64,000 nt of DNA, from contig NZ_SRSG01000059.1 of the NCBI RefSeq assembly GCF_005543295.1, positions 199,247 through 263,246 of the forward strand, written 5' to 3'. Source of the DNA: Halalkalirubrum salinum (GTDB lineage: Archaea; Halobacteriota; Halobacteria; Halobacteriales; Haloferacaceae). The translations under genes were made by a program, and so were the position numbers. The notes below the pieces were generated by a model. It made no database searches. It was not told the origin of the DNA and saw only the letters and a list, made by a program, of their open reading frames with translations. This document shows, piece by piece, positions 1 through 64,000 of this stretch. Position 1 is the stretch's first letter, and the number at the start of each line of letters is the position of its first letter.

Positions 1-124
1 TCGAACGTTTTGTGAATATAGTTAGATTTAATAGTGAATCTGTTCGTAAAATCGGTAGAGACGATCGATCGCGGTCGTACGTGGGCTGGACGCCCGGCGC
101 GATCGACTATCGTCGGACCAATCG

Positions 125-1627
125 ATGACCGAGCACGAACCGAAACCGACTGTTGGACAGCTTCCGACCGTATCCACCGCGGCGTCACACGTGCCGAACG
201 CGGTGACGACCCTCTGTTGGCTCCTGTGGATTGTGGGCCTCGGGGTCCTCGCCGCACACATCCGAGGCGGCGGCCCGTGGGAAATCCCTGGTATCGTCGT
301 CGTGGACGGGCTCACCGCCGTCATGTGGACGGTGGTTGGGTTCTTCGCTGCGATCGTCGCGAGCTACTCGAAACGGTATCTCGCTGGTAGCCAGACGATC
401 GAGCAGTTCTTTGCCCGGGTGTTCGCGTTTACGCTGGTCGTGATGGTCCTCGTCGCCGCCGACAGCCTGGCGCTGTTCGTGGCCGCGTGGATCGCGATGG
501 GGCTCGTGATGGCGTCGTTGATCGGACACAACAGCAAGTGGCCGCAGGCACAGGCGGCCGCCGCACTCGCCCGGCGGTACTTTTTGGCTGGCGGCCTCTC
601 GCTGGCTGTCGCGGTTACCGGCCTCTGGTGGTTCGGCGACATTACGTCGGTTTCGGGCGTCGAGGCGGCGATCGCGTCGCTGCCCCGACCAGGCCTCGTG
701 GCGATCGCCACCGCACTGGTAGTGACAGCGGCGATCCAGTCTGCGCTCCTGCCGTTTCACACCTGGTTGCTCTCGTCGATGACCGCCCCAACCCCTGCGT
801 CGGCGCTCATGCACGCGGGATTCGTCAACGCTGGCGGCATCTTGCTCGTCCGGTTCGCGCCGATCGTGGCCGCCGAACCTGCGATCATGGCGGCGATCGT
901 GCTCGTCGGCGCGGCGAGCGCGCTGGGAGGGAAGCTCCTGAAGACCGTCACGACCGACGCGAAGCGGGCGCTTGGCTGCTCGACAGTCGGGCAGATGGGC
1001 TTTATGCTCATGCAGGTCGGGCTTGGCTTCTTCGCCGCCGCGGTGGCACACCTGATTGTCCACGGCTTCTACAAGGCCTACCAGTTCCTCTCAGCGGGGA
1101 GTGCGATCGAACATACCGCACCGAGGCCCTCCGAGGCGGCAGCCACCGAACCGCCCAAATCGACCGGACTGGGTGGATTCGTCGCGATCGCCGCGACGGG
1201 CCTCGCGGGCGGGGCGTTGTTCGCCTGGCTGACCGGCAAAGGGACGTCCCTCGACAGCGGGCTCGTGTTGACGCTGCTCGTCGTGGTGACCGTCCTGCAC
1301 GCCTCTCGGGATGTCGTCCGCTCGAGTGGCGTTCCCGCGTCGGTTCGCTACGGCGCCGTGCCGCTCGTCGCCCTGCCGGCGATCGCGGTCTACGCCGGGG
1401 TGTATCAACTCGTCTCCAGCCGGCTCGCAGCGCTCCCCGCTGTTGGCGAACCGGCATCGTTGACGGCGGTACACATCCTGATTGCGGCGGCGTTCCTCAT
1501 CGCATACATCGCTGTCGAGACCGGGGTCTACCGCCGCAGTCGCCGGCTGTACGTCGCGTTGGTGAACGCGACGCAGCCACCATCGAATACGCTGTTATTC
1601 ACCACGGAGGAATACAATGAGCAGTGA
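125..1627 (+). CDS. dabB: DabB-type membrane subunit of inorganic-carbon (DAB) transporter
   Basis: A 500-residue, very hydrophobic protein of the proton-conducting antiporter-like family (NuoL/MrpA related, PF00361). The core with HTWLLSSMTAPTPASALMHA at about residues 215-240 is the typical proton-channel helix pair, and KxxLGCSTVGQMGFM follows at about 280-295. It is shorter than NuoL (about 600 residues), as DabB proteins are. Its end overlaps the start of dabA by 11 nt, and that partner fixes the role: established DabAB pairs couple a cation gradient to CO2 hydration and accumulation of bicarbonate. That this pair does the same is inferred from the pairing and from the zinc ligands of DabA. 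It lies in the cytoplasmic membrane. The 124 nt upstream are AT-rich and probably hold the promoter. Confidence 0.85.
   Translation: MTEHEPKPTVGQLPTVSTAASHVPNAVTTLCWLLWIVGLGVLAAHIRGGGPWEIPGIVVVDGLTAVMWTVVGFFAAIVASYSKRYLAGSQTIEQFFARVFAFTLVVMVLVAADSLALFVAAWIAMGLVMASLIGHNSKWPQAQAAAALARRYFLAGGLSLAVAVTGLWWFGDITSVSGVEAAIASLPRPGLVAIATALVVTAAIQSALLPFHTWLLSSMTAPTPASALMHAGFVNAGGILLVRFAPIVAAEPAIMAAIVLVGAASALGGKLLKTVTTDAKRALGCSTVGQMGFMLMQVGLGFFAAAVAHLIVHGFYKAYQFLSAGSAIEHTAPRPSEAAATEPPKSTGLGGFVAIAATGLAGGALFAWLTGKGTSLDSGLVLTLLVVVTVLHASRDVVRSSGVPASVRYGAVPLVALPAIAVYAGVYQLVSSRLAALPAVGEPASLTAVHILIAAAFLIAYIAVETGVYRRSRRLYVALVNATQPPSNTLLFTTEEYNEQ
1606..1610 (+). promoter_or_regulatory. Shine-Dalgarno of dabA
   Basis: GGAGG lies 6 nt before the dabA ATG, inside the 3' end of dabB. 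It supports translation of dabA from ATG 1617 on a shared dabB-dabA transcript. Many other genes here look leaderless and lack such a site. Confidence 0.7.
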
Positions 1628-4052
1628 GCACGCGATCGACCGGAGCATCGCCGCGGCCGCTGACGCGGTCGGAACCGTCTGGCCACTCCACTCGTTCGTG
1701 ACGGCCAATCCACTGGCTGGCTTCGAGGATCGACCGTTCCACGAGGCGGTCGCAGACGCAGAATCAGTTCTTGGCGGCCGAGGGTATCCGACCGCAGCCG
1801 TCTTTGAGCAGGCCCTGGAGTCGGGAGCGATCGACCCCGATCTCCTCCGCGGACGGCTGGCCGAACACGGCTACGAGACGGATCTCGAGGCGTCACTCGA
1901 TCGTCTCGCAGACAACGAGTCGGTGGTGCCGTCTCCCGAGAAGGCGACAGCGACCGAGCGCGTGGACGCGGTCGTGACAAAGTGGCTCGCGGCGTTTCTG
2001 GATCAGGGCCGCGCCGAATGGCCGATGCCAGACCGTGAATCAGGCTTTTACGCCGCGTTCTGCGCGATGGCCCCCCACGACAGCGACATTCCCGACGCAG
2101 CGGCGATCGACGCCCTCCCTTCGGAACCGACTGCGGCGATTCGGTCGATGCTCACCGATCGGGCTGTCGGGAGCTGGCAGGATGTCTTCGAGTTCCACCT
2201 CGCGGCGCTGCCGGGCTGGACGGGGCTTATCAAACAGCGTGCGGCCGACAACGGGTCGTGGCAGTCGGCGTACCCGATCACGCTGGCGGGCTATCTGGCG
2301 GTTCGGCTGGCGCTTGCTGACGGATTCGACGCGCCGATCGTCCCGCCGGAGGAGTTCACGACGTCTCAGCCGCACGGAGACGATGTTCCGCTCGAAGAGG
2401 TCTGGCTGTCCGCGTGGGAGGAGACGTATCGGACGGAGCTCGTGACGGCGATCGCCGACGACTCTGGGTCGACGAGAGCGGACGCTGCGGCGGCCGAGCG
2501 GCCGGACGCGCAGTTGGTGTTCTGCATTGACACCCGATCGGAGATCATCCGCCGGCACATCGAATCCACCGGCGCGTACGAGACTCACGGCTACGCCGGA
2601 TTCTTCGGGATTCCGATGCGCTACGAGGGGTACGACTCCGACGTGAGTGTCGACGCCTGTCCGCCGATCCTTGAGGCCCAACACCACATCACCGATCAGC
2701 CAGCCGAGGCTGCAGCGGGTGAACGGAGCCGCTACGATCGCTGGCACGCCGTCACCGAGACGGCGACGCACGCGATGAAGTCGCTGAAATCCAATGCCGC
2801 AACGGCGTTCAGCTTCGTCGAGAGCGCTGGAATGGGATACGCGGCCGCGTTGGCCGTGCGGACGATCGCCCCGAGTTGGTTCGCGAACGCGCTCCAGAAA
2901 GCCGGCAACCGCGGGCCCGACGACCACGAGTTTTGTGCGCCGTCGATCGAACACGAGCACGACCACGCACCAGATGAGCTGCCGACCGGGCTCACACTCG
3001 ACGAGCGGGTCGAGTACGCCGCAACGGCGTTCGAACTCATGGGAATTGAGCAGTTTGCCCGGGTCGTCGCGTTCGTCGGCCACGCTAGCGAGACGGCGAA
3101 CAATCCGTTCGAATCGAGCCTCGACTGTGGCGCCTGTGCGGGCAACCCCGGCGGGCCGAACGCTCGGGTGCTCGCGGCGATCTGCAACGACGAGGCAGTA
3201 CAGGCGGCACTCGCCGATCGCGGGATCGAGATCCCAGACGACACCGTCTTCGTCGCCGGCGAACACACGACGACGACCGATGAGGTGACGTTGTACACGG
3301 ATTCTGTCCCTGAGACGCACGCAGACGACATCGCCGAACTCCGGGCCGATCTCTCGACTGCACGCGAGCGTGCGGCCGGCGAACGCGCAGGGGACATGGG
3401 TGCAGACCCCTCGACGGGCGTTCGCGAAACTGAACGCCGCGCGGCTGACTGGGCCGAGACGCGTCCCGAGTGGGGCCTCGCGGGCAACGCGGGCTTTGTC
3501 ATCGGCCCACGGGCGCTCACTGCGGGACTCGATCTCGACGGACGGGCATTCCTGCACTCGTACGACTGGCGGACTGATTCGGACGGCTCGGCACTCGAGG
3601 CGATTTTGGCCGGGCCGATGGTCGTCACCCAGTGGATCAACACCCAGTACTACTTTTCCACGGTGGACAACGCGGCCTACGGCAGCGGATCGAAGGTGAC
3701 ACACAACCCGGTCGGAAACATCGGGGTGTATCAGGGCAACGGCGGCGACCTGATGACCGGGCTCCCGCTGCAGTCGACGATGGCGGCCGACAATGAGCCG
3801 TATCACCAGCCGCTGCGGCTCTCGACGATCGTCCACGCGCCGGTCGATCGCGTCACCGACATTCTGGCCGACCACCCCGAAGTCGCCGAACTACTCGACA
3901 ACGGCTGGCTCTCGCTGACGGTCATTGACCCCCAACAGGACGGCCGGGCGCTGCAGTATGAAAAAGAGCTCGCGTGGACGGCGATCGACGAGGAACCGGA
4001 ACCGATCGAGTCGATCAACAGACCACAGCCTCCAGCGGCTGCAGACGATTGA
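1617..4052 (+). CDS. dabA: DabA, beta-carbonic-anhydrase-like subunit (DUF2309/UPF0753)
   Basis: An 811-residue soluble subunit of the DAB inorganic-carbon transporter. The opening FVTANPLAGF (about residues 27-36) is typical of DUF2309. The zinc site is complete by spacing: CIDTRSE puts Cys303 and Asp305 two apart, and His489 and Cys504 are 15 apart, as in the biochemically described bacterial DabA (Cys-Asp ... His-Cys). The family is proposed to hydrate CO2 vectorially in complex with DabB at the membrane. Start is ATG 1617 with a GGAGG ribosome site. Translational overlap with dabB implies stoichiometric synthesis. Whether this organism fixes carbon or only supplies bicarbonate for anaplerotic carboxylation cannot be seen here. 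Confidence 0.9.
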   Translation: MSSEHAIDRSIAAAADAVGTVWPLHSFVTANPLAGFEDRPFHEAVADAESVLGGRGYPTAAVFEQALESGAIDPDLLRGRLAEHGYETDLEASLDRLADNESVVPSPEKATATERVDAVVTKWLAAFLDQGRAEWPMPDRESGFYAAFCAMAPHDSDIPDAAAIDALPSEPTAAIRSMLTDRAVGSWQDVFEFHLAALPGWTGLIKQRAADNGSWQSAYPITLAGYLAVRLALADGFDAPIVPPEEFTTSQPHGDDVPLEEVWLSAWEETYRTELVTAIADDSGSTRADAAAAERPDAQLVFCIDTRSEIIRRHIESTGAYETHGYAGFFGIPMRYEGYDSDVSVDACPPILEAQHHITDQPAEAAAGERSRYDRWHAVTETATHAMKSLKSNAATAFSFVESAGMGYAAALAVRTIAPSWFANALQKAGNRGPDDHEFCAPSIEHEHDHAPDELPTGLTLDERVEYAATAFELMGIEQFARVVAFVGHASETANNPFESSLDCGACAGNPGGPNARVLAAICNDEAVQAALADRGIEIPDDTVFVAGEHTTTTDEVTLYTDSVPETHADDIAELRADLSTARERAAGERAGDMGADPSTGVRETERRAADWAETRPEWGLAGNAGFVIGPRALTAGLDLDGRAFLHSYDWRTDSDGSALEAILAGPMVVTQWINTQYYFSTVDNAAYGSGSKVTHNPVGNIGVYQGNGGDLMTGLPLQSTMAADNEPYHQPLRLSTIVHAPVDRVTDILADHPEVAELLDNGWLSLTVIDPQQDGRALQYEKELAWTAIDEEPEPIESINRPQPPAAADD

Positions 4053-4157
4053 GATCGACGGAGTCGAGTCCATGACCGCCGGCGATCGCGCTTAGAGGAG
4101 ACGCCAGACCGGCCGTAGATCGGCGAGATTCAAAAGGATCGACGGCGAACAGAGCGT

Positions 4158-4532
4158 ATGCACTTCGACAGGCGGACACAGGCAGCGCTCGAAGCTGTCG
4201 GACTGGACCGCGAGGAAATCCGGGAGGCGTCCGATCGCGTCACGGAGGCGGTCCGGGCCGACGCCGATCGGATCGCAGCCTTTTTTGATGGCGGCGGAAC
4301 CGTCTACTCCGATATGGAACTGGCTCACAGCACAGCTTCGATCCACGAACACACCGTCGACCACGTGGACCTGTACACCCACGGGGCAGCGCTGCGCGGG
4401 TACCTTCGGTTCGACACCTGGGGCGTGCCGATCGAGGGCGGTCGCATACTGAACGATGAGGTGATCGAACTGACGCTCGGACCGACCGTCGACGGCCGCG
4501 TCCGGTTCGCACACGATCGAGACGAGCTGTGA
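4158..4532 (+). CDS. Conserved haloarchaeal hypothetical protein (DUF7532-like)
   Basis: A 124-residue acidic protein without membrane segments or a known catalytic motif. From memory it resembles the haloarchaeal family DUF7532, with the recurring YSDMELAHS and ILNDEVIELTLGPTV stretches; this is recognition, not a search. Its stop overlaps a possible GTG start of the fau-1 gene that follows, so the two are probably co-transcribed. No function is known to me. Confidence 0.7.
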   Translation: MHFDRRTQAALEAVGLDREEIREASDRVTEAVRADADRIAAFFDGGGTVYSDMELAHSTASIHEHTVDHVDLYTHGAALRGYLRFDTWGVPIEGGRILNDEVIELTLGPTVDGRVRFAHDRDEL

Positions 4533-4534
4533 GT

Positions 4535-5998
4535 ATGTCGGAAACTGCTGTTCGGGTTCGGGGCATCTACACGACCGCGCTTACCCGACTCCTGCTCGAC
4601 GAAGCGCTGACAGTTGTCCAGGCGTCCGAGCCGATCGAGCGGCGCTTCGAGACCTCGTTCCCGACAACTGCAGCGGACGCGGTAGTCGAGACAACCACAG
4701 ATCGCCAGGGGGTCTCGATCACCGGCCATCCCGATGCCGTCGCGGACGTCTGCGACGCGATCGGGTCGGTCGGAATCGACACGTTCGTCTGGCGGGACGC
4801 GCTTGCGCCGGGGACGATCGCCGACGGACGGGTCGAACGGACGGTAGGTGGTGGGGCGATTGTCGATCTCGGGCTCGAATCGATCGACGGCCCCGGGGAC
4901 GGGACCGGCTATCTGCCCTTCAGCGCGGTCGACGATCGGATCGACACGGGCGACGTGGTTCGCGTGCAGGTCGAATCGGGGGCTCCGCCGTGGGGAGACA
5001 GTCGCCCGCGTCTGCGTGGATCGATCGCGGTCGACGCGGGGCTTGCGAGGGTCATCCCCGGCAGTGACGGCGTCACGGTCGACACGCACGATGAGGCCGC
5101 CGGCCGGGAACTGGTCGGGATGACGGAGTTACTCGGGACGACTCCACCGGATGGATGGGGACTGCACTGGTCGCACGCGGCGACGAAGGCCGTGATGGAC
5201 GAGCTGTCAGCGTCGCTGGCTGTGGCGACCGATCGAGCCGAAACGATTGCAGAAGCGCTCCCCGGAGCGATCGAGGGCGGCACGGACGCGGCGGGAGATG
5301 AGCCCATGGTTCTCGTGAGCGATCGCGAGGCGCGGTGGGCGTGGTTCGGCCGAGAGTCGCGATTCGAGCTGGACGAGATTCGGCAATCGGTCACGACCAC
5401 CATGACCGGCCACCACCGGATCAAAGCCGGGACCGATCGTGCGAGCGCCGGGGTAGACTTCGTCGAGGCGCTGTGTGATCTCGACAGCGAGGCGGAATTT
5501 CCATTCGAGGTCGTGACCGATCAGTTCGGCCCGGCGACAGGCGATCGCGTCGCGATCGAACACGGCAAACCCGACGGACGCGCGTTTGCGCTCGGAACGG
5601 GAACAGTGACCGAACGGACCGCAGATGGGACGCTCACGATCGAGCGGGAGATGACCGGCGGCGGAACGTACGACGCGCTGGGGGTCGATCGGGTCGCAGG
5701 CGACATCGCAACGACAACCGTTCGTGAGGGGCGATGGTGGTATCCGACTGTGTATCGAAGCGCCGACGGCGACCTGAAGGGGACGTATGTGAACGTCTGT
5801 ACGCCTGTGGAGTGTTTCCCGGACGCAGTCCGGTATATCGATCTTCACGTCGACGTCATCAAACACGCCGACGGGCGCGTAAAGCGAGTCGACGACGACG
5901 AACTCGACGAAGCAGTGCAAGCGGGGGAACTGACCGAAGAGATCGCCGAAAAGGCCCGATCGGTTGCGGCGTCGATCGATCGGGCGCTGAAGTCGTAA
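4535..5998 (+). CDS. Probable ribonuclease/RNA-binding protein FAU-1
   Basis: A 487-residue protein of the archaeal FAU-1 (RNase E/G-like, AU-rich RNA-binding) family. An S1-like segment occupies about residues 85-170 (ADGRVERTVGGGAIVDLGLE ... GDVVRVQV). The C-terminal DUF402 domain, about 370-480, has YVNVCTPVECFP and the acidic YIDLHVDVIKHADG strand expected for its metal site. Characterised members bind AU-rich RNA and cleave rRNA precursors. GTG 4529 is in frame and overlaps the previous stop, but ATG 4535 two codons later is the likelier start. It forms an operon with the upstream small gene. Confidence 0.85.
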   Translation: MSETAVRVRGIYTTALTRLLLDEALTVVQASEPIERRFETSFPTTAADAVVETTTDRQGVSITGHPDAVADVCDAIGSVGIDTFVWRDALAPGTIADGRVERTVGGGAIVDLGLESIDGPGDGTGYLPFSAVDDRIDTGDVVRVQVESGAPPWGDSRPRLRGSIAVDAGLARVIPGSDGVTVDTHDEAAGRELVGMTELLGTTPPDGWGLHWSHAATKAVMDELSASLAVATDRAETIAEALPGAIEGGTDAAGDEPMVLVSDREARWAWFGRESRFELDEIRQSVTTTMTGHHRIKAGTDRASAGVDFVEALCDLDSEAEFPFEVVTDQFGPATGDRVAIEHGKPDGRAFALGTGTVTERTADGTLTIEREMTGGGTYDALGVDRVAGDIATTTVREGRWWYPTVYRSADGDLKGTYVNVCTPVECFPDAVRYIDLHVDVIKHADGRVKRVDDDELDEAVQAGELTEEIAEKARSVAASIDRALKS

Positions 5999-6003
5999 AA
6001 ATC

Positions 6004-6330
6004 TCAGAAGTGGTCGGCAGACTCTGTCGAGTACTGTAGATCGCCACCGCGGCCGCCTTCGACAGTGTCTGCACCCATGTCGCCCGTCGAAGGAACCTTG
6101 ACCTGAACGTCTGTTATCTCTTCAAACTCAAAATACATGTCGCGTTGAATGTTCTCAGCGGTAATATTCGAGATCCCACAGCCCGAGCAGGTCCCGCCGA
6201 GTTCGACCACGACCTGTCCAGTCTCTGGATTTGCCTCACGGACAACGCTTGTGCCCCCGTGCATCTGAATAATCGGCATCTGTTTGACCATCCACGTCTC
6301 GATCCGCGATTTGAGGCTCTCGTCAGTCAT
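6004..6330 (-). CDS. NifU C-terminal-domain Fe-S scaffold protein
   Basis: A 108-residue protein made of one NifU C-terminal domain (PF01106), with PIIQMHGG near the start and the cluster-binding CSGC at about residues 47-50, followed by a short acidic tail. Such Nfu proteins carry and deliver Fe-S clusters in the cytoplasm. ATG 6330 (MTDESL) is preferred over the ATG two codons upstream. It converges with the fau-1 gene, leaving 5 nt between stops, and no suf genes are adjacent. Confidence 0.88.
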
Positions 6331-6459
6331 TACCACCCCTTGGCGGCGCAGCTATGGGTAAGTTGTGGTTTTCTCCATCTGCTGTGAGCCGTGAGAAAGT
6401 ATAACACGATAATTCGGGGTCGATCGCTGCGAGCGGTTACTGTTGGTCGGGACAGACAC

Positions 6460-7428
6460 TCAGAGCCGCGAGCGATCGCCGGTTCCGCCGGTCATGGCGC
6501 TCGCGACCGCGCCTTTGACGACCACGTCGTCGCCGAGCGACGTGAGTTCGAGTTGTGGGATGTTAATGAACACCATCTCCTCGAGTTTCTCGCGGATCGG
6601 CTCAAGGATCTGTTCGGGATTGTTCAATGCGACCGCACCGCCGACTTTGACGATGAGTGGGGCGTACGCGTGGATGATGTTGGCGATCCCCATCGCGTTC
6701 CAGTGGCCGAGTTGATCGACCACGTGTGTCGCAAAGTCGTCGGAGCCGGCGTGTTCGAACACATCGACTGCAGAGAAGTCGGGATCTTCCAGTGGGAGTG
6801 CCGTGTCGATCGGATCCTCCGCGTGGAGTCGTTCGGCGTACCGCGGGATGTTGTTGCCCGAGCAGTACGCTTCCCAATGACCCTCGTGACCACAGCCACA
6901 CGTCATGAACCCGTGCGGATCGAGCGTCAGGTGCCCGACCTCGCCCGCATTCCCGTCCCACCCTGCCAGGACGTTCCCGTCGACGCAAACGCCCGCGCCA
7001 ACGCCCGAGGATATTGTCACGTACACCATATCCGCGGGGTTTCGTTCTGAGTGGAACCGCTCGCCGATTACGCCGGCGTTGGTGTCGTTGTGGAGGTACA
7101 CTTCCTCAGTATCGAGGAGCTTCGAGATCGGCCCGGTAAGTGGAATCCGATCGATCGTATCCGGCAGGTTTGCGGGGTTTTCGACCGCACCCTCCGCAAG
7201 GTCCAGCGGCCCGATCGAACCAATCCCACACGCGACCGCGTCGGTCGGGTCGATGCTTGCCTTCTCACATGCGGCCCGGACGATGCGAAGCACCGCCTCA
7301 GTGACGGCGATACCGGTGGGACCACGTGGAGTGCGATCGAACGCGCTGCCAAGAATCGTCGCCGACTCGTCTGCGACGACCGATCGGACGTTTGTCGCCC
7401 CAAGGTCGACGCCAACGTAGTAGGCCAT
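6460..7428 (-). CDS. glk: ROK-family glucokinase
   Basis: A 322-residue ATP-dependent sugar kinase of the ROK family. Visible motifs are the N-terminal phosphate loop VGVDLGATN, the catalytic HNDTNAG with its Asp at about residue 115, the ROK signature around GWDGNAGEVGHLTL, and a zinc segment CGCGHEGHWEAYCSG. In that segment His takes the place of the third Cys in the bacterial CxCGxxGC consensus. Glucose is the likely substrate, since haloarchaeal ROK glucokinases are known, but this is inferred. Start ATG 7428 lies about 30 nt below an AT-rich TTAATTAA box. The gene stands alone. Confidence 0.83.
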   Translation of the reverse strand: MAYYVGVDLGATNVRSVVADESATILGSAFDRTPRGPTGIAVTEAVLRIVRAACEKASIDPTDAVACGIGSIGPLDLAEGAVENPANLPDTIDRIPLTGPISKLLDTEEVYLHNDTNAGVIGERFHSERNPADMVYVTISSGVGAGVCVDGNVLAGWDGNAGEVGHLTLDPHGFMTCGCGHEGHWEAYCSGNNIPRYAERLHAEDPIDTALPLEDPDFSAVDVFEHAGSDDFATHVVDQLGHWNAMGIANIIHAYAPLIVKVGGAVALNNPEQILEPIREKLEEMVFINIPQLELTSLGDDVVVKGAVASAMTGGTGDRSRL

Positions 7429-7454
7429 TACCAAAATGAGATACCCGATTCCAC

Positions 7455-7462
7455 TTAATTAA
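7455..7462 (-). promoter_or_regulatory. TATA-like box of the glucokinase gene
   Basis: TTAATTAA is centred about 31 nt upstream of ATG 7428. It is the only strongly AT-rich element in the 63-nt gap to the divergent-side neighbour, which suggests a leaderless or short-leader transcript. Confidence 0.45.
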
Positions 7463-7491
7463 GCCGTTTTTTCTTCGTGTATGCCGGCGGG

Positions 7492-7950
7492 TTACTTTGT
7501 ATCTGAACGGACAAACGTTACCGGACACGGAGCCGAGAGCATGATCTCCTGGGCCGTGCTCCCGAAGACAGCCTTGCCTGCTGGCGATCGTCGTCGCCCG
7601 CCGACAATAACGCGATCGGCGTCGGAGGCTTCGGCGAGGTCAACAATCTGCTCGCCGTGTGAGCCGACCGCGCCGCGGATCTCGTAGTTGATGGTAGCCG
7701 CATCGAGTGCCTTTGCGAGCGCCCTGATCGACGAGTGGCGGTTCGCGACAGTGTCCACATTGACCTCATCGCGTGTCCGATCGAAATCGAGGTTTTCGAC
7801 AGCCTCGTCGTACTCTGATTGGGTGAACACGTGTGCGAGAACGACTGTTGCGCCGGTTGGACCGGCCACGTCGATCGTCTCTTCAGCTAACCGCTCGATT
7901 CTGTCTGCATCGCTTGGCCCGACGGCCAAGAGGATCGTATTGATTGCCAT
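7492..7950 (-). CDS. Universal stress protein, UspA family
   Basis: A 152-residue single-domain Usp protein. It starts with the typical strand TILLAVGPSDAD and ends with the nucleotide-binding glycine motif GGRRRSPAGKAVFGSTAQEIM at about residues 117-137 (G-x2-G-x9-G-S/T), so it is of the ATP-binding type. Members act as cytoplasmic stress proteins, usually as dimers. It is monocistronic, with 317 nt free upstream. Confidence 0.9.
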   Translation of the reverse strand: MAINTILLAVGPSDADRIERLAEETIDVAGPTGATVVLAHVFTQSEYDEAVENLDFDRTRDEVNVDTVANRHSSIRALAKALDAATINYEIRGAVGSHGEQIVDLAEASDADRVIVGGRRRSPAGKAVFGSTAQEIMLSAPCPVTFVRSDTK

Positions 7951-8170
7951 AATACTGTATTGGACGGCAGCACAGTTAAAACTAGCGGAATTTTTACTCG
8001 GAAGCGAATAAATAATTCGTGTTATTTCTACGTGTTATCATTTTGCAGAGTATGCATGCTAACATGACGCACATATTCTGAACAAAACAACCGCTGCGGG
8101 CGAGAAAGGGGGCAGACAGAAAGATCGATCGCCGATCGGTCGACACGATCTGAGAATGCAGTCAGCTCAG

Positions 8171-8267
8171 AGGGATTATCGTAGCCATCCGGAGATTTTG
8201 AAACCGATCCTCCGACCCTGTGTCTCGGTCCCTCAGCAGCAAATTATGACGTTCTACGATAATCCCT
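8171..8267. repeat. Perfect 14-bp inverted repeat enclosing 69 nt
   Basis: AGGGATTATCGTAG (8171-8184) is exactly inverted at 8254-8267 (CTACGATAATCCCT). The right arm ends one base before the stop codon of the DUF5611-like gene. The whole unit is 97 bp and codes for nothing evident. It lies in the 318-nt gap 7951-8268, which otherwise holds only AT-rich sequence upstream of the Usp gene. It could be a small non-autonomous mobile element or a large 3'-UTR stem-loop. Confidence 0.75.
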
Positions 8268-8268
8268 A

Positions 8269-8652
8269 TCAGACGTCGGGCGCGTCGTCTTCGACCGATC
8301 GCTTCAGCGATTCACGGCGAGATTTCGCGTCGCGTCCGGTCGCTTGTAACAGGAACTCGTTCTTGTCGCTGACCGCGTCTGCCGCGGCGTCGGCGTTGCC
8401 CTCGGCAATGACTTCTTCAGCGGGTCGTTCCTCGAAGTGGACAGCAAGTTTGTCTTTTTTACCGCTGTACGACGCTGCGCCCGCGAGAATCCGATCGAAC
8501 ACGGGGTTGGTCGGCTCCTCGACGACATAGAGTTCGTGACCGTTGTGTTCTTCGGTGCCAGTCACTGGGCCAAAGTACTCTTCGATCGTCGCTTTCATAT
8601 CGGGGATTCGGTCTTCCAGATGTTCGCCACGACGCATTTTGTACTCCTTCAT
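8269..8652 (-). CDS. Conserved archaeal hypothetical protein (DUF5611-like)
   Basis: A 127-residue charged, soluble protein starting MKEYKMRRGEHLEDR, which I recognise from haloarchaeal DUF5611 proteins. It has no membrane segment and no catalytic motif I can name. The middle VVEEPTNPVFDRILAGAASYSGKKDKLAVHF looks like a small alpha/beta fold. The stop abuts one arm of a perfect inverted repeat. Function unknown. Confidence 0.75.
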   Translation of the reverse strand: MKEYKMRRGEHLEDRIPDMKATIEEYFGPVTGTEEHNGHELYVVEEPTNPVFDRILAGAASYSGKKDKLAVHFEERPAEEVIAEGNADAAADAVSDKNEFLLQATGRDAKSRRESLKRSVEDDAPDV

Positions 8653-8718
8653 GGAAGAGGCGTTAGCAAGCGGATGGTTTACCTGTTTCGTCGTTTCGAC
8701 GGTACGGTGTGTGTCAGC

Positions 8719-8776
8719 GAGGTGCGATCGTTCCCAACCGAGTCAACGAGGTGCGATCGTTCCCAACCGAGTCAAC
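8719..8776. repeat. Tandem repeat, two identical 29-bp units
   Basis: Two perfect head-to-tail copies (8719-8747 and 8748-8776) lie in the gap between two minus-strand genes, 12 nt from the stop codon of the downstream-listed zinc-ribbon gene. Each unit contains CGATCG. There is no spacer between copies, so it is a minisatellite and not a CRISPR. Confidence 0.9.
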
Positions 8777-8787
8777 GACAGATTGCC

Positions 8788-9774
8788 TCACAGCGACGGA
8801 TCATCGAGCGGTCGCTCCGAGATATACCCTCGTCGACACTCGGGACAGATATCGCCGGCACGCATCGACGACCGCCCCGCCTGCCGGGTGAGCCCACACT
8901 CGGGACAGAAAAACTCCGTTCGAATGTCGTCTTCCATGCGCTCGAACGACACGTCAGTTGTATCGACGCGAGTAAATCCATCGTCTGGCTCGAGTACGTC
9001 GTCGGAAGTGTCGGAAGTGTCGGAGGGCCCAGCGGGTTGCTCGGGCGAAAAGCCGCCACTGAACGTTACATCATCGGGGGCACCCTCAGTTGGCTCTGCC
9101 GCGTCGAATCCCTCGTCCTCACCGTCATGATCGGGCCACGGGGTTGGTTCGCTGTCGCCAGCGTCGGTGGCGACATCGTCGTGATCGGGCCACTCGCCGG
9201 GAGCACGGGTGCTCGGCTGGCCGGCGTCCGTATCCGTCTCAGAGAGAATGATCCCATCATCCTCGGCCGCGGAGGGTTCCGCAGTCGGTTCAGTACGCTC
9301 ATCGGTTGGGTGAGAGTCGTCCGATTCAACAGCGTGGGTCGGATCATCACTGCTGAATGATTCGTCGACGTCTGTCGATTGAGGTCCTGTCGTGATAATT
9401 TCAGCGTCGTCAGTCACCTCGGGCTGCTCTGTGGCGGTGGAATCCAGATCAGCGGTCGCTGGATCGTCCGGGAAGTCGTCGTGATCGGGCGCTTCAGAAG
9501 TGCGAGCGCCAGGTCCGGACGTCTCTCCGGGGACTGTCGATACGGCCGGGTCAGCCCCCTCCTCGGAGGGAGAGTTCTGCTCATCGGCAGCCGCCCGCGA
9601 AAGCTGTTCGATCGAGGTGACCTCCTTGTTCTCACTGACGATCCGCTCGGTTCCACAACGTGCGCAGGTCGTGACCTCCCGGACCGTGACAACCATTTCG
9701 TCGCCCCGTTCCTCCCGTTCGCGTTTGAGCTCGGGATCGCCGAAGTCGTGCCCGAGCAGACACCTGAGTCCCAT
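8788..9774 (-). CDS. Haloarchaeal double zinc-ribbon protein with disordered acidic centre (DUF7093-like)
   Basis: A 328-residue protein. The N-terminal part (MGLRCLLGHDF, then CARCGTE at about 37-43) and the C-terminal part (CPECG ... CPECRRG, about 283-312) hold Cys pairs that look like zinc ribbons. About 220 residues between them are almost entirely Asp, Glu, Ser, Thr and Pro and must be disordered. The opening resembles haloarchaeal DUF7093 proteins, from memory. An RNA, DNA or protein-bridging role is possible, but nothing in the sequence proves one. Coding across the linker is supported by the conserved ends in one frame. Confidence 0.72.
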   Translation of the reverse strand: MGLRCLLGHDFGDPELKREREERGDEMVVTVREVTTCARCGTERIVSENKEVTSIEQLSRAAADEQNSPSEEGADPAVSTVPGETSGPGARTSEAPDHDDFPDDPATADLDSTATEQPEVTDDAEIITTGPQSTDVDESFSSDDPTHAVESDDSHPTDERTEPTAEPSAAEDDGIILSETDTDAGQPSTRAPGEWPDHDDVATDAGDSEPTPWPDHDGEDEGFDAAEPTEGAPDDVTFSGGFSPEQPAGPSDTSDTSDDVLEPDDGFTRVDTTDVSFERMEDDIRTEFFCPECGLTRQAGRSSMRAGDICPECRRGYISERPLDDPSL

Positions 9775-9887
9775 TAGCCGACATTCCGAGTTCTGCGACT
9801 AAAAAGTACCCCCTCTTGTGTCTGCCGCCCGTCAGACGCGCACCAGCGGATGTGCTGGCCGAGGAGGGCGAGTGAGACCAACGCTGG

Positions 9888-9905
9888 CCGGTACACGTTT
9901 ACCGG
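9888..9905 (+). promoter_or_regulatory. Palindrome over the TATA region of the DUF6432-like gene
   Basis: CCGGTA-N6-TACCGG forms a perfect 6+6 dyad whose right half overlaps the presumed TATA element (TTTACC, 9898-9903) 27 nt before ATG 9927. A protein bound here would block TBP/TFB, so it is a good candidate operator, possibly for the winged-helix product of the gene itself. Confidence 0.5.
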
Positions 9906-9926
9906 TACCCGTCCATAGAGATAGTC

Positions 9927-10226
9927 ATGGGAGCGAAGCGGGAGTTCCGCAACCGATCGGACGTGGAGGTCGAGATCCTGGACGCGCTCGTCGATCGGAA
10001 CGAAGAGGGCATGACGGTGCTCGAACTCCGGGCGGCAGTCGACCACGACATCGATCGGATCGAGTCTGGGCTCTCAGAATTAAAAGACGATCGGCTGATC
10101 ACCGTTGAGGAAAACGGAAGCCGCCTCAAGATCTACCCTGCCGAGCGGGTTGTCCCCGATGTGATCGAAACCGAACCCGACGAGTCGGGGCTCCTCGAGA
10201 GCGTTCGCGATCGGCTGGGGTTGTGA
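9927..10226 (+). CDS. Small winged-helix protein (DUF6432-like)
   Basis: A 99-residue protein whose residues about 10-70 read as a winged helix: VEVEILDALVDRNEEGMTV, then ELRAAVDHDIDRIESGLSEL (turn and recognition helix), then DRLITVEENGSRLKIYP (wing). It matches haloarchaeal DUF6432 proteins from memory. It is probably a DNA-binding regulator; its target is unknown, though a palindrome overlaps its own promoter. The leaderless start ATG 9927 fits the TATA spacing. Confidence 0.78.
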   Translation: MGAKREFRNRSDVEVEILDALVDRNEEGMTVLELRAAVDHDIDRIESGLSELKDDRLITVEENGSRLKIYPAERVVPDVIETEPDESGLLESVRDRLGL

Positions 10227-10289
10227 GGAGTCGATCGAACTAATCGAACCGATCGAACAGAGCAATAGTGGCCGCCCAAGACGGCGTTG

Positions 10290-10295
10290 TTTTAC
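10290..10295 (+). promoter_or_regulatory. TATA-like box of the YgfZ-like gene
   Basis: TTTTAC is centred 27 nt upstream of ATG 10319. It supports a leaderless transcript from that ATG rather than the in-frame TTG at 10310. Confidence 0.45.
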
Positions 10296-10318
10296 TGGCG
10301 GACACCTAATTGGAGCGT

Positions 10319-11395
10319 ATGACTCTCGTCGGTGAGCTTCACACGGAATACGGCGCGACGTTCGCCGATCGCGGCGGCACGTCTGTCGTCGCGAACTACG
10401 GCCGCCCCGAACGAGTGGGCCGAGCGGTCCGAAATGGCGTTGGCGTCATCGAACACGGCTACGGAATCGTCCGCATTACCGGGGACGACCGCCTCGACTA
10501 TGTCGACAACATCGTCTCGAACCGTGTCCCGACCGCAGATGGACACGGCGTGTACGCGTTCGTGTTGGACCCGAACGGTCGGATCGAGACCGATATGTAC
10601 GTCTACAACGCCGGCGAGCGACTGCTGTTATTTACCCCACCGGAGACCACCGACGCGATCGTCGAGGAGTGGCGGTCGAAAGTATTCATCCAAGATGTAA
10701 CGATCGAAGACGCCTCTACGGAGCTTGCGGTCTTCGGCGTCCACGGGCCCCAATCGACCGAAAAAGTTGCGAGTGTGCTCAACGGCGCCGGCGCGCCCGA
10801 ACCCGAGCTTACGTTCGATCGCGGGACGATGGGTGATGTCGGCGTGACGGTGATTGCGGGCGACAACCCAATCGGCGAGGAGGGCTACGAGGTCATCTGT
10901 GCGGCCGGAGACGCCCCAGACCTGTTTGAGACGCTGATGACTCGCGGGATGAACGCCGCGCCGTTCGGCTACGACACGTGGGACGCGCTGACGCTCGAGG
11001 CAGGTACGCCACTCTTTCGGAGCGAGTTGCGCGACCGACTCCCGAACACGACTGGCGTTCCGAACGCCGTCGACTTCGAGAAGGGCTGTTTCATCGGCCA
11101 GGAGGTGGTCTCGAAGGTCGAAAACCGCGGCCAGCCGAGCCGTCGGCTCATCGGGCTCCGCTGTGCGGAACCGGTCGACGCCGGCGCAGCGATCGTCGAC
11201 GGCGAGACGATCGGCGAGATCACCCGATCGGCATACGGGCCGACGGTCGAAACCAACCTGGCGTTCGGTTACGTCCCCTACGACGTAGATCTTGAGACGG
11301 TCACGATTGAATCAAACGGGTCCACGGTCGAGGGAACGGTCACCGCGCTTCCCTTTGTCTCCAGTGGGCGCCAGTCCGATCGCTGTCCGCGCTAG
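10319..11395 (+). CDS. YgfZ/GcvT-like folate-binding protein
   Basis: A 358-residue protein of the aminomethyltransferase (GcvT) fold. The decisive motif is KGCFIGQEVVSK near residue 255, the K-G-C-[FY]-x-G-Q-E signature of YgfZ/IBA57 proteins that help maintain Fe-S enzymes using folate. It argues against a true glycine-cleavage T protein. The annotation 'aminomethyltransferase' is common for haloarchaeal relatives. No gcvH or gcvP is adjacent. ATG 10319 is chosen because of the TATA box at 10290. Confidence 0.82.
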   Translation: MTLVGELHTEYGATFADRGGTSVVANYGRPERVGRAVRNGVGVIEHGYGIVRITGDDRLDYVDNIVSNRVPTADGHGVYAFVLDPNGRIETDMYVYNAGERLLLFTPPETTDAIVEEWRSKVFIQDVTIEDASTELAVFGVHGPQSTEKVASVLNGAGAPEPELTFDRGTMGDVGVTVIAGDNPIGEEGYEVICAAGDAPDLFETLMTRGMNAAPFGYDTWDALTLEAGTPLFRSELRDRLPNTTGVPNAVDFEKGCFIGQEVVSKVENRGQPSRRLIGLRCAEPVDAGAAIVDGETIGEITRSAYGPTVETNLAFGYVPYDVDLETVTIESNGSTVEGTVTALPFVSSGRQSDRCPR

Positions 11396-11621
11396 ATGGA
11401 CACGACATAATAACGCGATCGGGTTACTGGTGTTCAAAACAGGGTGACTGGCGTCGGAAGCAGTTCTCGCCCGGCCGTGGCGTGTCTCTCAGCGTGGATT
11501 GATACGATCGTTCTTTGCGGGCGAGCCGCTCAGAAGCCGTATCGTTTGTGCGCTTCGTCGATCGGAACGATCTATAGGACTCGCACCTCTTTTTTCTCTT
11601 CTAAAGGGAACAGCGAGAGTT

Positions 11622-11690
11622 CCACGGGTTTCCGAAATGTCCGTTTTCGGCTTTCGCAAATCTTCGATTTGCTCAACACCTGACCCGTGG
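11622..11690. repeat. Left-end hairpin of the IS, expanded by an internal mini-hairpin
   Basis: Arms CCACGGGT (11622-11629) and ACCCGTGG (11683-11690) enclose 53 nt, against a 4-nt loop at the other end. The loop contains a perfect mini-hairpin, GCAAATC-TTC-GATTTGC (11656-11672), and a second imperfect stem CCGAAA/TTTCGG (from 11632). The left end therefore appears to have been enlarged. Confidence 0.7.
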
Positions 11691-11709
11691 GTGAATAGCG
11701 TACGCTTGC

Positions 11710-12205
11710 CTAATGTTCCGTCTCCTCGATGTACCGACGAACCACATCCTCGGAAACTGCATCCATTGTTCCGGCGTAGTATCCGTCCTTCCACAGGCCA
11801 CTTCCCCAGAAGTACCGCTGTTTGAGTTCAGGGTGACGCTTGAGAATCGTTCGTCTCGAGTAGCGCTTGAACTGCTTCGCTATCTCGGCAGGACTCCATT
11901 TGGGGTCGGCCTCTACGAACAAGTGAACGTGGTCGGTGGCAATCTCTATCGACACAATCTCGTGACTAAACCGTTCAGCAGTCCCTTGGAACAATTCCAC
12001 AAGTTCGTCTCGAACTAATTCCAACACCCTGTGCCGGTACTAAGCGGAGCGAAGCCCCGCGAGGTACGCAAAGCTTCGCTTTGCTTGACTTCGGACATTG
12101 CAAATCTCTGATTTGCAAGCAGTCAATCTTTGATTGACGACACCATACGAAATGATACTTACACAAACTAATCGAATGTGCATGACTCCTATAGTCTTCT
12201 ATCAT
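11710..12205 (-). pseudogene. tnpA: tnpA, IS200-type Y1 transposase, interrupted
   Basis: The start, MIEDYRSHAHSISLCKYHFVW (from ATG 12205), and the rest, YRHRVLELVRDELVELFQG ... RRYIEETEH, are two parts of one IS200 Y1 transposase in different frames. The metal-binding His-x-His (DHVHLFV) and the C-terminal helix with the likely catalytic Tyr are kept in the second part. Between them lie about 94 extra nucleotides made mostly of small hairpins. The total is not a multiple of three, and the first frame runs to a stop at 11975. The enzyme is therefore probably not made, unless from the internal ATG at 12027, which would lack the first strand. Confidence 0.85.
12044..12138. repeat. Cluster of four mini-hairpins inside tnpA
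   Basis: Four small palindromes follow each other: 12044-12060 (7-bp stem, one mismatch), 12068-12084 (GCAAAGC-TTC-GCTTTGC), 12098-12118 (9-bp stem TTGCAAATC/GATTTGCAA) and 12122-12138 (GTCAATC-TTT-GATTGAC). All have 3-nt loops. On one strand or the other the loop reads GAA, AGA or AAA closed by C-G. They fill the gap between the two halves of the transposase frame. Confidence 0.85.
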
Positions 12206-12245
12206 AATCCCTACTTTTATTATCATTAAATGCGATAGTTAAGGT

Positions 12246-13616
12246 ATGGGTATCGAAGAAGTCACGAAGACCGCACGCACCCGACTCTGTATCGAGTCTG
12301 GTGAGCGGTCGTGGCTCAAAGATGCCCGTTACATTGCACGAGACATAGCCAACGACACACTCCGACTCAAACAACAAGGCTACAACAAGACCGAGATTCA
12401 ACGGGAAGTTGACCGTGAGGACTTCCTTCGGAACAACAAGTGCGCGGTCGTCGGCAAAGCTCTGCAAGCGTGGGATTCCTACAAAGAACTTCTCAACTGG
12501 TGGTACAACCAAGACGACACCAACGTCGGGAAACCGTCGCCACCAGCCACAGACAAGAAAGGAGCCTACCCACTTGTCATGGCACACACCGAAGGGTACC
12601 GACTCACCTACAACGACGAAACTCACCGCGTTCAGTTCCGTGTGAGTCCGAAGCCGTACAAGAAGGTGAAAGGACACCTTCGAGGACGATCAGAAGACCT
12701 CAATCTCATCGAGTCAGCATTGGTGGAAGATGAGTGGTCGTTGGGGCAGGCCGAACTTCTGTCTCGAAAATCAAAGATTTTCGACGAGTCATCGAAGTGC
12801 CGTGGCACTTCGAGATACCGAGATGGCGTGTACTACCTACACGTCACGGTCAAAACAAAAATCCAAGTGCCTGAACCAGAAGACGCTGACACACTCGTCG
12901 GCGTCGATATTAACGAGCGCAACATCGCTCTCACCGCTCTTACTCGTGAGACGGTGGAGACGCTCGGAACACTCGTACTTGATTACGGCTCGGTGAAAGC
13001 CGAACGCCAACGCTACCACACCATCACGAAACGGTGTCAAGAACACGGCCAACACTCCATCCACCACCAACTCGGAGAGAAAGAAGAACGCTATACGGAG
13101 TGGATTCTTCACCGACTCTCCCGAGTCGTGGTGGAGTTTGCTCAACAGTTCTCGAACCCAGTTATCGTGTTTGAGGACTTGAGTGGGATTCGAGACGCCA
13201 TCAAGTACGGCACGTACATGAACCGTCGATTGCACAAACTGCCGTTCCACAAGTTCGAGAAACAGGTTCGATACAAGGCCACGTGGAATCAAATCCCGTG
13301 TGAGACGGTTGAGTCGCCGTACAACTCGAAGTCATGTTCGTGCTGTGGACACCGTGGCTACCGCCAAGGTCGGCGGTTCCGGTGTACGAATGATTCGTGT
13401 GCGGTTCAGCAAGACCATGCTGACCGGAACGCAAGTGTGAATGTGGCGTGGCGAGCGTGGGCAAAACACGCTGGCGTAGATGTTGAATTGGTTAATTACC
13501 GGACTCACAAAACCCAACCACAAGTTCGGTTGGTGCGTCTGTCCGGGTCGGGGCGCTCTGTAAACCGCCCATCCTCATCCCGTGAAATCGCTTCGCGTGG
13601 AGTGCTATCGGCATAG
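12246..13616 (+). CDS. tnpB: TnpB, RNA-guided nuclease of IS200/IS605
   Basis: A 456-residue TnpB. The three RuvC acidic residues are present: Asp221 in VGVDINERN, Glu310 in VFEDLSGI and Asp393 in HADRNASVNV. The zinc-finger cysteines (CSCCG ... CTNDSC) lie before the last one. TnpB proteins are guided by an RNA made from the element's 3' end and help retain the transposon. The length is slightly above usual because two hairpin-forming segments are inserted in frame at about residues 173-190. A TTTATTAT box about 27 nt before ATG 12246 suggests leaderless transcription. Codon use lacks the local CGATCG habit. With tnpA broken, this could be a domesticated or stranded nuclease. Confidence 0.92.
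   Translation: MGIEEVTKTARTRLCIESGERSWLKDARYIARDIANDTLRLKQQGYNKTEIQREVDREDFLRNNKCAVVGKALQAWDSYKELLNWWYNQDDTNVGKPSPPATDKKGAYPLVMAHTEGYRLTYNDETHRVQFRVSPKPYKKVKGHLRGRSEDLNLIESALVEDEWSLGQAELLSRKSKIFDESSKCRGTSRYRDGVYYLHVTVKTKIQVPEPEDADTLVGVDINERNIALTALTRETVETLGTLVLDYGSVKAERQRYHTITKRCQEHGQHSIHHQLGEKEERYTEWILHRLSRVVVEFAQQFSNPVIVFEDLSGIRDAIKYGTYMNRRLHKLPFHKFEKQVRYKATWNQIPCETVESPYNSKSCSCCGHRGYRQGRRFRCTNDSCAVQQDHADRNASVNVAWRAWAKHAGVDVELVNYRTHKTQPQVRLVRLSGSGRSVNRPSSSREIASRGVLSA
12764..12813. repeat. Two mini-hairpins inside tnpB, in frame
   Basis: TCGAAAATC-AAA-GATTTTCGA (12764-12784) has a perfect 9-bp stem. TCGAAGTGCC-GT-GGCACTTCGA (12792-12813) has a perfect 10-bp stem. They code for the segment from SRKSKIFDESS to KCRGTSRY, between QAELL and RDGVYYLHV, where related TnpB proteins, as I remember them, run straight on. 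The reading frame is kept. Confidence 0.8.
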
Positions 13617-13626
13617 GCTGAGGAAA

Positions 13627-13812
13627 TTACAAAAGCCACGGGTCACCCGACCCGTGGTTGTTTACCTCTTGGAACCATTGCTCGAGATCCTGCCGTCGAC
13701 GCTGCTGGGCAAGTTCCTGAAGGAGTTCGTCGTAGGTCTGCCCGGGCTCTTTCAGGTCGTGGAGTTCTTTCCGGGTTTGTTCGGTCACCGGGATGCGTTT
13801 GTCAGCCGACAT
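13627..13812 (-). CDS. Antitoxin-like small protein (DUF7557-like), 3' end replaced by IS sequence
   Basis: A 61-residue protein: MSADKRIPVTEQTRKELHDLKEPGQTYDELLQEL is typical of haloarchaeal antitoxin-like (VapB/DUF7557) proteins. The last residues, NNHGSGDPWLL, are translated from the terminal hairpin of the IS, so the native end has been lost. No toxin gene is adjacent. The product may still fold, because the conserved part precedes the junction. A possible continuation lies on the other side of the IS (minus strand below 11621). Confidence 0.7.
   Translation of the reverse strand: MSADKRIPVTEQTRKELHDLKEPGQTYDELLQELAQQRRRQDLEQWFQEVNNHGSGDPWLL
13636..13657. repeat. Right-end hairpin of the IS
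   Basis: CCACGGGTC-ACCC-GACCCGTGG is a perfect 9-bp stem with a 4-nt loop, 20 nt after the tnpB stop. By analogy with known TnpB systems the guide RNA (omega RNA) would derive from the tnpB 3' end through this end, with the guide reading into flanking DNA to the right. That is inference. Confidence 0.8.
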
Positions 13813-13937
13813 GGGTTACACGGATGTACAAGACTGACAGCTTTAACAGTTCGATCGCTATTCACTCAGATCCGATCGACTCGCTTCGCTGTCCGTCCGC
13901 TGTGCAAAGAATTGTTCAGGCCGGCGATCGGCCCGCC

Positions 13938-15029
13938 TCACGGACGACCAACGAGTCGTTTGAGATGGGCGGCTGAAAAAAACGAGGTCGGTTTGTCCAT
14001 ATGGACGCCGATCTCCCCGGACAAGGCCCTAAGCCCGGCCCGCTGGACCGGTTCAGGGAGCGAATATGCGCGCCTGATGAGCTTCCCGAGCCGAATTTCG
14101 GCCGACAGCGCCCGCCGCCAGGTGTCTTCATAGATCGCCAACGACTCGGGACGACTGGGCTGGATGTGCCTGGCTGCGCAGTCCGCTGCCGTCATCCCGT
14201 AGAGGATCCCGCCGCCGGTGAACGGCTTGGTCTGTGCAGCGGCGTCGCCGATGAGAAAGACTCGATCGGTCGTTACCCGATTGGGCGGGCCGATCGGGAT
14301 CGCCCCCGAGCAGAATCGATCGGTCTCGACGCTGTACTGGGTGGTGAGCCGATCGAACAGCTCGTTGACTTCGGTTCCCGGTGGAGCTGCCAGGCCGTAC
14401 TCAACGCCAGCATCTCCGCGGGGAATTCGCCACGCAAAAAACGTCGGGGCAGTGAGGTGGACGTCGACGTACTCGCCGTGGTCGTTCTCGTCGGTGAACG
14501 CGAGCACACCGTGGAGCTTCTCGTCTGGCTCTGGAAGCTCAACGGTACGGCGGACCCGCGAGACCGGCCCATCACAGCCGGCAACCATCTGACTCTCGAA
14601 CGTGCGTGTCTCGCCGGTTTCGGCCCGTTTTGCGGTCACAACGACGCGGTCGGCCCGTTCGTCAACGGCCGTAACGGTGTGGCCCTCGCGGACATCCGCC
14701 CCAGCGCGCCGGGCGCATTCGGCGAGCGTGCGATCGAGTTCGACACGGTCGATTACGTTCGATACCTCCTCAGTTTTATAAAACAGGTGCGGATCGTCGT
14801 CGGGTCCGCCCACGTGGAAGTGTGCGCCGTAGATCCGGTTTTGAAACAGCCGATCCCTGGCGGCGGCAGGAACGTAGTCCCAGATGTCCGTGCTCACGTG
14901 TCCCGAGCAGGCCAGCGGCGTGCCGATCTCGCCTTTTTCGAGGGCGAGCACATCGTGGCCGGCCTCTGCCGCTCGACGGGCAAAGCGAGCGCCAGCGGGG
15001 CCGACACCGACGACGATGAAGTCGTACAT
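13938..15029 (-). CDS. Geranylgeranyl reductase-family flavoprotein
   Basis: A 363-residue FAD enzyme. The N-terminal Rossmann motif VVGVGPAGARFARRAAEAG is followed by a family-typical CSGHVS at about residue 44, and the second FAD motif FLIGDAAAQTKPFTGGGI lies near residue 285. The family saturates isoprenoid chains, either of archaeal ether lipids or of menaquinone and other geranylgeranyl compounds. Which substrate is used here is open. ATG 15029 places the FAD motif right at the N-terminus; the longer frame adds 18 unlikely residues. No close operon partner. Confidence 0.85.
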   Translation of the reverse strand: MYDFIVVGVGPAGARFARRAAEAGHDVLALEKGEIGTPLACSGHVSTDIWDYVPAAARDRLFQNRIYGAHFHVGGPDDDPHLFYKTEEVSNVIDRVELDRTLAECARRAGADVREGHTVTAVDERADRVVVTAKRAETGETRTFESQMVAGCDGPVSRVRRTVELPEPDEKLHGVLAFTDENDHGEYVDVHLTAPTFFAWRIPRGDAGVEYGLAAPPGTEVNELFDRLTTQYSVETDRFCSGAIPIGPPNRVTTDRVFLIGDAAAQTKPFTGGGILYGMTAADCAARHIQPSRPESLAIYEDTWRRALSAEIRLGKLIRRAYSLPEPVQRAGLRALSGEIGVHMDKPTSFFSAAHLKRLVGRP

Positions 15030-15125
15030 ACCCGTTAGTACCGATCCGAAGCTAAAGAAGGTGTCAGTCCGCGATCGTCTCACGGCCAGCCCGGAAACAG
15101 AGCGTTGGTGCCGGTCGAACGGCCG

Positions 15126-15554
15126 TCACCGCCTGAGCTCGAAGCGTTCGAACTCTGCGGGGCGGTCACGCCAACGATCGTGGCGATCCTCGGCGTCGAG
15201 AAGCTGTTCGAGCCGAATTTCGAAGGCTTCCTCGGAGATCTCGTCTCGGGCGTACGCGGCTTTGAGCGCGTCGACATCGTCGATCGACCACGGATCGAGC
15301 GGTGCTGGCTCGGACTTGGTGCGGTCGGTCGATCGCTTTTCGAGCACTCGAGTCGCGCCGTACCACACGAGGGCGATCGGGATGAGCGGGACCGACAACA
15401 ACAAAAGCGCCGCGAGGAAGGCGAAGGGCAGTAAGCCAGCGAGAAAGCCGTATACGCCCCAAAGCATCCCCGAACCGACCGCGAACGCCAACAATAGCAA
15501 AAATATCGAGGCGACGGTTACGGCGGCGATTTTCACTCGGCGGTGGAGGGTCAT
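15126..15554 (-). CDS. Two-helix membrane protein with SHOCT domain
   Basis: A 142-residue protein. Two long hydrophobic segments (about residues 8-30 and 36-66) precede a charged linker and a C-terminal SHOCT domain, DVDALKAAYARDEISEEAFEIRLEQLL. SHOCT tails are short two-helix modules thought to mediate oligomerisation. ATG 15554 (MTLHRRV) is preferred to the ATG five codons upstream. Function unknown; common in haloarchaea. Confidence 0.82.
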   Translation of the reverse strand: MTLHRRVKIAAVTVASIFLLLLAFAVGSGMLWGVYGFLAGLLPFAFLAALLLLSVPLIPIALVWYGATRVLEKRSTDRTKSEPAPLDPWSIDDVDALKAAYARDEISEEAFEIRLEQLLDAEDRHDRWRDRPAEFERFELRR

Positions 15555-15644
15555 ACCAGCAGATATCACCGCGAACGGGAAATATGTTGCTCAGGGGTGC
15601 TGGCAGCTACGCGCCGCGCCGATGCTCCACGCGGCGGATCTCGC

Positions 15645-16643
15645 TCAGTCCGCGATCGCACACAGTCCCCTCGGCGTCTGCGTCTCGAACGCCTCGGGCC
15701 ACGCCAGCCCGATCGGCATCCACGAAGAGCCGAAGTCGATCGACCGGAACACCCCGCGGTTCGTCACCGCATAAAAAACGCCCCGAGATGGCCCGCTCGC
15801 AAGGACGGCCCGAACGACACCTACACCGACGGGCAGGCCGCGATCGTCCAGGCGCTCCCACGGCTCACCGTTTCGTTTGCGATAGACGTACGTGTCGGCG
15901 CGATCGACCGTGTGTGCTTGGCGGGCGCTGTGGGCAGCCGACACCAAGACCATGTCTGGGTCGTCGCGATCGACGGCGACACTCCAGCAGTACCGGTGGG
16001 AGAGCCCTTCCTGTGGGTACGTCCACGTCGTACCGCCGTCTGTCGTTTCGGCGTAGCCATCCCCCGCGGCGGCGTAGGCGCGTTCGGGCTCGGCAGGGTG
16101 TGTCGCGATCGAGTGGGTGTCGAGCCGTCCGCTCGGCACGCGATCTTGCCACGTCTGCCCACCGTCGACGGTCCGCACCAGCGCGCCGGCCTCGACGGCG
16201 ACGTAGAGTCGATCGGGATCGGTTAGATGCGGTTCGATCCACCGAACGTGGTGGGTGTGCGGCCGCGGCGGAAACGACCACTCACTCGCAGACGACAGGT
16301 CGGTAAGGCCTGCTCGCTCGGCCCAGCTCTCGCCGCCGTCGGTTGACCGGTACACGCGGCTCGGCTCCGTGCCAACCCACACCAGCTCGGGATCGTCTGG
16401 GGCCACGGCCACAGCGGTGACCGCTTCCGGCGCAATCGCGTCTACGCCGATCCGCTGGAACGTCTGGCCGCCATCGGTCGATCGCTGCAGGCCGTGCTCG
16501 AAGGTTCCGACGAACACGTGGTCTGGACGCGCTGGATGGACCTCGACGCACTCCAGTCGGTGTCCGTCCAGCGCCCGGGTCGTCTGGGTCGCAGCGCCAA
16601 CCGTCAGAAACCCAGACTCCATTGCCACGTGAAGTGTGGTCAT
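15645..16643 (-). CDS. BNR/YVTN-type beta-propeller protein
   Basis: A 332-residue protein built of repeats of the form S/T-x-D-x-G-x-[ST]-W: RSTDGGQTF, RSTDGGESW, RTVDGGQTW, ETTDGGTTW and RSIDFGSSW. These are Asp-box (BNR) turns of a six- or seven-bladed propeller as in sialidase or sortilin-like proteins. There is no signal peptide from ATG 16643 (MTTLHVAMESG), so it is probably cytoplasmic. No catalytic residues of glycosidases are evident. Its ligand is unknown. Confidence 0.8.
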   Translation of the reverse strand: MTTLHVAMESGFLTVGAATQTTRALDGHRLECVEVHPARPDHVFVGTFEHGLQRSTDGGQTFQRIGVDAIAPEAVTAVAVAPDDPELVWVGTEPSRVYRSTDGGESWAERAGLTDLSSASEWSFPPRPHTHHVRWIEPHLTDPDRLYVAVEAGALVRTVDGGQTWQDRVPSGRLDTHSIATHPAEPERAYAAAGDGYAETTDGGTTWTYPQEGLSHRYCWSVAVDRDDPDMVLVSAAHSARQAHTVDRADTYVYRKRNGEPWERLDDRGLPVGVGVVRAVLASGPSRGVFYAVTNRGVFRSIDFGSSWMPIGLAWPEAFETQTPRGLCAIAD

Positions 16644-16709
16644 AGGTATCAATGTGCGGGGAGGTGACAAAAACGATCGGGAGAGCGCCACGGAGAATCC
16701 GCGATGCGG

Positions 16710-19658
16710 TCAGTCGTCGCTCGCCGCCTTCGCAGGCTTGCGGCGATCGCTTCGCGGGCCCTCAATCTCGACGGCGGGCAGTTCGTCGCGGAGGTATGTT
16801 CCGGTGTAGGTTCCCTCCTGGCGAGCGATCGCTTCGGGCGTGCCGTAGGCGACCAGATCGCCGCCGTTTTCGCCGCCCTCGGGACCGAGGTCGATCACGC
16901 GATCGGCGTTTTTGACGAGATCGAGCTCGTGTTCGATGACGACGACACTGTTGCCGTTGTCGACGAGACGGTGGAGCACGTCGATCAGCTTCCGCTCGTC
17001 CTCTTTGTGGAGTCCAGTCGTCGGCTCGTCGAGCAGATACAGGGTGTCACCGGTGTCGCGTTTGCCGAGTTCTTCGGCGAGTTTGATCCGCTGGGCTTCC
17101 CCGCCCGAGAGCGTCGTCGAGGGCTGTCCGAGCGTCATGTACCCGAGCCCGACATCCTCAAGCAGCTGCAGCCGACGGCGAATCTGGCTGTTTGCCTCAA
17201 AGAACGCGAGGGCTTCTGAAACCTCCATGTCGAGGACGTCTGCGATCGTCTTGTCCTTGTAGGTCACCTCAAGGGTCTCGTCGTTGTACCGCGCACCCTC
17301 ACACTGCTCACAGGGGACGTACACGTCCGAGAGGAAGTTCATCTCGATCTTGACGGTACCCTGTCCGCCACACTCCTCACAGCGGCCGCCCTTAACATTG
17401 AACGAAAAGCGGCCCTTCTCGTAGCCGCGTTGTTTGGCGAGTTTCGTCTCGGCGAACAGGTCGCGGACGTAGTCGAAGACGTTCGTGTACGTCGCGGGGT
17501 TCGATCGCGGCGTCCGACCGATCGGGCTCTGATCGATGAGCCGAACCGTGTCGATCTCGTCGATTCCCTCGATCGCGTCGTGCTCACCCGGATCGACCGA
17601 GGTGTTGTCGTTCATGGTTCGCGCGAGCCCCTTGTAGAGGATGTCGTGCATGAGCGTCGACTTCCCGGAGCCGGAGACGCCGGTGACGGCAGTGAACACC
17701 CCAAGCGGGAACTCCACATCCAGATCGCGGAGGTTGTGTTGGCGCGCCCCGCGGACGACGAGTTCGCCGTCGGGGTCGCGGCGGGTCTCAGGGACCGGGA
17801 TTTCCTTGCGGCCCGAAAGGTACTCAGCAGTGACGGAATCTTCGGCGTCGACAATCTCGTCAAACGTTCCTTCTGCGACGACGTCGCCGCCACGCTTGCC
17901 GGGGCCGGGGCCCATGTCGATGATGTGGTCCGCGCGCCGCATCGTCTCCTCGTCGTGTTCGACGACGACGAGGGTGTTTCCGAGATCGCGAAGGCCACAC
18001 AACGTATCGAGCAGTCGATCGTTGTCCCGCTGGTGCAACCCAATTGAGGGCTCATCGAGGACGTACAACACGCCAACGAGCCCGGAGCCGACCTGGGTTG
18101 CGAGTCGAATCCGCTGGCTCTCGCCGCCCGACAGCGTCGAGGCCTCTCGATCGAGCGTGAGATACTCTAAGCCGACCTCTTCCATGAAGCCGAGCCGGGC
18201 GCGGATCTCCTTGAGGATCTCTTCGGCGATCGTCCGATCGCGATCGGACATCCCTGCCTCCATGCCCTCGAAGTGCTCGCGGGCCTCGCCGATACTCATT
18301 CGGTTGACCTCGGTGATCGCGGTGTCTGCGACGAGCACGTGCCGAGATTGTTCGCGCAGCCGGGTGCCATCACAGGACGGGCACGTCGTCGTCGCCATGT
18401 ACTCCTCGATGTGCTCTCTCGTGCCCTGTGAGTCGGTTTCGACGTGGCGGCGCTGGAGGTTTGGGATGACCCCCTCGAAGCGTTTGGTCTTTCGGCGCGT
18501 GCCGTTTCGGGTCGTCCGCTCGAAGACGACCTCCTCGTCGGTGCCGTAGAGGAACTGGCGTTGAATCTCCTCGTCCAGTTCCTCCCACGGGGTGTTGACA
18601 CTCACGCCGAAGTGCTTTGCTACCGAGTCGATCCGAGTCCGGTAGTACGATCGGTTGTAGCTCCACGCCTCGAAGACGTCCCGCAGCGGCTTCGTTGGAT
18701 CAACGACGATCAGATCCTTGTCGACCTCTTTGCTCTGGCCGATTCCCTCACACTCGGGACACGCCCCGTATGGGCTGTTAAACGAGAACGATCGGGTCTC
18801 GATCTCTGAAAACTGAAAGTCGCTGTTGGGATTCCCCAGCGACTCAGAGAACTCTAACGTGAGCCGATCGTCGCCCTCGCCGGCCAGATCGCCGGTCGAT
18901 CGGGTGTTCGAACCGATGTCGAGGTCTGCTGGCGGATCGGGAATGATGATCTTGAGGAGGCCGTCGGTCTCTTCGAGCGCAGTTTCGACGCTGTCTGTAA
19001 TCCGCGATTTCGCGTCTGCGGAGAGCACGACCCGGTCGACGATCACGTCGATCGTGTGGTCGTAGTTTTTATCCAGTTCAGGTTTCTCTGTGGTGAGGTC
19101 GTAGCGCTCGCCGTCGACTTCCACGCGGGCATAGCCATCGGCGACGAGTTCGTCGAAGAGGTCCTCGAAGGCACCCTTCTGGTCGCGGACAATCGGCGCG
19201 GCGATCATCGCTTTCGTCCCCGCAGGCAACGACAACAGCTGTGAAACCATATCCTGGGCGCTCTGCTCGCCGACCGGTTCGCCGGTGATCGGGTCGTGTT
19301 GGACGCCGACCCGCGCGTACAACAGCCGGAGGTAGTCGTGGAGTTCGGTGACGGTCCCGACGGTCGATCGGGGGTTGTTCGCGCCGTTTTTCTGGTCAAT
19401 CGAGATCGCCGGCGACAGCCCCTCGACGGCCTCGACCTGCGGTTTGTCCATCTGCCCGAGGAAGTTTCGCGCGTACGCCGACAGCGACTCGATGTAGCGC
19501 CGCTGGCCCTCGGCGTAGACGGTGTCGAACGCGAGTGAGGACTTCCCAGAGCCGGACAGCCCGGTCACGACGGTGAATTTGTCGCGGGGGATCTCGACGT
19601 CGAGTTCTTTGAGGTTGTGTTCCTCCGCGCCACGGACGGAGATGACGTCATCCGTCAT
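16710..19658 (-). CDS. uvrA: Excinuclease ABC subunit A
   Basis: A 982-residue DNA-damage sensor of nucleotide excision repair. There are two ABC modules: Walker [14 protein letters not shown] (about residues 33-45) with signature [12 protein letters not shown] (about 500), and [13 protein letters not shown] (about 655) with [15 protein letters not shown] (about 850). Zinc modules appear as CPSCDG, and as CEECGGQ followed by CEQCEGA. The length is normal for UvrA. Bacterial-type UvrABC is widespread in haloarchaea. uvrB and uvrC are not in the window. The C-terminal tail is short and basic. Confidence 0.97.
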
Positions 19659-19770
19659 CGACCAATCGACCCCTCCTCGGCGCGGGAGTCACGTGAAAAC
19701 TGTGTTTCGTCGGTTCGATCGCCGATCGCGTACATGTACGTGCACACGGGCGCAAGGAACTTAACCCGCC

Positions 19771-19853
19771 CGTTCGCGCCGATCGGACCAGCCCGTTCGC
19801 GCCGATCGGACCAGCCCATTCGCGCCGATCGGACCAGCCCATTCGCGCCGATC
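19771..19853. repeat. Minisatellite, 3.6 copies of a 23-bp unit
   Basis: Units at 19771-19793, 19794-19816, 19817-19839 and 19840-19853 (partial) all contain TTCGCGCCGATC. The first two begin CG and the others CA. It fills the 227-nt gap between the start of uvrA and the stop of the riboflavin synthase gene, and so may lie in the uvrA promoter region or upstream of it. No spacers are present. Confidence 0.9.
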
Positions 19854-19885
19854 AACCGGCCTCGTATCCCGACTGGCCGGGCCGG

Positions 19886-20482
19886 CTACACTCGATCGCC
19901 GAGCATGTTTTCGACGTACTTTGCGATCACATCGACTTCGACGTGGACCGGGTCGCCGACGGACTTGCCCTCGAAGTTTGTCACCTCGTAGGTCGTTGGG
20001 ATGATCGCGACCTCGAACGTCCCGGTCTCGCGGTCGATCGACGCCACCGTCAAAGAGATGCCGTCCAGACAGATCGAGCCCTTCTCGACGACGTACGCCG
20101 CGTGATCTGCTGGGAGTTCGAACCCAAAGCGCCAGTCGTCGCCGACGCGGTCGATCGAACGGATCTCGGCGGTCGTGTCGACGTGGCCCTGGACGACGTG
20201 ACCGTCAAACCTGCCGTCTGCAGGCATCGCGCGTTCGATGTTGACTGCGTCGCCGGCCTCGACGGCGCCGAGGTAGGTCTTCTCGACCGTCTCTTCGGCC
20301 AAGAAGATCGTGAACCAGTCGTCACCGAACGTCTCAACGGTGAGACAGACGCCGCTGACGGCGATCGACTGACCGTGATGAAGATCGTCGAGTCCCTCGG
20401 CGGCGATCCGAAGCCGCCGCCCACCCTCGTCGTCGGATACGTCCTTGATCTCGCCTGCGGTTTCCACGATGCCGGTGAACAT
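19886..20482 (-). CDS. ribE: Riboflavin synthase, alpha chain
   Basis: A 198-residue enzyme that dismutates two 6,7-dimethyl-8-ribityllumazine molecules to riboflavin. The internal duplication is plain: MFTGIVE ... GVCLTV in the first half and VVQGHVDTTAEI ... LDGISLTV in the second. ATG 20482 begins with the invariant MFTGI, so the 11 upstream residues of the longer frame are rejected. This is the bacterial-type trimeric enzyme, not the archaeal RibC type. It stands alone, with a minisatellite downstream. Confidence 0.93.
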   Translation of the reverse strand: MFTGIVETAGEIKDVSDDEGGRRLRIAAEGLDDLHHGQSIAVSGVCLTVETFGDDWFTIFLAEETVEKTYLGAVEAGDAVNIERAMPADGRFDGHVVQGHVDTTAEIRSIDRVGDDWRFGFELPADHAAYVVEKGSICLDGISLTVASIDRETGTFEVAIIPTTYEVTNFEGKSVGDPVHVEVDVIAKYVENMLGDRV

Positions 20483-20625
20483 AACCAATTGTTGGACGGC
20501 ACGGCCAAAACGCATTGCGACTCTGCGGAGCCGGGCGTCGATCGGTCAGCGGGGAATCGCGATCGCACCCACCACAATGGGATCGGTCGCACGGCTTTTG
20601 CCGTTCGGCGGGGTAAACACCGCCA

Positions 20626-20922
20626 ATGAGACTCGGGATCTTCGACATGCTTACCCTTGCGGGCTCGTTGATTTTCGCGATCCCCGTGGGAAACTTCGGC
20701 GTCAGCCAACTGTTGGCCGGCGAGACGGCGATGGGCGTTGGGATGATCGTCGTCGCGATCGCGATGGTCGTGGTACCCCAGTACGTGTTAGATCCGCGAA
20801 CGATCGCGAAACGACTCTTCGCTGGGCTGTTGCCGGAACGGCTCCAGCGGAGTGACACAGACAATCGATCCGACGGCGATGAACCGAGCGAGGAGTCAAC
20901 CGTTCGTTCTGATCGGGGCTAA
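20626..20922 (+). CDS. Small two-helix membrane protein (DUF7533-like)
   Basis: A 98-residue protein with two hydrophobic helices (about 7-30 and 36-55) and a charged, probably cytoplasmic tail rich in Asp and Ser. It resembles, from memory, haloarchaeal DUF7533 proteins. It is divergent from the riboflavin synthase gene. Function unknown. Confidence 0.65.
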   Translation: MRLGIFDMLTLAGSLIFAIPVGNFGVSQLLAGETAMGVGMIVVAIAMVVVPQYVLDPRTIAKRLFAGLLPERLQRSDTDNRSDGDEPSEESTVRSDRG

Positions 20923-21037
20923 GCGACAGAAGTGAGCCAATGTGTGTGATCGGATCGGGAGTGAACGGCTGAGACAATACCAATGAATGACAAATAAAAG
21001 ATTAGTTGGGGCAAAATCAGCATCCGGGAGCGAATGA

Positions 21038-21043
21038 TTTATC
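21038..21043 (+). promoter_or_regulatory. TATA-like box of the fatty acid transporter gene
   Basis: TTTATC is centred 28 nt before ATG 21068, the spacing expected for a leaderless haloarchaeal transcript. Confidence 0.5.
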
Positions 21044-21067
21044 CTGAACATCTATGATATACAGTCG

Positions 21068-22573
21068 ATGGCAACAGCAGACGCAGAGGCGTCAGCAATT
21101 GAGACGATCGGGTATCGAATCGCGACCGTAGTCGAACGGTGGGTGCCGAGCCCGTTTTTATTTGCGATCATTCTGACGTATCTCGTGTACATCGGCGCGT
21201 TGATTTTCGGGCAAATTGGCGTGATCGAGCAGCCGGGCGGCGGCACAGCCGGGCCGTTCGCGCTGATTGAACTGTGGTATGGCGGATTTTGGGATTTCCT
21301 TGCGTTCGCCATGCAGATGACGCTCATTCTCATGACCGGCTTCGCGCTTGCGTACCACCCAAAAATCAACGATGCGCTGGTCCGGCTGTCGTCAATCCCC
21401 AAAACCGGCGGCCAAGCGGTAGTGCTGGTTGCCGTGTTTGCAATGGCGATTGCCTGGCTCCACTGGGGATTCAGTCTGATTCTCGGCGCAATTTTCGCCC
21501 GTGAAATGGGAAAGACCGCACACGAGCGGGGCATTGACGTCCACTATCCTGTCCTCGCGGTTGCGGGATACATGGGCCTTGGACTGACGTGGCACTGGGG
21601 GCTGTCGGGATCGGCCCCGCTCCTTTTGACAGACGCGAACGCCGTCGGCGAAGGGACTGCGTTTGCGATGCTTGACGGTCCGGTTCCGGCCGGTGAGACG
21701 ATCCTCCACGGCTACGGCATCGCGTTGACGCTCTTGTCGATCGTATTCGCTGCGATCGTCCTGTATCTGATTACCCCTTCGGGCGATCGATCCCGCGGGA
21801 TCACCGAATACATCCCTGAAAGCGAACTGTTCGACGCCGCCGCCGACGGGGGTGCCGACGACCCTGACGAGCCGCCAGCAACCGACCCAGAGCCGGAACC
21901 GGGCGCGGAGGCGACCGAGACTCGTCCGGTCCCTGCGGAGATAATCGACAACAGTCGGCTGTTAGGCGGGCTCGTCGCACTGGGTGGGGTTGCATACGTC
22001 GTGTGGCTGTTTGTCGATCAAGGACGCAGCGCGCTGGCGCTGAACGTCGTCAACTTCGGCTTCCTGATGGCAGGGCTGTTGGTCTGGACGAATCCTTCGG
22101 CGTACCGCGCGAAGTTCGGAGAGGCCGCAGGGGCCGCCGCAGGGATCATCCTTCTGTTTCCGTTTTTCGCAGGCATTCAGGGAATTATGGCCGGATCGGG
22201 CCTCGCAGGCGAGATCGCACAGATACTGATCGATCTGTCGACGCCAGAGACGTTCCCAGTATTCGCGTGGCTCGCGGCCGCTGCGGTGAACCTCTTTGTG
22301 CCCTCCGGCGGCGGTGAGTGGATCGTCCTCGGACCATCTGTGCTCGATGCGGCGATCGAACAGAACGTCCCCGTCGGACAGGCGACAATGGCGTACGCAG
22401 TTGGAGACGCCCACACCAATCTGTTGAATCCGTTCTGGGCGATCCCGCTTTTGGCGATCACGCGGATCAAAGCCCGCGAGATGTTCGGCTACGCCGTCGT
22501 GATGTTGCTTGCGCTGTTCCCGTTCCTCACCGTGCTGTTACTCGTGTTGCCGTACGAGGCCCTCGGGTTCTGA
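21068..22573 (+). CDS. atoE: Short-chain fatty acid transporter, AtoE family
   Basis: A 501-residue membrane protein with about 12 hydrophobic segments. WVPSPFLFAIILTYLVY at the start, LHWGFSLILGAIFARE in the middle and FVPSGGGEWIVLGPSV at about residue 415 match the AtoE family, which takes up acetoacetate and other short-chain acids. A long acidic, Pro-rich loop (about 245-285) interrupts it and looks like a haloarchaeal insertion. It is monocistronic, so the substrate cannot be narrowed by context. Confidence 0.85.
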   Translation: MATADAEASAIETIGYRIATVVERWVPSPFLFAIILTYLVYIGALIFGQIGVIEQPGGGTAGPFALIELWYGGFWDFLAFAMQMTLILMTGFALAYHPKINDALVRLSSIPKTGGQAVVLVAVFAMAIAWLHWGFSLILGAIFAREMGKTAHERGIDVHYPVLAVAGYMGLGLTWHWGLSGSAPLLLTDANAVGEGTAFAMLDGPVPAGETILHGYGIALTLLSIVFAAIVLYLITPSGDRSRGITEYIPESELFDAAADGGADDPDEPPATDPEPEPGAEATETRPVPAEIIDNSRLLGGLVALGGVAYVVWLFVDQGRSALALNVVNFGFLMAGLLVWTNPSAYRAKFGEAAGAAAGIILLFPFFAGIQGIMAGSGLAGEIAQILIDLSTPETFPVFAWLAAAAVNLFVPSGGGEWIVLGPSVLDAAIEQNVPVGQATMAYAVGDAHTNLLNPFWAIPLLAITRIKAREMFGYAVVMLLALFPFLTVLLLVLPYEALGF

Positions 22574-22605
22574 CTGGGTCGCAAGCAAAAGCGAACAGAC
22601 TGGTT

Positions 22606-22806
22606 TTACGCGGTCCAGATATCGCTCCACTCCGTCGACGGAATGCGAATTCGATCGCCGTCGCCGTCACCATCGATTGGCTCAAGAATTACACCCGTGA
22701 TTTTGCCAACCGAGCTCGTCTCAGTTTCGACGATCCGATACGTTCGGCCGTCCCCGCGTGGATCCTCGACAGTGTCGCCGATCTCCATTGTGCTCAGGTC
22801 TTCCAT
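22606..22806 (-). CDS. Small hypothetical protein
   Basis: A 66-residue acidic protein from ATG 22806 (MEDLSTMEIGDTVEDPRG) reading as a small beta-barrel: GDTVEDPRGDGRTYRIVETE ... GVILEPI ... IPSTEWSDIW. It converges with atoE, 32 nt between stops. Codon pattern and acidity fit a haloarchaeal gene, but I know no family. Confidence 0.55.
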   Translation of the reverse strand: MEDLSTMEIGDTVEDPRGDGRTYRIVETETSSVGKITGVILEPIDGDGDGDRIRIPSTEWSDIWTA

Positions 22807-22899
22807 ACTGGGTGGTACCACATCGAGGGATAAAATCGTTGAGCTGATCGGTCACGGCCGTGTGCCCACCCGGCGACGGGCAAACATGATCGCTGTCGA

Positions 22900-24144
22900 T
22901 CAGTCAAGAAACCGATCGGTGCTGGGCACAATTGACCGCGGGTATGTCGCGAGCCGCTCAGCGCCGCCGTCGGTGATAACGACGAGGTCTTCTAAACGGA
23001 CACCGCCGCGATCGGGATCGTACACTCCGGGTTCGATCGTCACGACGTGACCGGGTTGCAGTTCCGTATCGCCGGTGAGCCCGGGCGCTTCGTGGAGACT
23101 CACCCCGACACCGTGACCAGTCCCGTGGGTGAACCCTGCCTCGCCTTCCTCGGCAGCCGGGAAGCCATAGGCGGCGAGTTCGGCAGCAGCCTCTGCATGC
23201 ACCGACGCAGCGGTGACCCCGGGAGCTAGCTCCGCAAAAGCCACATCCAGCGCAGATTCGACCGCGACATACGCGCGCCGTTCCCACCCACCGTCGCCGT
23301 CGACGACGAAGGTGCGGGTAAGGTCACCGTAGTATCCGTGTGGTCCCCGTGGGGAGATGTCGATCAACACCGTCTCACCAGGGTCGATCGCGGCGTCGCC
23401 GGTGAAATGAAGATCCGCTGCACTCTTGCCTGCACCGATTACCGTGTTTCCGGCGTCTCTGACCCCGCGGGCCGCTAACTCGGCGTTGATCTCCCTGCGG
23501 AGGCGTCCGGTTGTCAGTCGATCGCCGTCCCAGCGAAGTTCGTCGTTGATCTCGGTGCTCTCGGCGAGAACGGTCTCCGCGCGGGCCATCCCTGCAGTTG
23601 CGGCGGTCTGGACTATCTGTAGCCGATCGAGCTCCATGTCGGTTTTTACTGCTCGCTGTTCGGCGACCGCGCTGGTCGATTGGAGCTCGTAGCCTGCCTG
23701 CTGGAGATACACGGCCGCATCGTGCGGAATGTGCTGTGGGACGAGCACGCTGCCGGTCGTAACGCCAACTGCGTCGAGCGCCTCGACTGCCCGAACCCCC
23801 GCTGGTTCGCCTGCGGCGTGTGATCGGACCGATCGATCGACAGCATCGACGGTTACGTGGGCGGTGACGAACTCCCGTTCGGCCTGCTCGCGGAACAGCC
23901 GCGGGGCACACAGAATCGCGCGACCGCCACCGCCAGCCGGCTCCTGGCTGTCCGCAGGGACGTGGACGAACGCGTACGGCCGATCTGGCCCCGAAAAGCG
24001 CGTCAGGTACCGCATCGTATCATCGAACCGATCGCCCACGTGAACGAACGCTCTCGCGTCGGCGTCATCGATCGCGCGACGCAGAAATGATAGCCGCGTC
24101 GTCGGGATCACCGGGTCAACCGGCCTCTCGGGCTGTCCGCTCAC
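22900..24144 (-). CDS. M24-family metallopeptidase (Xaa-Pro peptidase-like)
   Basis: A 414-residue protein with an N-terminal creatinase-like domain (about 1-165) and a pita-bread domain. All five metal ligands are visible: Asp in LIDISPRG, Asp in YYGDLTRTF, His in THGTGHGVG, Glu in TIEPGVY and Glu in VRLEDLVV. The family cleaves X-Pro dipeptides or N-terminal X-Pro bonds. Its ATG overlaps the stop of the helicase gene upstream by 4 nt, so the two are translationally coupled although functionally unrelated. Confidence 0.88.
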   Translation of the reverse strand: MSGQPERPVDPVIPTTRLSFLRRAIDDADARAFVHVGDRFDDTMRYLTRFSGPDRPYAFVHVPADSQEPAGGGGRAILCAPRLFREQAEREFVTAHVTVDAVDRSVRSHAAGEPAGVRAVEALDAVGVTTGSVLVPQHIPHDAAVYLQQAGYELQSTSAVAEQRAVKTDMELDRLQIVQTAATAGMARAETVLAESTEINDELRWDGDRLTTGRLRREINAELAARGVRDAGNTVIGAGKSAADLHFTGDAAIDPGETVLIDISPRGPHGYYGDLTRTFVVDGDGGWERRAYVAVESALDVAFAELAPGVTAASVHAEAAAELAAYGFPAAEEGEAGFTHGTGHGVGVSLHEAPGLTGDTELQPGHVVTIEPGVYDPDRGGVRLEDLVVITDGGAERLATYPRSIVPSTDRFLD

Positions 24145-25997
24145 GGCTCGGGTTCGACTGGCTCAAGCTGGTCGTCGATCGGCTCTTGTGCTGCCTCGAG
24201 TAGCTCGTCGAGCGGCTCGTCGCGGATCTCATTGTGCAACAACACGCTGATCGGGAGCGTCGGTGCGCCGCTAATCAGGTTCTCCATGAGGACCAACCGC
24301 TCGCGTGCCCGACTCATCCCAACGTAAAACACCCGTCGTTCATTATCGGTGAGCCGCGGGACGGGACTCGTCCGCTTCGTGAATTCGGCTTCGCCGTCCT
24401 CCTCGCGGCCACTAATCGTTGCAGCCATCTGCTCGACGACCTTCTCGGTCAGGTCGGTTGCAACGAAGACGTGATCGGCCTCCCGGCCCTTCGCGGAGTG
24501 GATCGTTCCCACCCGCACCGCGTTCGGGTCACGGCCATGGTAGTCGCCGGCGAAGTACGCGTCGATCGATTTGCGCTGGAAGCTCGTCACCTTTCGGACC
24601 ATGTCGCTCGCAGCGGTGGGGTCTGGCATGAACGGCGCGAAGCGTTTGACCTCCTCGGGACCGAGCGGAACCGTCGAGATGTCGTCGGCGTCAGCGTTCT
24701 CTTCGAGCTCTTCGAGGAAGTCGTAGAACTCCTCGCGATCGTTCGATCCAAACGCCGAGGACTGCAACATGTCTGCGAGCCGTCTGCCCTGCAGTAACGT
24801 CATCGCCTCGTCAGCGTCATATGCTTCGACCGCCCGGACGTAGTCAGTGAGCCGATCGGTCCACAACCGCTGGTCGGTCAGTGCTTTGAACGGGATTCCT
24901 TCCCCAACAAACTCCTCGATGAACTGAAACAGCTGATACCGCGCCCGGAATAATAACATGATGCTCCCTTCATCCTCGTCGACGGTGTAGCGGACGTTCC
25001 GAACCAACTCGAGGATCGATGGATTCTGGATCCCCTCGACGACGCCACCCTCTTTGCGCGGCCTGAGATCTTTCTCCTGGCGCTTTTCGATGTGACGAAT
25101 CTCTTTATTGACGGCGTTGAGAATCTTCGAGGGCAGCCGGTAGGAGTTCGGCAGGATCTCGTCGTGGTCCCGTTCGGTGTCCAACAGCAGATCTGGATCT
25201 GCACCCTGCCACGCGTAGACGACCTGGTCGTCGTCTCCGGCGATGAGGACCTTCTTCATGTGGGGTTTCCACTCCTCGTACACGTCGTATTGTAGCGTCG
25301 TGATATCCTGAAACTCGTCAATGATGAGATAATCGACGTTCGGCAGGAGCGATCGCTGTTTGACCCGTTCGAGCATGTCTGCGAACCCGACGAGGCCGTG
25401 ATCGCCCTTGTAGGCGCGCCACGCGCGGATCGCCTCGGGGATCTCGATTCGATCGTCGTCAGTCGTCCACGTTGGGGTATACTTGTTACCCTCCTGGGCT
25501 CGGGGGTCGATATCCGGCGGCAGTCGGACCTCCTCGACGTTCCACTGGAAGGGCACGTCGTACCAGTCGGCGACGTCACGGCGGGTCCGCTGGAGCCACT
25601 GGCTCGTGGCGATGATCTTGTTGCCGATCGTTGTCGATCGGGCGGTTCGGCGGCCGCCGCTTTTGTACTCGTCCTCGTATTCGAGGCCGTACTCCTCACA
25701 GAACGCCTCCTTGTCGGACTCGCTCACGACGTCACCTCGTGAGAGGTTCAATAGCTCGTAGGCCTTCGCGTGCATCGTCGAGACGTTACCCTGCAGCGCT
25801 CGAGGTGTCGTGTCGGTTCGCTCGGCCAGTCGTTCGCGGATCTCCGCGGCGGCCGCGCGGGTATACGAGACCACGAGGATGTCGCGGATCGTCACGTCAT
25901 CCTCCGCCAGTAGTTCGTCGACCCGATCGAGCAGCGCGGTCGTCTTCCCGCTGCCGGGACCACCGAACAACCGGGTCACGGTCACGTTCTTGCTCAT
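24141..25997 (-). CDS. UvrD/Rep-type superfamily 1 DNA helicase
   Basis: A 618-residue 3'-5' helicase. Motif I is GGPGSGKTTALL (about 12-23), motif Ia SYTRAAAAEI, motif II LIIDEFQDIT (about 225), motif III GDDDQVVYAWQGADP (about 253), motif V TIHSAKGREADHV (about 505) and motif VI VGMSRARERLVL (about 567). It is likely used in repair or replication restart. It is first in a two-gene unit with the M24 peptidase. Bacterial UvrD proteins are about 100 residues longer. Confidence 0.92.
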   Translation of the reverse strand: MSKNVTVTRLFGGPGSGKTTALLDRVDELLAEDDVTIRDILVVSYTRAAAAEIRERLAERTDTTPRALQGNVSTMHAKAYELLNLSRGDVVSESDKEAFCEEYGLEYEDEYKSGGRRTARSTTIGNKIIATSQWLQRTRRDVADWYDVPFQWNVEEVRLPPDIDPRAQEGNKYTPTWTTDDDRIEIPEAIRAWRAYKGDHGLVGFADMLERVKQRSLLPNVDYLIIDEFQDITTLQYDVYEEWKPHMKKVLIAGDDDQVVYAWQGADPDLLLDTERDHDEILPNSYRLPSKILNAVNKEIRHIEKRQEKDLRPRKEGGVVEGIQNPSILELVRNVRYTVDEDEGSIMLLFRARYQLFQFIEEFVGEGIPFKALTDQRLWTDRLTDYVRAVEAYDADEAMTLLQGRRLADMLQSSAFGSNDREEFYDFLEELEENADADDISTVPLGPEEVKRFAPFMPDPTAASDMVRKVTSFQRKSIDAYFAGDYHGRDPNAVRVGTIHSAKGREADHVFVATDLTEKVVEQMAATISGREEDGEAEFTKRTSPVPRLTDNERRVFYVGMSRARERLVLMENLISGAPTLPISVLLHNEIRDEPLDELLEAAQEPIDDQLEPVEPEP

Positions 25998-26067
25998 TGT
26001 CCGCGTACACGCGCTGCTGGGTGATAAACGACGTGACTCGACGATGGAAAATCAGGGCCGCAGTCGA

Positions 26068-26247
26068 CTAAACGGGCGTCCACCCACAGACGGTACAACG
26101 TGTTGCTGTCTCATCGTGGATGCCCCCACACTCTGGGCACTGTTTTTTGTTATACGATCGCTCCCATCGCGGCGCGGATATCTCGTGGCCATTCGTTTCG
26201 AGGAACTGATCGAACAACTCGTCGTCAGTGCGCGGTGCTGAGGCCAT
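26068..26247 (-). CDS. Small zinc-finger protein, HVO_0416-like
   Basis: A 59-residue protein that is easy to miss. It reads MASAPRTDDELFDQFLETNG, then a charged segment WERSYNKKQ, then two CxxC knuckles, CPECGG and CTVCGW, near the end. This layout is that of a family of haloarchaeal small zinc-finger proteins (HVO_0416 type), by memory. Both Cys pairs are intact, so one zinc site is likely. It lies 70 nt upstream of the helicase gene on the same strand. Function unknown. Confidence 0.8.
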   Translation of the reverse strand: MASAPRTDDELFDQFLETNGHEISAPRWERSYNKKQCPECGGIHDETATRCTVCGWTPV

Positions 26248-26397
26248 ACATGCTATGGTATGGCATACCTCTACTTAGCTGTTTGGGCGGTTCCCAAATC
26301 AAGAGAATCACTGATCGGTTCAGTACATCAAATTGCTCCGAGACGCTCGCACCCAGCTGCGGAAACGCCTAACCGCAATCAGGCGAAACAGCATACA

Positions 26398-27174
26398 ATG
26401 GCGACACTCGAACGGCTCAGGGTATATCCAGTGAAAGGCCTCGACGGGATCGACCTCGAGGCGGCAACGGTGTTGGACGGTGGGACAATCGAACACGACC
26501 GCGAGTACGCGCTCTTCGACGAGAACAACGAGGTGTTCAACGCAAAGCGCAGCGATCGCTTTCACCGCCTCCAGATAGCCTACGACACCGACACCGGCAC
26601 GCTCACGGTTCGACCGCCCGACGGCGACACACGACAGTTCAACCTCCGAGAGGATCGCGAGACCGCGAGCGAGTGGTTCAGCGGCTACTTCGGGACTGAT
26701 CTCTCGCTGCGACGCGACGACGCGATCGGGTTCGTCGATCGACGGCAGATGGGCCCTTCAGTCATTAGCACCGCGACCCTCCAGACGGTCGCCTCGTGGT
26801 TTGACGACCTGACCGTCGAGAGCGTGCGGCGACGACTCCGGGCGAACATTGAGATCTCTGGCGTTGAGCCGTTCTGGGAGGACCGCTTTGTCGGCGAGCG
26901 CGCTCCATCATTTGAGATCGACGGGGTGACCGTCGAGGGCGTGACGCCGTGTGCGCGCTGTGCCGTCCCCGAACGGGACCCAGACACCGGCGAACCGCTC
27001 CCAGAGTTCCGGCAGCGATTTATCGAAAAGCGCGAGGAGACATTTCCTGAGCACGCCGATCGGGAGGCGTTCGATCACTTCTACACACTGATGCTCATTT
27101 CACGCGTCTCCGAGGCCGATCGCGGCAGCACGCTTCGGGTCGGCGATCCGGTGGCCCTCACAGACGAGCAGTAG
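26398..27174 (+). CDS. MOSC-domain protein (YcbX-like)
   Basis: A 258-residue protein with an N-terminal MOSC beta-barrel (MATLERLRVYPVKGLDGIDL) and a MOSC domain, about 110-258. The conserved Cys is in CARCAVPERDPDTGE (about residue 190). Relatives bind molybdenum cofactor and reduce N-hydroxylated compounds, or carry sulfur. ATG 26398 is chosen; the frame stays open upstream but that part is not family-like. The 3' end has been partly duplicated downstream. Confidence 0.85.
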   Translation: MATLERLRVYPVKGLDGIDLEAATVLDGGTIEHDREYALFDENNEVFNAKRSDRFHRLQIAYDTDTGTLTVRPPDGDTRQFNLREDRETASEWFSGYFGTDLSLRRDDAIGFVDRRQMGPSVISTATLQTVASWFDDLTVESVRRRLRANIEISGVEPFWEDRFVGERAPSFEIDGVTVEGVTPCARCAVPERDPDTGEPLPEFRQRFIEKREETFPEHADREAFDHFYTLMLISRVSEADRGSTLRVGDPVALTDEQ

Positions 27175-27234
27175 CTGCGGTGTCGGCGATCCGGTGATGG
27201 TCGGAGATGATCTGTAGTTGCGGTGTCGGCGATC
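27139..27234. repeat. Degenerate duplication of the MOSC gene 3' end
   Basis: GTCGGCGATCCGGTG occurs in the gene (27139-27153) and again just after it (27182-27196). A 21-bp stretch (27171-27191) recurs with one mismatch at 27214-27234. The three copies are about 42 nt apart, as if the last codons had been tandemly copied. Confidence 0.7.
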
Positions 27235-27745
27235 ACACGATCGAGAGTGCCCCGCCCACGATCCCGATCGTCACCAGCAGCCGGCCGAGGCTCCCAAGAA
27301 ACGTCGCGATCGCAAACCAGACGTAGTTCCGATCGAGCACAGCGAATGCGTAGATCGAGAGAGTATCCGGGAAAAACGGGACCGAGAGTGCGATCGCCAA
27401 TCCCGCGTAGCCGTAGCGGCGTGCGAGTTGAACCGACCGTTTTTCTGACCACTCGAGAATGTTCCAGCGCGATTGCCGAAGCCATCGCGTGACCGGCCCG
27501 GCATCTTTGACCTCCTGACCGATGTGGAAAGCAAACACGCTCCCAGCGGCCTTGCCGGTCGCACTCACGAGCATAATGCACGAGAGTTGCGCCCACGTTG
27601 GAAGCCCAAGATCAAGCGGGGCTGCGAGCACGACCTCACTCGGTCCGGGCAGCGCGAACGCGATCAGAAACGAGTACACAAAAATAATAACTATCCCGGG
27701 CCAGCCGGTCGCAGATTCGACAACCGCCGTCATCTCGCCGAACAT
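27233..27745 (-). CDS. VTT/DedA-like (YqaA-type) membrane protein
   Basis: A 170-residue protein with about four hydrophobic segments. FLIAFALPGPSEVVLAAPLD and KAAGSVFAFHIG, then SVPFFPDTLSIYAFAV, are typical of small VTT-domain proteins, which are linked to lipid scrambling or transport. ATG 27745 is preferred because the ATG at 27820 would overlap the GtrA gene by 47 nt. It is the last of a three-gene run with GtrA and a sulfatase-like protein. Confidence 0.75.
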   Translation of the reverse strand: MFGEMTAVVESATGWPGIVIIFVYSFLIAFALPGPSEVVLAAPLDLGLPTWAQLSCIMLVSATGKAAGSVFAFHIGQEVKDAGPVTRWLRQSRWNILEWSEKRSVQLARRYGYAGLAIALSVPFFPDTLSIYAFAVLDRNYVWFAIATFLGSLGRLLVTIGIVGGALSIV

Positions 27746-27773
27746 CAACGCAGTCTCCACTGTTGACGCTGAC

Positions 27774-28196
27774 TCACCCCCAGGTCCATCTCGCGTCGAG
27801 AACGTATCGGTAGACCCCACTGACGAAGATCGCGACCGCGTTCGCGGCCAGATAGAGGAAGTTTTGCCAATCGACGAGCAGGTACAAGATCGCGAGCTGG
27901 ATCGGAACCGCCGATCCGCGGACGAGATTTGTCTTTAGGAGTCCGATCGCGTACTCGAGGCGCTCTGTCTTTTTTGAGGCGCGGAACGTCCAGTAGTTGT
28001 TGAGCACGTACGAGAGGATGATTGTTACCTCGATCGCGATCGTCGCCGCGATCAGGTAGTTGACATGGGCAATGTCGACAAACAGGTAAAGGAGAACCAT
28101 CTGCACGCCCGCAGCGAACACGCCGACCAAGAGGAACCGCCGCAGTCGGATCGCAACCGGCCCCTCGTATACCTCGCGAATGAAGCTCCGGATCAT
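27774..28196 (-). CDS. GtrA-family membrane protein
   Basis: A 140-residue protein with four hydrophobic helices. RRFLLVGVFAAGVQMVLLYL and SYVLNNYWTFR are the usual GtrA hallmarks. The family is linked to moving polyprenyl-phosphate sugars across the membrane. It lies 6 nt downstream of the sulfatase-like gene, so the two are co-transcribed, which points to surface glycan or lipid modification. Confidence 0.88.
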   Translation of the reverse strand: MIRSFIREVYEGPVAIRLRRFLLVGVFAAGVQMVLLYLFVDIAHVNYLIAATIAIEVTIILSYVLNNYWTFRASKKTERLEYAIGLLKTNLVRGSAVPIQLAILYLLVDWQNFLYLAANAVAIFVSGVYRYVLDARWTWG

Positions 28197-28202
28197 GTGT
28201 GG

Positions 28203-29651
28203 TTATTTATATCCAAGCGCTTGCAGCCGTGCGTCCAGATCCTCATCAACCGCCGCGGCGGACGGCTCTTCGTCACCCTGTGCAGCCCGATCGTGGAGTC
28301 GATCGGCGTGCGCTTTCGCAATCGGCTCAAAGCGGTCGATGACCTCGCGGCTCTCGGCGGTGTCCGCATCTGAAAGGTCCTCTTGTTGTATCGGATCCGG
28401 CGGGCGGTGATACAGCTCTTCGGCACCAGTGTCGGTGTTTTGGATGTAGATCCAATCGCGGTCGCGAACGCTCACAAGCAGGTCTCCGTCCGACAGTGCC
28501 CGCGGGATCGGCTGTGCGGTGACGTCCTCGCCACGAACCGACACCGAGACGACCGGCTCGTCTGGCGGGGCCTCTCCTTCGCAGATGCTGTCAACGAGTG
28601 ACACCCCTTCCCACGCGTCTGCTCGGTCGACGGAGAGGAGCTCGGCGATCGTCGGCGGGATCGCGTCCAGGCCGACCTGCCCCTCAATGTGGCGCGCCTC
28701 AGCGTCTGGAACGTCGACGATGAACGGGACGTGAATCAGTTCGTCATACAGCTTTGGGTAGTGTGCGAGGTGGCCGTGTTCTTGGAACTCTTCGCCGTGA
28801 TCGCCGGCGACGACGATCGCCGTGTTGTCGTCGAACCCCTCCGCGGAGAGCGTCTCCGTAAGCCGGCCGACACTGGCGTCGATCTGTCGGACAGCCGCCT
28901 GATACAGCGTTCGGAGGTCCGAAAGTGTCCGTTCGCCGACTTCGAGCCCGAGACCGGTTCGGGTGTGTGCGTGCAACATTCGGTGGGTTCCGAGAATGTT
29001 CGAGGAAACCTCTCGAATGTACCGCGGCGCGGGGACGTACGGGGTGTGTGCGTCCATGTAGTGGACCCACAAAAAGAACGGCCCGTCAGTCTCCTCGAGG
29101 AACTCCGCAGCAGCGTGTTCGACGTCGAACATCCGTGAGGTGTCTAGAAACGGCCGATCGTCGGTTTTACCACGGACCAACGAGTTCAGACGTCGAACTG
29201 GTGAGGTCGCGAGCTGAATCCATGCCTCGACAGTAGGGTGGGTCGCCAAATAGCGACTGTAAATACTCGACCCAACACTCGCGACGAACGGTTCGAACTC
29301 GTCGAACCCCTCGTCGTAGCCCCAGTGGGACGTCAAAAAGCCGTTCGCGGCGTTGAAGCCGCCAGTTTCGATTCCGGCATCCGAAAGTGCCTGCGCGAGT
29401 GGCGTCGATTCGGCGATTCCGATGTCGTTCGTATCTGAAAAAACGTGCCGTGAAGCGAGGATAGAAGGAAATGAGAAGGGCGTCCAGTTTCCGTTTGCGA
29501 AGGCGCGATCGAACACGGTCCCACGATCAGCAATCGAGTCCAAAACGGGCGTGTGGCGGCTGTCGTCGTACGCGCCAAGCGCGTCGGTTCGGAGCGAGTC
29601 GATCGTGATGAGAAGGACGTTCGAGACGTCCGATGTGCGGTCCGTGTTCAT
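28203..29651 (-). CDS. Sulfatase / alkaline-phosphatase-superfamily protein
   Basis: A 482-residue protein. The metal-site Asp is in LLITIDSLRTDALG (Asp18). The nucleophile region reads NWTPFSFPSILAS with Ser60-Phe-Pro-Ser63, and the second metal site is VVAGDHGEEFQEHG. The sulfatase consensus C/S-x-P-S/A-x-x-R is only half met: Ser replaces Cys and the Arg is missing. A phosphotransferase or phosphodiesterase activity is therefore as likely as sulfate ester hydrolysis. There is no signal peptide. It is first gene of the GtrA-VTT cluster. Confidence 0.82.
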   Translation of the reverse strand: MNTDRTSDVSNVLLITIDSLRTDALGAYDDSRHTPVLDSIADRGTVFDRAFANGNWTPFSFPSILASRHVFSDTNDIGIAESTPLAQALSDAGIETGGFNAANGFLTSHWGYDEGFDEFEPFVASVGSSIYSRYLATHPTVEAWIQLATSPVRRLNSLVRGKTDDRPFLDTSRMFDVEHAAAEFLEETDGPFFLWVHYMDAHTPYVPAPRYIREVSSNILGTHRMLHAHTRTGLGLEVGERTLSDLRTLYQAAVRQIDASVGRLTETLSAEGFDDNTAIVVAGDHGEEFQEHGHLAHYPKLYDELIHVPFIVDVPDAEARHIEGQVGLDAIPPTIAELLSVDRADAWEGVSLVDSICEGEAPPDEPVVSVSVRGEDVTAQPIPRALSDGDLLVSVRDRDWIYIQNTDTGAEELYHRPPDPIQQEDLSDADTAESREVIDRFEPIAKAHADRLHDRAAQGDEEPSAAAVDEDLDARLQALGYK

Positions 29652-29807
29652 ATGAAGGTGATGGTGACGTAGGAAGGAAGGTCGTCAGAGTCCGAGTGCG
29701 TTGTCAGGATCGACACCGTCGTGTCCACGTTGGTCCTAATAATGACAGCGTTCGTAATGATAGTTTCGATGTAGAGCACAAAACCAGCGGAGAATTCACA
29801 AGAAATT

Positions 29808-29835
29808 GGCCAGCAATGGCCTTTTGCGTGCAAAA
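29808..29835. promoter_or_regulatory. Two adjacent dyads in the sulfatase-glpA divergent promoter region
   Basis: GGCCA-GCAA-TGGCC (29808-29821) is followed at once by TTTTGC-GT-GCAAAA (29822-29835), about 70 nt before the glpA ATG, in the 251-nt divergent gap. Both are perfect. They are candidate operators for a dimeric regulator; which gene they control is not visible. Confidence 0.4.
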
Positions 29836-29902
29836 TCCTAACTACAAATCCGGGCGCTCGGACCGCAATATACGGTATCGGTGACGAGCGCACGACACAC
29901 AG

Positions 29903-31174
29903 ATGACCCACACGACAACCGTACTCGTTATTGGCGGTGGCGCAACCGGCGTCGGGATCGTTCGGGACCTTGCACTCAGAGGTATTGATGCGACACTCGT
30001 CGATCGCGGCGGACTCGCAAGCGGAACCTCGGGGCGGTCTCACGGCCTGTTACACAGCGGCGCGCGCTACGCAGAGGCCGATCCAAACGGTGCCAAAGAG
30101 TGTATCGAGGAAAATCGGATTCTTCGGGATATTGCGGGTGAATGCATTCGCGACAGCAGCGGGCTGTTTGTCGAGCTTTCAGAAGACGATTCGGCGTACT
30201 TCGAATCAAAGCTGGATGCGTGTCACGATCTTGGGATCCCGGCGACCGAGCTGACCGGCACGGAGGCCAGAGCACGCGTGGCCGATCTCTCCGAGACGGT
30301 CCAGCGGGGCTTTGCCGTTCCGGACGGCGTCGTCTACCCGTCTCGGCTCGTCGCAGCGACAGCCGGAGATGCAGTCGAACACGGAGCGACGATCCACACA
30401 CACGCGCCGGTCGAAGGGATAACGACGACCGCCGGCGACGATCGACGAATCCAATCAGTCGCAGTGGGCGGGACCGTGGATGACGAAATCCGTGCGGAGA
30501 TCGTCGTCAACGCCGCCGGTGCGTGGGCTGAAGGCTGCGCAGCGATGGCTGACGTGTCGGTGCCAATGCGCCCGACAAAAGGCGTCATGGTGGCCGTTCC
30601 GTACGAAGGGATCGAGCCAGTCCTCAACCGCTGTCGACCGCCAGCCGACGGCGACATCATTATCCCGCATGACGAGCAGGTGATCCTGGGAACAACAAGC
30701 GTGGCGGTCGACGATCCCGACGAGTACGCTACCGACGCTGCTGAGATCGAGTTGATGTTCGACGAGTGCGCTGCGATGGTGCCCGCGCTTAAGCGCCGTA
30801 GCGCTGTCCGGCCCTACTGGGGCGTCAGACCACTGTACGCGCTCGATGAGGACGATCGAGGCACCGTTGACGAAGGAACTGGCGACGCCCGAGGCATCTC
30901 GCGGGATTTCACCCTCCTCGATCATCGGAAAGATGGCGTCGAAAACTTCCTGACGATCGTCGGCGGCAAACTCACCACCCACCGCCAGATGGCAGCGGCC
31001 GTCGCCGATCGTATTGCCGATCGTCTCGGGGTGACGACTGCGTGTCGGACCGCTGAGCAACCGCTCGCAGCCGCAGACGACCCGGCAGCGATCGATGCAC
31101 TTGTCGATCAGTTTGACGCGCGATCGCCCGCCGACGAGGACGTTCTCACGCACCCGGAGCACATAGAGACCTGA
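29903..31174 (+). CDS. GlpA-like FAD-dependent glycerol-3-phosphate dehydrogenase, C-terminally short
   Basis: A 423-residue FAD enzyme: VLVIGGGATGVGIVRDLALRG at the start, then GTSGRSHGLLHSGARYA and, near 260, LGTTSVAVDDP, as in GlpA/GlpD. Haloarchaeal GlpA is about 580 residues. Here the homology stops at FDARSPADEDV and the last codons lie in a 29-bp tandem repeat that supplies the stop. The Fe-S (BFD-like) C-terminal domain is missing, and no glpB, glpC or glpK is adjacent. It may be a degenerating paralogue or a different FAD oxidase. Confidence 0.8.
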   Translation: MTHTTTVLVIGGGATGVGIVRDLALRGIDATLVDRGGLASGTSGRSHGLLHSGARYAEADPNGAKECIEENRILRDIAGECIRDSSGLFVELSEDDSAYFESKLDACHDLGIPATELTGTEARARVADLSETVQRGFAVPDGVVYPSRLVAATAGDAVEHGATIHTHAPVEGITTTAGDDRRIQSVAVGGTVDDEIRAEIVVNAAGAWAEGCAAMADVSVPMRPTKGVMVAVPYEGIEPVLNRCRPPADGDIIIPHDEQVILGTTSVAVDDPDEYATDAAEIELMFDECAAMVPALKRRSAVRPYWGVRPLYALDEDDRGTVDEGTGDARGISRDFTLLDHRKDGVENFLTIVGGKLTTHRQMAAAVADRIADRLGVTTACRTAEQPLAAADDPAAIDALVDQFDARSPADEDVLTHPEHIET

Positions 31175-31274
31175 ATGACACAATGAAGCACATAGAGACC
31201 TAAATGACACAATGAAGCACATAGAGACCTGAATGACACAATGAAGCACATAAAGACCTGAATGACACAATGAA
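31160..31274. repeat. Minisatellite, four 29-bp units at the glpA 3' end
   Basis: Copies at 31160-31188, 31189-31217, 31218-31246 and 31247-31274, each beginning CACATAGAGACCT or a one-base variant, run head to tail. The glpA stop is in the first copy. Units carry stops in several frames. They are AT-richer than the surroundings and contain no CGATCG. Confidence 0.92.
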
Positions 31275-31582
31275 TATCTGACGTCCAACTGTTTGCGGGC
31301 GTTACGATCTCCTTGCGCACGCGAGACCGGAGCCCGCACAACCGAACAATGTGCGCGGCGGGGACCCCGGTCACCAGAATGACAGCACGAAAAACTCGTG
31401 TCGTAAGTGGCGTAAAAGCGTCGAGCGCATTGGAAGCGTCGATAGCGCGGACTGTTGAGGAATCTGTATTCTATACTTTGTATGTTCGCGTTACCAGCAC
31501 GATCGGCAGCCGGATTGGATATGTAGTCAAAAAATTGTCCATTTGCATGAACTATACCAGTCCGGAGTACATCCAGCAGGGT
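31275..31582. other. Gene-free spacer with a TATA-like box
   Basis: No gene is supported in these 308 nt, although one plus-strand frame stays open across them into the regulator. CTATAC near 31552-31557 is about 28 nt before the regulator's ATG and is a likely leaderless promoter element. The sequence is AT-richer than average. Confidence 0.6.
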
Positions 31583-32137
31583 ATGACACAACGCGTCACT
31601 GTCTCGCTCGACGACGATTCGAAGACGTCACTTGAGAGGCTCAGTACTGAAACGGGCAACGGACAAAGCGAAGTTATCCGCCGTGCACTGGCATTTTACG
31701 CGGCGAACTTCGGGGCGGCAAAAGTCCAACCAAGTGATAACTTAGAACAGTACTACCAGATGCTCTCGTCTGGCGAGCACATTCTGTTAGATGTCGACTT
31801 CCTACACGCCTTCCTCGAACACGTCTACGATCGTGATGGGCCCGATCCGTCGTTCGTCGAGGCCGCCGATCGGGTCTCAGACTATCACGCTTGTGAGTAC
31901 GCAGAACGATTCGACGACATCGGAGACGTACTCGAGTGGCTCTCGTTCTGTGGGTTTCTTGCGGTTCGACACGAAGATGACGGAGTGTATCACGTCGTGT
32001 TCCCATCTGAGCCGGTTCGCTGGTTCATGTCGCGATTTATTGAGCGCAGCACAGCCGAGTTACCGACCGACATCAGGATCGAGCCGGGCGTTTCAAAAGC
32101 GATCATTACCGAGCGTCCGGCGGCGGATACAGTGTGA
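31583..32137 (+). CDS. Ribbon-helix-helix regulator with ligand-type C-terminal domain
   Basis: A 184-residue protein. MTQRVTVSLDDDSKTSLERL followed by GQSEVIRRALAFYAANF is a CopG/MetJ-type ribbon-helix-helix DNA-binding domain (residues 1-45). The rest (about 55-180) is a separate domain that contains LLDVDFLHAFLEHVYD and a short C-terminal strand pair, presumably for sensing or dimerisation. It is directly upstream of the Nramp-like transporter and the hyuAB genes and is the obvious candidate for their regulator. ATG 31583 fits the TATA box. Confidence 0.8.
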   Translation: MTQRVTVSLDDDSKTSLERLSTETGNGQSEVIRRALAFYAANFGAAKVQPSDNLEQYYQMLSSGEHILLDVDFLHAFLEHVYDRDGPDPSFVEAADRVSDYHACEYAERFDDIGDVLEWLSFCGFLAVRHEDDGVYHVVFPSEPVRWFMSRFIERSTAELPTDIRIEPGVSKAIITERPAADTV

Positions 32138-32259
32138 TGTGTCACCTCATACCATTTCATACGGTTTCACACCAGCTTTTTTGATCGCCCCACCGCGTAT
32201 GAGGAATGCTTAACAACTTTTTTACAAAACACAGCGAGGCTTGTGAGTGGATAACGAAT

Positions 32260-33495
32260 ATGTCACTCACAGATCGTCTGAAATCGGTTGGACCCGGTGC
32301 ATTAGTCGCAGCGGCGTTCATCGGACCCGGAACCGTCACGACAGCAAGCGTCATTGGCGCAGAATACGCCTACGTACTACTTTGGACAATCGTCTTCTCG
32401 ATTTTGGCGACCATGGTGCTCCAAGAGATGAGCGCCCGATTGGGGTTGATTACCCAGCAAGGCCTAGGTGAGGCGTTGCGCAAGCAGTTCGACAATCCCG
32501 TGTTGAGCGCGATCGCGGTCGGGCTGGTGGTGACGGCGATCGGTATTGGCACAGCTGCGTTTCAGACCGGAAACATCACCGGCGGTGCAGCGGGACTCAC
32601 GACGATCACCGGCGTGGGAGAGAACGTCTGGGGCCCGGTTATTGGGCTCGTCGCCGGGGCGTTACTGTTCACTGCCAATTACAAGCTCATCGAGCGGGTC
32701 TTTATCGGGCTCGTGGTGGTGATGGGGCTTGCATTCGTCGTGAACGCAATCGCCGTTCGACCCGACTTCGGCGCGCTGAGTGTCGGGCTCGTCCCCACAA
32801 TACCGGACGGTTCGGCGCTGCTGATTGCCGGACTTATTGGTACGACGGTCGTAGGATACAACCTCTTTCTGCATGCGAGTACGGTCCAAGAGAAGTGGAG
32901 CGATCCGGATGACCTCAAGGAGGTCCAGTACGACACGATCCTTCTCGTCGCGGTCGGCGGGCTAATTACCATGGCAATCGTCATCACCGCTGCGGCAGTG
33001 TTCCCGGAGGGCACCACGATCGCAGATGTCGGCGAAATGGCCGACCAGCTCGAGCCGGTCATGGGAGGATATGCGCTGACGTTCTTCGCGATCGGCTTAT
33101 TCGCGGCTGGCTTTACGAGTGCAATGAGCGCACCGCTCGCCGGGGCATACGCCACAGCGGGTGCACTCGGCTGGGAGCGGGACCTCAAATCTACTCGATT
33201 CAGGGCAATCTGGATGACGATCCTCGGGGTCGGTATTATTTTCTCCGGGATGGGTTTCAACCCGGTGGAAGTCATTCTTCTCGCACAGGTTGCGAACGGG
33301 CTGCTGTTGCCTATTCTCGCGATCTTCCTAATCTACGCGATGAACAACGAGGCGTTGCTCGGTGAGCACACGAACTCTCCTGTGCAAAACGTGCTCGGGG
33401 GTATCGTCACGCTGGTCGCGATCATGATCAGCGTGTTGACACTCAACGACAATCTTCCGGCGTTTATTGAGGTTCTGACTGGATTACTCGGATAA
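32260..33495 (+). CDS. Nramp-like transporter of the oxoprolinase/hydantoinase type
   Basis: A 411-residue protein with about 11 hydrophobic segments in the Nramp (LeuT-like) pattern. TM1 reads AAFIGPGTVTTASVIG where metal-transporting Nramps have DPGN, and TM6 has NLFLHAS without the usual Met before the Pro-His. The metal ligands are therefore missing. ATG 32260 (MSLTDRLKSVGPG) is preferred; an in-frame ATG at 32206 would add 18 residues encoded by promoter-like T-rich DNA. Bacillus YcsG, an Nramp-like protein encoded with oxoprolinase genes, is a precedent for this setting, and here hyuA follows 5 nt later. Substrate inferred: an organic compound for HyuAB rather than a metal. Confidence 0.82.
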   Translation: MSLTDRLKSVGPGALVAAAFIGPGTVTTASVIGAEYAYVLLWTIVFSILATMVLQEMSARLGLITQQGLGEALRKQFDNPVLSAIAVGLVVTAIGIGTAAFQTGNITGGAAGLTTITGVGENVWGPVIGLVAGALLFTANYKLIERVFIGLVVVMGLAFVVNAIAVRPDFGALSVGLVPTIPDGSALLIAGLIGTTVVGYNLFLHASTVQEKWSDPDDLKEVQYDTILLVAVGGLITMAIVITAAAVFPEGTTIADVGEMADQLEPVMGGYALTFFAIGLFAAGFTSAMSAPLAGAYATAGALGWERDLKSTRFRAIWMTILGVGIIFSGMGFNPVEVILLAQVANGLLLPILAIFLIYAMNNEALLGEHTNSPVQNVLGGIVTLVAIMISVLTLNDNLPAFIEVLTGLLG

Positions 33496-33500
33496 TCAGT

Positions 33501-35513
33501 ATGCAAAAAGAAACCGCGATCGGCGTCGACGTCGGCGGCACGTTCACCGACGTGGCGTTGTCAGTAGACGATCGACTCGTAACGGCGAAAGTACCGACGA
33601 CCGACGACCAGAGCGTCGGCGTCTTAGCGGGGATCGCGAAAGCCTGCGAGACGGCCGGAATCGATCCGAGCGATCTCGACGAGTTCGCCCACGCGATGAC
33701 CGTATCGGTCAATGCCCTGCTCGAGCGTGGTGGCGCGAAGACTGCACTCGTGACGACCGAGGGCTTTCGAGATGTCTTAGAGATTGGCCGGCAGGACCGA
33801 CCAGACTTGTACGATCTCGAGGTAGAGAAACCGGAACCGCTCGTCCCGCGACGACGACGATTCGAGGTCGACGAGCGAACCACGGCCGAGGGCGTCGAAC
33901 AGCCGGTCGATCCCGACGCAGTGCGTTCGCTCGCGGCGACTCTCAGAGCACAGGACATCGAGGCCGTCGCCGTCTCCCTGCTGCACGCCTACGCAGATCC
34001 CACGAACGAGGCAGTCGTTACTGAGATCCTTCGAAAAGAACTCGACGTCCCAGTTTCGGCCTCCCACGAGGTGCTCGCAGAATTCCGTGAGTACGAGCGT
34101 ACTTCGACGACAGCCGTCGACGCCTACGTTCGACCGGCGATCGACAGCTACGTCGGCCGACTGGTCGAAGAAGCACAAGCGTCGGGGATTCCTGCACCGA
34201 AGATCATGCAGGCCAACGGCGGGATCGCCGATCCCGAAACGGTCCGTAAACACGCCGTGACGACGACGCTTTCGGGCCCCGCAGCCGGCGTTGTCGGCGC
34301 TGCGGCGACCGTCGACGACACCGACGTCGAGGGACTCGTCACGTTCGACATGGGCGGGACCTCAAGCGACGTCAGTCTCGTCCGGGACGGCGACGCAGAA
34401 CGGACGACTGATTCTGAGATCGCGGGCATCCCGATCCGCACGCCAATGGTCGACGTCAACACCGTCGGCGCGGGCGGCGGTTCCATCGCCTGGGTCGACA
34501 CCGGTGGGGCGTTGCGTGTCGGCCCCCGATCTGCGGGTGCCAATCCCGGCCCCGCCTGCTACGGACGTGGGGGAACGGAAGCGACGGTGACCGACGCTAA
34601 CGTCGTGCTCGGCTACATCGGAGCCGAGACTGCTCTCGGTGGCGAGATGACGCTCGACGTCACGGCTGCCCGCGATGCGCTCGAGGCACTCGCTGCGGAA
34701 GCGGGACTCGGGGGCGCACTCGAGGCAGCCCAGGGCGTCTACCGCGTCGCCAACGCGACAATGACCCGGACGATCCGATCGGTGACCGTCGAGCGAGGGC
34801 ACGACCCGCGCGAGTTCGCGCTCGTCGCCTTCGGGGGGGCCGGCCCAATGCACGCAACCGCACTCGCGGAGGCGCTCGAGATCGACCGCGTTGTCGTTCC
34901 TCGACCCAGCGGTGTGCTTTCGGCGTTCGGGCTGCTGGCGGCCGACGAGAGCTACGACGCCGTGCGGACAGTAGGTGTTGAGCTGTCCACGGCCGATCGC
35001 GACCGACTCGATCGTGTGTACGACGATCTCGTTTCTGACGTCCTCGCAGACGTTTCAGACCGTGACACGGCGGTCGTTTCACGTGCCGCTGACTGTCGAT
35101 ACGCCGGGCAGAGCTTCGAGTTGACAGTTCCTGTCGACGAGACGCTCGACATGTCAGCAATTCGAGAGCGATTTCAGGAGGCCCACGATCGGGCCTACGG
35201 CTACACGATGCAAGCGGAGATTGAGATCGTCAATCTGCGAACAACGGCGACGGTCGAAGGAGCTGAACCGGTCGTCCGTCACGACGGTAATGGAGACGCC
35301 GTACTCGGCAGTCGAGAAGCACACTTCCCAGATGTCGGTCCCAGAGAAACAGCCGTGTACGATCGCGACCGACTGGAGAGCGGGACGACGATCACCGGGC
35401 CAGCAGTGTTAGAACAGGCAGAGAGTACGACCGTCATGCCACCCTCTTGGGTGGGTGATGTGCTCGCGGACGGAACGCTCGTTATGCGCCAGGAGGATAT
35501 ACGCAACCGATGA
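33501..35513 (+). CDS. hyuA: Hydantoinase/oxoprolinase subunit A
   Basis: A 670-residue ATP-dependent amidohydrolase subunit of the N-methylhydantoinase A / 5-oxoprolinase family. The N-terminal part has AIGVDVGGTFTDVALS and MTVSVNALLERGGAKTALVTT. The actin-like core has VTFDMGGTSSDVSLV (about 280), TVGAGGGSIAWVD and GPACYGRGG (about 350). The enzyme opens cyclic amides such as 5-oxoproline or hydantoins using ATP. It overlaps hyuB by 4 nt, so the subunits are translationally coupled. Confidence 0.92.
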   Translation: MQKETAIGVDVGGTFTDVALSVDDRLVTAKVPTTDDQSVGVLAGIAKACETAGIDPSDLDEFAHAMTVSVNALLERGGAKTALVTTEGFRDVLEIGRQDRPDLYDLEVEKPEPLVPRRRRFEVDERTTAEGVEQPVDPDAVRSLAATLRAQDIEAVAVSLLHAYADPTNEAVVTEILRKELDVPVSASHEVLAEFREYERTSTTAVDAYVRPAIDSYVGRLVEEAQASGIPAPKIMQANGGIADPETVRKHAVTTTLSGPAAGVVGAAATVDDTDVEGLVTFDMGGTSSDVSLVRDGDAERTTDSEIAGIPIRTPMVDVNTVGAGGGSIAWVDTGGALRVGPRSAGANPGPACYGRGGTEATVTDANVVLGYIGAETALGGEMTLDVTAARDALEALAAEAGLGGALEAAQGVYRVANATMTRTIRSVTVERGHDPREFALVAFGGAGPMHATALAEALEIDRVVVPRPSGVLSAFGLLAADESYDAVRTVGVELSTADRDRLDRVYDDLVSDVLADVSDRDTAVVSRAADCRYAGQSFELTVPVDETLDMSAIRERFQEAHDRAYGYTMQAEIEIVNLRTTATVEGAEPVVRHDGNGDAVLGSREAHFPDVGPRETAVYDRDRLESGTTITGPAVLEQAESTTVMPPSWVGDVLADGTLVMRQEDIRNR

Positions 35514-37129
35514 CGAACAGAACCGACGACCGAATCGATCCGATCACGCTCGAGGTGTTGCGCAACCAGTTCGAAAGCGCCGCCGAAGAGATGGGACAAA
35601 CCCTGATTCGTGGGGCGTACTCACCAAATATCAAAGAACGGCGAGACTGCTCGACCGCACTGTTCGACGCGGCGGGCCGGATGATCGCGCAGGCCGAACA
35701 CATCCCGGTGCATCTCGGTGCGATGCCACAGGCCGTCGACGCCGTCAAAACGTACGATCCTGAACCGGGCGACGTCTTTGTGCTCAACGATCCCTTCAGC
35801 GGAGGCACCCACTTGCCGGACGTGACGATGGTCTCACCGCTTGCACCCGAGGGTGAGATTGTCGGGTACGCTGTCTCGAGAGCCCACCACGCAGACGTCG
35901 GCGGGATGACCCCCGGAAGTATGCCCGCCGGTGCACGCGAGATCTATCAGGAAGGGCTTCGCATTCCACCGATTCGTCTCGTCGAAAACGGCGAGATTCG
36001 CGAAGACGTTCGCTCGCTCGTGCTCGCGAACGTGCGAAATCCTAGCGAACGAAAGGCAGACTTCCGTGCGCAGCTGGCGGCGAACGAACGCGCGGAGGTC
36101 CGCCTCGCGTCGCTGTTCGACGAACACGGACGCGAGACCGTCATCGACGGGTTCGATGCCTTGATCGAGTACTCTCGCGAGCGGATCGTCCGCGAGATCG
36201 AGGCGCTTCCGGATGGAACGTACAAGGCGACGGATCTCCTCGAGGGTGACGGGCTCACAGACGAGGACATCGAGATCGCCGTGACAGTAACTATCGACGG
36301 CGACACGATCGACGTCGACTTCACCGGAACGGCCGACCAGGTCAGCGGCAACCTCAACGCACCCCTTGCGGTCGCGATGAGCGCAGTTTACTTTGTCGTT
36401 CGCTGTGTCACAGATCCCGAAATTCCGCCGAATCACGGCTGTTATGAGCCCATCACAGTCGAGGCGCCGAAGGGATCGTTGCTCAATCCCGAGCCACCGG
36501 CGGCGGTTGTCGGCGGGAACGTCGAGACCAGCCAACGGGTCACCGACGTTGTCTTCACAGCGCTCGCAGCAGCTGCCCCCGGCCGCGTTCCCGCACAGAG
36601 TCAGGGCACGATGAACAACCTGACGATCGGCGCACGGGACGGCTCTTTTACCTACTACGAGACGATCGGCGGTGGCTTCGGTGCGCGTGCAAACAAAGAC
36701 GGGATGGACGGCGTGCAGGTTGGGATGACGAACACGCTCAACACGCCCATCGAGTCGATCGAGACGGAGTACCCCTTGCGGGTCGAACGGTATGCGTTCA
36801 GGCCGAACAGCGGCGGTCGCGGCCAGTTCCGTGGCGGGCTCGGCATCGAGCGAACCGTTACCGTCGAGCGAGACGCGACGATTTCGCTTTTGACCGAACG
36901 TCGTCGCCACGCGCCGAAAGGCGTCGACGGCGGCAAAGACGGGGGGCTGGGAGCGAATCTGATCGACGACGAGCCGGTCGCAGCCAAGACAACTGTCGAC
37001 GTCGAGGCGGGGACCACAGTAACGGTTAGAACCCCCGGTGGCGGCGGCCATGGCGACCCCAACGATCGTGACGAAAAGGCGAGGGCGGCCGACCACGCAG
37101 ACGGAAAGCGAACCGAAGGTGATCAATGA
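35510..37129 (+). CDS. hyuB: Hydantoinase/oxoprolinase subunit B
   Basis: A 539-residue partner of HyuA. The family stretches DPITLEVLRNQFESAAEEMG, FVLNDPFSGGTHLPDV and, near residue 365, AQSQGTMNNLTIG are all present, as is GGGFGARANKDGMDGVQ. The end, VTVRTPGGGGHGDPNDRD, is standard for HyuB. An AGGAGG-like site lies 12 nt before the ATG. Substrate (oxoproline, hydantoin or related ring) cannot be decided from sequence. Confidence 0.92.
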   Translation: MTNRTDDRIDPITLEVLRNQFESAAEEMGQTLIRGAYSPNIKERRDCSTALFDAAGRMIAQAEHIPVHLGAMPQAVDAVKTYDPEPGDVFVLNDPFSGGTHLPDVTMVSPLAPEGEIVGYAVSRAHHADVGGMTPGSMPAGAREIYQEGLRIPPIRLVENGEIREDVRSLVLANVRNPSERKADFRAQLAANERAEVRLASLFDEHGRETVIDGFDALIEYSRERIVREIEALPDGTYKATDLLEGDGLTDEDIEIAVTVTIDGDTIDVDFTGTADQVSGNLNAPLAVAMSAVYFVVRCVTDPEIPPNHGCYEPITVEAPKGSLLNPEPPAAVVGGNVETSQRVTDVVFTALAAAAPGRVPAQSQGTMNNLTIGARDGSFTYYETIGGGFGARANKDGMDGVQVGMTNTLNTPIESIETEYPLRVERYAFRPNSGGRGQFRGGLGIERTVTVERDATISLLTERRRHAPKGVDGGKDGGLGANLIDDEPVAAKTTVDVEAGTTVTVRTPGGGGHGDPNDRDEKARAADHADGKRTEGDQ

Positions 37130-37842
37130 TCGACGACGACTCACGGGGTCGACTTGGCCTGGTGGTCCCCTCTTCAAACACGACCGCAGAGGTCGAGTTT
37201 TCCCAATACACCCCCGAAGGTGTCTCGATTCACGCGGCACGAATGCCGCTCGAGTCAGTCACGGTCGACGAACTCGATTCGATGAGTGCGGATGCGTCCC
37301 GGGCAGCCGAGCTACTGGGGCACGCCAACGTTGACGTCGTCGCGTACGCCTGTACAACCGGGAGCCTTCTCCACGGCCCCGGGTTCGACGCCGAGTTGGA
37401 GGAGGCGCTTTCGGCCGCAGCCGGTGTTCCGGCAGTTGCCACGGCCCGCTCGGTCGTCCGAGCTCTCAACACCCTCGGAGCCGAACGAATCGCTGTCGCA
37501 ACGCCGTATACCGCTGATCTCGACGAGCGAGAACGAGACTTCCTCGAGGCGGCTGGCTTCGAGATCGTCGCGATGGATGGCCGCGCGATCGAGGCGAACA
37601 CGGAAATCGGTGCGCTCGGACCCGGCGACGCACACAACCAGGTGGTGATACTCTCGGAGACGACCGGAAGCGTCGATGCCATCTTCGTCTCCTGTACGAA
37701 CTATCGGGCTATCGATGCGGTCGAGTCCCTCGAGTCAGAACTTGAGATCCCGGTGATAACGAGCAACAGTGCGACGCTATGGGATGCGTGTCGCGTCTCG
37801 TCGATCGCCACGGACGGAGCGGGAGTACTGTTCGATCACTAA
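37126..37842 (+). CDS. Asp/Glu/hydantoin racemase-superfamily protein (maleate isomerase-like)
   Basis: A 238-residue protein with the two catalytic cysteines of the superfamily, VAYACTTGSL (about residue 69) and FVSCTNYRA (about 190). GRLGLVVPSSNTTAE at the start is like maleate cis-trans isomerase and arylmalonate decarboxylase. Overlapping hyuB by 4 nt, it would supply the enantiomer or isomer handled by HyuAB; hydantoin racemisation is the most economical guess. It ends the operon before an inverted repeat. Confidence 0.82.
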   Translation: MIDDDSRGRLGLVVPSSNTTAEVEFSQYTPEGVSIHAARMPLESVTVDELDSMSADASRAAELLGHANVDVVAYACTTGSLLHGPGFDAELEEALSAAAGVPAVATARSVVRALNTLGAERIAVATPYTADLDERERDFLEAAGFEIVAMDGRAIEANTEIGALGPGDAHNQVVILSETTGSVDAIFVSCTNYRAIDAVESLESELEIPVITSNSATLWDACRVSSIATDGAGVLFDH

Positions 37843-37906
37843 CAGAAATAGCCGACCACAGATCGGACAACCCGCGTCGTTTGTAGACCCTCAGCCTCCG
37901 TCACCG

Positions 37907-37941
37907 AGCCAGAACGGTCTGGCGAACAACCGGTTCTGGCT
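37907..37941. terminator. Inverted repeat between convergent genes
   Basis: AGCCAGAAC (37907-37915) and GTTCTGGCT (37933-37941) form a perfect 9-bp stem with a 17-nt loop, midway in the 171-nt gap between the hyu operon and the transducer gene that runs the other way. It may end transcription from both sides. There is no T-tract, so the call is tentative. Confidence 0.35.
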
Positions 37942-38013
37942 GGCGAACGAAACGCAACACGAGTCGTGGACACAAGGAGCCGCCGATGGTGGTGAGGGAG
38001 AGCGGTTTGATTT

Positions 38014-39918
38014 TCAGTGTGTCGAGCCACCGTCGGGGCGAGCCGGAGCCGACGGTGCGTCGACAGCTCTCGCGGTGGGCGTCTCAACGTCTACGGTATC
38101 AAACCGATCGAGCTCTGCCTGCAGCGTGCCAGTCTGATCACCGAGTGCGGTGAGCTCTTCGCGCATGTCGGCGATCGCCTGGGCGGTCTGTTCGGAGGAG
38201 GCCGCGGCCGTATCGCTCTCGTCGGCGATAGCTCGCGCTTGGTCGGCAACGCTGACGATCGCGTGTGTCACTTCCTCGGCGGTCGCGGCACCGTCATCGG
38301 TTGCACGGGCAACCTCCTCCATCGAGACTTCGAGCCCAGACATCGAGTCTGCAACGGATTCGAATACTTCGCCGGCATCGTCGACCGACCGACGGCCGTC
38401 GTCGATCAGCGATCGGAGATCGTCGATGTCGTTTCGGACGCCCGTCACCTCCTCGAGGGTTCCTTCGACGTCCCCACGGATAGTGGCAGAGTGGTCTTGG
38501 GTCTGGTCGGCGAGCTTTTTGACCTCGTCGGCCACGACGGCGAATCCATCGCCGGCACCGCCTTCGGTCGATCCACTCGCGCGTGCGGCCTCGATGTTCG
38601 CGTTCAACGCGAGGATGTTCGTTTGTTCAGCGATGTCGTCGATGAGCGCTGTCGCGTCCGACACAGAATCCATTCGGGTGTCGACCGCCTCGATCAGTTC
38701 GACGAGCGCACTCACGTGGGTGTCGACATCGTCCATCACGTCGATCGCGGCCTGGATCTGTTCTGTGCCGTCGTCTGTTATTTCTGCCGTGCGACTAGAC
38801 TCCGCGGAGACCTCCTCAGCACTGGAGGCAATCTCTTCGATCGCCGCCGAGAGGTCACTCATCTCGTCGCTCGCGGACTCGAGTCCTTCGACCTGTTCGC
38901 GGAGTCGATCCGAGAGCTCGCGGACGTCTTCGGCCTGTTCGCGCTGTGTGCGTTCGAGCCGTTCGGCGCGATTGCGCGCCGATTCGGTGGTTGACTCGAC
39001 GCTGTCGGCGAACCGACGGAGTTCGGTAATGACTGTCGAGAGGTCATGAGTCATGTCAGTGTACGCGCTGCTGACCTGTTGCATCGCATCGATATCGCTG
39101 TCGCGTGGCGGACGTTGTGTCAAATCTCGGTTTGCGACAGCCGACAGCGCGTCGGCCATGATCGCTGCTTCTGCCCGAAGCGTCTCGTTGAGTGCACCCA
39201 TCTGTTCGCGCTGGGCTTCAGCCTCCTCACGAGCGGCGGCGACTTCCCGCTGTTTCGCTTCGAGCGCTTCGATGTCTGCGACGCGATCGTCGAGATCGCT
39301 GTGGGTCGCTTCGAGCGACTGCCAGTTGAACAGGATTGCAATGGCCAACCCAGAGACGAACACGGCGTGGATAAGCCCCCAGATCGCAGGGTTCTCGATC
39401 GCAGCCGGGTGGTTGAACACCGCGATGTGTCCGAACAGTCCGAAGATGCTGTGTTGGGCGGCGACGTAGCCGATCGAGACGGCAAACGGCACCCAGTCTT
39501 CATACAGTGCCACGACGCCAACGCCAACGAAGTACACGAAGTGCGCTTCGATGAACCCGCCCGAAAAGTATGCCAGCACCGCCGCACAGGTCATGAATCC
39601 AAGCGATGCGAACGACGATCGAATCCGCCGTGGGAGTTGTGGAATTGCGGCCACCACGACAAATCCAGCGATAATGCCGATGCCGACGATCGCGTTGACG
39701 AGCGGGATTACCGGGAACTCAGCTCCGGTTACGGGTTCCACCCCGACGAGTCTACTCAAGAGGAACAAAAACGGGATGTGCAGGGCGATGACTGCCAGTA
39801 TGACTCGATGGCGCGTCTGAAACGATGCGTCCGTGATCCGTGTCCCGTCTGGAATCCGTCGGATGAAGGTTCGTACCTTCGATAGTGGCGGTTCGGTTTC
39901 GGTGGCAGACTCACTCAT
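38014..39918 (-). CDS. Membrane-bound methyl-accepting taxis transducer
   Basis: A 634-residue haloarchaeal transducer. Six or so hydrophobic segments (about 38-205) form a membrane sensor without a large external domain. A coiled coil ([20 protein letters not shown] ...) leads to the signalling hairpin, whose tip reads [21 protein letters not shown] classical HAMP domain is not obvious. It would signal to CheA/CheW, which are not in the window. The membrane-embedded sensor suggests detection of membrane potential, a lipophilic cue or a partner protein. ATG 39918 or the adjacent 39921 starts it. Confidence 0.9.
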
Positions 39919-39921
39919 CAT

Positions 39922-40226
39922 TCAATTACTGCTGGATCCGCCATCGGGTCATATATATTTACGGCTGGGATTATTATATCTGATATCGCCTTCCAACACA
40001 CAGCAGAAGCCAACATAAAGAGTACCGACGGATTTCTGACTTGTTGTAAAGTACGATACGTTCCGTGTTGACTACGCATCACGCGGGTGAAAATAATCTC
40101 ACGAAGCGGTTGTGGACAACATATTTGTAGGTGTTTGCCGTGGACATTACGTTATGAGAATCTCGCCGCGAGTACAACCTGGAGACACCTCGACAAATTA
40201 TAGCATGATTCCGGGAGCGTGAACGG
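39922..40226. other. Gene-free spacer, AT-rich
   Basis: These 305 nt hold no supported gene. A strongly AT-rich stretch near 39950-39990 (CATATATATTTAC and TTATTATATC) lies just upstream of the transducer gene and should contain its promoter. The right part leads into the hypothetical gene at 40227. Confidence 0.6.
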
Positions 40227-40709
40227 ATGAGCCACCCAACCAGCTTCCGGCATGCGCTTTGGGATGGACTCCGGACGATCTATCGAGGAATCAGACGGAC
40301 CGTCGCAACCGACAAAGAGCACAGCGGACCGGCATTTGTAGTGTCGGCGAATCTTCCCGACGTGGAGGCTGCGCTCGGTCGGCAGTATTTTGCGCCAAAC
40401 TGGGCGTTCTCGTACAACAAGCGGGGCGAGGAGTTGAACCTCGCACGAATCGTGCACAATCGCCGTGAAATCAACCAGCACGAGTACATCTGGTGGCAGA
40501 CACACGTTCGCGGCTGGATCCAGGATGATGGATCGGTCCGGCTTCGATCGCACTACGAGCTCGAGCCGACAGCGTACGATCAAGACCACCTTGACGGAAT
40601 CGGCCTCGACGTCGACGCGGGTACCGATATTCTTGCCGAGGTGCTAGACGAAGAGGGGCTGTCCTACGAGTACTACGAGGATCTGCCCGCCGGTGGGCTG
40701 TCGAGATGA
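40227..40709 (+). CDS. Hypothetical haloarchaeal protein
   Basis: A 160-residue soluble protein rich in Trp and Tyr, for example REINQHEYIWWQTHVRGWIQ, followed by RLRSHYELEPTAYDQDHLDG. It has no membrane segment and no motif I recognise. The composition and acidic end suit a haloarchaeal cytoplasmic protein. It lies beside the tRNA-Val remnant array, a region that looks accessory. Confidence 0.65.
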   Translation: MSHPTSFRHALWDGLRTIYRGIRRTVATDKEHSGPAFVVSANLPDVEAALGRQYFAPNWAFSYNKRGEELNLARIVHNRREINQHEYIWWQTHVRGWIQDDGSVRLRSHYELEPTAYDQDHLDGIGLDVDAGTDILAEVLDEEGLSYEYYEDLPAGGLSR

Positions 40710-40841
40710 GTACCTACTCGTGAATTTTTGCGGTGAAAAATTGAACGCGACGAGATTAAACGGGGACATTGTTCGCGGTGAAATCAACCGGGAAACTCGA
40801 TCGATCGAGACCGCTAGGTAGCTTGCTTCGCTGGTTGGTGT

Positions 40842-41000
40842 GAAAACGGGCGGAATCGAACCTCACTCCCCACTTGGTTTGCTGGTGGGTGGGTTCGGGC
40901 GGAATCGAACCTCACTCTTCACTTGGTTTGCTGGTGGGTGGGTTCGGGCGGAATCGAACCTCACTCGCAGCACAGCTGCTCGCTGGCTCGATTCCGCCCT
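40842..41000. repeat. Tandem copies of the tRNA-Val 3' end, plus an inverted copy
   Basis: Two 49-nt units (40842-40890, 40891-40939) and a partial third (from 40940) each contain the reverse complement of the T-arm and acceptor end of the adjacent tRNA-Val, GGGCGGAATCGAACC. The linker CACTTGGTTTGCTGG recurs in the first two. At 40988-40998 the same sequence is inverted (CGATTCCGCCC), so copy three can form a hairpin. The rest of 40710-41042 holds no gene. Confidence 0.85.
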
Positions 41001-41042
41001 CACAATTGCTCACACACGGCTCGCTTCGCTCGCCGGTGTGAG

Positions 41043-41115
41043 TGGGTTCGGGCGGAATCGAACCGCCGATCTCGTCCTTGTAAGGGACACGTCATAACCA
41101 CTAGACCACGAACCC
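41043..41115 (-). tRNA. tRNA-Val (anticodon TAC)
   Basis: The minus strand folds fully: 7-bp acceptor stem GGGTTCG/CGAACCC, D arm, 5-bp anticodon stem (one G-T pair) around CTTACAA giving anticodon TAC, and T arm GGCGG-TTCGAAT-CCGCC. Position 41043 gives discriminator A. No CCA is encoded. No intron. Downstream of its 3' end (lower coordinates) are several copies of its last 21 nt. Confidence 0.95.
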
Positions 41116-41217
41116 TGTACCCGTCGTACCCTGTCCGAACGAATAACGCTTTCTTTCTCCCCGGCCGAAACCGACAGCGGCGAAACCGCTATCTGATCGT
41201 CGACCCTCAAACAGACC

Positions 41218-41715
41218 GTGAACGCGCGCCAGACGATCGTCGCCATCCTCCTCATCGCCGCGATCGGTGGCTACGCCGCCTACAGCCTCGGATTCATCGC
41301 CGGCGGCGACTACGAGTGGACGACCGTCGAAATCGAAGACTCAGAAACCGGCGATCGCCTCGCAACGGTCGACGCCCGAGTCGCTGACGACTTCGCGAAA
41401 CGCTACACAGGATTGAGCGACACCGCGTCGCTTGAGGAAAACGAGGGCATGCTGTTCGTTCACGACGAGACTGACTCACACACGTACGTCATGCGAGACA
41501 TGGACTTCCCGCTCGACATCATCTTCATCGACGCCGACGGCCAGATCACCGAGATCCACTCCGCGCCGACTGAACCCGACGCTGATTCACTAACCGAATA
41601 CCGCGGCGAGGGAATGTACGTGTTAGAGGTGAACGAAGGGTTCGCCGAACGCCACAACGTCTCGGTTGGCAATCGTGTCCAGATCGATCTTGACGAGCGA
41701 CGTGACGATCGATAG
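41218..41715 (+). CDS. DUF192-family membrane-anchored protein
   Basis: A 165-residue protein with one N-terminal hydrophobic segment (about 6-26), then a DUF192 domain: FAKRYTGLSDTASLEENEGM and FVHDETDSHTYVMRDMDFPL, then DIIFIDADG. DUF192 proteins are small beta-rich extracytoplasmic proteins of unknown function. The start is GTG 41218, as no ATG precedes the membrane segment. It lies close to the ABC exporter gene, in the same direction. Confidence 0.85.
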   Translation: MNARQTIVAILLIAAIGGYAAYSLGFIAGGDYEWTTVEIEDSETGDRLATVDARVADDFAKRYTGLSDTASLEENEGMLFVHDETDSHTYVMRDMDFPLDIIFIDADGQITEIHSAPTEPDADSLTEYRGEGMYVLEVNEGFAERHNVSVGNRVQIDLDERRDDR

Positions 41716-41846
41716 CGCTTCGAAGAGCAGCACAGCGATCGATAGCGCTCACCGGCCGTCTCGCTCATCACGTAACGGCAATTGTGTCTGCTACTATTTC
41801 GATTCGAAGCGAATACTCTTGCAGGAGAGGCGCTAAACGGGGTGTA

Positions 41847-43778
41847 ATGAGTAGCATCGACTGGGAGAAGGATGATCCGTTCGAGGATCAGCGCGAGTCG
41901 GTCGAAAAGCCGATGAAACGGCTATTGTTCGAGTATGGCCGCCCGCACTGGTTTTCGGTCGCTGCGGGAATCTCCGCGAGTATCCTCGCCCGGATCCTTG
42001 ACCTTCTGCCACCGCTTTTGCTCGGCATCGCGATCGACGGCATCTTCCTCAACAACGAGCCGTTCGCGCTGCCGTTGGTCCCTGAAGCATGGCTCCCGGC
42101 AACCGAATCCGAACAGTTCATGTTGACTGTCGGAATTATTGCCGGCTCGTTCCTCGTTGGCGCAGCGTTCCACTGGATCCGCAACTGGGGATTCAACGCG
42201 TTCGCCCAGAACATCCAACACGAGGTTCGAACCGACACCTACGACAAGATCCAGCGACTCGACATGGAGTTCTTCGCCGACAAACAAACCGGTGAAATGA
42301 TGTCGATCCTCTCGAACGACGTCAACCAGCTCGAACGATTCCTCAACGACGGGCTGAACTCCTCGTTCCGCCTCGGCGTGATGGTCCTCGGGATCGCCGT
42401 CATCCTCGTCTCGTTGAACCCACAGCTGGCACTCGTCGCGATGTCACCGGTCCCGCTCATCGCCGTGTTCACCTACGTGTTCGTCAAGCGAATCCAGCCG
42501 AAGTACGCCGCCGTTCGATCGAGCGTCGGAAAGGTGAACTCCAGACTGGAAAACAACCTTGGTGGGATCCAGGTCATCAAGTCCTCGAACACCGAGAACT
42601 TCGAATCCGATCGCGTCGACGACGTCTCACAGAAGTACTTCGACACGAACTGGGGGGCGATCGCAATCCGGATCAAGTTCTTCCCCGGCCTGCAACTCAT
42701 CTCTGGAATCGGCTTCGTGCTCACGTTCCTCGTCGGCGGCTACTGGGTGTTTACCGGGGCTGGCCCGGGGCCGTTCACCGGCACGCTCAACGAGGGTGCG
42801 TTCGTGACGTTTATCCTGTTGACCCAACAGCTCGTCTGGCCGATGGCCCAGTTCGGCCAGATCATCAACATGTACCAGCGGGCGGAGGCCTCCGCCGAGC
42901 GGATCTTCGGATTGATGGACGAAGAGGGACGAATCGAATCCGAGACGGACGTCAACAATCTCGTCATCAGCGACGGCACCGTCACGTACGACGACGTATC
43001 GTTCAGCTACACTGACGGCGAGCAGATCCTCGAAGACGTGTCCTTCAGGGTTGACGGCGGCGACACGCTCGCGCTCGTCGGGCCCACGGGCGCGGGCAAA
43101 TCGACCGTCCTCAAGCTGTTGCTCCGGCTGTACGACGCCGACGAGGGGACGATCGCGATCGACGGCCAGGACGTGACCGACGTGCGGCTGTCGAGTCTCA
43201 GACAGTCCATGGGCTACGTGGGACAGGACTCGTACCTGTTTTACGGGACCGTCGAGGACAACATCGCCTACGGCACCTTCGACGCCGACGAGGACGCGAT
43301 CGTCGAGGCAGCCAAGGCCGCCGAAGCCCACGAGTTCATCACGAACCTCCCAGAGGGCTACGACACGATGGTCGGCGAGCGCGGCGTGAAGCTCTCTGGC
43401 GGGCAGCGCCAGCGCGTCGCGATCGCCCGGGCAATCCTGAAAGATCCCGACATTCTCGTCCTCGACGAGGCGACCTCCGACGTGGACACCGAGACCGAGA
43501 TGCTGATCCAACGCAGTCTCGACGACCTCACCGCAGACCGGACCACGTTTGCGATCGCCCACCGACTGTCGACGATCAAAGACGCTGATACGATTGTCGT
43601 CCTCGAAGACGGCCAAATCGTCGAGCGCGGCAGCCACGACGCGTTGCTCGACAACGACGGACTGTACGCGCACCTGTGGGGCGTTCAGGCCGGCGAGATC
43701 GACTCGCTGCCTCAGGAGTTCATCGAACGGGCCGCCCGCCGGCAGGCACGCACCGAAGTCGATGCTGACGACGACTGA
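41847..43778 (+). CDS. ABC exporter, fused membrane and ATPase domains
   Basis: A 643-residue half-transporter of the MsbA/LmrA type. Six transmembrane helices span about 30-340. The ATPase has Walker A GPTGAGKST (about 412), Q-loop GYVGQDSYLF, signature LSGGQRQRVAIA (about 520), Walker B ILVLDEATSDVD and switch His in IAHRLST. It should act as a homodimer exporting lipids or drugs. ATG 41847 (MSSIDWEKDDPFEDQRE) is preferred over the in-frame ATG 41784. Confidence 0.93.
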   Translation: MSSIDWEKDDPFEDQRESVEKPMKRLLFEYGRPHWFSVAAGISASILARILDLLPPLLLGIAIDGIFLNNEPFALPLVPEAWLPATESEQFMLTVGIIAGSFLVGAAFHWIRNWGFNAFAQNIQHEVRTDTYDKIQRLDMEFFADKQTGEMMSILSNDVNQLERFLNDGLNSSFRLGVMVLGIAVILVSLNPQLALVAMSPVPLIAVFTYVFVKRIQPKYAAVRSSVGKVNSRLENNLGGIQVIKSSNTENFESDRVDDVSQKYFDTNWGAIAIRIKFFPGLQLISGIGFVLTFLVGGYWVFTGAGPGPFTGTLNEGAFVTFILLTQQLVWPMAQFGQIINMYQRAEASAERIFGLMDEEGRIESETDVNNLVISDGTVTYDDVSFSYTDGEQILEDVSFRVDGGDTLALVGPTGAGKSTVLKLLLRLYDADEGTIAIDGQDVTDVRLSSLRQSMGYVGQDSYLFYGTVEDNIAYGTFDADEDAIVEAAKAAEAHEFITNLPEGYDTMVGERGVKLSGGQRQRVAIARAILKDPDILVLDEATSDVDTETEMLIQRSLDDLTADRTTFAIAHRLSTIKDADTIVVLEDGQIVERGSHDALLDNDGLYAHLWGVQAGEIDSLPQEFIERAARRQARTEVDADDD

Positions 43779-43826
43779 CCGCCACCGAGCGGCGAAATTG
43801 AAGTGCCCGCCGATCGATCGTCCTGT

Positions 43827-44576
43827 ATGAAGCTGACAGAGGCGACGTGGACGGACGTCCGCGACGCCGACCCTACACTCGGGATGATTCCAGTCGGGAG
43901 CACCGAACAACACGGGCCACACGCACCGCTCGGCACTGATCTGTTGCACGCCGAGTCAGTCGCCGAGGCGGCGGCCGATCAGTACTGCGAACAGACGGGT
44001 TCGCCGGTCGCCGTTGCGCCACCGATTCCGATCGGTATCGCCGAGGAACACCGCCGTTTCGACGGCACGCTCTGGGTCTCTCCTGACACCTTCCGGGCGT
44101 ACGTCCGCGAAACCGCTGCGAGCATGGCGTTTCACGGAATCGATCGGCTCGTCATCGTCAACGGCCACGGTGGCAACATCGACGCGCTGGCGGAGACCGC
44201 AGCCACGGTATCACGCCACGAAGATGCCTACGCCGTCGCGTTCACGTGGTTCAACGCGGTCGGCGAGCACACGAAGCGGATGGGCCACGCCGGGCCGCTG
44301 GAGACGGGACTGTTGCGACATACCCATCCGGAACTGGTGCGAGAGGATCGCGTCGAGGAGGCGGCTGCGGACGGAAGCGATCGGTGGGGCGAGTGGGTTG
44401 CCGGCGTCAATCTGGCACACGACTCCAGTGAGTTCACCGACTCGGGAGTCGTCGGCGATCCGAGTGAGGGTGACCCAGCACTCGGCGAAGAATTGTTAGA
44501 AAGCGCGGCTGACGCACTCGTCGAACTGTTAGCTGCGGTCAAAAATCGCGACGTCGATCGGTATCCGGTCGGGTGA
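43827..44576 (+). CDS. arfB: Creatininase-family amidohydrolase, probably ArfB
   Basis: A 249-residue metal hydrolase. GSTEQHGPHAPLGTDLLHAE holds the Glu, His and Asp ligands, and VNGHGGNIDAL and HAGPLETGLLRH hold the others. In archaea this family includes the deformylase ArfB, second step from GTP to riboflavin and F420 by the archaeal route; that role is inferred. Riboflavin synthase and MptD elsewhere in the window make a pterin/flavin role plausible. ATG 43827 is supported by family length. Confidence 0.78.
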   Translation: MKLTEATWTDVRDADPTLGMIPVGSTEQHGPHAPLGTDLLHAESVAEAAADQYCEQTGSPVAVAPPIPIGIAEEHRRFDGTLWVSPDTFRAYVRETAASMAFHGIDRLVIVNGHGGNIDALAETAATVSRHEDAYAVAFTWFNAVGEHTKRMGHAGPLETGLLRHTHPELVREDRVEEAAADGSDRWGEWVAGVNLAHDSSEFTDSGVVGDPSEGDPALGEELLESAADALVELLAAVKNRDVDRYPVG

Positions 44577-44588
44577 GCGCACGCAGTA

Positions 44589-45005
44589 TTACGCGTCGTC
44601 GTCGTCCGCCCCATCGGCGTGGGCCTCGTCCAATGCGCCCTTGAGCTGTGGCACGGTCCCCGCGAGCGTGGCGACCTGTTCTCGGGTCGTTTCGATCTGT
44701 TCGAACAACGACTCAACGGTCTCCAGCTCGGCTTCGAGGTCCTCTGCATCCTCGAAGGCGTCCGCACGCTCGCCGATCGCGTACCACTTTTTGGCCTGTC
44801 GGAGTTCGTCAGCGGCGTCGCCGAGATCGAGCGATCCCTTTAGCGCGTTCAGCGCACCCAACACGTTGTCGGCTTCGACGGCCCAGAAGTCCTCGGTCGT
44901 CGGCAGGGCGGCCTTTGCCGCGTCGAGGTGGTCCTCGACGTCGCCGCGCATCTCGTTTGCAGCCTCGCTGAACAGCTCGTCGTCGTCGAACGTCGCTTGG
45001 CTCAT
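44589..45005 (-). CDS. Haloarchaeal coiled-coil protein (DUF5790-like)
   Basis: A 138-residue, strongly acidic, all-helical protein without membrane segments. It begins MSQATFDDDELFSEAANEMR, as I recall for haloarchaeal DUF5790 proteins. Heptad-like helices (DLEAELETVESLFEQIETTR) suggest a coiled coil. It converges with the creatininase-family gene, with 12 nt between stops. Function unknown. Confidence 0.75.
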   Translation of the reverse strand: MSQATFDDDELFSEAANEMRGDVEDHLDAAKAALPTTEDFWAVEADNVLGALNALKGSLDLGDAADELRQAKKWYAIGERADAFEDAEDLEAELETVESLFEQIETTREQVATLAGTVPQLKGALDEAHADGADDDDA

Positions 45006-45142
45006 ACGCGAGTATTCGACCGCTCGCCGTTTAAACCCGATCCCAAAAGCGAAAGTGAAATATAAGCAATCGAGCCGAGAGACTGCCTTTCGGACGCGGT
45101 CGACCGATCAGTTTCAGTTCGGTGCCTCGGCGATCATCGTGA

Positions 45143-45484
45143 TTATTCTTCGACTGCAACGAGTTTCATCAACGGATACCCTTCCTCCATTTCCATCCGC
45201 GTCCGAACGGTCGTCCCCTCGCGTTCGATCCGCATCTCGACCTCCATGAGTGAGCCAGTCAGTTCGGTATAACCGTTTTCGTGGCCGATCGCTGCCGCGA
45301 CAGCCTCGTCGTCGATTTCGACGGTAACGGACGCACAGAACGGCTGGTTTTCGATCGATTCGGCCATCGCACGCTCGAGGCTTCGGGTACTGTCGGGGCT
45401 GACGGGCGTGCCCGCAAACTGGTGGTACAGCGATCCAAACTTGATTCCTGCTTCGAAACACGCCTGCTCGCGATCGGTTGGCAT
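45143..45484 (-). CDS. mptD: Archaeal dihydroneopterin aldolase, MptD family
   Basis: A 113-residue protein matching the archaeal dihydroneopterin aldolase family (PF04038). EAGIKFGSLYHQFAGTPVS near the start and IGHENGYTELTGSLMEVEMR in the middle are its conserved segments. The enzyme turns 7,8-dihydroneopterin into 6-hydroxymethyl-dihydropterin on the way to archaeal folate or methanopterin-type cofactors. It is divergent from azf, with 119 nt between starts. Confidence 0.82.
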   Translation of the reverse strand: MPTDREQACFEAGIKFGSLYHQFAGTPVSPDSTRSLERAMAESIENQPFCASVTVEIDDEAVAAAIGHENGYTELTGSLMEVEMRIEREGTTVRTRMEMEEGYPLMKLVAVEE

Positions 45485-45603
45485 GTGCGATGTTTCACCT
45501 GCGGCCGTTAATCGGTGTCGACCGGGCCGAAGATGATGCCTCCCAGAGGTACACAGAAGAAAACCGCGTCTTACTTACGCTCGCTCGACGGTTAGACGAA
45601 CGA

Positions 45604-46389
45604 ATGGATCGACCAGTCCTGCTCACCGGGGCCGGCGGACGCGTCGGACAGGCCATTTTGCAGCACCTCGGTGACGCGTACGACTGGCGATTGCTCGACC
45701 GCGAGCCCTTGACCGACAAGAAACTGCCCGACGGAGTCGATCGATCGGCGGTAACGGTCGCTGACGTCACCGATCGGCGCGCGATCAAAGACGCGATGGC
45801 TGGCGTAGGTGTCGTGATTCACCTCGCGGGCGACCCACGGAAGACGGCACCGTGGACGAGCGTACTAAAAAACAACATCGATGGCACGCAGGCGATCTAC
45901 GAGGCAGCCCACAATGCGGGTGTCGAAAAGATCGCGTTTGCCTCGTCGAACCACGCGGTGGGTGCGTACGAGACTGAGGAACGAACACCGGATCTGTACC
46001 GTGAGACCGACGAGTACCGTCTTGACGGCACCGAACTGCCCAGACCGGGTAATCTCTACGGCGTCTCGAAGGCGACCGGGGAGTTCCTCGGTCGATACTA
46101 TTACGACGAGTACGGCCTCTCGACGGTCGCGGTCCGGATCGGTAATCTCACCAAAGAACACCCGCCGCGGAACTACGAGCGCGGGCAGGCAATGTGGCTC
46201 TCTCACCGTGACTGTGCACACCTATTCGAACGGTGTATCCTCGCGGACTACGGCTTCGAAATCGTCTACGGGATCTCCGATAACGATCGAAAGTACTACT
46301 CGATCGATCGTGCCCGAGAGATACTCGGGTACGATCCACAGGATAACTCCGCGGCGTACCATCTTGACGGAACACCAAGAGAGCAGTGA
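45604..46389 (+). CDS. azf: NAD-dependent glucose-6-phosphate dehydrogenase (Azf type)
   Basis: A 261-residue extended short-chain dehydrogenase. VLLTGAGGRVGQAIL is the NAD site, AFASSNHAVGAY the catalytic Ser strand, and YGVSKATGEFLGRYY carries Tyr and Lys. The end, VYGISDNDRKYYSIDRARE, is diagnostic for the haloarchaeal enzyme shown in Haloferax to oxidise glucose-6-phosphate with NAD. This starts the oxidative pentose phosphate pathway, for which a ribose-5-phosphate isomerase lies 15 kb away. ATG 45604 is preferred; TTACTTAC about 29 nt before it is a plausible promoter box. Confidence 0.88.
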   Translation: MDRPVLLTGAGGRVGQAILQHLGDAYDWRLLDREPLTDKKLPDGVDRSAVTVADVTDRRAIKDAMAGVGVVIHLAGDPRKTAPWTSVLKNNIDGTQAIYEAAHNAGVEKIAFASSNHAVGAYETEERTPDLYRETDEYRLDGTELPRPGNLYGVSKATGEFLGRYYYDEYGLSTVAVRIGNLTKEHPPRNYERGQAMWLSHRDCAHLFERCILADYGFEIVYGISDNDRKYYSIDRAREILGYDPQDNSAAYHLDGTPREQ

Positions 46390-46408
46390 GTCGAACCGCC
46401 GCAACAGC

Positions 46409-47344
46409 TCAGAAGTCGTAGCTGACGCCAGTGAGCTCCGTAGAGACGTCCCAGAGCCGCTCGGCGTCCGCCTCGTCGTAGGATCGATCGCTCGACTCTT
46501 GCATCGTCGGCGCGCCGCGCATGTTCAACAGCCCGCCGGGCCCGACGTACTCGCCGCCGGACAGTTCTGGATGCGTCGCGGCGTACAACAACGGCCACGC
46601 GCCCTGTTCGGCCGGCTGTCCGAAGAGCGCGTTTGCGACGCCCATGAGCGCCGTCTTGAGCTGCGACCCCTCCATTTCGGGTCCGCGACGCTGGAGATTC
46701 GTGGCAGCGTATCCGGGATGACAGGCGATAGAGATGGTGTCGGCGTCAGTCTGCGTGAGGCGGCGATCGAGCTCGTAGGCAAACAGCAGATTCGCGAGCT
46801 TGCTCTGGGCGTACGCGTCCCACTTGTCGTATGATTGCTCGCTGTGGAGGTCATCAAAGTCGATCGCACCGCGTTCGTGAACGCCACTGCTGTGGGTGAC
46901 GATCCGGCTTTCGCCGTCAGTGTCACGAATTCGATCGAGGAGCAACCCAGTCAACGCAAAGTGGCCGAGATGATTGACGCCAAACTGGGTCTCCAAGCCG
47001 TCTTCGGTCTCTGTTCGGGGGATCGCCATCACGCCGGCGTTGTTACAGAGGATGTCGATCGGCGTGTCCTCCTCGAGAAGTTTCTCCGCGAACCGACGGA
47101 TCGATTCGAGGCTCGCGAGATCGAGCTTACCGACTGCGAGCGACGCGTTCGGGATCTCCTCGCGGATCGATTGCACCGCGTCTTTGCCGCGATCGACGCT
47201 GCGACACGCGAGGATCACGCGCGCGCCCTTTCGAGCAAACGCTTTGGTCGCCTCGTAGCCGAGGCCGCTGTTCGCGCCGGTGACGACGACCGTCTGATCG
47301 TGCATCTCTGACATATCCATCGCAGTCCAGTCGGTGGAGGCCAT
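46409..47344 (-). CDS. Short-chain dehydrogenase/reductase
   Basis: A 311-residue classical SDR of the retinol-dehydrogenase/WWOX-like type: VVVTGANSGLGYEATKAFAR, NNAGVMA, VTHSSGVH and the active-site YAQSK. The Arg-rich ACRSVDRGKDA after the second strand favours NADP. It converges with azf, 19 nt between stops. The substrate is not predictable. Confidence 0.9.
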   Translation of the reverse strand: MASTDWTAMDMSEMHDQTVVVTGANSGLGYEATKAFARKGARVILACRSVDRGKDAVQSIREEIPNASLAVGKLDLASLESIRRFAEKLLEEDTPIDILCNNAGVMAIPRTETEDGLETQFGVNHLGHFALTGLLLDRIRDTDGESRIVTHSSGVHERGAIDFDDLHSEQSYDKWDAYAQSKLANLLFAYELDRRLTQTDADTISIACHPGYAATNLQRRGPEMEGSQLKTALMGVANALFGQPAEQGAWPLLYAATHPELSGGEYVGPGGLLNMRGAPTMQESSDRSYDEADAERLWDVSTELTGVSYDF

Positions 47345-47377
47345 ACGATCGGTACGGGTGCCGAACGGATAGATCCC

Positions 47378-48001
47378 TCACTCGTCTGTGCCATCGAACA
47401 GTCCCGAGACGTCGTCCTCCCTCGCGCGCCGGCGCTCAACGTGGCTTTGGAGGCGGTCGTAAACGACCGCGCGTCGATCGCGGTTGCGAATGAACTCGGT
47501 CAACAGCCCGGCGAACCGCGATTGCCCGCGATCGGCCTCTTCGGCCGCATACGTGCCCGCATCATCGAGGATCGAGCGGTCGTACTCCCCCTCACCGGCG
47601 ATCGTGGCCGCGGCGATCGTCAGTTCAGGAATTCGTAACGTCGAAACAGTTACCACGGTACCTCGGTGGCGGAGCTTTGGTGGGGATTGTCGTTCGATCC
47701 GCTCGGGATCGGCCGCAAACGCCCGGAGGATCGATCGGATGCGAGCGACGTCAACGCCGCGATACTGCTCGCCGAGCGGCTCGAGATAGCCGATCGCGCT
47801 CGAACAGAGGCCGACACAGCCGCTCCAGTTTCGCGATCGGGCGTGGTGAATTGCCGCAGTGAACTGGATGAGCCCGTGGAGAAGCCGCTCGTCATCACTC
47901 CCAGAGTCAAGTTCGAGCCACCGGTCCTCCCAGGCATCGTGGGCGGCGTGGAACTCACCGGCGTTGTAGACGGCGATCCCTGCCCGGAGCACGTGGTCCA
48001 T
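47378..48001 (-). CDS. DUF309-family protein
   Basis: A 207-residue protein. The first 70 residues contain the DUF309 hallmark AGEFHAAHDAWEDRWLEL ... LLHGLIQFTAAIHHARSRNW, a helical bundle with conserved His and Glu resembling a metal site. The rest is charged and less typical. Function unknown. It is just downstream of the tRNA-Arg remnant array on the same strand. Confidence 0.82.
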   Translation of the reverse strand: MDHVLRAGIAVYNAGEFHAAHDAWEDRWLELDSGSDDERLLHGLIQFTAAIHHARSRNWSGCVGLCSSAIGYLEPLGEQYRGVDVARIRSILRAFAADPERIERQSPPKLRHRGTVVTVSTLRIPELTIAAATIAGEGEYDRSILDDAGTYAAEEADRGQSRFAGLLTEFIRNRDRRAVVYDRLQSHVERRRAREDDVSGLFDGTDE

Positions 48002-48101
48002 GGCTGTATGGAAGGCCAGCGAGTGGAAAACGGCGACGATCGCTCACTGGGTTTGCTCTCCGCTCAGATCCCCCGAGAGTTTTACTATGTACTGTTTGCT
48101 C

Positions 48102-48420
48102 GGCTCGGAGTGTTGTGTGAAAAAACGTCCTGACGGAGGTCTACGCGAGTTTACGAGCGTAGACCACGTCAGAGCGCGGACGTAGTGAGCGCCCTGAAGA
48201 AGATTTGAACTCGCCAAGATGTTCCAGGCGTGCGGCGCTTCGCGCCGTTCCGGGCTGCAACTTGTCTGCTCAAAGCTCCTTGAGTTTCTTTCAACACTAC
48301 CGCTCGCTCCGCTCGGAGTATTGTGTTAAAAACGTCCTGACGGAGGTCCACGCGAGTTTGCGAGCGTGGACCACGTCAGGGCGCGAACGAAGTGAGCGTC
48401 CTGACGGAGATTTGAACTCG
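48102..48420. repeat. Two ~110-bp repeats made of tRNA-Arg 3' ends and hairpins
   Basis: Sequence starting near 48102 recurs near 48309 (period about 207). Each copy holds GTCCTGACGGAG (48127, 48334), the complement of the tRNA-Arg acceptor end, then a 9-bp hairpin (48137-48164; 48344-48371), then another tRNA-end copy, degenerate at 48190 and exact for 22 nt at 48398. The real tRNA follows at 48518. Inner stems read GGTCTACGC/GCGTAGACC and GGTCCACGC/GCGTGGACC, a compensated pair change. No gene is supported in 48002-48517. Confidence 0.85.
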
Positions 48421-48517
48421 ATCGCTCACTGCGTTCGCTCTCTGCTCAAATCTCCGGTGTCCGTTTTCCAAACACGGGCGACTCGCTATCGCTCGTCGCC
48501 TTTGTGTTTGGAAAAGC

Positions 48518-48590
48518 GTCCTGACGGAGATTTGAACTCCGGTCCCTGGCTCCGCAAGCCAAGAGGATAGTCCACTACCCTACCAGGACT
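48518..48590 (-). tRNA. tRNA-Arg (anticodon GCG)
   Basis: The minus strand has acceptor GTCCTGG/TCAGGAC (last pair G-T), anticodon stem TTGGC/GCCAG around TTGCGGA giving GCG, and T arm CGGAG-TTCAAAT-CTCCG. The discriminator at 48518 is G. An Ala reading (TGC) was excluded because the stem would not pair. No intron and no encoded CCA. Copies of its last 22 nt lie beyond its 3' end. Confidence 0.9.
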
Positions 48591-48755
48591 CAATCAAGAG
48601 TACCCGGCACCGACATAAGACGGTTACGGTCCGGCGACTGTGTGCGCTCAATCGACACGCTAGATGGACCGCGCTGGCTCGCGTAGCAGCGGGTGAGACA
48701 AACGGCCATTTGTGCGTACGCGACCTTTTCGTGCTCAGGAAGCGACAGCGTACGT

Positions 48756-49328
48756 ATGAACCGCCTCCGTCGATCGGTCCTCCAACGCGCTGCGATCGCC
48801 CTCCTGATCAGCTCAGTGCCAGGCTGTCTCACACGGTCGGGTCCCGGAGGCACAGATGATGACGGCTCTGGCCCCGACGATACCGGGAACGATACGGACG
48901 ACTCAGACGATACGGACGATTCAAGCGATCCAGACGAAGCGAACGATGCGGACGATTCAGACGACGACAGCGAGCCTGACATCACCGCAGAATCGTTCCA
49001 GACGAGCGGCAGCTGTCAGAACCCCGAATCAGCGTCGATCGAGTGGGCCGACGAGTCGATCGCGATCGAGGGGTGCATTGTCGGCCGAAACGGCTGTGCA
49101 GACGCCCGGCTCGTCCCACTCACGCAAACGACGGCAGACGGCACTCTCGACGTCGTCGTCCAAACCTTCGTCGATGCCGACGACAACGAGGCGTGTACGG
49201 AGGTGCTGATCAACATCAGGTATGAATTGCGGCTGCGTGTCCCCTCGTCAGGTGACCCAACGCGGATTCAGGTGACTCACGACGATGTGAACGGTCGATC
49301 GGCTGTCGCAACCACAGACCGGCCCTGA
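48756..49328 (+). CDS. Predicted lipoprotein with acidic linker
   Basis: A 190-residue protein from ATG 48756. MNRLRRSVLQRAAIALLISSV carries twin arginines and a hydrophobic core, then SVPGC fits a haloarchaeal lipobox, with Cys at about residue 24. About 50 residues of Asp, Gly, Ser and Thr follow as a linker, then a small beta-rich domain with four cysteines (SCQNP, EGCIVGRNGC, EACTEV). It is probably exported by Tat and lipid-anchored outside. Family unknown. Confidence 0.75.
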   Translation: MNRLRRSVLQRAAIALLISSVPGCLTRSGPGGTDDDGSGPDDTGNDTDDSDDTDDSSDPDEANDADDSDDDSEPDITAESFQTSGSCQNPESASIEWADESIAIEGCIVGRNGCADARLVPLTQTTADGTLDVVVQTFVDADDNEACTEVLINIRYELRLRVPSSGDPTRIQVTHDDVNGRSAVATTDRP

Positions 49329-49471
49329 CGGTTGATCCAGCGGTTTTTATTCGATTACGACTCACCGGCAGATATGCGACGCACAGCTGCGATCGGGACC
49401 GCAGAAATTCGGGGCTACCTCGGCCAAGGACAACGTTTAACCGCAGGCTGGCCCTGCCACAAGCTACGAAT

Positions 49472-50917
49472 ATGGGAGCCATAGAGGACGCCTACGACGA
49501 CCTCGACACCGACGTGTCATTTGAGGAGTTCGCCGACGCAGTCGAACAGAAGGTCGAGGAGATGGCGGGGCTCGCCGACGAGGAAACCGCTGCAATGTTG
49601 ATTGCTCATGAACTGAAAGATGAGCAAGTCAACGGGATCGCCGACATTGCCCCTGGGATGGACGACGTCAAATTCATGGGCAAGGTCGTCTCGATCGGCG
49701 AACTCCGGACGTTCGAACGGGAAGGCGACGACGAGGACGGCCGTGTTGTCAACGTCGAGGTCGCCGATGAGACCGGTCGGATCAGAGTCTCACTGTGGGA
49801 TGAGGTTGCAATGGCTGCGGTCGGCACCGAAGACGACCCCGGCGAACTGGAGGTTGGTGATATCCTCAGGATCGCCGGCCGACCGAAAGACGGCTACAAT
49901 GGCGTCGAGGTCAGCGCCAACAAGGTTGAACCCGACGAAGACGCCGAGATCGACGTACCCGTGATGGACACCTACCGCATCGAAGACCTCACGCTTGGTG
50001 CCTCGGATGTGACACTGAAAGGAAAGATTCTCGATGTCGATACCGTCCGGACGTTCTCACGAGACGACGGCTCCGAAGGGAAAGTTGCGAACATGACACT
50101 CGGTGATCCGACCGGCCGCGTTCGACTCACTCTCTGGGACGAGAAGGCCGATCGCGTGGACGATTTCGACGGCGGAGAGTCGATCGAAGTCATCGACGGC
50201 TATGTCCGCGATCGCGATGGAGATATCGAGCTACACCTGGGCTCCCGCGGGACAATCGAACCGCTCGAGGACCCGATCGAGTACATCCCCGAGACGACAG
50301 ACATCGCAGACCTCGAAATTGGCCAGACTGTCGACATCGCCGGCGGCGTAATCGAAGCCGATCCCAAGCGGACGTTCGATCGCGACGACGGTTCAGAGGG
50401 GCAGGTCAGAAATGTCCGAATCAAAGACGATACCGGTGACATCAGGGTCGCGATGTGGGGTGGAAAAGCCGATACGGATATTGATTTGGCTGATCGTGTC
50501 GTCTTCACTGACGTGGAAATCAAAGAGGGCTGGCAGGACGATCTCGAAGCCTCTGCGGGCTGGCGATCGGCGGTAAGCGTGCTTGAGCCGGAGTCCGCCT
50601 CAAGTGAGTCCGCTGAAACGTCTGCGTCGCAGGCCAGCAGCGACAACGTTGGGTTGGACACATTCGAAGACAGTAATGCTAGTTCGGACGCAATAGACTC
50701 TGCAGCGACAACGTCCGCAGAGGAGAGTGGAGGCGCGGTCACAGCCGAGGCGATCGAAATCACCGGAACGGTCGTTCAGGCTGGTGACCCGGTCGTGTTG
50801 ATGAACGGCAACGAGACGTGGAGCGTCAATACCGACGAGTCCGTACGCCTCGGCGAGGAAATCACGGTTCGAGGGCCCGAAGCGGACGGAACGATCGAGG
50901 CCGAAGACGTCTTTTGA
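49472..50917 (+). CDS. rpaC: RPA-type single-stranded DNA-binding protein
   Basis: A 481-residue replication protein with repeated OB folds. Each has the signature of a loop then T-G-x-[IV]-R-[VL]-[ST]-x-W: TGRIRVSLWDE (about 104), TGRVRLTLWDE (about 210) and TGDIRVAMWGG (about 323). A fourth, shorter OB-like unit ends the protein (ITGTVVQAGDPVVLMNGNET). An acidic Ser-rich linker (about 370-425) precedes it. No zinc finger is present, as in haloarchaeal RpaC, the essential ssDNA-binding protein. It lies upstream of the histone and deacetylase genes in the same direction. Confidence 0.88.
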   Translation: MGAIEDAYDDLDTDVSFEEFADAVEQKVEEMAGLADEETAAMLIAHELKDEQVNGIADIAPGMDDVKFMGKVVSIGELRTFEREGDDEDGRVVNVEVADETGRIRVSLWDEVAMAAVGTEDDPGELEVGDILRIAGRPKDGYNGVEVSANKVEPDEDAEIDVPVMDTYRIEDLTLGASDVTLKGKILDVDTVRTFSRDDGSEGKVANMTLGDPTGRVRLTLWDEKADRVDDFDGGESIEVIDGYVRDRDGDIELHLGSRGTIEPLEDPIEYIPETTDIADLEIGQTVDIAGGVIEADPKRTFDRDDGSEGQVRNVRIKDDTGDIRVAMWGGKADTDIDLADRVVFTDVEIKEGWQDDLEASAGWRSAVSVLEPESASSESAETSASQASSDNVGLDTFEDSNASSDAIDSAATTSAEESGGAVTAEAIEITGTVVQAGDPVVLMNGNETWSVNTDESVRLGEEITVRGPEADGTIEAEDVF

Positions 50918-50943
50918 GGAACTGCGGCGGCGCAACGGAAAGG

Positions 50944-50949
50944 ATTATA
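50944..50949 (+). promoter_or_regulatory. TATA box of the histone gene
   Basis: ATTATA preceded by the purine-rich GGAAAGG (BRE-like) is centred 27 nt before ATG 50974. It implies a leaderless histone-deacetylase transcript starting independently of rpaC. Confidence 0.65.
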
Positions 50950-50973
50950 CGCCGATCGAACTCGTATGTGCGT

Positions 50974-51405
50974 ATGAGCGTTGAGTTGCCGTTCGCGCCT
51001 GTTGATGCGATCATCCGGCGCAACGCCGGGTCGCTGCGGGTGAGCGCCGGTGCAGCCAAAGAGCTTGCGCGTCGGATTCAACGTCGGGGTGCCTCTCTGG
51101 CCCGTGAAGCCGCTGCGGTTGCAGAAGCTGACGGCCGAAAGACGCTGATGGCGAGCGATTTTGGCGTCGAGCAAGTCGTTGCCCGTGACGAACTCGAACT
51201 GCCGATCGCCCCCGTCGATCGGATCGCGCGACTCGACATCGACGATAAGTATCGGGTGTCAATGGAGGCACGGATTGCCCTCGCAGACATCCTCGAAGAC
51301 TACGCGGACAACGTTGCCCGGGCGGCAACAAAGCTCGCACATCACGCGGACAGACGAACCGTACAAGCAGAAGACATCGAGACGTACTTTTCACTCTTCG
51401 AGTAA
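50974..51405 (+). CDS. Archaeal histone with two fused histone folds
   Basis: A 143-residue protein with two tandem histone folds. The first (about 1-68) has LPFAPVDAIIRRNAGSLRVS ... LMASDFG, the second (about 74-143) LPIAPVDRIARLDIDDKYRV ... RRTVQAEDIETYFS. Such doublets form a pseudodimer that acts like one H3-H4-type dimer. In haloarchaea they are acidic and seem to serve in regulation more than bulk packing. The stop overlaps the start of the deacetylase-family gene by one nucleotide. Confidence 0.93.
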   Translation: MSVELPFAPVDAIIRRNAGSLRVSAGAAKELARRIQRRGASLAREAAAVAEADGRKTLMASDFGVEQVVARDELELPIAPVDRIARLDIDDKYRVSMEARIALADILEDYADNVARAATKLAHHADRRTVQAEDIETYFSLFE

Positions 51406-52409
51406 TGCAGTTCGGCTACAGTGACCTCTGTTTGGCACACGATCCCGGTGAACGCCACCCCGAATCAGCCGATCGGCTCCGCGCGATCAAACGCGGCCTC
51501 CAGAAACGCCATGGCGTTTCCTATCACGACGCCGACCGCGCAGACGCGAGCGCGGTGAAGGCAGTTCACGAGTCTGCGTATGTCGAAGAGGTCCAGGAAT
51601 TTTGTGCATCCGGTGGAGGCAGTTGGGATCCAGACACAATCGCCGTCGAGAAGACGTGGGAAGCGGCGCTACAGAGCGCGGGCTTGGCACAGTGGGCCGC
51701 GATGGAAGCACTAGACGGCGCTGACGGGCGTCAAACGCCGTTTTCGATCGGTCGCCCACCAGGGCATCACGCCGTCGAAGACGACGCGATGGGGTTTTGT
51801 TTCTTCAACAACGCGGCTGTCGCCGCCCAGGCGGCGATCGACGACACCGGGATCGATCGAGTTGCAATCTTTGATTGGGATGTCCACCACGGCAACGGTA
51901 CCCAGGACATCTTCTACGACCGCGACGACGTGTTTTACGCGTCGATCCACGAAGACGGACTCTACCCGGGAACCGGCGACCGAGACGAGATCGGAACCGG
52001 AGACGGCGAGAGGACGACACTGAACGCACCGCTGGCTGCCGGTGCCGGGGATGCGGATTTTTTATACGTTATCGACGAAGCGATCGCACCCGCGCTCGAG
52101 GCCTTCGAGCCCGAGTTGGTCATCATCAGCGCGGGGTTCGATGCCCATCAACACGACCCAATCTCGCGGATGCGAGTCTCGACAGAGGGATACGCGCTCA
52201 TGACCGCGCGGATGCAGTCACTGCAGGCGTCGCTCGATATGCCGCTGGCATTTGTCCTGGAGGGAGGGTACGGCCTCGATACCCTGTCTGAGGGGGTTTC
52301 GATCGTTCACGAGACGTTCGATGGCCGCGAACCGATGCCGTGTGAGGATGACCCCACTGACAAGACCAAGGCGATCGTCTCGGAGCTACGCACGGCTCTC
52401 GATCTGTAG
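51405..52409 (+). CDS. hdaI: Class II-type histone deacetylase family protein
   Basis: A 334-residue zinc amidohydrolase. GRPPGHHAVEDDAMGFCFFN holds the charge-relay His pair, FDWDVHHGNGTQDIF the zinc Asp and His, and ISAGFDAHQHDP the second Asp. ATG 51405 shares its A with the TAA of the histone gene. Family members remove acetyl groups from lysines or polyamines. Coupling to a histone gene suggests, but does not prove, that the histone or another nucleoid protein is the substrate. Confidence 0.9.
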   Translation: MQFGYSDLCLAHDPGERHPESADRLRAIKRGLQKRHGVSYHDADRADASAVKAVHESAYVEEVQEFCASGGGSWDPDTIAVEKTWEAALQSAGLAQWAAMEALDGADGRQTPFSIGRPPGHHAVEDDAMGFCFFNNAAVAAQAAIDDTGIDRVAIFDWDVHHGNGTQDIFYDRDDVFYASIHEDGLYPGTGDRDEIGTGDGERTTLNAPLAAGAGDADFLYVIDEAIAPALEAFEPELVIISAGFDAHQHDPISRMRVSTEGYALMTARMQSLQASLDMPLAFVLEGGYGLDTLSEGVSIVHETFDGREPMPCEDDPTDKTKAIVSELRTALDL

Positions 52410-52443
52410 CGACCAAGCTGTTAGTGACCGACGGGTGCCATGA

Positions 52444-53796
52444 TCAGGGCGTCGGTTCGAAGTACTCCCGAAGCGCTCGACCAAACGGCTCACAGAGTGT
52501 GGAAAGCTCATCGCCCGAGCGGATGTCGTATCCGGATTCAAGCGCAGACTCTATGTGCGTCCCCAGCCCGACCTCAAAGATCTGATCGCTCTGGAGGAGC
52601 GCACGGACGTCAGTGAACTCACGAGGTCGTTCGACGACGTAGCGATCGCCGTCGAGAAACGGCCCGTAGACGTCGGCGGTTGACTCGTACGCAGTAGTGA
52701 ACCCTTCGGCGTGGGGTCTCACGTGGACCGGCGGCCCCTCGTGACGTTCGATTGCTGGGAGAGTGTCGGTTTCGAGTTCAACGAGGATGACCGATTGCGT
52801 GTCTGCAAATGTGGTTGATCGACAGACGCCGAAGCCGCAGCGGTCGAGTTCTGAAACGAGTCCACGACGCGATTTTCGCAGTTGTGGATACAGTTGATCT
52901 TCGACGATGTCCGGTGTCTCGAAGACGATCGCCAGGACCGCTGTTTCGCGGCGACGCAGATGCGCGTCGAGTTCGGCGGGTGAAAGCGGCTCGACCGGGG
53001 GTGGAAAGAACAGTTCGAGCTGCGGGTCCGCGCGGAGTTCTCGAGCGTAGTGTTGGAGCCGTGCGACGTTCTCCGCGGAGACAACTGCGGCAACGTTGCG
53101 ATCGGAATCCGTGGGGTCGATGACGACGAGCGGGTCGTCGAAGTGACTCGTCCCGTGGGATTCAGGGTCGTAGACGACCGGCGGCCGCCACTCCGCGGCT
53201 GCATCGACGAGCGGCGCAAAGCCACCGTGTTCGACGACGAGCAACTCGGTCAAATAGCCCGAGAAACCCTGGGTTTTGAGATCGCTCCCATAGACGCCGA
53301 TCCCCTTGAAAAACCGCTTGCAGACCCGGACTGCCTCGCGGAGCTCGTCGGTCAAACAGGCAGCGAGGTACTCGTTGTGAAATGGCGTTCGATCGACCGC
53401 TGAAACTAATCCAGACGCGTCTTCGACGGCATAACACGGGACGAGATCGATGTCGAACCCCTCGTACGTTCCGGTGACGTACGGGTGTTCGGCGTACTCC
53501 TCGTGCCCGTCAGGCAACACGGTATGACCGATCTGCAGGCCGTAGCGTTCGAGGTCGTCGCGATCAAGTTCCGGCGAGAATCGGACGAAGAGATCAATGT
53601 CTCGATCGCCAGCGAGCCACGTCCCTCGGGCGGTGCTCCCAACGCGGATAACCTCGGCGTCAACCGGCAGCGTCGAAATCGCCCGGTCGGCTGCCTGCGT
53701 CAGCTCGGCGGCGATGAGATCGAGACGATCGCGTTCGTCGGCATCCGGCGAGACGCGATCGAGGACAGTCTCGCAGACGCGATCGAGGGAGTCCAT
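52444..53796 (-). CDS. cca: CCA-adding enzyme (archaeal class I tRNA nucleotidyltransferase)
   Basis: A 450-residue enzyme that adds CCA to tRNA 3' ends. The polymerase head has VGSTARGTWLAGDRDIDLFV (Asp pair at about residues 64 and 66) and FDIDLVPCYAVED with the third Asp (about 115), followed by KRFFKGIGVYGSDLKTQGFSG. It is near three tRNA genes, none of which encodes CCA, so this activity is required. It converges with the deacetylase-family gene, 34 nt between stops. Confidence 0.95.
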   Translation of the reverse strand: MDSLDRVCETVLDRVSPDADERDRLDLIAAELTQAADRAISTLPVDAEVIRVGSTARGTWLAGDRDIDLFVRFSPELDRDDLERYGLQIGHTVLPDGHEEYAEHPYVTGTYEGFDIDLVPCYAVEDASGLVSAVDRTPFHNEYLAACLTDELREAVRVCKRFFKGIGVYGSDLKTQGFSGYLTELLVVEHGGFAPLVDAAAEWRPPVVYDPESHGTSHFDDPLVVIDPTDSDRNVAAVVSAENVARLQHYARELRADPQLELFFPPPVEPLSPAELDAHLRRRETAVLAIVFETPDIVEDQLYPQLRKSRRGLVSELDRCGFGVCRSTTFADTQSVILVELETDTLPAIERHEGPPVHVRPHAEGFTTAYESTADVYGPFLDGDRYVVERPREFTDVRALLQSDQIFEVGLGTHIESALESGYDIRSGDELSTLCEPFGRALREYFEPTP

Positions 53797-53890
53797 ACTC
53801 TCGATTTCTGTGGCGCGTGTGAAAGCGTGTCGCTTCCGTGGGGTGAAAACGAAAGCCCTAATTATGCCACGGCGAAACGAACGACTGCGA

Positions 53891-53963
53891 GCCGTCGTAG
53901 CTCAGTTGGTAGAGCACCTCGCTGTTAACGAGGTGGTCCCAGGTTCGAGTCCTGGCGACGGCG
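53891..53963 (+). tRNA. tRNA-Asn (anticodon GTT)
   Basis: Complete cloverleaf: acceptor GCCGTCG/CGACGGC, D arm with AGTTGGTAGA, anticodon stem CCTCG/CGAGG around CTGTTAA, and T arm CCAGG-TTCGAGT-CCTGG, discriminator G. An AT-rich TAATTATG lies about 35 nt upstream. No intron. Confidence 0.96.
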
Positions 53964-54054
53964 TTGTTCTCTGCGGACCGGTCGTTGAGCGATCGCGTTT
54001 GCGTCATCGGCTCCCGATAGGCTCAATAGGCGGCATCAAAAATGTGGGGACAAC

Positions 54055-54161
54055 GGGCCTTTAGCTTAGTCTGGTTAAAGCCCCCGGCTCATAGTTCCGC
54101 CGGCACGCGATCGGTGGGATGAGACACCGGGTGATCACCGGTTCAAATCCGGTAGGGCCCA
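54055..54161 (+). tRNA. Elongator tRNA-Met (anticodon CAT) with intron
   Basis: Acceptor GGGCCTT/AGGGCCC, D arm GCTT...AAGC, anticodon stem CCCGG/CCGGG, T arm ACCGG-TTCAAAT-CCGGT, discriminator A. After removal of 32 nt following position 37 the anticodon loop is CTCATAA. Elongator tRNA-Met with an intron is usual in haloarchaea. The mature length is 75 nt. Confidence 0.93.
54094..54125 (+). other. tRNA-Met intron (32 nt)
   Basis: The intron sits between positions 37 and 38. Its 3' part contains ATGAG, which pairs with CTCAT of the exon and so can build the bulge-helix-bulge cut by the archaeal splicing endonuclease. The boundaries are deduced from the 7-nt loop. No box C/D motif is evident in so short an intron, unlike the longer tRNA-Trp introns. 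Confidence 0.8.
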
Positions 54162-54240
54162 TTCCCCGGCGAACGACAGTGAGCCGTGGGAGAGTAGCAT
54201 ACGCGTTTGAATCAGACGAGTCACAGCCCGCGCAGCGAAG

Positions 54241-54283
54241 CGAGCAGGAATGTCTCGGCGAGGTTCAAATCCGGGAGGACCGA
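54241..54283 (+). repeat. Degenerate copy of the tRNA-Met 3' end
   Basis: GGTTCAAATCC followed by GGGAGGACC (about 54262-54281) resembles the T arm and acceptor end of the tRNA-Met 100 nt upstream, but with mismatches and without a 5' half, so it is not a tRNA. GCAGCGAAGCG just before it is a small palindrome of the GAA-loop type. Confidence 0.55.
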
Positions 54284-54359
54284 TGTACTCGCGCCCAGCG
54301 AAACCGATCGTGTCGCCTGCCTTGACCGCGATCGCGCTGATCGCCACGATACCCAGCGG

Positions 54360-54367
54360 TTAAGTAA
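54360..54367 (+). promoter_or_regulatory. TATA-like box of the trehalose synthase gene
   Basis: TTAAGTAA is centred 26-27 nt before ATG 54390. It selects that codon over the in-frame ATGs at 54375 and 54207. Confidence 0.5.
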
Positions 54368-54389
54368 CTCTCCGATGACCGTCGTTGCA

Positions 54390-56051
54390 ATGACGACTGC
54401 GACTTCGTGGTTTCGGGATGCAGTGATCTATTCGCTCGACGTGAAGACGTTTAACGACAGCGACGGCGACGGCTGGGGTGATTTTCAGGGACTGATCGAT
54501 CGGCTCAACTACCTCGACTCACTGGGCGTCGACTGTCTGTGGATCCGACCGTTCTTTCCGAGCCCGCTGCGAGACAACGGCTACGATGTCGCCGACTACT
54601 ACGGCGTCGACGATCGTCTCGGGACGCTCGGGGACGTTCGAGAACTCGTCGATCGGGCCCACGACCGTGGGATTCGGATCCTGACAGACATGGTGTTCAA
54701 CCACACCTCCTCGGAGCATCCGTGGTTCCAGCGGGCGCGATCGGACCCACACTCGCCGTATCACGACTACTATCTGTGGACCGAACACCCCGAGGAGGCG
54801 TTTTCACACCCGAACATCTTCCCCGATCGCGAGGATGGCGTCTGGACACACGACCAAGTAGCGGGCAAGTGGTACTACCACCAGTTCTATCACCACCAGC
54901 CCGACCTCAACACCGCGAATCCGGCGGTGCGCGAGGAAATCTACGACGTGCTTCGATTCTGGCTGCAGATCGGTGTTGACGGCTTCCGGATCGACGCGGC
55001 TCACCCAATGTTGCACCCGAAAGGCCACAACGCAGTGACGCCCGACATCGGGATGGGTCTATTCGAGGAGATGAAGTCGGTCGTCCGCGACGAACGCGAG
55101 GACGCAATCCTGCTGGCGGAAGCGGACGATCAGCCCGAAGTCCTCCGGGAGTACTTCGCCGACGGCGACGGTTTCGATATGCTGTTCGACTTCGTGACGA
55201 ACCAGCACATGGCGTACGCTATCGCCGTCAAGGATATGTGGCCCATGTACCGCGCGAATGAGCAGCTTCCGGACCTCGGAGCGATCGGCCAGTGGGCGAA
55301 CTTCCTGCGGAACCACGACGAGTTCAATCTCCTGAAACTGCCGGGTGAGGCGTTCGAACACGCACGGCAGTTCTTCGGCGACGACGAGGGAGACTCGTGG
55401 ATCTTCGATCGCGGACACCGCCTTCGGCTCGCGGATCTCTACGCCGGTGATCACGATCGGATCGCGCTCGCACACAGCCTCATGTTCTCTCTCCGTGGGA
55501 CGCCCGTGTTGTTATCGGGCGACGAGATTGGGATGGGTGCAGATATCTCGTTGCCGGAACGCGAGTCGGTCCGGACGCCAATGCAGTGGTCTGCCAACGA
55601 CAACGGCGGCTTCTCGACCGCAGCGCCAGAAGCGTGTTACAATCCCGTTATCGACGAGGGCGAGTACAGCTACGAGCAGCTCAATGTTGCCGAGCAACTC
55701 GCCGATCCGGGATCGTTGCTCAACCGGATCAAGGCCTTGATTGACGCCCGAACGATGTGTCCCGAAATCGGCTCGGGATCCTACTCGATCCTCGACGTCC
55801 CCCCAAAAGAGGTGTTCGTCCACCGCATGGACGCTCGCAACACGGTGCTCATTGCTGCGCACAATGCCGCGACCGACCGACGAGAGGTGCAGATCCCCTT
55901 CGAGGTTCCTGCTGACGCTGCGACGAAGATCGTCGGCCCGGGATCGTACGCGATCGAAGATGAGACTATTCAGTTCGATCTCGGCGAGTGCGAGTACGTC
56001 TGGGTCCGTGGGGACACACGTGGCGATCGGATACCGATGGGCGAAGCCTAA
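54390..56051 (+). CDS. treS: GH13 alpha-glucan enzyme, trehalose synthase (TreS)-like
   Basis: A 553-residue GH13 protein. WFRDAVIYSLDVKTFNDSDG and the next lines are nearly the TreS consensus, with FFPSPLRDNGYDVADYYGVD. The nucleophile Asp is in GFRIDAAHP (about residue 200), the acid/base Glu in LLAEADDQ (about 240) and the third Asp in LRNHDEFNL (about 310). TreS interconverts maltose and trehalose. In a halophile trehalose can serve as compatible solute or carbon store. No maltokinase is fused or adjacent. Cytoplasmic. Confidence 0.82.
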   Translation: MTTATSWFRDAVIYSLDVKTFNDSDGDGWGDFQGLIDRLNYLDSLGVDCLWIRPFFPSPLRDNGYDVADYYGVDDRLGTLGDVRELVDRAHDRGIRILTDMVFNHTSSEHPWFQRARSDPHSPYHDYYLWTEHPEEAFSHPNIFPDREDGVWTHDQVAGKWYYHQFYHHQPDLNTANPAVREEIYDVLRFWLQIGVDGFRIDAAHPMLHPKGHNAVTPDIGMGLFEEMKSVVRDEREDAILLAEADDQPEVLREYFADGDGFDMLFDFVTNQHMAYAIAVKDMWPMYRANEQLPDLGAIGQWANFLRNHDEFNLLKLPGEAFEHARQFFGDDEGDSWIFDRGHRLRLADLYAGDHDRIALAHSLMFSLRGTPVLLSGDEIGMGADISLPERESVRTPMQWSANDNGGFSTAAPEACYNPVIDEGEYSYEQLNVAEQLADPGSLLNRIKALIDARTMCPEIGSGSYSILDVPPKEVFVHRMDARNTVLIAAHNAATDRREVQIPFEVPADAATKIVGPGSYAIEDETIQFDLGECEYVWVRGDTRGDRIPMGEA

Positions 56052-56071
56052 GTCAAAAAGTTATCAGCAGC

Positions 56072-56815
56072 TCAGTCGCTCTGGATCCGCGGCGCGAGCA
56101 TGTAGGTCACGTGACCGAGGCCCTCGGCGAACTCGTAGTGCAGTTTGACGGGGAACTCCTCGCCGAGGTCGATCGTCACCTCGGTGTCTTTCGGGATCGC
56201 CTTATTCATGTCTTTGAGGTAATCCAGCGAGAACAGCGAGTTTGCGGGCCCGGCGGTGAGGTCGATCAGGTCCTCGCGTTCGAGCTTGAGATCGACGTCG
56301 TCGGTGTCGCCCTGGGCTTCGATGTAGAACGCCTCTTCAGCCTCATCAACCCGGAGCGCGATGTGATCGGACACCATGTCCGCAGCCTTGATCCCGCGAT
56401 CGAGCTGTGCGCCCTCGACGACGATCGATGCCGGCAGATCGAGTTCGGGAATATCTGGTTCCTGTCGGATCGAATCGGGATCGATGAGTGCAAGCGTGTA
56501 GGACAGCCCCTCCATTTCGATGTGGAGCTTCCGCGTCTCCTCGTCGAGTTCGAGATGCACGAGGTCGCCGCTGTTCGCCATTCCGGCGATATCCTCGAGT
56601 CGGCCGAGATTGACGCCGATAACGCCGCCGTCGGCCTCGTAGGACTCGAACGCCGCGGCGTCGAGCGTGAGATCGACCATGCCAACGTTGGCCGGGTCAA
56701 CGGCTCGAATCGAGAGGTCTTCTTCATTCAACCGGATCTTGCACTCGTCGACCAGCACGCTCACAGAGTCGAGCGCGTCCCGGAGCGTCGACGCGCTCAC
56801 GATGGCCTTGAACAT
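56072..56815 (-). CDS. pcn: DNA polymerase sliding clamp (PCNA)
   Basis: A 247-residue clamp. [20 protein letters not shown] at the start, [19 protein letters not shown] in the first half and [20 protein letters not shown], then [20 protein letters not shown], mark the archaeal PCNA. It forms a homotrimeric ring for DNA polymerases, Fen1 and ligase. Many surface acidic residues fit life in high salt. A TATTTTTAGG stretch about 30 nt upstream (minus strand) may be the promoter. Confidence 0.97.
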
Positions 56816-56927
56816 ATACCATTCGCTACGTAATCACCCCCTAAAAATACACCCGATTCGACCGCTTTCGGGACCACGTTCGGCCGCCGACGATCGTGTG
56901 GTATCGGCGCTCGACGGTCGAGCCCGA

Positions 56928-58349
56928 TCAGTCGAGTTCGGCGTCGACAACCGGACGGACAATTGCCTCGCCGGCTTCAAGTACCGCGTCGAGACGCTCG
57001 GGACTGGATGCCTCCGCGTAGATCCGAAGCTTTGGTTCGGTCCCGCTTGGCCGAACGAGCAGCCACGAGCCGTCTTCGAGCAGGAGTTTGAAGCCGTCTT
57101 TTGTGACGATCGAGTCGATTTCCTTGCCGGCAACCGTTTCGGGCAGTGCTGCCTCGAGTGCGTCCAACACCGCACCCTTCGCGTTGTCGGGACAGTCGAC
57201 ACTGATCTTGTCGGCGTGGATCTCACCGTACTCCTCGGCAAGTCGGTCGAGCCGATCGTCGAACGGCTTGGCCGCAGCGATCGCACCCGCAAACAGCGCC
57301 ATCAACACACCGTCTTTTTCGCGGAGATGTCCGCGAACGGAGAACCCACCTGACTCCTCGCCGCCGACGATGACGCCGTCGTCGTCCATCCCCTGGGCAA
57401 CCCACTTGAAGCCGACGGGTACCTCGACGATCGACTCGCCGTGGGCCTCTGCGATCCGATCGAGCAGGAACGTCGTCGAGACGGTTCGGACTGCCCCGTT
57501 GGTCCCCTGTTCGGTTGTTGCCTCGCCATCGAGCAGCGCGTCGTAGAGGACGGCGAAAAACAGGTTCTCGTCGAGATAGCCCGCCTCGGGGGTACAGATC
57601 GCGATCCGATCCGCATCGCCGTCGTTTGCGACACCGAGGTCAGCATCGTGTTCGTCGACCGCGTCGGCCAACTCGGCGAGATTCTCTGCGCTCGGTTCGG
57701 GCGAGCCGCCGCCGAACGTCGGATCACGCTCACTGCGACGACTGATGACGGTCGCGCCAGCGGACTCGAGGAGTGCGTCGGTGACGCCGCGGCCGCTGCC
57801 GTGGATCGCGTCGTAGACGACGGTCAGCCTAGACAGATCGACCTCGCCGAAGTGTTCTGCAACGAGTTCGTGGGCGTGGTCGGCGTGCGGTTTGACTGGA
57901 TCGACGCGAGTGACACTCCCGCGTTCGGCTTCGGGCAGCAGATCGGGTTCGGCGAGGTTCGCCTCGATCGATTCGGTGACTTCCGGCAGGGCAGGCGCGC
58001 CGTCGTCGGGGATGAACTTCACGCCGTTGTACTCCGGGGGATTGTGCGAGGCAGTGACCATGAGCGCGCCAGCGAGGTCGCGATCGACGATCGCATACGC
58101 CGCAGTCGGCGTCGGGCAGTCTCGCTCGGGGAGATACACGTCGAAGCCGTTGCCAGAAAGCACCTCCGCGAGACTTTCTGCGAATCCCTCTGAGGTATCT
58201 CGTGCGTCGTAGCCGACGAACACCGCCCTGTCGTCGCCGGCTTCGGTGAGGTGGGTTGCAACCGCCTGTCCAACCATCCGGAGCCGATCGTCGGTGAAGG
58301 TGTCGAGAGTCGCCCGCCAGCCGTCTGTCCCAAACGCAATTTTGTCCAT
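56928..58349 (-). CDS. Phosphoglucomutase/phosphomannomutase-family enzyme
   Basis: A 473-residue alpha-D-phosphohexomutase. The phosphoserine loop is TASHNPPEYNG (about 100), the metal loop DGDADR (about 245), the sugar loop GGEESGG (about 325) and the phosphate loop RPSGTEPKLR (about 430). ATG 58349 (MDKIAFGTDGWR) is the family start; the frame is open 89 codons further upstream by chance. Substrate may be glucose-, mannose- or glucosamine phosphate, which the motifs do not settle. Confidence 0.92.
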   Translation of the reverse strand: MDKIAFGTDGWRATLDTFTDDRLRMVGQAVATHLTEAGDDRAVFVGYDARDTSEGFAESLAEVLSGNGFDVYLPERDCPTPTAAYAIVDRDLAGALMVTASHNPPEYNGVKFIPDDGAPALPEVTESIEANLAEPDLLPEAERGSVTRVDPVKPHADHAHELVAEHFGEVDLSRLTVVYDAIHGSGRGVTDALLESAGATVISRRSERDPTFGGGSPEPSAENLAELADAVDEHDADLGVANDGDADRIAICTPEAGYLDENLFFAVLYDALLDGEATTEQGTNGAVRTVSTTFLLDRIAEAHGESIVEVPVGFKWVAQGMDDDGVIVGGEESGGFSVRGHLREKDGVLMALFAGAIAAAKPFDDRLDRLAEEYGEIHADKISVDCPDNAKGAVLDALEAALPETVAGKEIDSIVTKDGFKLLLEDGSWLLVRPSGTEPKLRIYAEASSPERLDAVLEAGEAIVRPVVDAELD

Positions 58350-58451
58350 ACGACATCTCATGAGACGATCCGGAATAAAATGGGATGATGCTCGATCGAG
58401 GTCCCGTTCGGATGCCGGTGTGTTTTTTCGCACGGAGAACGGACTCTGGGC

Positions 58452-58988
58452 ATGACACGAATCGTCGGTGTCTGTGGGAGTCGACGGGCCGAAAGCACCA
58501 CCCGAGCAGCGATCGCCCACGCACTCGACGCCGCTGCCGATGTCGGAGCGGAACCGGACCTTCTTGATTTGGGGACCGTTGATCTTCCGCTGTACCATCC
58601 CGATCGCGACGAGCAAGGCGAGTCAGCCGCGCTGTGTGCACGAGTTCGATCGGCCCACGGCGTGATTCTCGGGTCGCCGGTGTATCACGGCTCGTACTCC
58701 TCGACGTTCCGAAACTTCCACGACTACTGTGGCAAATCCGAGTACGAAAACACGGCGGTTGGGCTGGTTGCGACCGCCGGTGGCGGCTCCTACGGTCCAG
58801 CCCTCGAACACATGCGGAGTACTGTCCGGGGAGTACATGGGTGGACTGTCCCAGAACAGGTGGGGCTCAGAAAGGCGTCCAGAAAGGTCGAAGGCGATCG
58901 TATCGTCGACGCCGACACGAGGGAACGACTCGAACGCGTCGCCCGTCAGGTCGTCTGGGCGGCCGAACGACTGCATGGCCGGGAGTGA
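58452..58988 (+). CDS. NADPH-dependent FMN reductase-like flavoprotein
   Basis: A 178-residue flavodoxin-fold protein. The FMN phosphate loop GVCGSRRAESTTR is at residues 6-18, GSPVYHGSYSSTFRNFHDYC at about 74-93 holds the flavin ring, and TAGGGSYG follows. Related enzymes reduce FMN, quinones or azo compounds. Its stop directly abuts the stop of the convergent GIY-YIG gene with no base between. Confidence 0.88.
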   Translation: MTRIVGVCGSRRAESTTRAAIAHALDAAADVGAEPDLLDLGTVDLPLYHPDRDEQGESAALCARVRSAHGVILGSPVYHGSYSSTFRNFHDYCGKSEYENTAVGLVATAGGGSYGPALEHMRSTVRGVHGWTVPEQVGLRKASRKVEGDRIVDADTRERLERVARQVVWAAERLHGRE

Positions 58989-59270
58989 TCACCTGTCGGT
59001 CGATCGCGCTGGCTCTGGCTCCGGGGACGATTCAATGAGCGCCGCCTTGTCCGATCGCCGGAGCTGTTTGATCTCGTGTTCGCGGGTCATTGCGGCCGAT
59101 TGGTCGGCATATGATTCGAGGTGAACGAGCGAGACAGGTGTTCGACCACGGGTGTACTTCGCGCCGGTACCGGCGTTGTGTTCGGCGAGGCGCCGATCGG
59201 GATCGGTGGTGTATCCGGTGTAGTACGTGCCGTCGTCACATTCGAGGACGTAGACGTAGTGCGATTTCAC
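58989..59270 (-). CDS. GIY-YIG domain protein (UPF0213/YhbQ-like)
   Basis: A 93-residue protein consisting of one GIY-YIG nuclease-like domain: YVYVLECDDGTYYTGYTTDP gives the double motif, then RLAEHNAGTGAKYTRGRTPV and a Glu-containing helix end. The start is probably GTG 59270 (VKSHYVYV), since the ATG at 59330 adds residues not typical of the family. These small proteins are usually of unknown nucleic-acid role. Confidence 0.85.
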   Translation of the reverse strand: MKSHYVYVLECDDGTYYTGYTTDPDRRLAEHNAGTGAKYTRGRTPVSLVHLESYADQSAAMTREHEIKQLRRSDKAALIESSPEPEPARSTDR

Positions 59271-59395
59271 AGCCGCTGATTCGTGCGGTGTAATAAAAAA
59301 TTCGGGTCGTTGGAACCGCGTGGCCCACACCCAGTCCCCGTCTCGCCACCGGCGATCGGGGACACTCTTGTGGAGCGGTTGGATCCGCGGCCCAG

Positions 59396-59551
59396 TTATT
59401 GGTTTTGTATGCGGGAGCGGTCACGGGCCGCTTCGGCGATTCCGGCGTTTGCCGAACAGGACGGGCAGGCGTTGAGCCGGCCGTGCTCGTCGGCGAAGAC
59501 GCGAGCGAAGCGGTCAGAGACGTGTCCCCCGCAGTGGTCACAACGTGGCAT
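59396..59551 (-). CDS. Small zinc-ribbon protein (DUF7563-like)
   Basis: A 51-residue protein in the gap between larger genes. It reads MPRCDHCGGHVSDRFARVFA, then DEHGRLNACPSCSANAGIAE and a basic tail. The pairs CDHC and CPSC should bind one zinc. I recognise the layout from haloarchaeal DUF7563 proteins, from memory. It lies 65 nt upstream of larB's far side on the same strand. Function unknown. Confidence 0.8.
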   Translation of the reverse strand: MPRCDHCGGHVSDRFARVFADEHGRLNACPSCSANAGIAEAARDRSRIQNQ

Positions 59552-59615
59552 CTGTTGGACCGGCACTCAACCGCTGCCGGCAGCAATATATTGGGGATAC
59601 AGGCTCAAATACTCT

Positions 59616-60404
59616 TCATTTGTCGGAATTTGGACTCGACGATTCGGTGCCGCTCGATCGCGCCTCGGCGATCGCTCGCGCGATGAGTCCGGCCTGCGCC
59701 CCCGCCGTGTAGCCCGCGTCGATATTGACGACTGAAAGTGCCGTACATGACTGTACCATCCCGTAGAACGCCGCCTCGCCGTCCCCGCCTGCGCCGTAGC
59801 CGACACTCACGGGTAGCCCAATCACCGGCGCATCGACCAATCCTGCGACGACCGTCGCCAGCGCGCCCTCACGGCCGGCCGCGACGACGAGTACGTCCGC
59901 GCGGCGAAGTCGATCGAGTTGATCGACAACCCGCGTCAGGTTTGCGACACCCACATCACAGATGAGCTCGACCGTTGGCCCACTCTCGCGGGCGATCGCC
60001 GCTGCCTCCCCCGCGACCGGGAGATCTGCGGTGCCGCCAGTGACGACAGCGACCGTTGCGTCGATCGACGGCTGCTCAACCCCATCTGCCCGGGCGACGA
60101 GTGTTCGAGCCTGCACATTGTGGTCGATCGTCGCTGCCGTGAGCTGTGTCTTGAGCGCCGCGGCCACGTTGGGTTCGAGACGGGTGAGGATCGCTCGCCC
60201 AGTGGTCTCGAGCGCCGTCGTGGCGAGTTCGATGAGCTGTGCTTCGGATTTGCCGTCCGCAAGGATCGCCTCACAGATTCCGCGGCGACGTTCACGGGCT
60301 GCGTCAAACCGACCGGACTCCGTGGTCGCGTACCCGCGGAGCTCGGCCTCCGCTTCGGCAACGCTGCGCTCGCCGTCAGCAACCGCGCGTAAGATCTCTC
60401 GCAT
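59616..60404 (-). CDS. larB: LarB-type carboxylase (PurE-like) for nickel-pincer cofactor
   Basis: A 262-residue protein whose C-terminal half is PurE-like: VAVVTGGTADLPVAGEAAAI, DVGVANLTR and VVAAGREGALATVVAGLVDA, GLPVSVGYGAGGDGEAAFYG. The N-terminal part with RELRGYATTESGRFDAARERRRG matches LarB. LarB carboxylates and hydrolyses nicotinic acid adenine dinucleotide in the synthesis of the lactate racemase cofactor. LarC, LarE and LarA are not in the window. Confidence 0.9.
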   Translation of the reverse strand: MREILRAVADGERSVAEAEAELRGYATTESGRFDAARERRRGICEAILADGKSEAQLIELATTALETTGRAILTRLEPNVAAALKTQLTAATIDHNVQARTLVARADGVEQPSIDATVAVVTGGTADLPVAGEAAAIARESGPTVELICDVGVANLTRVVDQLDRLRRADVLVVAAGREGALATVVAGLVDAPVIGLPVSVGYGAGGDGEAAFYGMVQSCTALSVVNIDAGYTAGAQAGLIARAIAEARSSGTESSSPNSDK

Positions 60405-60548
60405 GCCATCGGAGAGGCGATCGAGGGTGTCGAAGCTGTCGATCGATGTCGGAACGCGCTTGCGGGGCGTTCGCGTATTTAAACGTACCGGTGTACAGCC
60501 CTCAAAACGACGGTATTCGGTAGTTTCGGCAGAACAGTATGGGAATCC

Positions 60549-60555
60549 TTATTAA
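60549..60555 (+). promoter_or_regulatory. TATA-like box of the small histone-fold-like gene
   Basis: TTATTAA is centred 28 nt before ATG 60580, the spacing expected for a leaderless transcript, and supports the reality of this very short gene. Confidence 0.6.
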
Positions 60556-60579
60556 GCCGGAATCGGTACGACCGATTGC

Positions 60580-60747
60580 ATGGCAGATCTTATCGTCAAA
60601 GCAGCCGTCAAGGAAGCGCTGGCCGACAAAAACGTCGCTTCGGACTTCTACGACGCGCTCGATGAGGAAGTTGCGGAGCTGCTCGAAGACGCCGCCCGAC
60701 GCGCGGAAGAGAACGACCGAAAGACCGTCCAGCCGCGCGACCTGTAA
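60580..60747 (+). CDS. Histone-fold-like small protein (DUF1931 family)
   Basis: A 55-residue protein, MADLIVKAAVKEALADKNVA ... FYDALDEEVAELLEDAARRAEEN, ending RKTVQPRDL. The pattern of a short helix, a long central helix and a terminal RKTVQPxDL loop is that of histone-fold proteins, and I recognise it as the haloarchaeal DUF1931 family. It has only one fold, so it would dimerise. It may bind DNA or another histone-fold protein. A good TATA box precedes it. Confidence 0.82.
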   Translation: MADLIVKAAVKEALADKNVASDFYDALDEEVAELLEDAARRAEENDRKTVQPRDL

Positions 60748-60786
60748 GGCGGTTTTACCCCTTTTTGACCGGTGAGCGGCCTCCGT

Positions 60787-61485
60787 TCACCGGTCGATTT
60801 CGATCCGATCGACTCCCGTAGCGGTGCCCACGTATATCACGTCTGTGAGGCCAACGAACAGCCCGTGTTCCAGCACGCCCGGGAGCGAAGCAAGCTCTGT
60901 AGCCAGGGCGGCAGGATCGTCGATCGGACCGAACGAGCAGTCGAGAACGAGATTCCCGTTGTCGGTGACGACAGGGCCGTCTTTGTGCGCGGCTCGCCGG
61001 AGTGTCGCCTCGCCATCGAGAGCGGCCACCGCCGCCGCAACTGTCGTCCGAGCGGCCGGGAGCACCTCGATCGGAACTGATCGGTCGAGCACGTCGGCGG
61101 TTTTCGACGGATCGACGACGATCGAAAGCCGATCGGCTGCGGCGGCGACGATCTTCTCACGAGCATGGGCAGCGCCGCCGCCTTTGATGCACGCACCGGT
61201 CGCGGGAACGATCTGGTCGGCGCCATCAATGGCGAGGTCGATCTGCTCGGTGTCGGCGACTGGGACGAGCGGAATTGCGTGCTCCCGGGCGAGTTCCCGG
61301 GCGGCAAACGAGGTCGGCACGCCGCGGACATCGAGCCCGCTGTCGACTGCCCGCCCGATCGCTCGAATAGCGTGTGCAGCCGTGCTGCCCGTGCCAAGCC
61401 CGACTATCATGCCGTCTTCGACCGCGGCGGCAGCGGCCTCACCGGCCCGGCGCTTTGCGTCGTCGTTTCCGCCTTCGGTTTTCAT
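60787..61485 (-). CDS. rpiA: Ribose-5-phosphate isomerase A
   Basis: A 232-residue enzyme interconverting ribose-5- and ribulose-5-phosphate. GLGTGSTAAHAIRAIG is the phosphate loop, AIDGADQI the catalytic Asp pair, and CIKGGGAAHAREK the Lys-Gly loop with the base. The usual DGADE has Gln in place of the last Glu. ATG 61485 (MKTEGG) is chosen by family length. Together with azf it supports a working oxidative pentose phosphate route. Confidence 0.92.
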   Translation of the reverse strand: MKTEGGNDDAKRRAGEAAAAAVEDGMIVGLGTGSTAAHAIRAIGRAVDSGLDVRGVPTSFAARELAREHAIPLVPVADTEQIDLAIDGADQIVPATGACIKGGGAAHAREKIVAAAADRLSIVVDPSKTADVLDRSVPIEVLPAARTTVAAAVAALDGEATLRRAAHKDGPVVTDNGNLVLDCSFGPIDDPAALATELASLPGVLEHGLFVGLTDVIYVGTATGVDRIEIDR

Positions 61486-61563
61486 GGCAGTCGATTCTCG
61501 TGGAGACAAAAAGAGCTTCGTGCCGAGCGCCGACAATCGGCTCACAGACCACATCGCCGCCGG

Positions 61564-62691
61564 TCACTTCAGTCGATCAAGCACGGCCTGAGAATCGTAC
61601 AACAGCGAGAGCTCTCGCGAGCGCCCTCGACCCTCTACGTCTGCGTACTCGGCAGTGATGATACCGAGTTGGTCGAGCTTGTTGATGATCTCCGAGTAGC
61701 GGGTGTATCCGAGCCCTGTCTCGGTATGGAACGCGTCAAACACCTCGCCAGCGAGTTTGCCGTCATTGTCAGCGACGACCCGGACGAGCGCGCGTTCGGA
61801 TTCCGAAAGCCCACGAAGCCGCCGGGAGAGGTGTACGTGTTTGGACTTGTCGTAGGCGTCGTCGATGTCTTCGATCGCGATCGTCCGGGCCGCGCGCATC
61901 TCGGCATGCAAGCCGGCCCGGCGCATGAGGTCGATCCCGACCCGGAGATCGCCGCTTTCGGCGGTCAACTCGGCAATGCGATCGAGTTCAGGAGCACCGA
62001 GCACTCCGTCGTGAAAGCCCCGGGTGGCCCGCTCACGGAGAATATCGACGATCTCATCGACGTCGTACACGGGAAAGTACACCTCCTCCGGACGAAACAC
62101 GCTTTGAACCCGCGTGTCGAGTTCGTCCATCAGCTCCAAAGAGAGATCCGAGGAGATGACGATCACGCCGATCCGGGCCCCCGGATGTGCCTCGTGGGCA
62201 CGAAGCAGCGAGTACAGCGCATCAGAGGCCTCGTTCTCATAGAAGAGGTAGTTGACGTCGTCGAGTGCGACCACGAGAACCTCGTCGTCTTCGACGAGCC
62301 GATCGGCGACTTGCCCAAAGAGCTTTTTAAATGAGATACCCGAGGAGGGCGGTTCGTAATCGAAGATCGCCTCGAACAGCCGTGAAAAGACGGCGTAGCG
62401 CGTCGAATCGACTTGACAGTTGACCCGTACTGTCCGGACGTCCGTCTGCCCGGAAAGTTCCCCGAAGAGCTTCTGGACCGCAGTCGTCTTGCCGGTCCCG
62501 GGCGGACCGCGGATCATTGTGTTCAGCGGGCGTGATCCACGGACGGCAGGCCGGAGGGCGTACTTCAGGCTCTCGAGTTGGCTCTCGCGGTGGCGGAACG
62601 TCTCCGGGAGGTGATCAATCTCGAAGACCCGTTCGTTGCGGAACACAGTCTCGTCCCACGACAGCATCCCACCCTCGGGCTCATCAGCCAT
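61564..62691 (-). CDS. Orc1/Cdc6-family replication initiator-like ATPase
   Basis: A 375-residue AAA+ protein. Walker A is MIRGPPGTGKTTAVQKLF (about 60-77), Walker B VVALDDVNYLFYE (about 140), sensor 1 GVIVISSDLSLE, and sensor 2 GDLRVGIDLMRRAG. A C-terminal winged helix (about 295-375) includes GLGYTRYSEIINKLDQLGII. Haloarchaea have many paralogues and only some act at origins. No clear origin-recognition boxes are seen upstream, so I do not claim an origin here. ATG 62691 or 62697. Confidence 0.93.
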   Translation of the reverse strand: MADEPEGGMLSWDETVFRNERVFEIDHLPETFRHRESQLESLKYALRPAVRGSRPLNTMIRGPPGTGKTTAVQKLFGELSGQTDVRTVRVNCQVDSTRYAVFSRLFEAIFDYEPPSSGISFKKLFGQVADRLVEDDEVLVVALDDVNYLFYENEASDALYSLLRAHEAHPGARIGVIVISSDLSLELMDELDTRVQSVFRPEEVYFPVYDVDEIVDILRERATRGFHDGVLGAPELDRIAELTAESGDLRVGIDLMRRAGLHAEMRAARTIAIEDIDDAYDKSKHVHLSRRLRGLSESERALVRVVADNDGKLAGEVFDAFHTETGLGYTRYSEIINKLDQLGIITAEYADVEGRGRSRELSLLYDSQAVLDRLK

Positions 62692-62738
62692 TGTCAAGAG
62701 TGCGATCCTCAGAGTACTTAATCATTCCCCGGAGCCAA

Positions 62739-62809
62739 GGTGAAAGTGGGGACCCGATCGGACGAAACGAAAGATCTCGCCGCGAGTCACCGCCGATTTC
62801 ACTCTCACC
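62739..62809. repeat. Imperfect inverted repeat upstream of the orc gene
   Basis: GGTGAAAGTG (62739-62748) and CACTCTCACC (62800-62809) are inverted with one mismatch, 51 nt apart, in the 143-nt gap between the Orc and ThpR genes. It might be a binding site for the Orc protein or chance; there are only two arms, and an origin would be expected to have more. Confidence 0.35.
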
Positions 62810-62833
62810 GTGGCTGGCAGTCAATATCTCCGA

Positions 62834-63403
62834 TTAGGGGCCTGTATCCGCCGGCAGCTGAATCTGATCGATCGTTCGATACGTCGGGCCATCCTCGCCC
62901 AGCACGCTCTCTTTGAGCCGTACCTCACTGACCTCGAACCCGCCGATCGAGGCGTCAGCGGCGAGTTCGCGCTGGACACGGTCTTTGCCGCGCGCGTCAT
63001 CCATCCGCGCCAGCGTGACGTGCGGCGTGAACTCGTGTTGCTCGGGGTCGAATCCGACGGCGACGAGTTCTCGTTCGATCGGCTCCTGCAGCGCTGACAC
63101 CCTCTCAGCTCCCTCGTGGACGCCGGCCCAGACAACGGTGATGTACTCCGGAGACGGAAATGCACCGAATCCGCCGAGCGTACACCGGAACGGCCCCACG
63201 CCTGCCGCCGCGACCGCAGTCTCGATCGCGTTCATAATGGCCGCCGTCTGGTCCGGATCGACGTCGCCGAGAAATTTCAGCGTGATGTGTGCCTGCGAGG
63301 GATCAACAAACCGTAGTCCCGCCGCATCGCGAAAGCGCTCCTGTGCGTCGCCGATCGCGTCGGCGAGCGTCTCAGGAAGGTCGATCGCAACGAAACACCG
63401 CAT
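62834..63403 (-). CDS. thpR: RNA 2',3'-cyclic phosphodiesterase (ThpR / 2'-5' RNA ligase family)
   Basis: A 189-residue 2H phosphoesterase with both His-x-Thr motifs: QAHITLKFLG (about 38-47) and EFTPHVTLARMDD (about 127-139). It opens 2',3'-cyclic phosphates on RNA and can join tRNA halves by 2'-5' bonds in vitro. ATG 63403 (MRCFVAIDLPE) is the family start; the ATG seven codons upstream is rejected. It sits upstream of the orc gene on the same strand. Confidence 0.92.
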   Translation of the reverse strand: MRCFVAIDLPETLADAIGDAQERFRDAAGLRFVDPSQAHITLKFLGDVDPDQTAAIMNAIETAVAAAGVGPFRCTLGGFGAFPSPEYITVVWAGVHEGAERVSALQEPIERELVAVGFDPEQHEFTPHVTLARMDDARGKDRVQRELAADASIGGFEVSEVRLKESVLGEDGPTYRTIDQIQLPADTGP

Positions 63404-63464
63404 ATCGGTGGATTCTGCGCCCAACGACGTAACGCTTACCCGGGTTCCGGCGGTAGAGTAGGGT

Positions 63465-64000
63465 ATGACTGATGATCGCGAGCGCCGCCACCGCTTTTCG
63501 GAGGGCCAAGGCGTCGACGAGGACTACGACGAGTTCACGCTGGATCCACCGGAGCTGAAAGTTGATCCAACGAAGGTCGATCCGGTCGACTCGCGGGTGT
63601 TGACCGACATCCTCGATCGGCGCAACATCAACGCCGACAGCGTCGACGTGGAGACCCTGATCGACGTCGGGCTGTCGTACATGGGGATCAACCGCTACGA
63701 GGAGGCGACAGAGACGTTCGAGCGTGCCGCCCGATTTGCCGAAGAGGACTCCATCGAGAGCCAGGAGGCGTGGGTGAACAAAGGTGTTGCCCACGCCCAA
63801 CTGGAGGAGTACGACGAGGCGATCGGCGCCTATCAGGAGGCGCTGCGGATCGATGACGACTCGGAGTTTGCTGCGGACGCAGAGACGAACCTGGCGTACT
63901 CGCTGTGGGAGTTCGGCGAGACCGAACAGGCGCTCGACCACGCCGAACGCGCCGTCGAACTCGATCCGCGATCGCCGCAGGCGTGGTACAATCGTGGCTT
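63465..64000 (+). CDS. Tetratricopeptide-repeat protein, cut by the window end
   Basis: The first 178 residues of a TPR protein. After an acidic, probably disordered N-terminus (MTDDRERRHRFSEGQGVDED) come TPR helices: ETLIDVGLSYMGINRYEEA, EAWVNKGVAHAQLEEYDEAI and AETNLAYSLWEFGETEQALD, then QAWYNRG at the window edge. It is cytoplasmic, probably a scaffold for protein contacts. It is divergent from thpR, 61 nt apart. The rest is outside the window. Confidence 0.85.
   Translation, partial: MTDDRERRHRFSEGQGVDEDYDEFTLDPPELKVDPTKVDPVDSRVLTDILDRRNINADSVDVETLIDVGLSYMGINRYEEATETFERAARFAEEDSIESQEAWVNKGVAHAQLEEYDEAIGAYQEALRIDDDSEFAADAETNLAYSLWEFGETEQALDHAERAVELDPRSPQAWYNRG

What the first reader, a model, noticed from the sequence alone, without database searches (positions are those of the whole stretch)
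11622..12813. A family of 17-22 nt perfect mini-hairpins with three-purine loops peppers one IS605 element
At least seven hairpins lie within about 1.2 kb: 11656-11672, 12044-12060, 12068-12084, 12098-12118, 12122-12138, 12764-12784 and 12792-12813. Six of them have 3-nt loops which on one strand read GAA, AGA or AAA closed by C-G, with stems of 7-9 bp; several share AATC-NNN-GATT at the tip. Two contain GCGAAGC, known as an exceptionally stable DNA mini-hairpin. The stems differ, so they are not copies of one element but of one shape. They may be products of fold-back synthesis on single-stranded transposon DNA (IS200/IS605 moves as single strands), or hairpins acquired by an unknown process.
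Basis: partly seen in the sequence, partly recalled or inferred. Interest (0 to 1): 0.78.

Follow-up and report, generated by a model that had tools for sequence, protein, structure and literature searches.

The report
Mobile double-hairpin inserts in haloarchaea
The hairpins are the halves of four 45-54-base "double-hairpin" inserts that entered a haloarchaeal jumping gene; they belong to a large family, apparently undescribed, found in nearly every haloarchaeal genome examined, which also sits in frame inside ordinary genes and keeps its folded shape while its stem sequences change.

Summary
The hairpins are real and far beyond chance. Aligned with hairpin-free relatives, they resolve into four clean insertions (47, 49, 45 and 54 nt), each holding TWO hairpins: one in the IS left-end hairpin loop, two in tnpA, one in frame in tnpB. 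A 98-99% identical IS lacks three of the four. Such double hairpins are a haloarchaeal family: linkers are conserved, stems are 99% paired but change by compensation, and tips are closed C-G around GNA/TNC triloops. One subfamily model hits 79 of 80 near-complete haloarchaeal genomes, up to ~28 sites each, and few genomes outside the order. Members sit in tnpA, tnpB, IS605 left-end loops, inside one another, and in frame in trpB (60 nt) and an ABC exporter (45 nt), where relatives have empty sites. For the best-defined subfamily three filled/empty comparisons place the insert between G and C without target duplication. Best reading: short non-coding selfish DNA, probably moving as folded single strands, comparable to Allomyces mitochondrial double-hairpin elements and Rickettsia palindromic elements. 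The mobilising enzyme is unknown. Fold-back synthesis may explain perfect stems and flipped loops, but not the shared linkers.

The parts
11622..11690 (+). IS left-end hairpin CCACGGGT...ACCCGTGG (arms 11622-11629 and 11683-11690) with the first double-hairpin insert in its loop
   Evidence: alignment; empty loop CACCTG in L001-L004 and L009
11630..11676 (.). Double-hairpin insert LE (47 nt, linker CTTTC): hairpins 11632-11650 (imperfect here) and 11656-11672
   Evidence: same insert in L008, L038 and ~12 short IS derivatives of the own genome
11710..12041 (-). tnpA 3' part (Y1 transposase from YRHRVL to the stop); separated from its 5' part by two inserts, frame broken
   Evidence: Pfam PF01797
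12042..12090 (.). Double-hairpin insert A2 (49 nt, linker GAGGTAC) at the CPK|YRH codon of tnpA: hairpins 12044-12060 and 12068-12084; 3-nt direct repeat ACT at the ends
   Evidence: empty in L001-L004, L009, L038; 51-nt in-frame version in other IS
12097..12141 (.). Double-hairpin insert A1 (45 nt, in-frame length, linker GCA): hairpins 12098-12118 and 12122-12138; GAC repeated at the ends
   Evidence: also in L008, L009, L061, L067, L089
12142..12205 (-). tnpA 5' part (MIEDYRSHAHSISLCKYHFVWC)
12246..13616 (+). tnpB (456 aa, Cas12f1-like_TNB), open although it carries insert B
12762..12815 (.). Double-hairpin insert B (54 nt, linker CGAGTCA), in frame in tnpB between GQAELL and YRDG: hairpins 12764-12784 and 12792-12813
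   Evidence: present in L008 and L027, absent in the other relatives and in 98%-identical L038
13495..13684 (+). omega-RNA (Rfam RF02657 sot2652, 129.5 bits) overlapping the tnpB 3' end
13636..13657 (+). IS right-end hairpin CCACGGGTC-ACCC-GACCCGTGG

Best explanation
The hairpins are the halves of four members of a haloarchaea-wide family of short (about 45-60 nt), non-coding, insertional double-hairpin elements. Shown: each is a precise insertion absent from relatives; each unit is two near-perfect hairpins with mostly 3-nt loops closed C-G, joined by a short linker; units recur in tnpA, tnpB, left-end loops, inside each other and in ordinary genes; insert lengths in the genes that stay open are multiples of three. 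Inferred: the units spread at the DNA level, most likely as folded single strands whose C(GNA)G tips are very stable, and settle where single-stranded or hairpin DNA is exposed (IS605 intermediates, hairpin loops); survivors are those that keep a reading frame or fall in tolerant loops; stems stay perfect and loops flip because one arm can serve as template for the other. The enzyme that moves them is unknown.
For: Clean insertions against 4-5 hairpin-free relatives. Near-isogenic pair: L008 carries A1, A2 and B, L038 none, with flanks 99.1% (443 nt) and 98.2% (624 nt) identical. A2, A1 and B are scattered over the IS tree, and A2 is nearly unchanged outside its loops between tnpA genes of ~37-60% protein identity. 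Nested unit inside A2 in L036 and L080. Empty/filled left ends: CCTCGGGGTCAAG|CCCCGAGG. In-frame 60-nt insert in trpB, absent in 12 relatives; in-frame 45-nt insert in an ABC exporter, absent in 9. Covariance model R1: 90 of 99 haloarchaeal genomes; 10 of 85 other genomes of the phylum, mostly weak. Covariation 0.306 against 0.115 shuffled, 0/500. C-G closure 173/190 against 186/556; GNA/TNC loops 159/219 against 16/197. Arrays at 12 of 50 haloarchaeal tnpA loci, 1 of 30 DDE-transposase loci, 0 of 24 non-haloarchaeal tnpA loci.
Against: No transposition event, free form or enzyme was seen. No conserved target motif was found beyond G|C for one subfamily (three filled/empty comparisons). Many copies move with their host IS, so copy number overstates independent insertions. 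Short direct repeats (3-5 bp) at A2, A1, trpB and the ABC gene would also allow precise loss of older inserts, so gain and loss cannot be separated everywhere. The hairpin set was partly gathered by similarity, so its units are not independent.
Confidence: 0.66

Rival explanations
1. The double hairpins are ancestral functional parts of IS605 elements (left-end architecture, a TnpA insertion loop) that are lost precisely now and then through short flanking repeats.
For: A2 sits at the same codon in tnpA of several subfamilies in many haloarchaeal genera and is conserved outside its loops. Left-end loops of several IS families hold a unit, and left ends with the LE unit have transposed. tnpA omega is 0.06-0.28 in carriers.
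Against: 49-nt A2 copies are frameshifted and other A2 copies carry TAG, so TnpA is broken there. Near-identical IS differ in three units. Different unit types occupy homologous left-end loops. Units also lie in trpB, an ABC gene and inside other units.
Confidence: 0.18
2. Products of fold-back synthesis on single-stranded IS DNA, made in place without any mobile element.
For: Perfect stems, loop inversion between orthologous copies (GAA/TTC; GT/AC in insert B between window and L027), block exchange of hairpin tips (permutation p 2e-4), GNA strand random between the two hairpins (26 opposite, 22 same).
Against: Neither arm of an insert pre-exists in the empty sites compared. Linkers (TCATCA, GAGGTAC, CAGCCCA...) are shared between unrelated sites and genera. 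Units occur in ordinary genes.
Confidence: 0.12
3. Non-autonomous REP/BIME-like elements or tiny MITEs moved in trans by a Y1 (IS200/IS605 or RAYT-like) transposase.
For: Enrichment in IS605, no target duplication in the G|C cases, hairpin-based recognition is typical of Y1 enzymes (family knowledge); several left-end loops hold units.
Against: The stems of the two hairpins differ and vary freely, no conserved foot tetranucleotide was seen and target flanks vary. About half of the sampled haloarchaeal genomes have no detected Y1 gene while 90 of 99 of the same sample have units, so many genomes with units have no detected Y1 gene now. No dedicated RAYT search was made.
Confidence: 0.18
4. Inserts in genes are removed from the RNA (archaeal splicing) or skipped by ribosomes, like translationally bypassed byp elements of yeast mitochondria.
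For: tnpA with frame-breaking A2 still shows omega 0.08-0.28 at dS 0.2-0.7; stops occur inside several inserts.
Against: Recent insertion explains the low omega equally well (L008 against L038). Inserts in trpB, the ABC gene and tnpB are in frame without stops, which would not be needed if they were removed. No matching take-off and landing codons are seen at A2.
Confidence: 0.06

Closest known systems
Allomyces mitochondrial double-hairpin elements (DHE) and sponge repetitive hairpin-forming elements (RHE), as discussed in PMC2800124
   Same: Short paired hairpins without coding capacity, many copies, variable presence between relatives, no flanking duplication reported for Allomyces, inserted in genes at non-critical places and not removed from transcripts.
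   Different: Those are eukaryotic organelles; here archaeal chromosomes, plasmids and IS elements, with GNA/TNC triloops, in-frame insertion and strong association with IS605.
Rickettsia palindromic elements (RPE)
   Same: Palindromic selfish DNA inserted in frame in protein-coding genes that appear to stay functional.
   Different: From general knowledge, RPEs are longer (about 100-150 nt) and share a consensus sequence, in bacteria; here 45-60 nt with two separate hairpins and free stem sequence.
REP / BIME sequences and Y1-type REP transposases (RAYT)
   Same: Short palindromes, many copies, link to single-strand transposition.
   Different: REPs are defined as extragenic with a common consensus motif (PMC12306157); here many are intragenic, stems vary, and no conserved foot was seen.
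IS200/IS605 MITEs
   Same: Two hairpins on one short non-autonomous unit, no target duplication.
   Different: The two hairpins are unlike each other and unlike the host IS ends; true MITEs of this IS (about 0.3-0.4 kb) exist separately in the genome.

Membership tests
Double-hairpin elements (Allomyces type) | Two adjacent hairpins as one unit | tested here: met
Double-hairpin elements (Allomyces type) | Presence/absence between close relatives (mobility) | tested here: met
Double-hairpin elements (Allomyces type) | No target-site duplication | tested here: inconclusive
   none at LE, B and the TCATCA-type sites; 3-5 bp direct repeats at A2, A1, trpB and the ABC gene
Double-hairpin elements (Allomyces type) | Common descent with the mitochondrial elements | not tested
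   no sequence comparison was made; unlikely given the phylogenetic distance
Rickettsia palindromic elements | In-frame insertion inside open protein genes | tested here: met
   trpB 60 nt, ABC exporter 45 nt, tnpB 54 nt; counter-case: SDR gene with a 53-nt frame-shifting insert
Rickettsia palindromic elements | Shared consensus sequence over the whole element | tested here: not met
   106 distinct stems in 82 unique arrays; only linkers and ends conserved
REP/BIME | Extragenic, common consensus motif | tested here: not met
   many intragenic, stems variable
REP/BIME | Dedicated Y1/RAYT transposase | not tested
   no RAYT search was made
IS200/IS605 MITE | Ends match the LE and RE hairpins of an autonomous IS | tested here: not met
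   insert hairpins do not match the CCACGGGT...ACCCGTGG ends
IS200/IS605 (host element) | Y1 TnpA, TnpB, LE/RE hairpins, omega-RNA | tested here: met
   tnpA itself is disrupted

The most novel reading that the evidence does not exclude
A class of mobile DNA propagated by shape: each unit is a folded single strand of two C(GNA)G mini-hairpins that inserts into exposed single-stranded or hairpin DNA, and whose stems and loops are continually rewritten by arm-on-arm templating, so that stem sequence is not inherited faithfully but structure and linkers are.
Probability: 0.3. Interest if true: 0.93.

Novelty: new variant of a known kind. Interest (0 to 1): 0.78.

Why it matters
It adds an apparently undescribed, nearly universal class of insertional DNA to haloarchaea, with units that enter genes in frame and so lengthen proteins such as TrpB. 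It gives a natural system with many filled/empty site pairs for asking how palindromes spread and stay perfect, a question open since the mitochondrial double-hairpin elements were described. It also warns that haloarchaeal protein and omega-RNA alignments contain young palindromic inserts.

Tried and rejected
Chance palindromes from base composition: rejected by simulations and by single-hairpin controls. Known RNA families: no Rfam match to the inserts, only the omega-RNA and a sub-threshold isrJ hit. Translated functional loop for A2: rejected as a general explanation because many copies carry stops or frameshifts. Strand-specific single-strand transfer signature: GNA loops of the two hairpins lie on the same strand as often as not, so no support. 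Hairpin-loop targeting: flank complementarity is raised (25 of 49 against 20.5% shuffled), but most of the excess comes from related IS left ends, so it is suggestive only. Reading frames around TCATCA-type genomic copies were uninformative in these GC-rich genomes. Literature: no paper on haloarchaeal double hairpins was found in the held library; subscription journals are not covered.

Full report
Observation. The seven hairpins are present. Six are perfect; 12044-12060 has one A.C mismatch here but is perfect in a sister copy. An eighth, imperfect hairpin (11632-11650) stands next to 11656-11672. In the whole 64-kb window five of eight perfect triloop hairpins with stems of at least 7 bp fall in this 2-kb element. 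The element is an IS200/IS605: Y1 TnpA and Cas12f1-like TnpB, end hairpins and an omega-RNA, Rfam sot2652.

They are insertions, and they come in pairs. Aligning the window with two further copies from the same genome (L008, L009) and four plasmid relatives of about 87% identity that lack the hairpins shows four clean insertions: LE 11630-11676 in the loop of the left-end hairpin; A2 12042-12090 and A1 12097-12141 in tnpA; B 12762-12815 in tnpB, 54 nt and in frame. Every insertion contains two hairpins and a 3-7 nt linker. L009 has only A1; L038, a copy from another organism whose flanks are 98-99% identical to L008, has LE but not A1, A2 or B. On the tnpA tree A2 is scattered, with sisters differing in it. 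Short derivatives of the IS at several places in the genome carry the LE insert, so the altered left end still transposes.

The same shape elsewhere. A generic scan for two or more adjacent perfect hairpins finds 10 arrays in 1.2 Mb of mostly unselected haloarchaeal stretches against 3 in 3.6 Mb of third-order simulated sequence. The rate at IS200/IS605 tnpA loci is about ten times that of the sampled stretches: 12 of 50 loci, against 1 of 30 loci of DDE transposases (p=0.013) and 0 of 24 tnpA loci of non-haloarchaeal members of the phylum (p=0.006). In 82 unique arrays there are 106 distinct stems, yet 173 of 190 hairpins close with C-G (single hairpins: 186 of 556) and, in the later and larger set, 159 of 219 triloops are GNA or its complement (single hairpins: 16 of 197). 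C(GNA)G is the class of the exceptionally stable DNA mini-hairpin d(GCGAAGC) (general knowledge). These sets were partly gathered by similarity, so the p-values overstate independence. Linkers recur: TCATCA, GAGGTAC/GAGGTCC, TGACTGA, CAGCCCA, TCGCACA, CTTTC, GGATAC; arrays of four hairpins combine several of them.

A subfamily in nearly all haloarchaea. A covariance model of the TCATCA type (GTGGTT-hairpin-TCATCA-hairpin-AACGAC; one of its 21 pairs was set one column off) gives matches in 90 of 99 haloarchaeal genomes, 79 of 80 of the near-complete ones, with up to 57 matches per genome counting both strands, i.e. about half as many places. Among 85 genomes of other orders of the phylum 10 have matches, mostly single and weak, except one genus with 11-33. 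In 31 distinct 56-nt members the two stems are 99.2% and 98.8% paired, 75 cells show changes on both sides and the covariation score is 0.306 (shuffled 0.115, 0/500; slid controls 0.045-0.099). Changes near the tip come in blocks (CG, GA, AT at positions 12-13), and orthologous copies differ mostly in the loops, often as exact inversions (insert B, window against L027: GT/AC; A2: GAA/TTC). A second model (CAGCCCA/TCGCACA type) hits 31 of 40 genomes, with 44 and 32 matches in two of them.

Junctions. For the TCATCA type, empty and filled left ends (CCTCGGGGTCAAG|CCCCGAGG), a copy nested in A2 (GCAAAG|CTTCGC, L036 and L080) and a third tnpA site (TCG|CTCC, L070) place a core of about 54 nt (longer where the stems are longer) between G and C without duplication. 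A2, A1, trpB and the ABC gene show 3-5 bp direct repeats; B and LE show none.

Ordinary genes. In the genome G226 a 60-nt unit (20 codons) lies in frame in trpB; 12 relatives have the empty site. In G008 a 45-nt unit (15 codons) lies in frame in the nucleotide-binding domain of an ABC exporter; 9 relatives are empty. In G037 a 53-nt unit shifts the frame of a short-chain dehydrogenase gene (the length is my reading of the sequence). So insertion itself does not respect frame; the in-frame cases look like survivors of selection.

tnpA. The 51-nt form of A2 reads through in frame (WCPK-SSKAKLCVPRGISDPAQ-YRH); the 49-nt form in the window's group shifts the frame, and several copies carry stops. 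The downstream part of tnpA still shows omega 0.08-0.28 among frame-broken copies at dS of 0.2-0.7. With A2 nearly identical between tnpA genes that diverged long ago, the simplest reading is that A2 arrived recently; splicing or ribosomal bypass would also fit but has no direct support.

Mechanism. Shown: insertion, unit structure, compensation, loop flipping, association with IS605, in-frame survivors. Inferred: spread as DNA, probably through folded single strands, since the loop type is a DNA-stability motif and IS200/IS605 elements move as single strands; perfect stems kept by templating of one arm on the other. Not shown: enzyme, intermediate, target rule beyond G|C in three comparisons.

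Comparison with the known. The nearest analogues are Allomyces double-hairpin elements and related hairpin repeats (PMC2800124), which also lie in genes, are not removed from transcripts and lack flanking duplications, and Rickettsia palindromic elements (in-frame palindromes). REPs are defined as extragenic with a consensus motif (PMC12306157), which is not met. I found no description in haloarchaea in the open-access library searched; subscription papers were not covered.

Noticed in passing
G000 C42, C26, C36, C51, C11, C27 and others (L013-L018, L026): Short derivatives of this IS, about 0.3-0.4 kb where both ends are seen (left end with the LE double hairpin, plus right end), lie at several places with different flanks: a MITE family descended from the insert-bearing IS.
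   Followed up: partly
L082, L083, L085-L087, L095, L097, L100: Arrays of four hairpins with fixed linkers (GGTTCG-hp-TCATCA-hp-GGACCTC-hp-TCAGTCA-hp-CGAAC), sharing one hairpin module with the tnpA A2 insert.
   Followed up: partly
G011:C49:7615-7840: Head-to-tail tandem copies of the CAGCCCA/TCGCACA-type double hairpin; genomes G011 and G019 have 44 and 32 matches.
   Followed up: no
G267, G276, G283 (genus g99, outside the haloarchaeal order): One genus outside the order has 11-33 matches to the TCATCA model at about 1e-10 or weaker; it could mark the outer limit of the family.
   Followed up: no
L380 (G037:C57, about 5603-5659): A double-hairpin unit of about 53 nt interrupts and frameshifts a short-chain dehydrogenase gene at LVNN|AGYG.
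   Followed up: partly
L233, L242, L255, L261: A further recurrent insertion place at the C-terminal end of tnpA (after VEKYIQR), with double hairpins of the GGCA/TGCC linker type.
   Followed up: no
L061, L080: tnpA has lost the segment with the catalytic HVH motif, with hairpin remnants at the same place where L070 and L075 carry an insert, suggesting deletion next to a unit.
   Followed up: no
L216:1460-1500: A double hairpin lies in frame near the C-terminus of a DDE_Tnp_1 transposase, one of the few arrays seen outside IS605 mobile genes.
   Followed up: no

Follow-up and report, generated by a model that had tools for sequence, protein, structure and literature searches.

Five genes at positions 31583-37842 of the window (the whole stretch of 64,000 nucleotides of Halalkalirubrum salinum DNA that was analysed) form a conserved haloarchaeal cassette. 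Its probable role is inducible scavenging: a carrier related to Nramp proteins would take up a small cyclic amide with a carboxyl group, 5-oxoproline or something close to it being the likeliest cargo. The observations behind this reading are the order of the genes, the loss of motifs, the retention of catalytic residues, repeats that resemble an operator, joint gain and loss of genes, and an exchange of the importer.

Gene layout and distribution

All five open reading frames were confirmed at the positions given by the original prediction. The features assigned, with coordinates and strand, are:

31548..31557, +, promoter-like TGAACTATAC before the regulator gene (separate transcription unit), conserved in related loci
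31583..32137, +, ribbon-helix-helix (RHH) regulator: RHH_1 at residues 4-40, and some 140 residues forming a conserved C-terminal domain, a putative sensor
32146..32172, +, putative operator: three TTCAYAC direct repeats with a period of 10 bp (CTCATAC, TTCATAC and TTCACAC, separated by CAT and GGT)
32197..32202, -, core of the repeat in inverse orientation (GTATGA on the + strand, read directly), a possible fourth half-site
32210..32223, +, promoter-like TTAACAAC(C/T)(C/T)TTTT before the Nramp gene, aligned in the window and 14 loci
32260..33495, +, Nramp-related transporter, putative organic-substrate importer (Pfam PF01566; motifs; start by orthologue comparison)
33501..35513, +, HyuA, ATP-binding (ASKHA) subunit of hydantoinase/oxoprolinase (Pfam; ATP motifs)
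35510..37129, +, HyuB, metal-site hydrolase subunit (Pfam; alignment to 6yra_B)
37126..37842, +, isomerase of the Asp/Glu-racemase superfamily, Amdase/EutA/maleate isomerase branch (Pfam Amdase, 127 bits)

The five products matched, in gene order, RHH_1; Nramp; Hydant_A_N, Hydantoinase_A and Hydant_A_C; Hydantoinase_B; and Amdase. As predicted, the genes run in the same direction and overlap by 4 nt from hyuA on, at the HyuA/HyuB and HyuB/racemase-like junctions, and a gap of 5 nt separates the Nramp and HyuA genes. Close orthologues of the Nramp-like protein are present in 112 of the 392 genomes examined from the order and gene order is kept across families, so the cassette is not a product of chance. 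HyuA adjoins the Nramp-like gene in 38 of the 43 related loci read. The predicted functional tie between the carrier and HyuAB is supported. On pHME505 of Haloferax mediterranei the regulator, Nramp, HyuA and HyuB genes are consecutive.

The description of the genes as a complete operon was overstated, since HyuAB by itself is a common gene pair, found in 266 of 392 genomes and in most of them unaccompanied by the Nramp gene, and the other genes were added to it. The regulator gene and the structural genes look like two transcription units. A single five-gene transcript was rejected as unlikely, since one promoter-like stretch lies before the regulator gene and another, together with the repeats, before the Nramp gene, and since a cobalt-transport (cbi) cluster separates the regulator and Nramp genes in five loci (L044 and L047-L050; CbiM checked with Pfam in L044). 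A GTGAACTATAC-type stretch is found about 26-35 nt before the ATG of the regulator in L036, L040, L041, L043 and L045, and a variant of it in L037.

HyuB orthologues were detected in 109/112 Nramp-positive and 157/280 Nramp-negative genomes (Fisher p 1e-18, ignoring kinship), with cut-offs of our own choice (E 1e-119 for the close Nramp, E 1e-205 for HyuB), genome identifiers transcribed by hand from the search listings, and G081 added to the Nramp-positive set on fragments. At a site shared by Natrialbaceae, with c2-c3 upstream and CofE and a luciferase-like gene downstream, 15 loci carry the Nramp and racemase-like genes (14 with the regulator) and eight carry HyuAB with none of the three. 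When L049-L052, which have broken or partly matched Nramp genes, are scored as Nramp-positive, the Nramp label switches 11 times on the HyuB tree, at least four times forced by starred branches. The racemase gene without the Nramp gene was found in none of 20 stand-alone HyuAB loci, taken from among the best-scoring listed of the 157 such genomes. Judged by this distribution, HyuAB is the older core, and the regulator, Nramp and racemase-like genes are an add-on around it.

PxpA, the dedicated 5-oxoprolinase subunit, occurs in 33/112 Nramp-positive and 22/280 Nramp-negative genomes, so that HyuAB would be redundant for 5-oxoproline in that part of the Nramp-positive set. Complementarity of PxpA and HyuB, with HyuB as the haloarchaeal 5-oxoprolinase, was considered and rejected (PxpA in 8 of the 77 genomes whose sole HyuB is a distant one, and in 1 of the 20 listed without HyuB).

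The Nramp-related carrier and its enzyme partners

Nramp proteins are the textbook importers of divalent metals. The window protein belongs to this superfamily (PF01566, 320.6 bits against a cut-off of 29.8, with 356 of 357 profile positions covered); its longer open reading frame extends over 32206-33495 (429 aa), and orthologues indicate the internal start at 32260. It contains GPGT in TM1 (residues 40-43 of the 429-aa frame), GNITGG in TM3 and GTTVVGY in TM6. Alignment to the BfraNramp and DraNramp chains, and to ten plasmid Nramps having DPGN and MPH, revealed that the canonical metal ligands are all replaced, DPGN by GPGT and MPH by VGY, which places the protein outside canonical SLC11/MntH with its TM1 DPGN and TM6 MPH ligands. 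The TM3 Glu (DraNramp E134, BfraNramp E116) is Asn in the window family, a position that is fairly but not fully sure because of a 5-residue gap in the TM3 alignment. The predicted substitution of GPGT for DPGN and loss of the TM6 ligand were thus borne out, and the close orthologues read retain the changes in all three motifs.

These losses argue against the idea that the protein still moves a divalent metal (Mn2+, Mg2+ or Co2+) to feed the HyuB metal site, with the linkage reflecting co-regulation, as do two ZnuA-type binding proteins that offer an alternative metal route. Metal transport is favoured by a score above the NCBIfam Nramp_1 cut-off (109.4 against 50), by the cobalt-transport cluster adjoining in five loci, and by the absence of a second Nramp from the genome, so that redundancy within the family gives no argument against a metal role.

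NCBI annotation labels plasmid-borne copies 'divalent metal transporters'. Neither Hyu nor Pxp genes were seen in the stretches read around thirteen bacterial plasmid matches of the Nramp query. Haloarchaeal Nramps of 30-35% identity were rejected as functional relatives, none of 20 lying near Hyu genes, and an AlphaFold2 model of the carrier (19 aligned sequences, mean pLDDT 37) was discarded.

In HyuA the ATP motifs DVGGTFTD, DMGGT and PGP are retained in 58/58 orthologues, and in HyuB D46, H101, D104 and H126, which correspond to the CapB metal ligands, are likewise present in 58/58; judged against the CapAB residues, the proteins have the ATP motifs in A and the Asp-His-Asp-His site in B that mark a HyuAB pair. 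Retention of the four metal ligands would suit a carrier that supplies metal, but 157 genomes have HyuB and no Nramp gene, and these ligands are kept in the 20 loci of that kind that are among the 58. The racemase-like protein has the two catalytic cysteines, C76 and C190, both retained in 33/33 orthologues.

The regulator, its putative operator and exchange of the importer

The regulator contains the RHH domain of MetJ/Arc/CopG repressors (RHH_1, 35 bits, cut-off 20.5), is present in 38 of the 43 Nramp-orthologue loci, and has invariant GEH-LLD-D and WLS-CGF stretches in its alignment. A repressor with its own sensing domain had been predicted; the C-terminal domain is indeed conserved, and sensing is putative. 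The predicted target at 31480-31583, upstream of the regulator, has to be moved, as no operator and no TTCAYAC repeats were seen there; from the sequence, the regulator's operator is likely to be 32146-32172, upstream of the Nramp gene.

The triple repeat matches only once in the window, against no match in 100 shuffled versions, and only once in the 3.4-Mb genome. Across 392 genomes it has 63 matches, 48 of them no more than 250 nt upstream of the Nramp gene; 65 of the 112 Nramp-positive genomes have no upstream match at two or fewer mismatches. The GTATG of the inverted copy is conserved in position across the aligned upstream regions of Natrialbaceae. Fifteen matches lie away from the Nramp gene. 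No cassette genes were found at five of these sites (L183-L187; six matches, two overlapping), five (G090, G314, G149, G110, G252) were left out of the reading, and four belong to operons with another importer.

In these four genomes a related regulator (58-61%) and the same repeats precede another gene together with HyuA (46-48%) and HyuB (54-56%). The gene is a Peripla_BP_6 binding protein (two of the four tested) of the amino-acid/amide type (HAAT), in the single case compared most similar to amino-acid binding proteins, and is followed by branched-chain-type permeases and ATPases (one genome tested). Regulator and operator before a HAAT binding protein and HyuAB indicate that the importer has been swapped, and the same arrangement speaks against a metal cargo. 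As the HyuAB of these operons is a paralogue, its substrate could differ. Taken together, importer swap, operator placement and ligand loss make an organic amide-like substrate much likelier than a metal.

Candidate substrates and comparison with known systems

In the proposed mechanism, the Nramp-related carrier would bring in a small carboxylated cyclic amide in place of a metal ion, HyuA would phosphorylate the ring amide using ATP, and HyuB would then hydrolyse it; with 5-oxoproline as substrate the product would be glutamate. The racemase-like enzyme, with its two cysteines, would probably convert the unusable stereoisomer, and the RHH protein on the three TTCAYAC repeats would keep the Nramp gene repressed for as long as the regulator's C-terminal domain detects neither substrate nor product. 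The substrate, the direction of transport, the racemase reaction, and binding and repression by the regulator are what we infer here. The originally proposed cyclic amide is supported as a class; 5-oxoproline is the best single guess, though a tentative one.

A less probable substrate, and on balance an unlikely one, is a hydantoin or other cyclic ureide, which would be taken up, racemised and opened by HyuAB at the expense of ATP, the N-carbamoyl amino acid then being hydrolysed by a carbamoylase encoded elsewhere. The Asp/Glu racemase superfamily includes hydantoin racemases according to the accessible part of PMC4996985, and N-methylhydantoinase is the top PDB match of both HyuA and HyuB. 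H. salinum itself has one hydantoinase/carbamoylase-family amidase, such an amidase occurs in 87/112 Nramp-positive and 171/280 Nramp-negative genomes, and in L072 it adjoins, convergently, a row of Nramp, racemase and creatininase-family genes. Against this, 25 of the 112 Nramp-positive genomes have no carbamoylase-family match, and the many genomes that have HyuAB but lack the Nramp gene point to an internal metabolite that is common. The HyuB motif NIKER, too, is shared with an oxoprolinase-type fusion protein (L166) and two Ti-plasmid proteins, but is absent from N-methylhydantoinase and from the genome's other HyuB copies. The fusion, on which the motif of OPLAH proteins was checked, adjoins D-glutamate cyclase and TRAP binding proteins, neighbours that suggest its activity, and has NSRLTDPE versus NTLNTPIE around residue 410 of HyuB, a difference that counts against 5-oxoproline. 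The agaF/agaG genes of Ti plasmids we take to be hydantoinase-like genes for agropinic acid, an assumption for which a literature search found no support.

It is improbable that carrier and racemase act on another organic compound, such as an open-chain amide or a dicarboxylate, with HyuAB serving a housekeeping metabolite and merely co-transcribed: HyuAB is widespread without the Nramp gene, in two of the 43 loci (L071 and L072) no HyuAB lies near the Nramp gene, and the racemase branch contains maleate isomerases, but spacing is tight and HyuAB was retained with the new importer in all four swapped operons. Metal transport is quite improbable given the evidence above, even though the accessible parts of two reports describe YcsG of the B. 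subtilis oxoprolinase operon as a Mn2+ importer, MntG (PMC10448178), and EleNRMT as moving Mg2+ and Mn2+ without the canonical motif (PMC12873925).

Under the preferred reading of cyclic-amide import, 'divalent metal transporter' would be the wrong name for the orthologues, which occur in about 112 of the 392 sampled haloarchaeal genomes. In the cassette an independent Nramp family comes with an operator-like site that the genome has only once, with an importer that is optional while the enzyme pair stays constant, and with an exchange of importers that took place in nature; this genetic logic makes the substrate question testable in the tractable Haloferax mediterranei. The wider proposal, that a haloarchaeal Nramp branch apart from YcsG/PxpT imports organic cyclic amides and can be replaced by an ABC importer of the HAAT type, both being controlled by one RHH repressor that senses cyclic amides, is evenly balanced. 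APC-superfamily amino-acid carriers have a GxG substrate site; if the proposal is true, the Nramp fold has an organic side that recalls this site and was reached in more than one lineage.

Among known enzymes, HyuAB shares the HyuA ATP motifs and the HyuB Asp-His-Asp-His metal site with caprolactamase CapAB, N-methylhydantoinase and OPLAH, but lacks the vicinal Cys pair, and its 501 and 303 bits are far below the 1000-bit equivalog cut-offs of CapAB (NF050156/NF050157). The racemase-like protein has the family match and both cysteines in common with EutA, arylmalonate decarboxylase and maleate isomerase, but misses the cut-offs for arylmalonate decarboxylase (119.4 of 225 bits) and EutA (117.7 of 318 bits). 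EleNRMT and the 'Nramp-related' groups resemble the carrier in lacking canonical metal and proton residues; the available text of PMC12873925 treats EleNRMT as a Mg2+ transporter of another group and calls most groups without the metal motif uncharacterised, the exceptions being EleNRMT and a hypothesised MntG in the 'G-motif 3' group. Nramp proteins of bacterial pxp operons, beside D-glutamate cyclase, and YcsG-type plasmid relatives also lack DPGN/MPH and share GPG (TM1), F-xx-GNI-xG (TM3) and G-x-TV-x-GY (TM6) with the window protein, but at 24-26% identity the window protein forms a separate branch of the tree, with long branches flagged by the program. The YcsG precedent is supported insofar as C. 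glutamicum, in the accessible part of PMC13274462, requires PxpT, which is related to YcsG within the NRAMP family, for growth on 5-oxoproline, and pocket motifs are shared; it is weakened by the absence of grouping in the tree and by the dispute over YcsG-type cargo, 5-oxoproline (PMC13274462) versus Mn2+ (PMC10448178). In PxpT-PxpABC, as described in PMC13274462, a repressor that senses the substrate likewise controls an NRAMP-family protein and an ATP-dependent lactamase, and the window differs from PxpABC systems in its HyuAB enzyme, its RHH instead of GntR regulator, its racemase-like gene and its archaeal host.

Organization and conservation of the cassette

The positions predicted for the five ORFs of the cassette were borne out, and analysis with Pfam assigned to them the domains RHH_1, Nramp, three HyuA domains, Hydantoinase_B and Amdase. 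HyuA/HyuB and HyuB/racemase-like genes overlap by 4 nt each, and a gap of 5 nt separates the end of the Nramp gene from hyuA. Because most Nramp orthologues begin at the equivalent of residue 19, the true start of the Nramp gene is probably at 32260. Upstream of the cassette lies a gene for an FAD-dependent oxidoreductase (DAO family, GlpA-like; 29903-31174), which is kept beside it only in the same-genus locus L032; L033 has a 48% relative that points the other way. A 29-bp tandem repeat occurs four times immediately before the regulator gene (31158-31274).

Alignment of the Nramp-like protein to BfraNramp (10ky) and DraNramp (8e5s) revealed GPGT in place of DPGN and VGY in place of MPH, in agreement with the changed TM1 motif and the missing TM6 ligand of the original prediction. 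The motif change is also clear when the protein is aligned to ten plasmid Nramps retaining DPGN and MPH; there, Asn apparently takes the place of the TM3 Glu in the window protein. In every full-length close orthologue inspected TM1 reads GPGT, and TM6 reads GTTVVGY or near variants (e.g. GTTVVSY, GTTIVGY, GTQIVGY).

The Nramp query matched 149 of the 392 genomes of the order at E 1e-30; 112 possess a close orthologue (at least 54% identity, plus one fragmented), and the remaining matches belong only to a group with 30-35% identity. Among 43 close loci inspected (L032-L074), HyuA adjoins the Nramp gene in 38, the regulator is present in 38 and the racemase-like gene in 33. Where HyuA does not adjoin, the contig ends (L038, L053), HyuAB is located about 3 kb away in opposite orientation (L058), or HyuAB was not found near the Nramp gene (L071, L072). 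In L044 and L047-L050, a cobalt-transport cluster on the opposite strand lies between regulator and Nramp gene (about 5400-7800 in L044, L047 and L048; 3900-6400 in L049/L050; CbiM Pfam-confirmed in L044). In the 30-35% group, none of 20 inspected loci had a Hyu gene nearby. Loci L075-L094 represent another Nramp-related group of haloarchaea, in which TM1 mostly reads GSGS and TM6 WPNFF; in some of these loci the Nramp-related gene adjoins an ORF of about 258 aa that resembles a membrane protein.

HyuAB is the core of the cassette. HyuB was detected at E 1e-205 or better in 266/392 genomes, 157 of them without a close Nramp orthologue; it is present in 109/112 Nramp-positive versus 157/280 Nramp-negative genomes. 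At a site shared among Natrialbaceae, bordered upstream by a 2-hydroxyacid dehydrogenase-like and a NUDIX/IF-2B gene and downstream by CofE and, in almost all cases, by a luciferase-like gene, 15 loci contain Nramp and racemase-like genes (14 also the regulator) and 8 loci lack all three. As the same site occurs with and without these genes, they are an add-on, located to either side of HyuAB, that is gained and lost. A tree of 59 HyuB proteins called for 11 changes of the Nramp label, at least 4 of them forced by starred branches, and the racemase-like gene was missing in 20/20 Nramp-negative and 6/39 Nramp-positive rows; an independent-pair test gave a median p of 0.25, supported pairs being too few for significance.

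Putative operator and importer swap

The regulator site had been predicted upstream of the regulator gene (31480-31583). In Natrialbaceae a different conserved promoter-like stretch is found there, and comparison of these upstream regions revealed no TTCAYAC repeats. Instead, an alignment of the sequences that precede the Nramp gene shows direct TTCAYAC repeats whose period is exactly 10 bp, together with a conserved TTAACAA--TTTT element. In the window this feature is:

32146-32172, three TTCAYAC repeats (putative operator), between the regulator stop codon and the Nramp start

Ribbon-helix-helix repressors use short tandem repeats. The triple repeat is the single match in the 64-kb window (none in 100 shuffles) and, with as many as 3 mismatches allowed, in the 3.4-Mb genome (the reversed control gave none). 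With a looser score, repeats were detected at a distance of 97-133 nt from the Nramp start, on its upstream side, in 28/46 Nramp loci and in 0/20 loci with stand-alone HyuAB; one more weak match (L065) lies elsewhere in its locus. At up to 2 mismatches the 392 genomes yielded 63 matches, 48 of which (47 genomes) are within 250 nt upstream of an Nramp gene on the same strand, whereas 15 are elsewhere; 65/112 Nramp-positive genomes have no upstream match at this threshold. In some of these, TTCAYAC-like units occur at other spacings (e.g. L068, L069, L109). In L052, apparently only the promoter and initial codons of the regulator gene remain upstream of the Nramp gene, joined to the Nramp promoter, which seems to be a natural regulator loss.

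Four of the 15 matches elsewhere (genomes G346, G242, G312, G022) are behind a regulator 58-61% identical to that of the window and are followed by another gene and then HyuA (46-48%) and HyuB (54-56%). In the two examined (G346, G312), this gene encodes a Peripla_BP_6 binding protein, with amino-acid and Leu/Ile/Val-binding proteins as nearest solved relatives in G346. After HyuB, G022 encodes an MFS protein, two branched-chain-type permeases and two ABC ATPases, and the other swapped genomes contain ORFs that look similar. The C-terminal domain of the regulator is alignable throughout between both types of loci. The combination of a related regulator, the same repeats and the same enzyme family with a different importer is the strongest evidence suggesting that the Nramp slot is the place of an organic-substrate importer. 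Similar thiolase-like ORFs adjoin the Nramp/regulator pair lacking HyuAB in L071 (5192-7806) and the regulator of a swapped operon in L181 (1922-3124), a possible pathway link.

Enzymes, substrate and known systems

The HyuA ATP motifs and the HyuB Asp-His-Asp-His metal site (reference residues from PMC8453981) are kept in 58/58 orthologues, and both proteins score far under the equivalog cut-offs of CapA, CapB and acetophenone carboxylase. The window HyuB has NIKERRDC in common with a pTiA6 protein, and NIKER in common with a fused Acidovorax protein, whose gene lies next to those for D-glutamate cyclase and for two DctP binding proteins; residues 406-415 differ from this fusion, and N-methylhydantoinase, CapB and the other HyuB copies of the own genome differ at NIKER. 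In Ti-plasmid loci L163 and L169, HyuAB with NIKER is beside an FAD oxidoreductase gene, with ABC transporter genes in both stretches, and may open opine lactams. A second Hyu cluster of the own genome (L135; contig C17, 97000-112500), with one HyuA, two HyuB, a creatininase-family gene and an amidohydrolase, is perhaps for creatinine or an N-methylhydantoin-like compound. C76 and C190 of the racemase-like protein are kept in 33/33 orthologues and its score is under the AMDase and EutA cut-offs; the chances for a racemase step appear evenly balanced.

The observation behind the predicted lactam-salvage operon stands, and its interpretation is partly supported and has been sharpened. The substrate is likely organic and amide-like. 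5-Oxoproline itself is the leading single candidate, at somewhat less than even odds. In its favour, widespread stand-alone HyuAB fits a universal damage product; against it, PxpA occurs in 33/112 Nramp-positive and 22/280 Nramp-negative genomes. Neither PxpA nor D-glutamate cyclase was found in the own genome. A ureide is another candidate: in L072 the Nramp and racemase-like genes are accompanied by genes for a creatininase-family protein and for an amidase of the carbamoylase family. One gene of the latter family is present in the own genome, whereas 25/112 Nramp-positive genomes lack any. Motif loss alone is insufficient to exclude metal transport, given that YcsG is reported as Mn2+ importer MntG (PMC10448178) and that EleNRMT moves Mg2+ without a canonical motif (PMC12873925). 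No other Nramp was found in the own genome; however, the latter encodes two ZnuA-type binding proteins, and the importer swap tips the balance against metal.

Among the matches listed from open-licence literature on Nramp, hydantoinase/oxoprolinase and haloarchaea, the cassette was not found described. Further points speak for 5-oxoproline: the NRAMP-family protein PxpT of C. glutamicum is required for growth on it (PMC13274462), and plasmids of Bacillus badius and L. plantarum encode YcsG-type Nramps within pxp operons with D-glutamate cyclase. GPG, GNI-G and G-TV-GY are common to these plasmid proteins and the window protein. The latter is, however, only 24-26% identical to YcsG types and does not group with them, which counts against 5-oxoproline.
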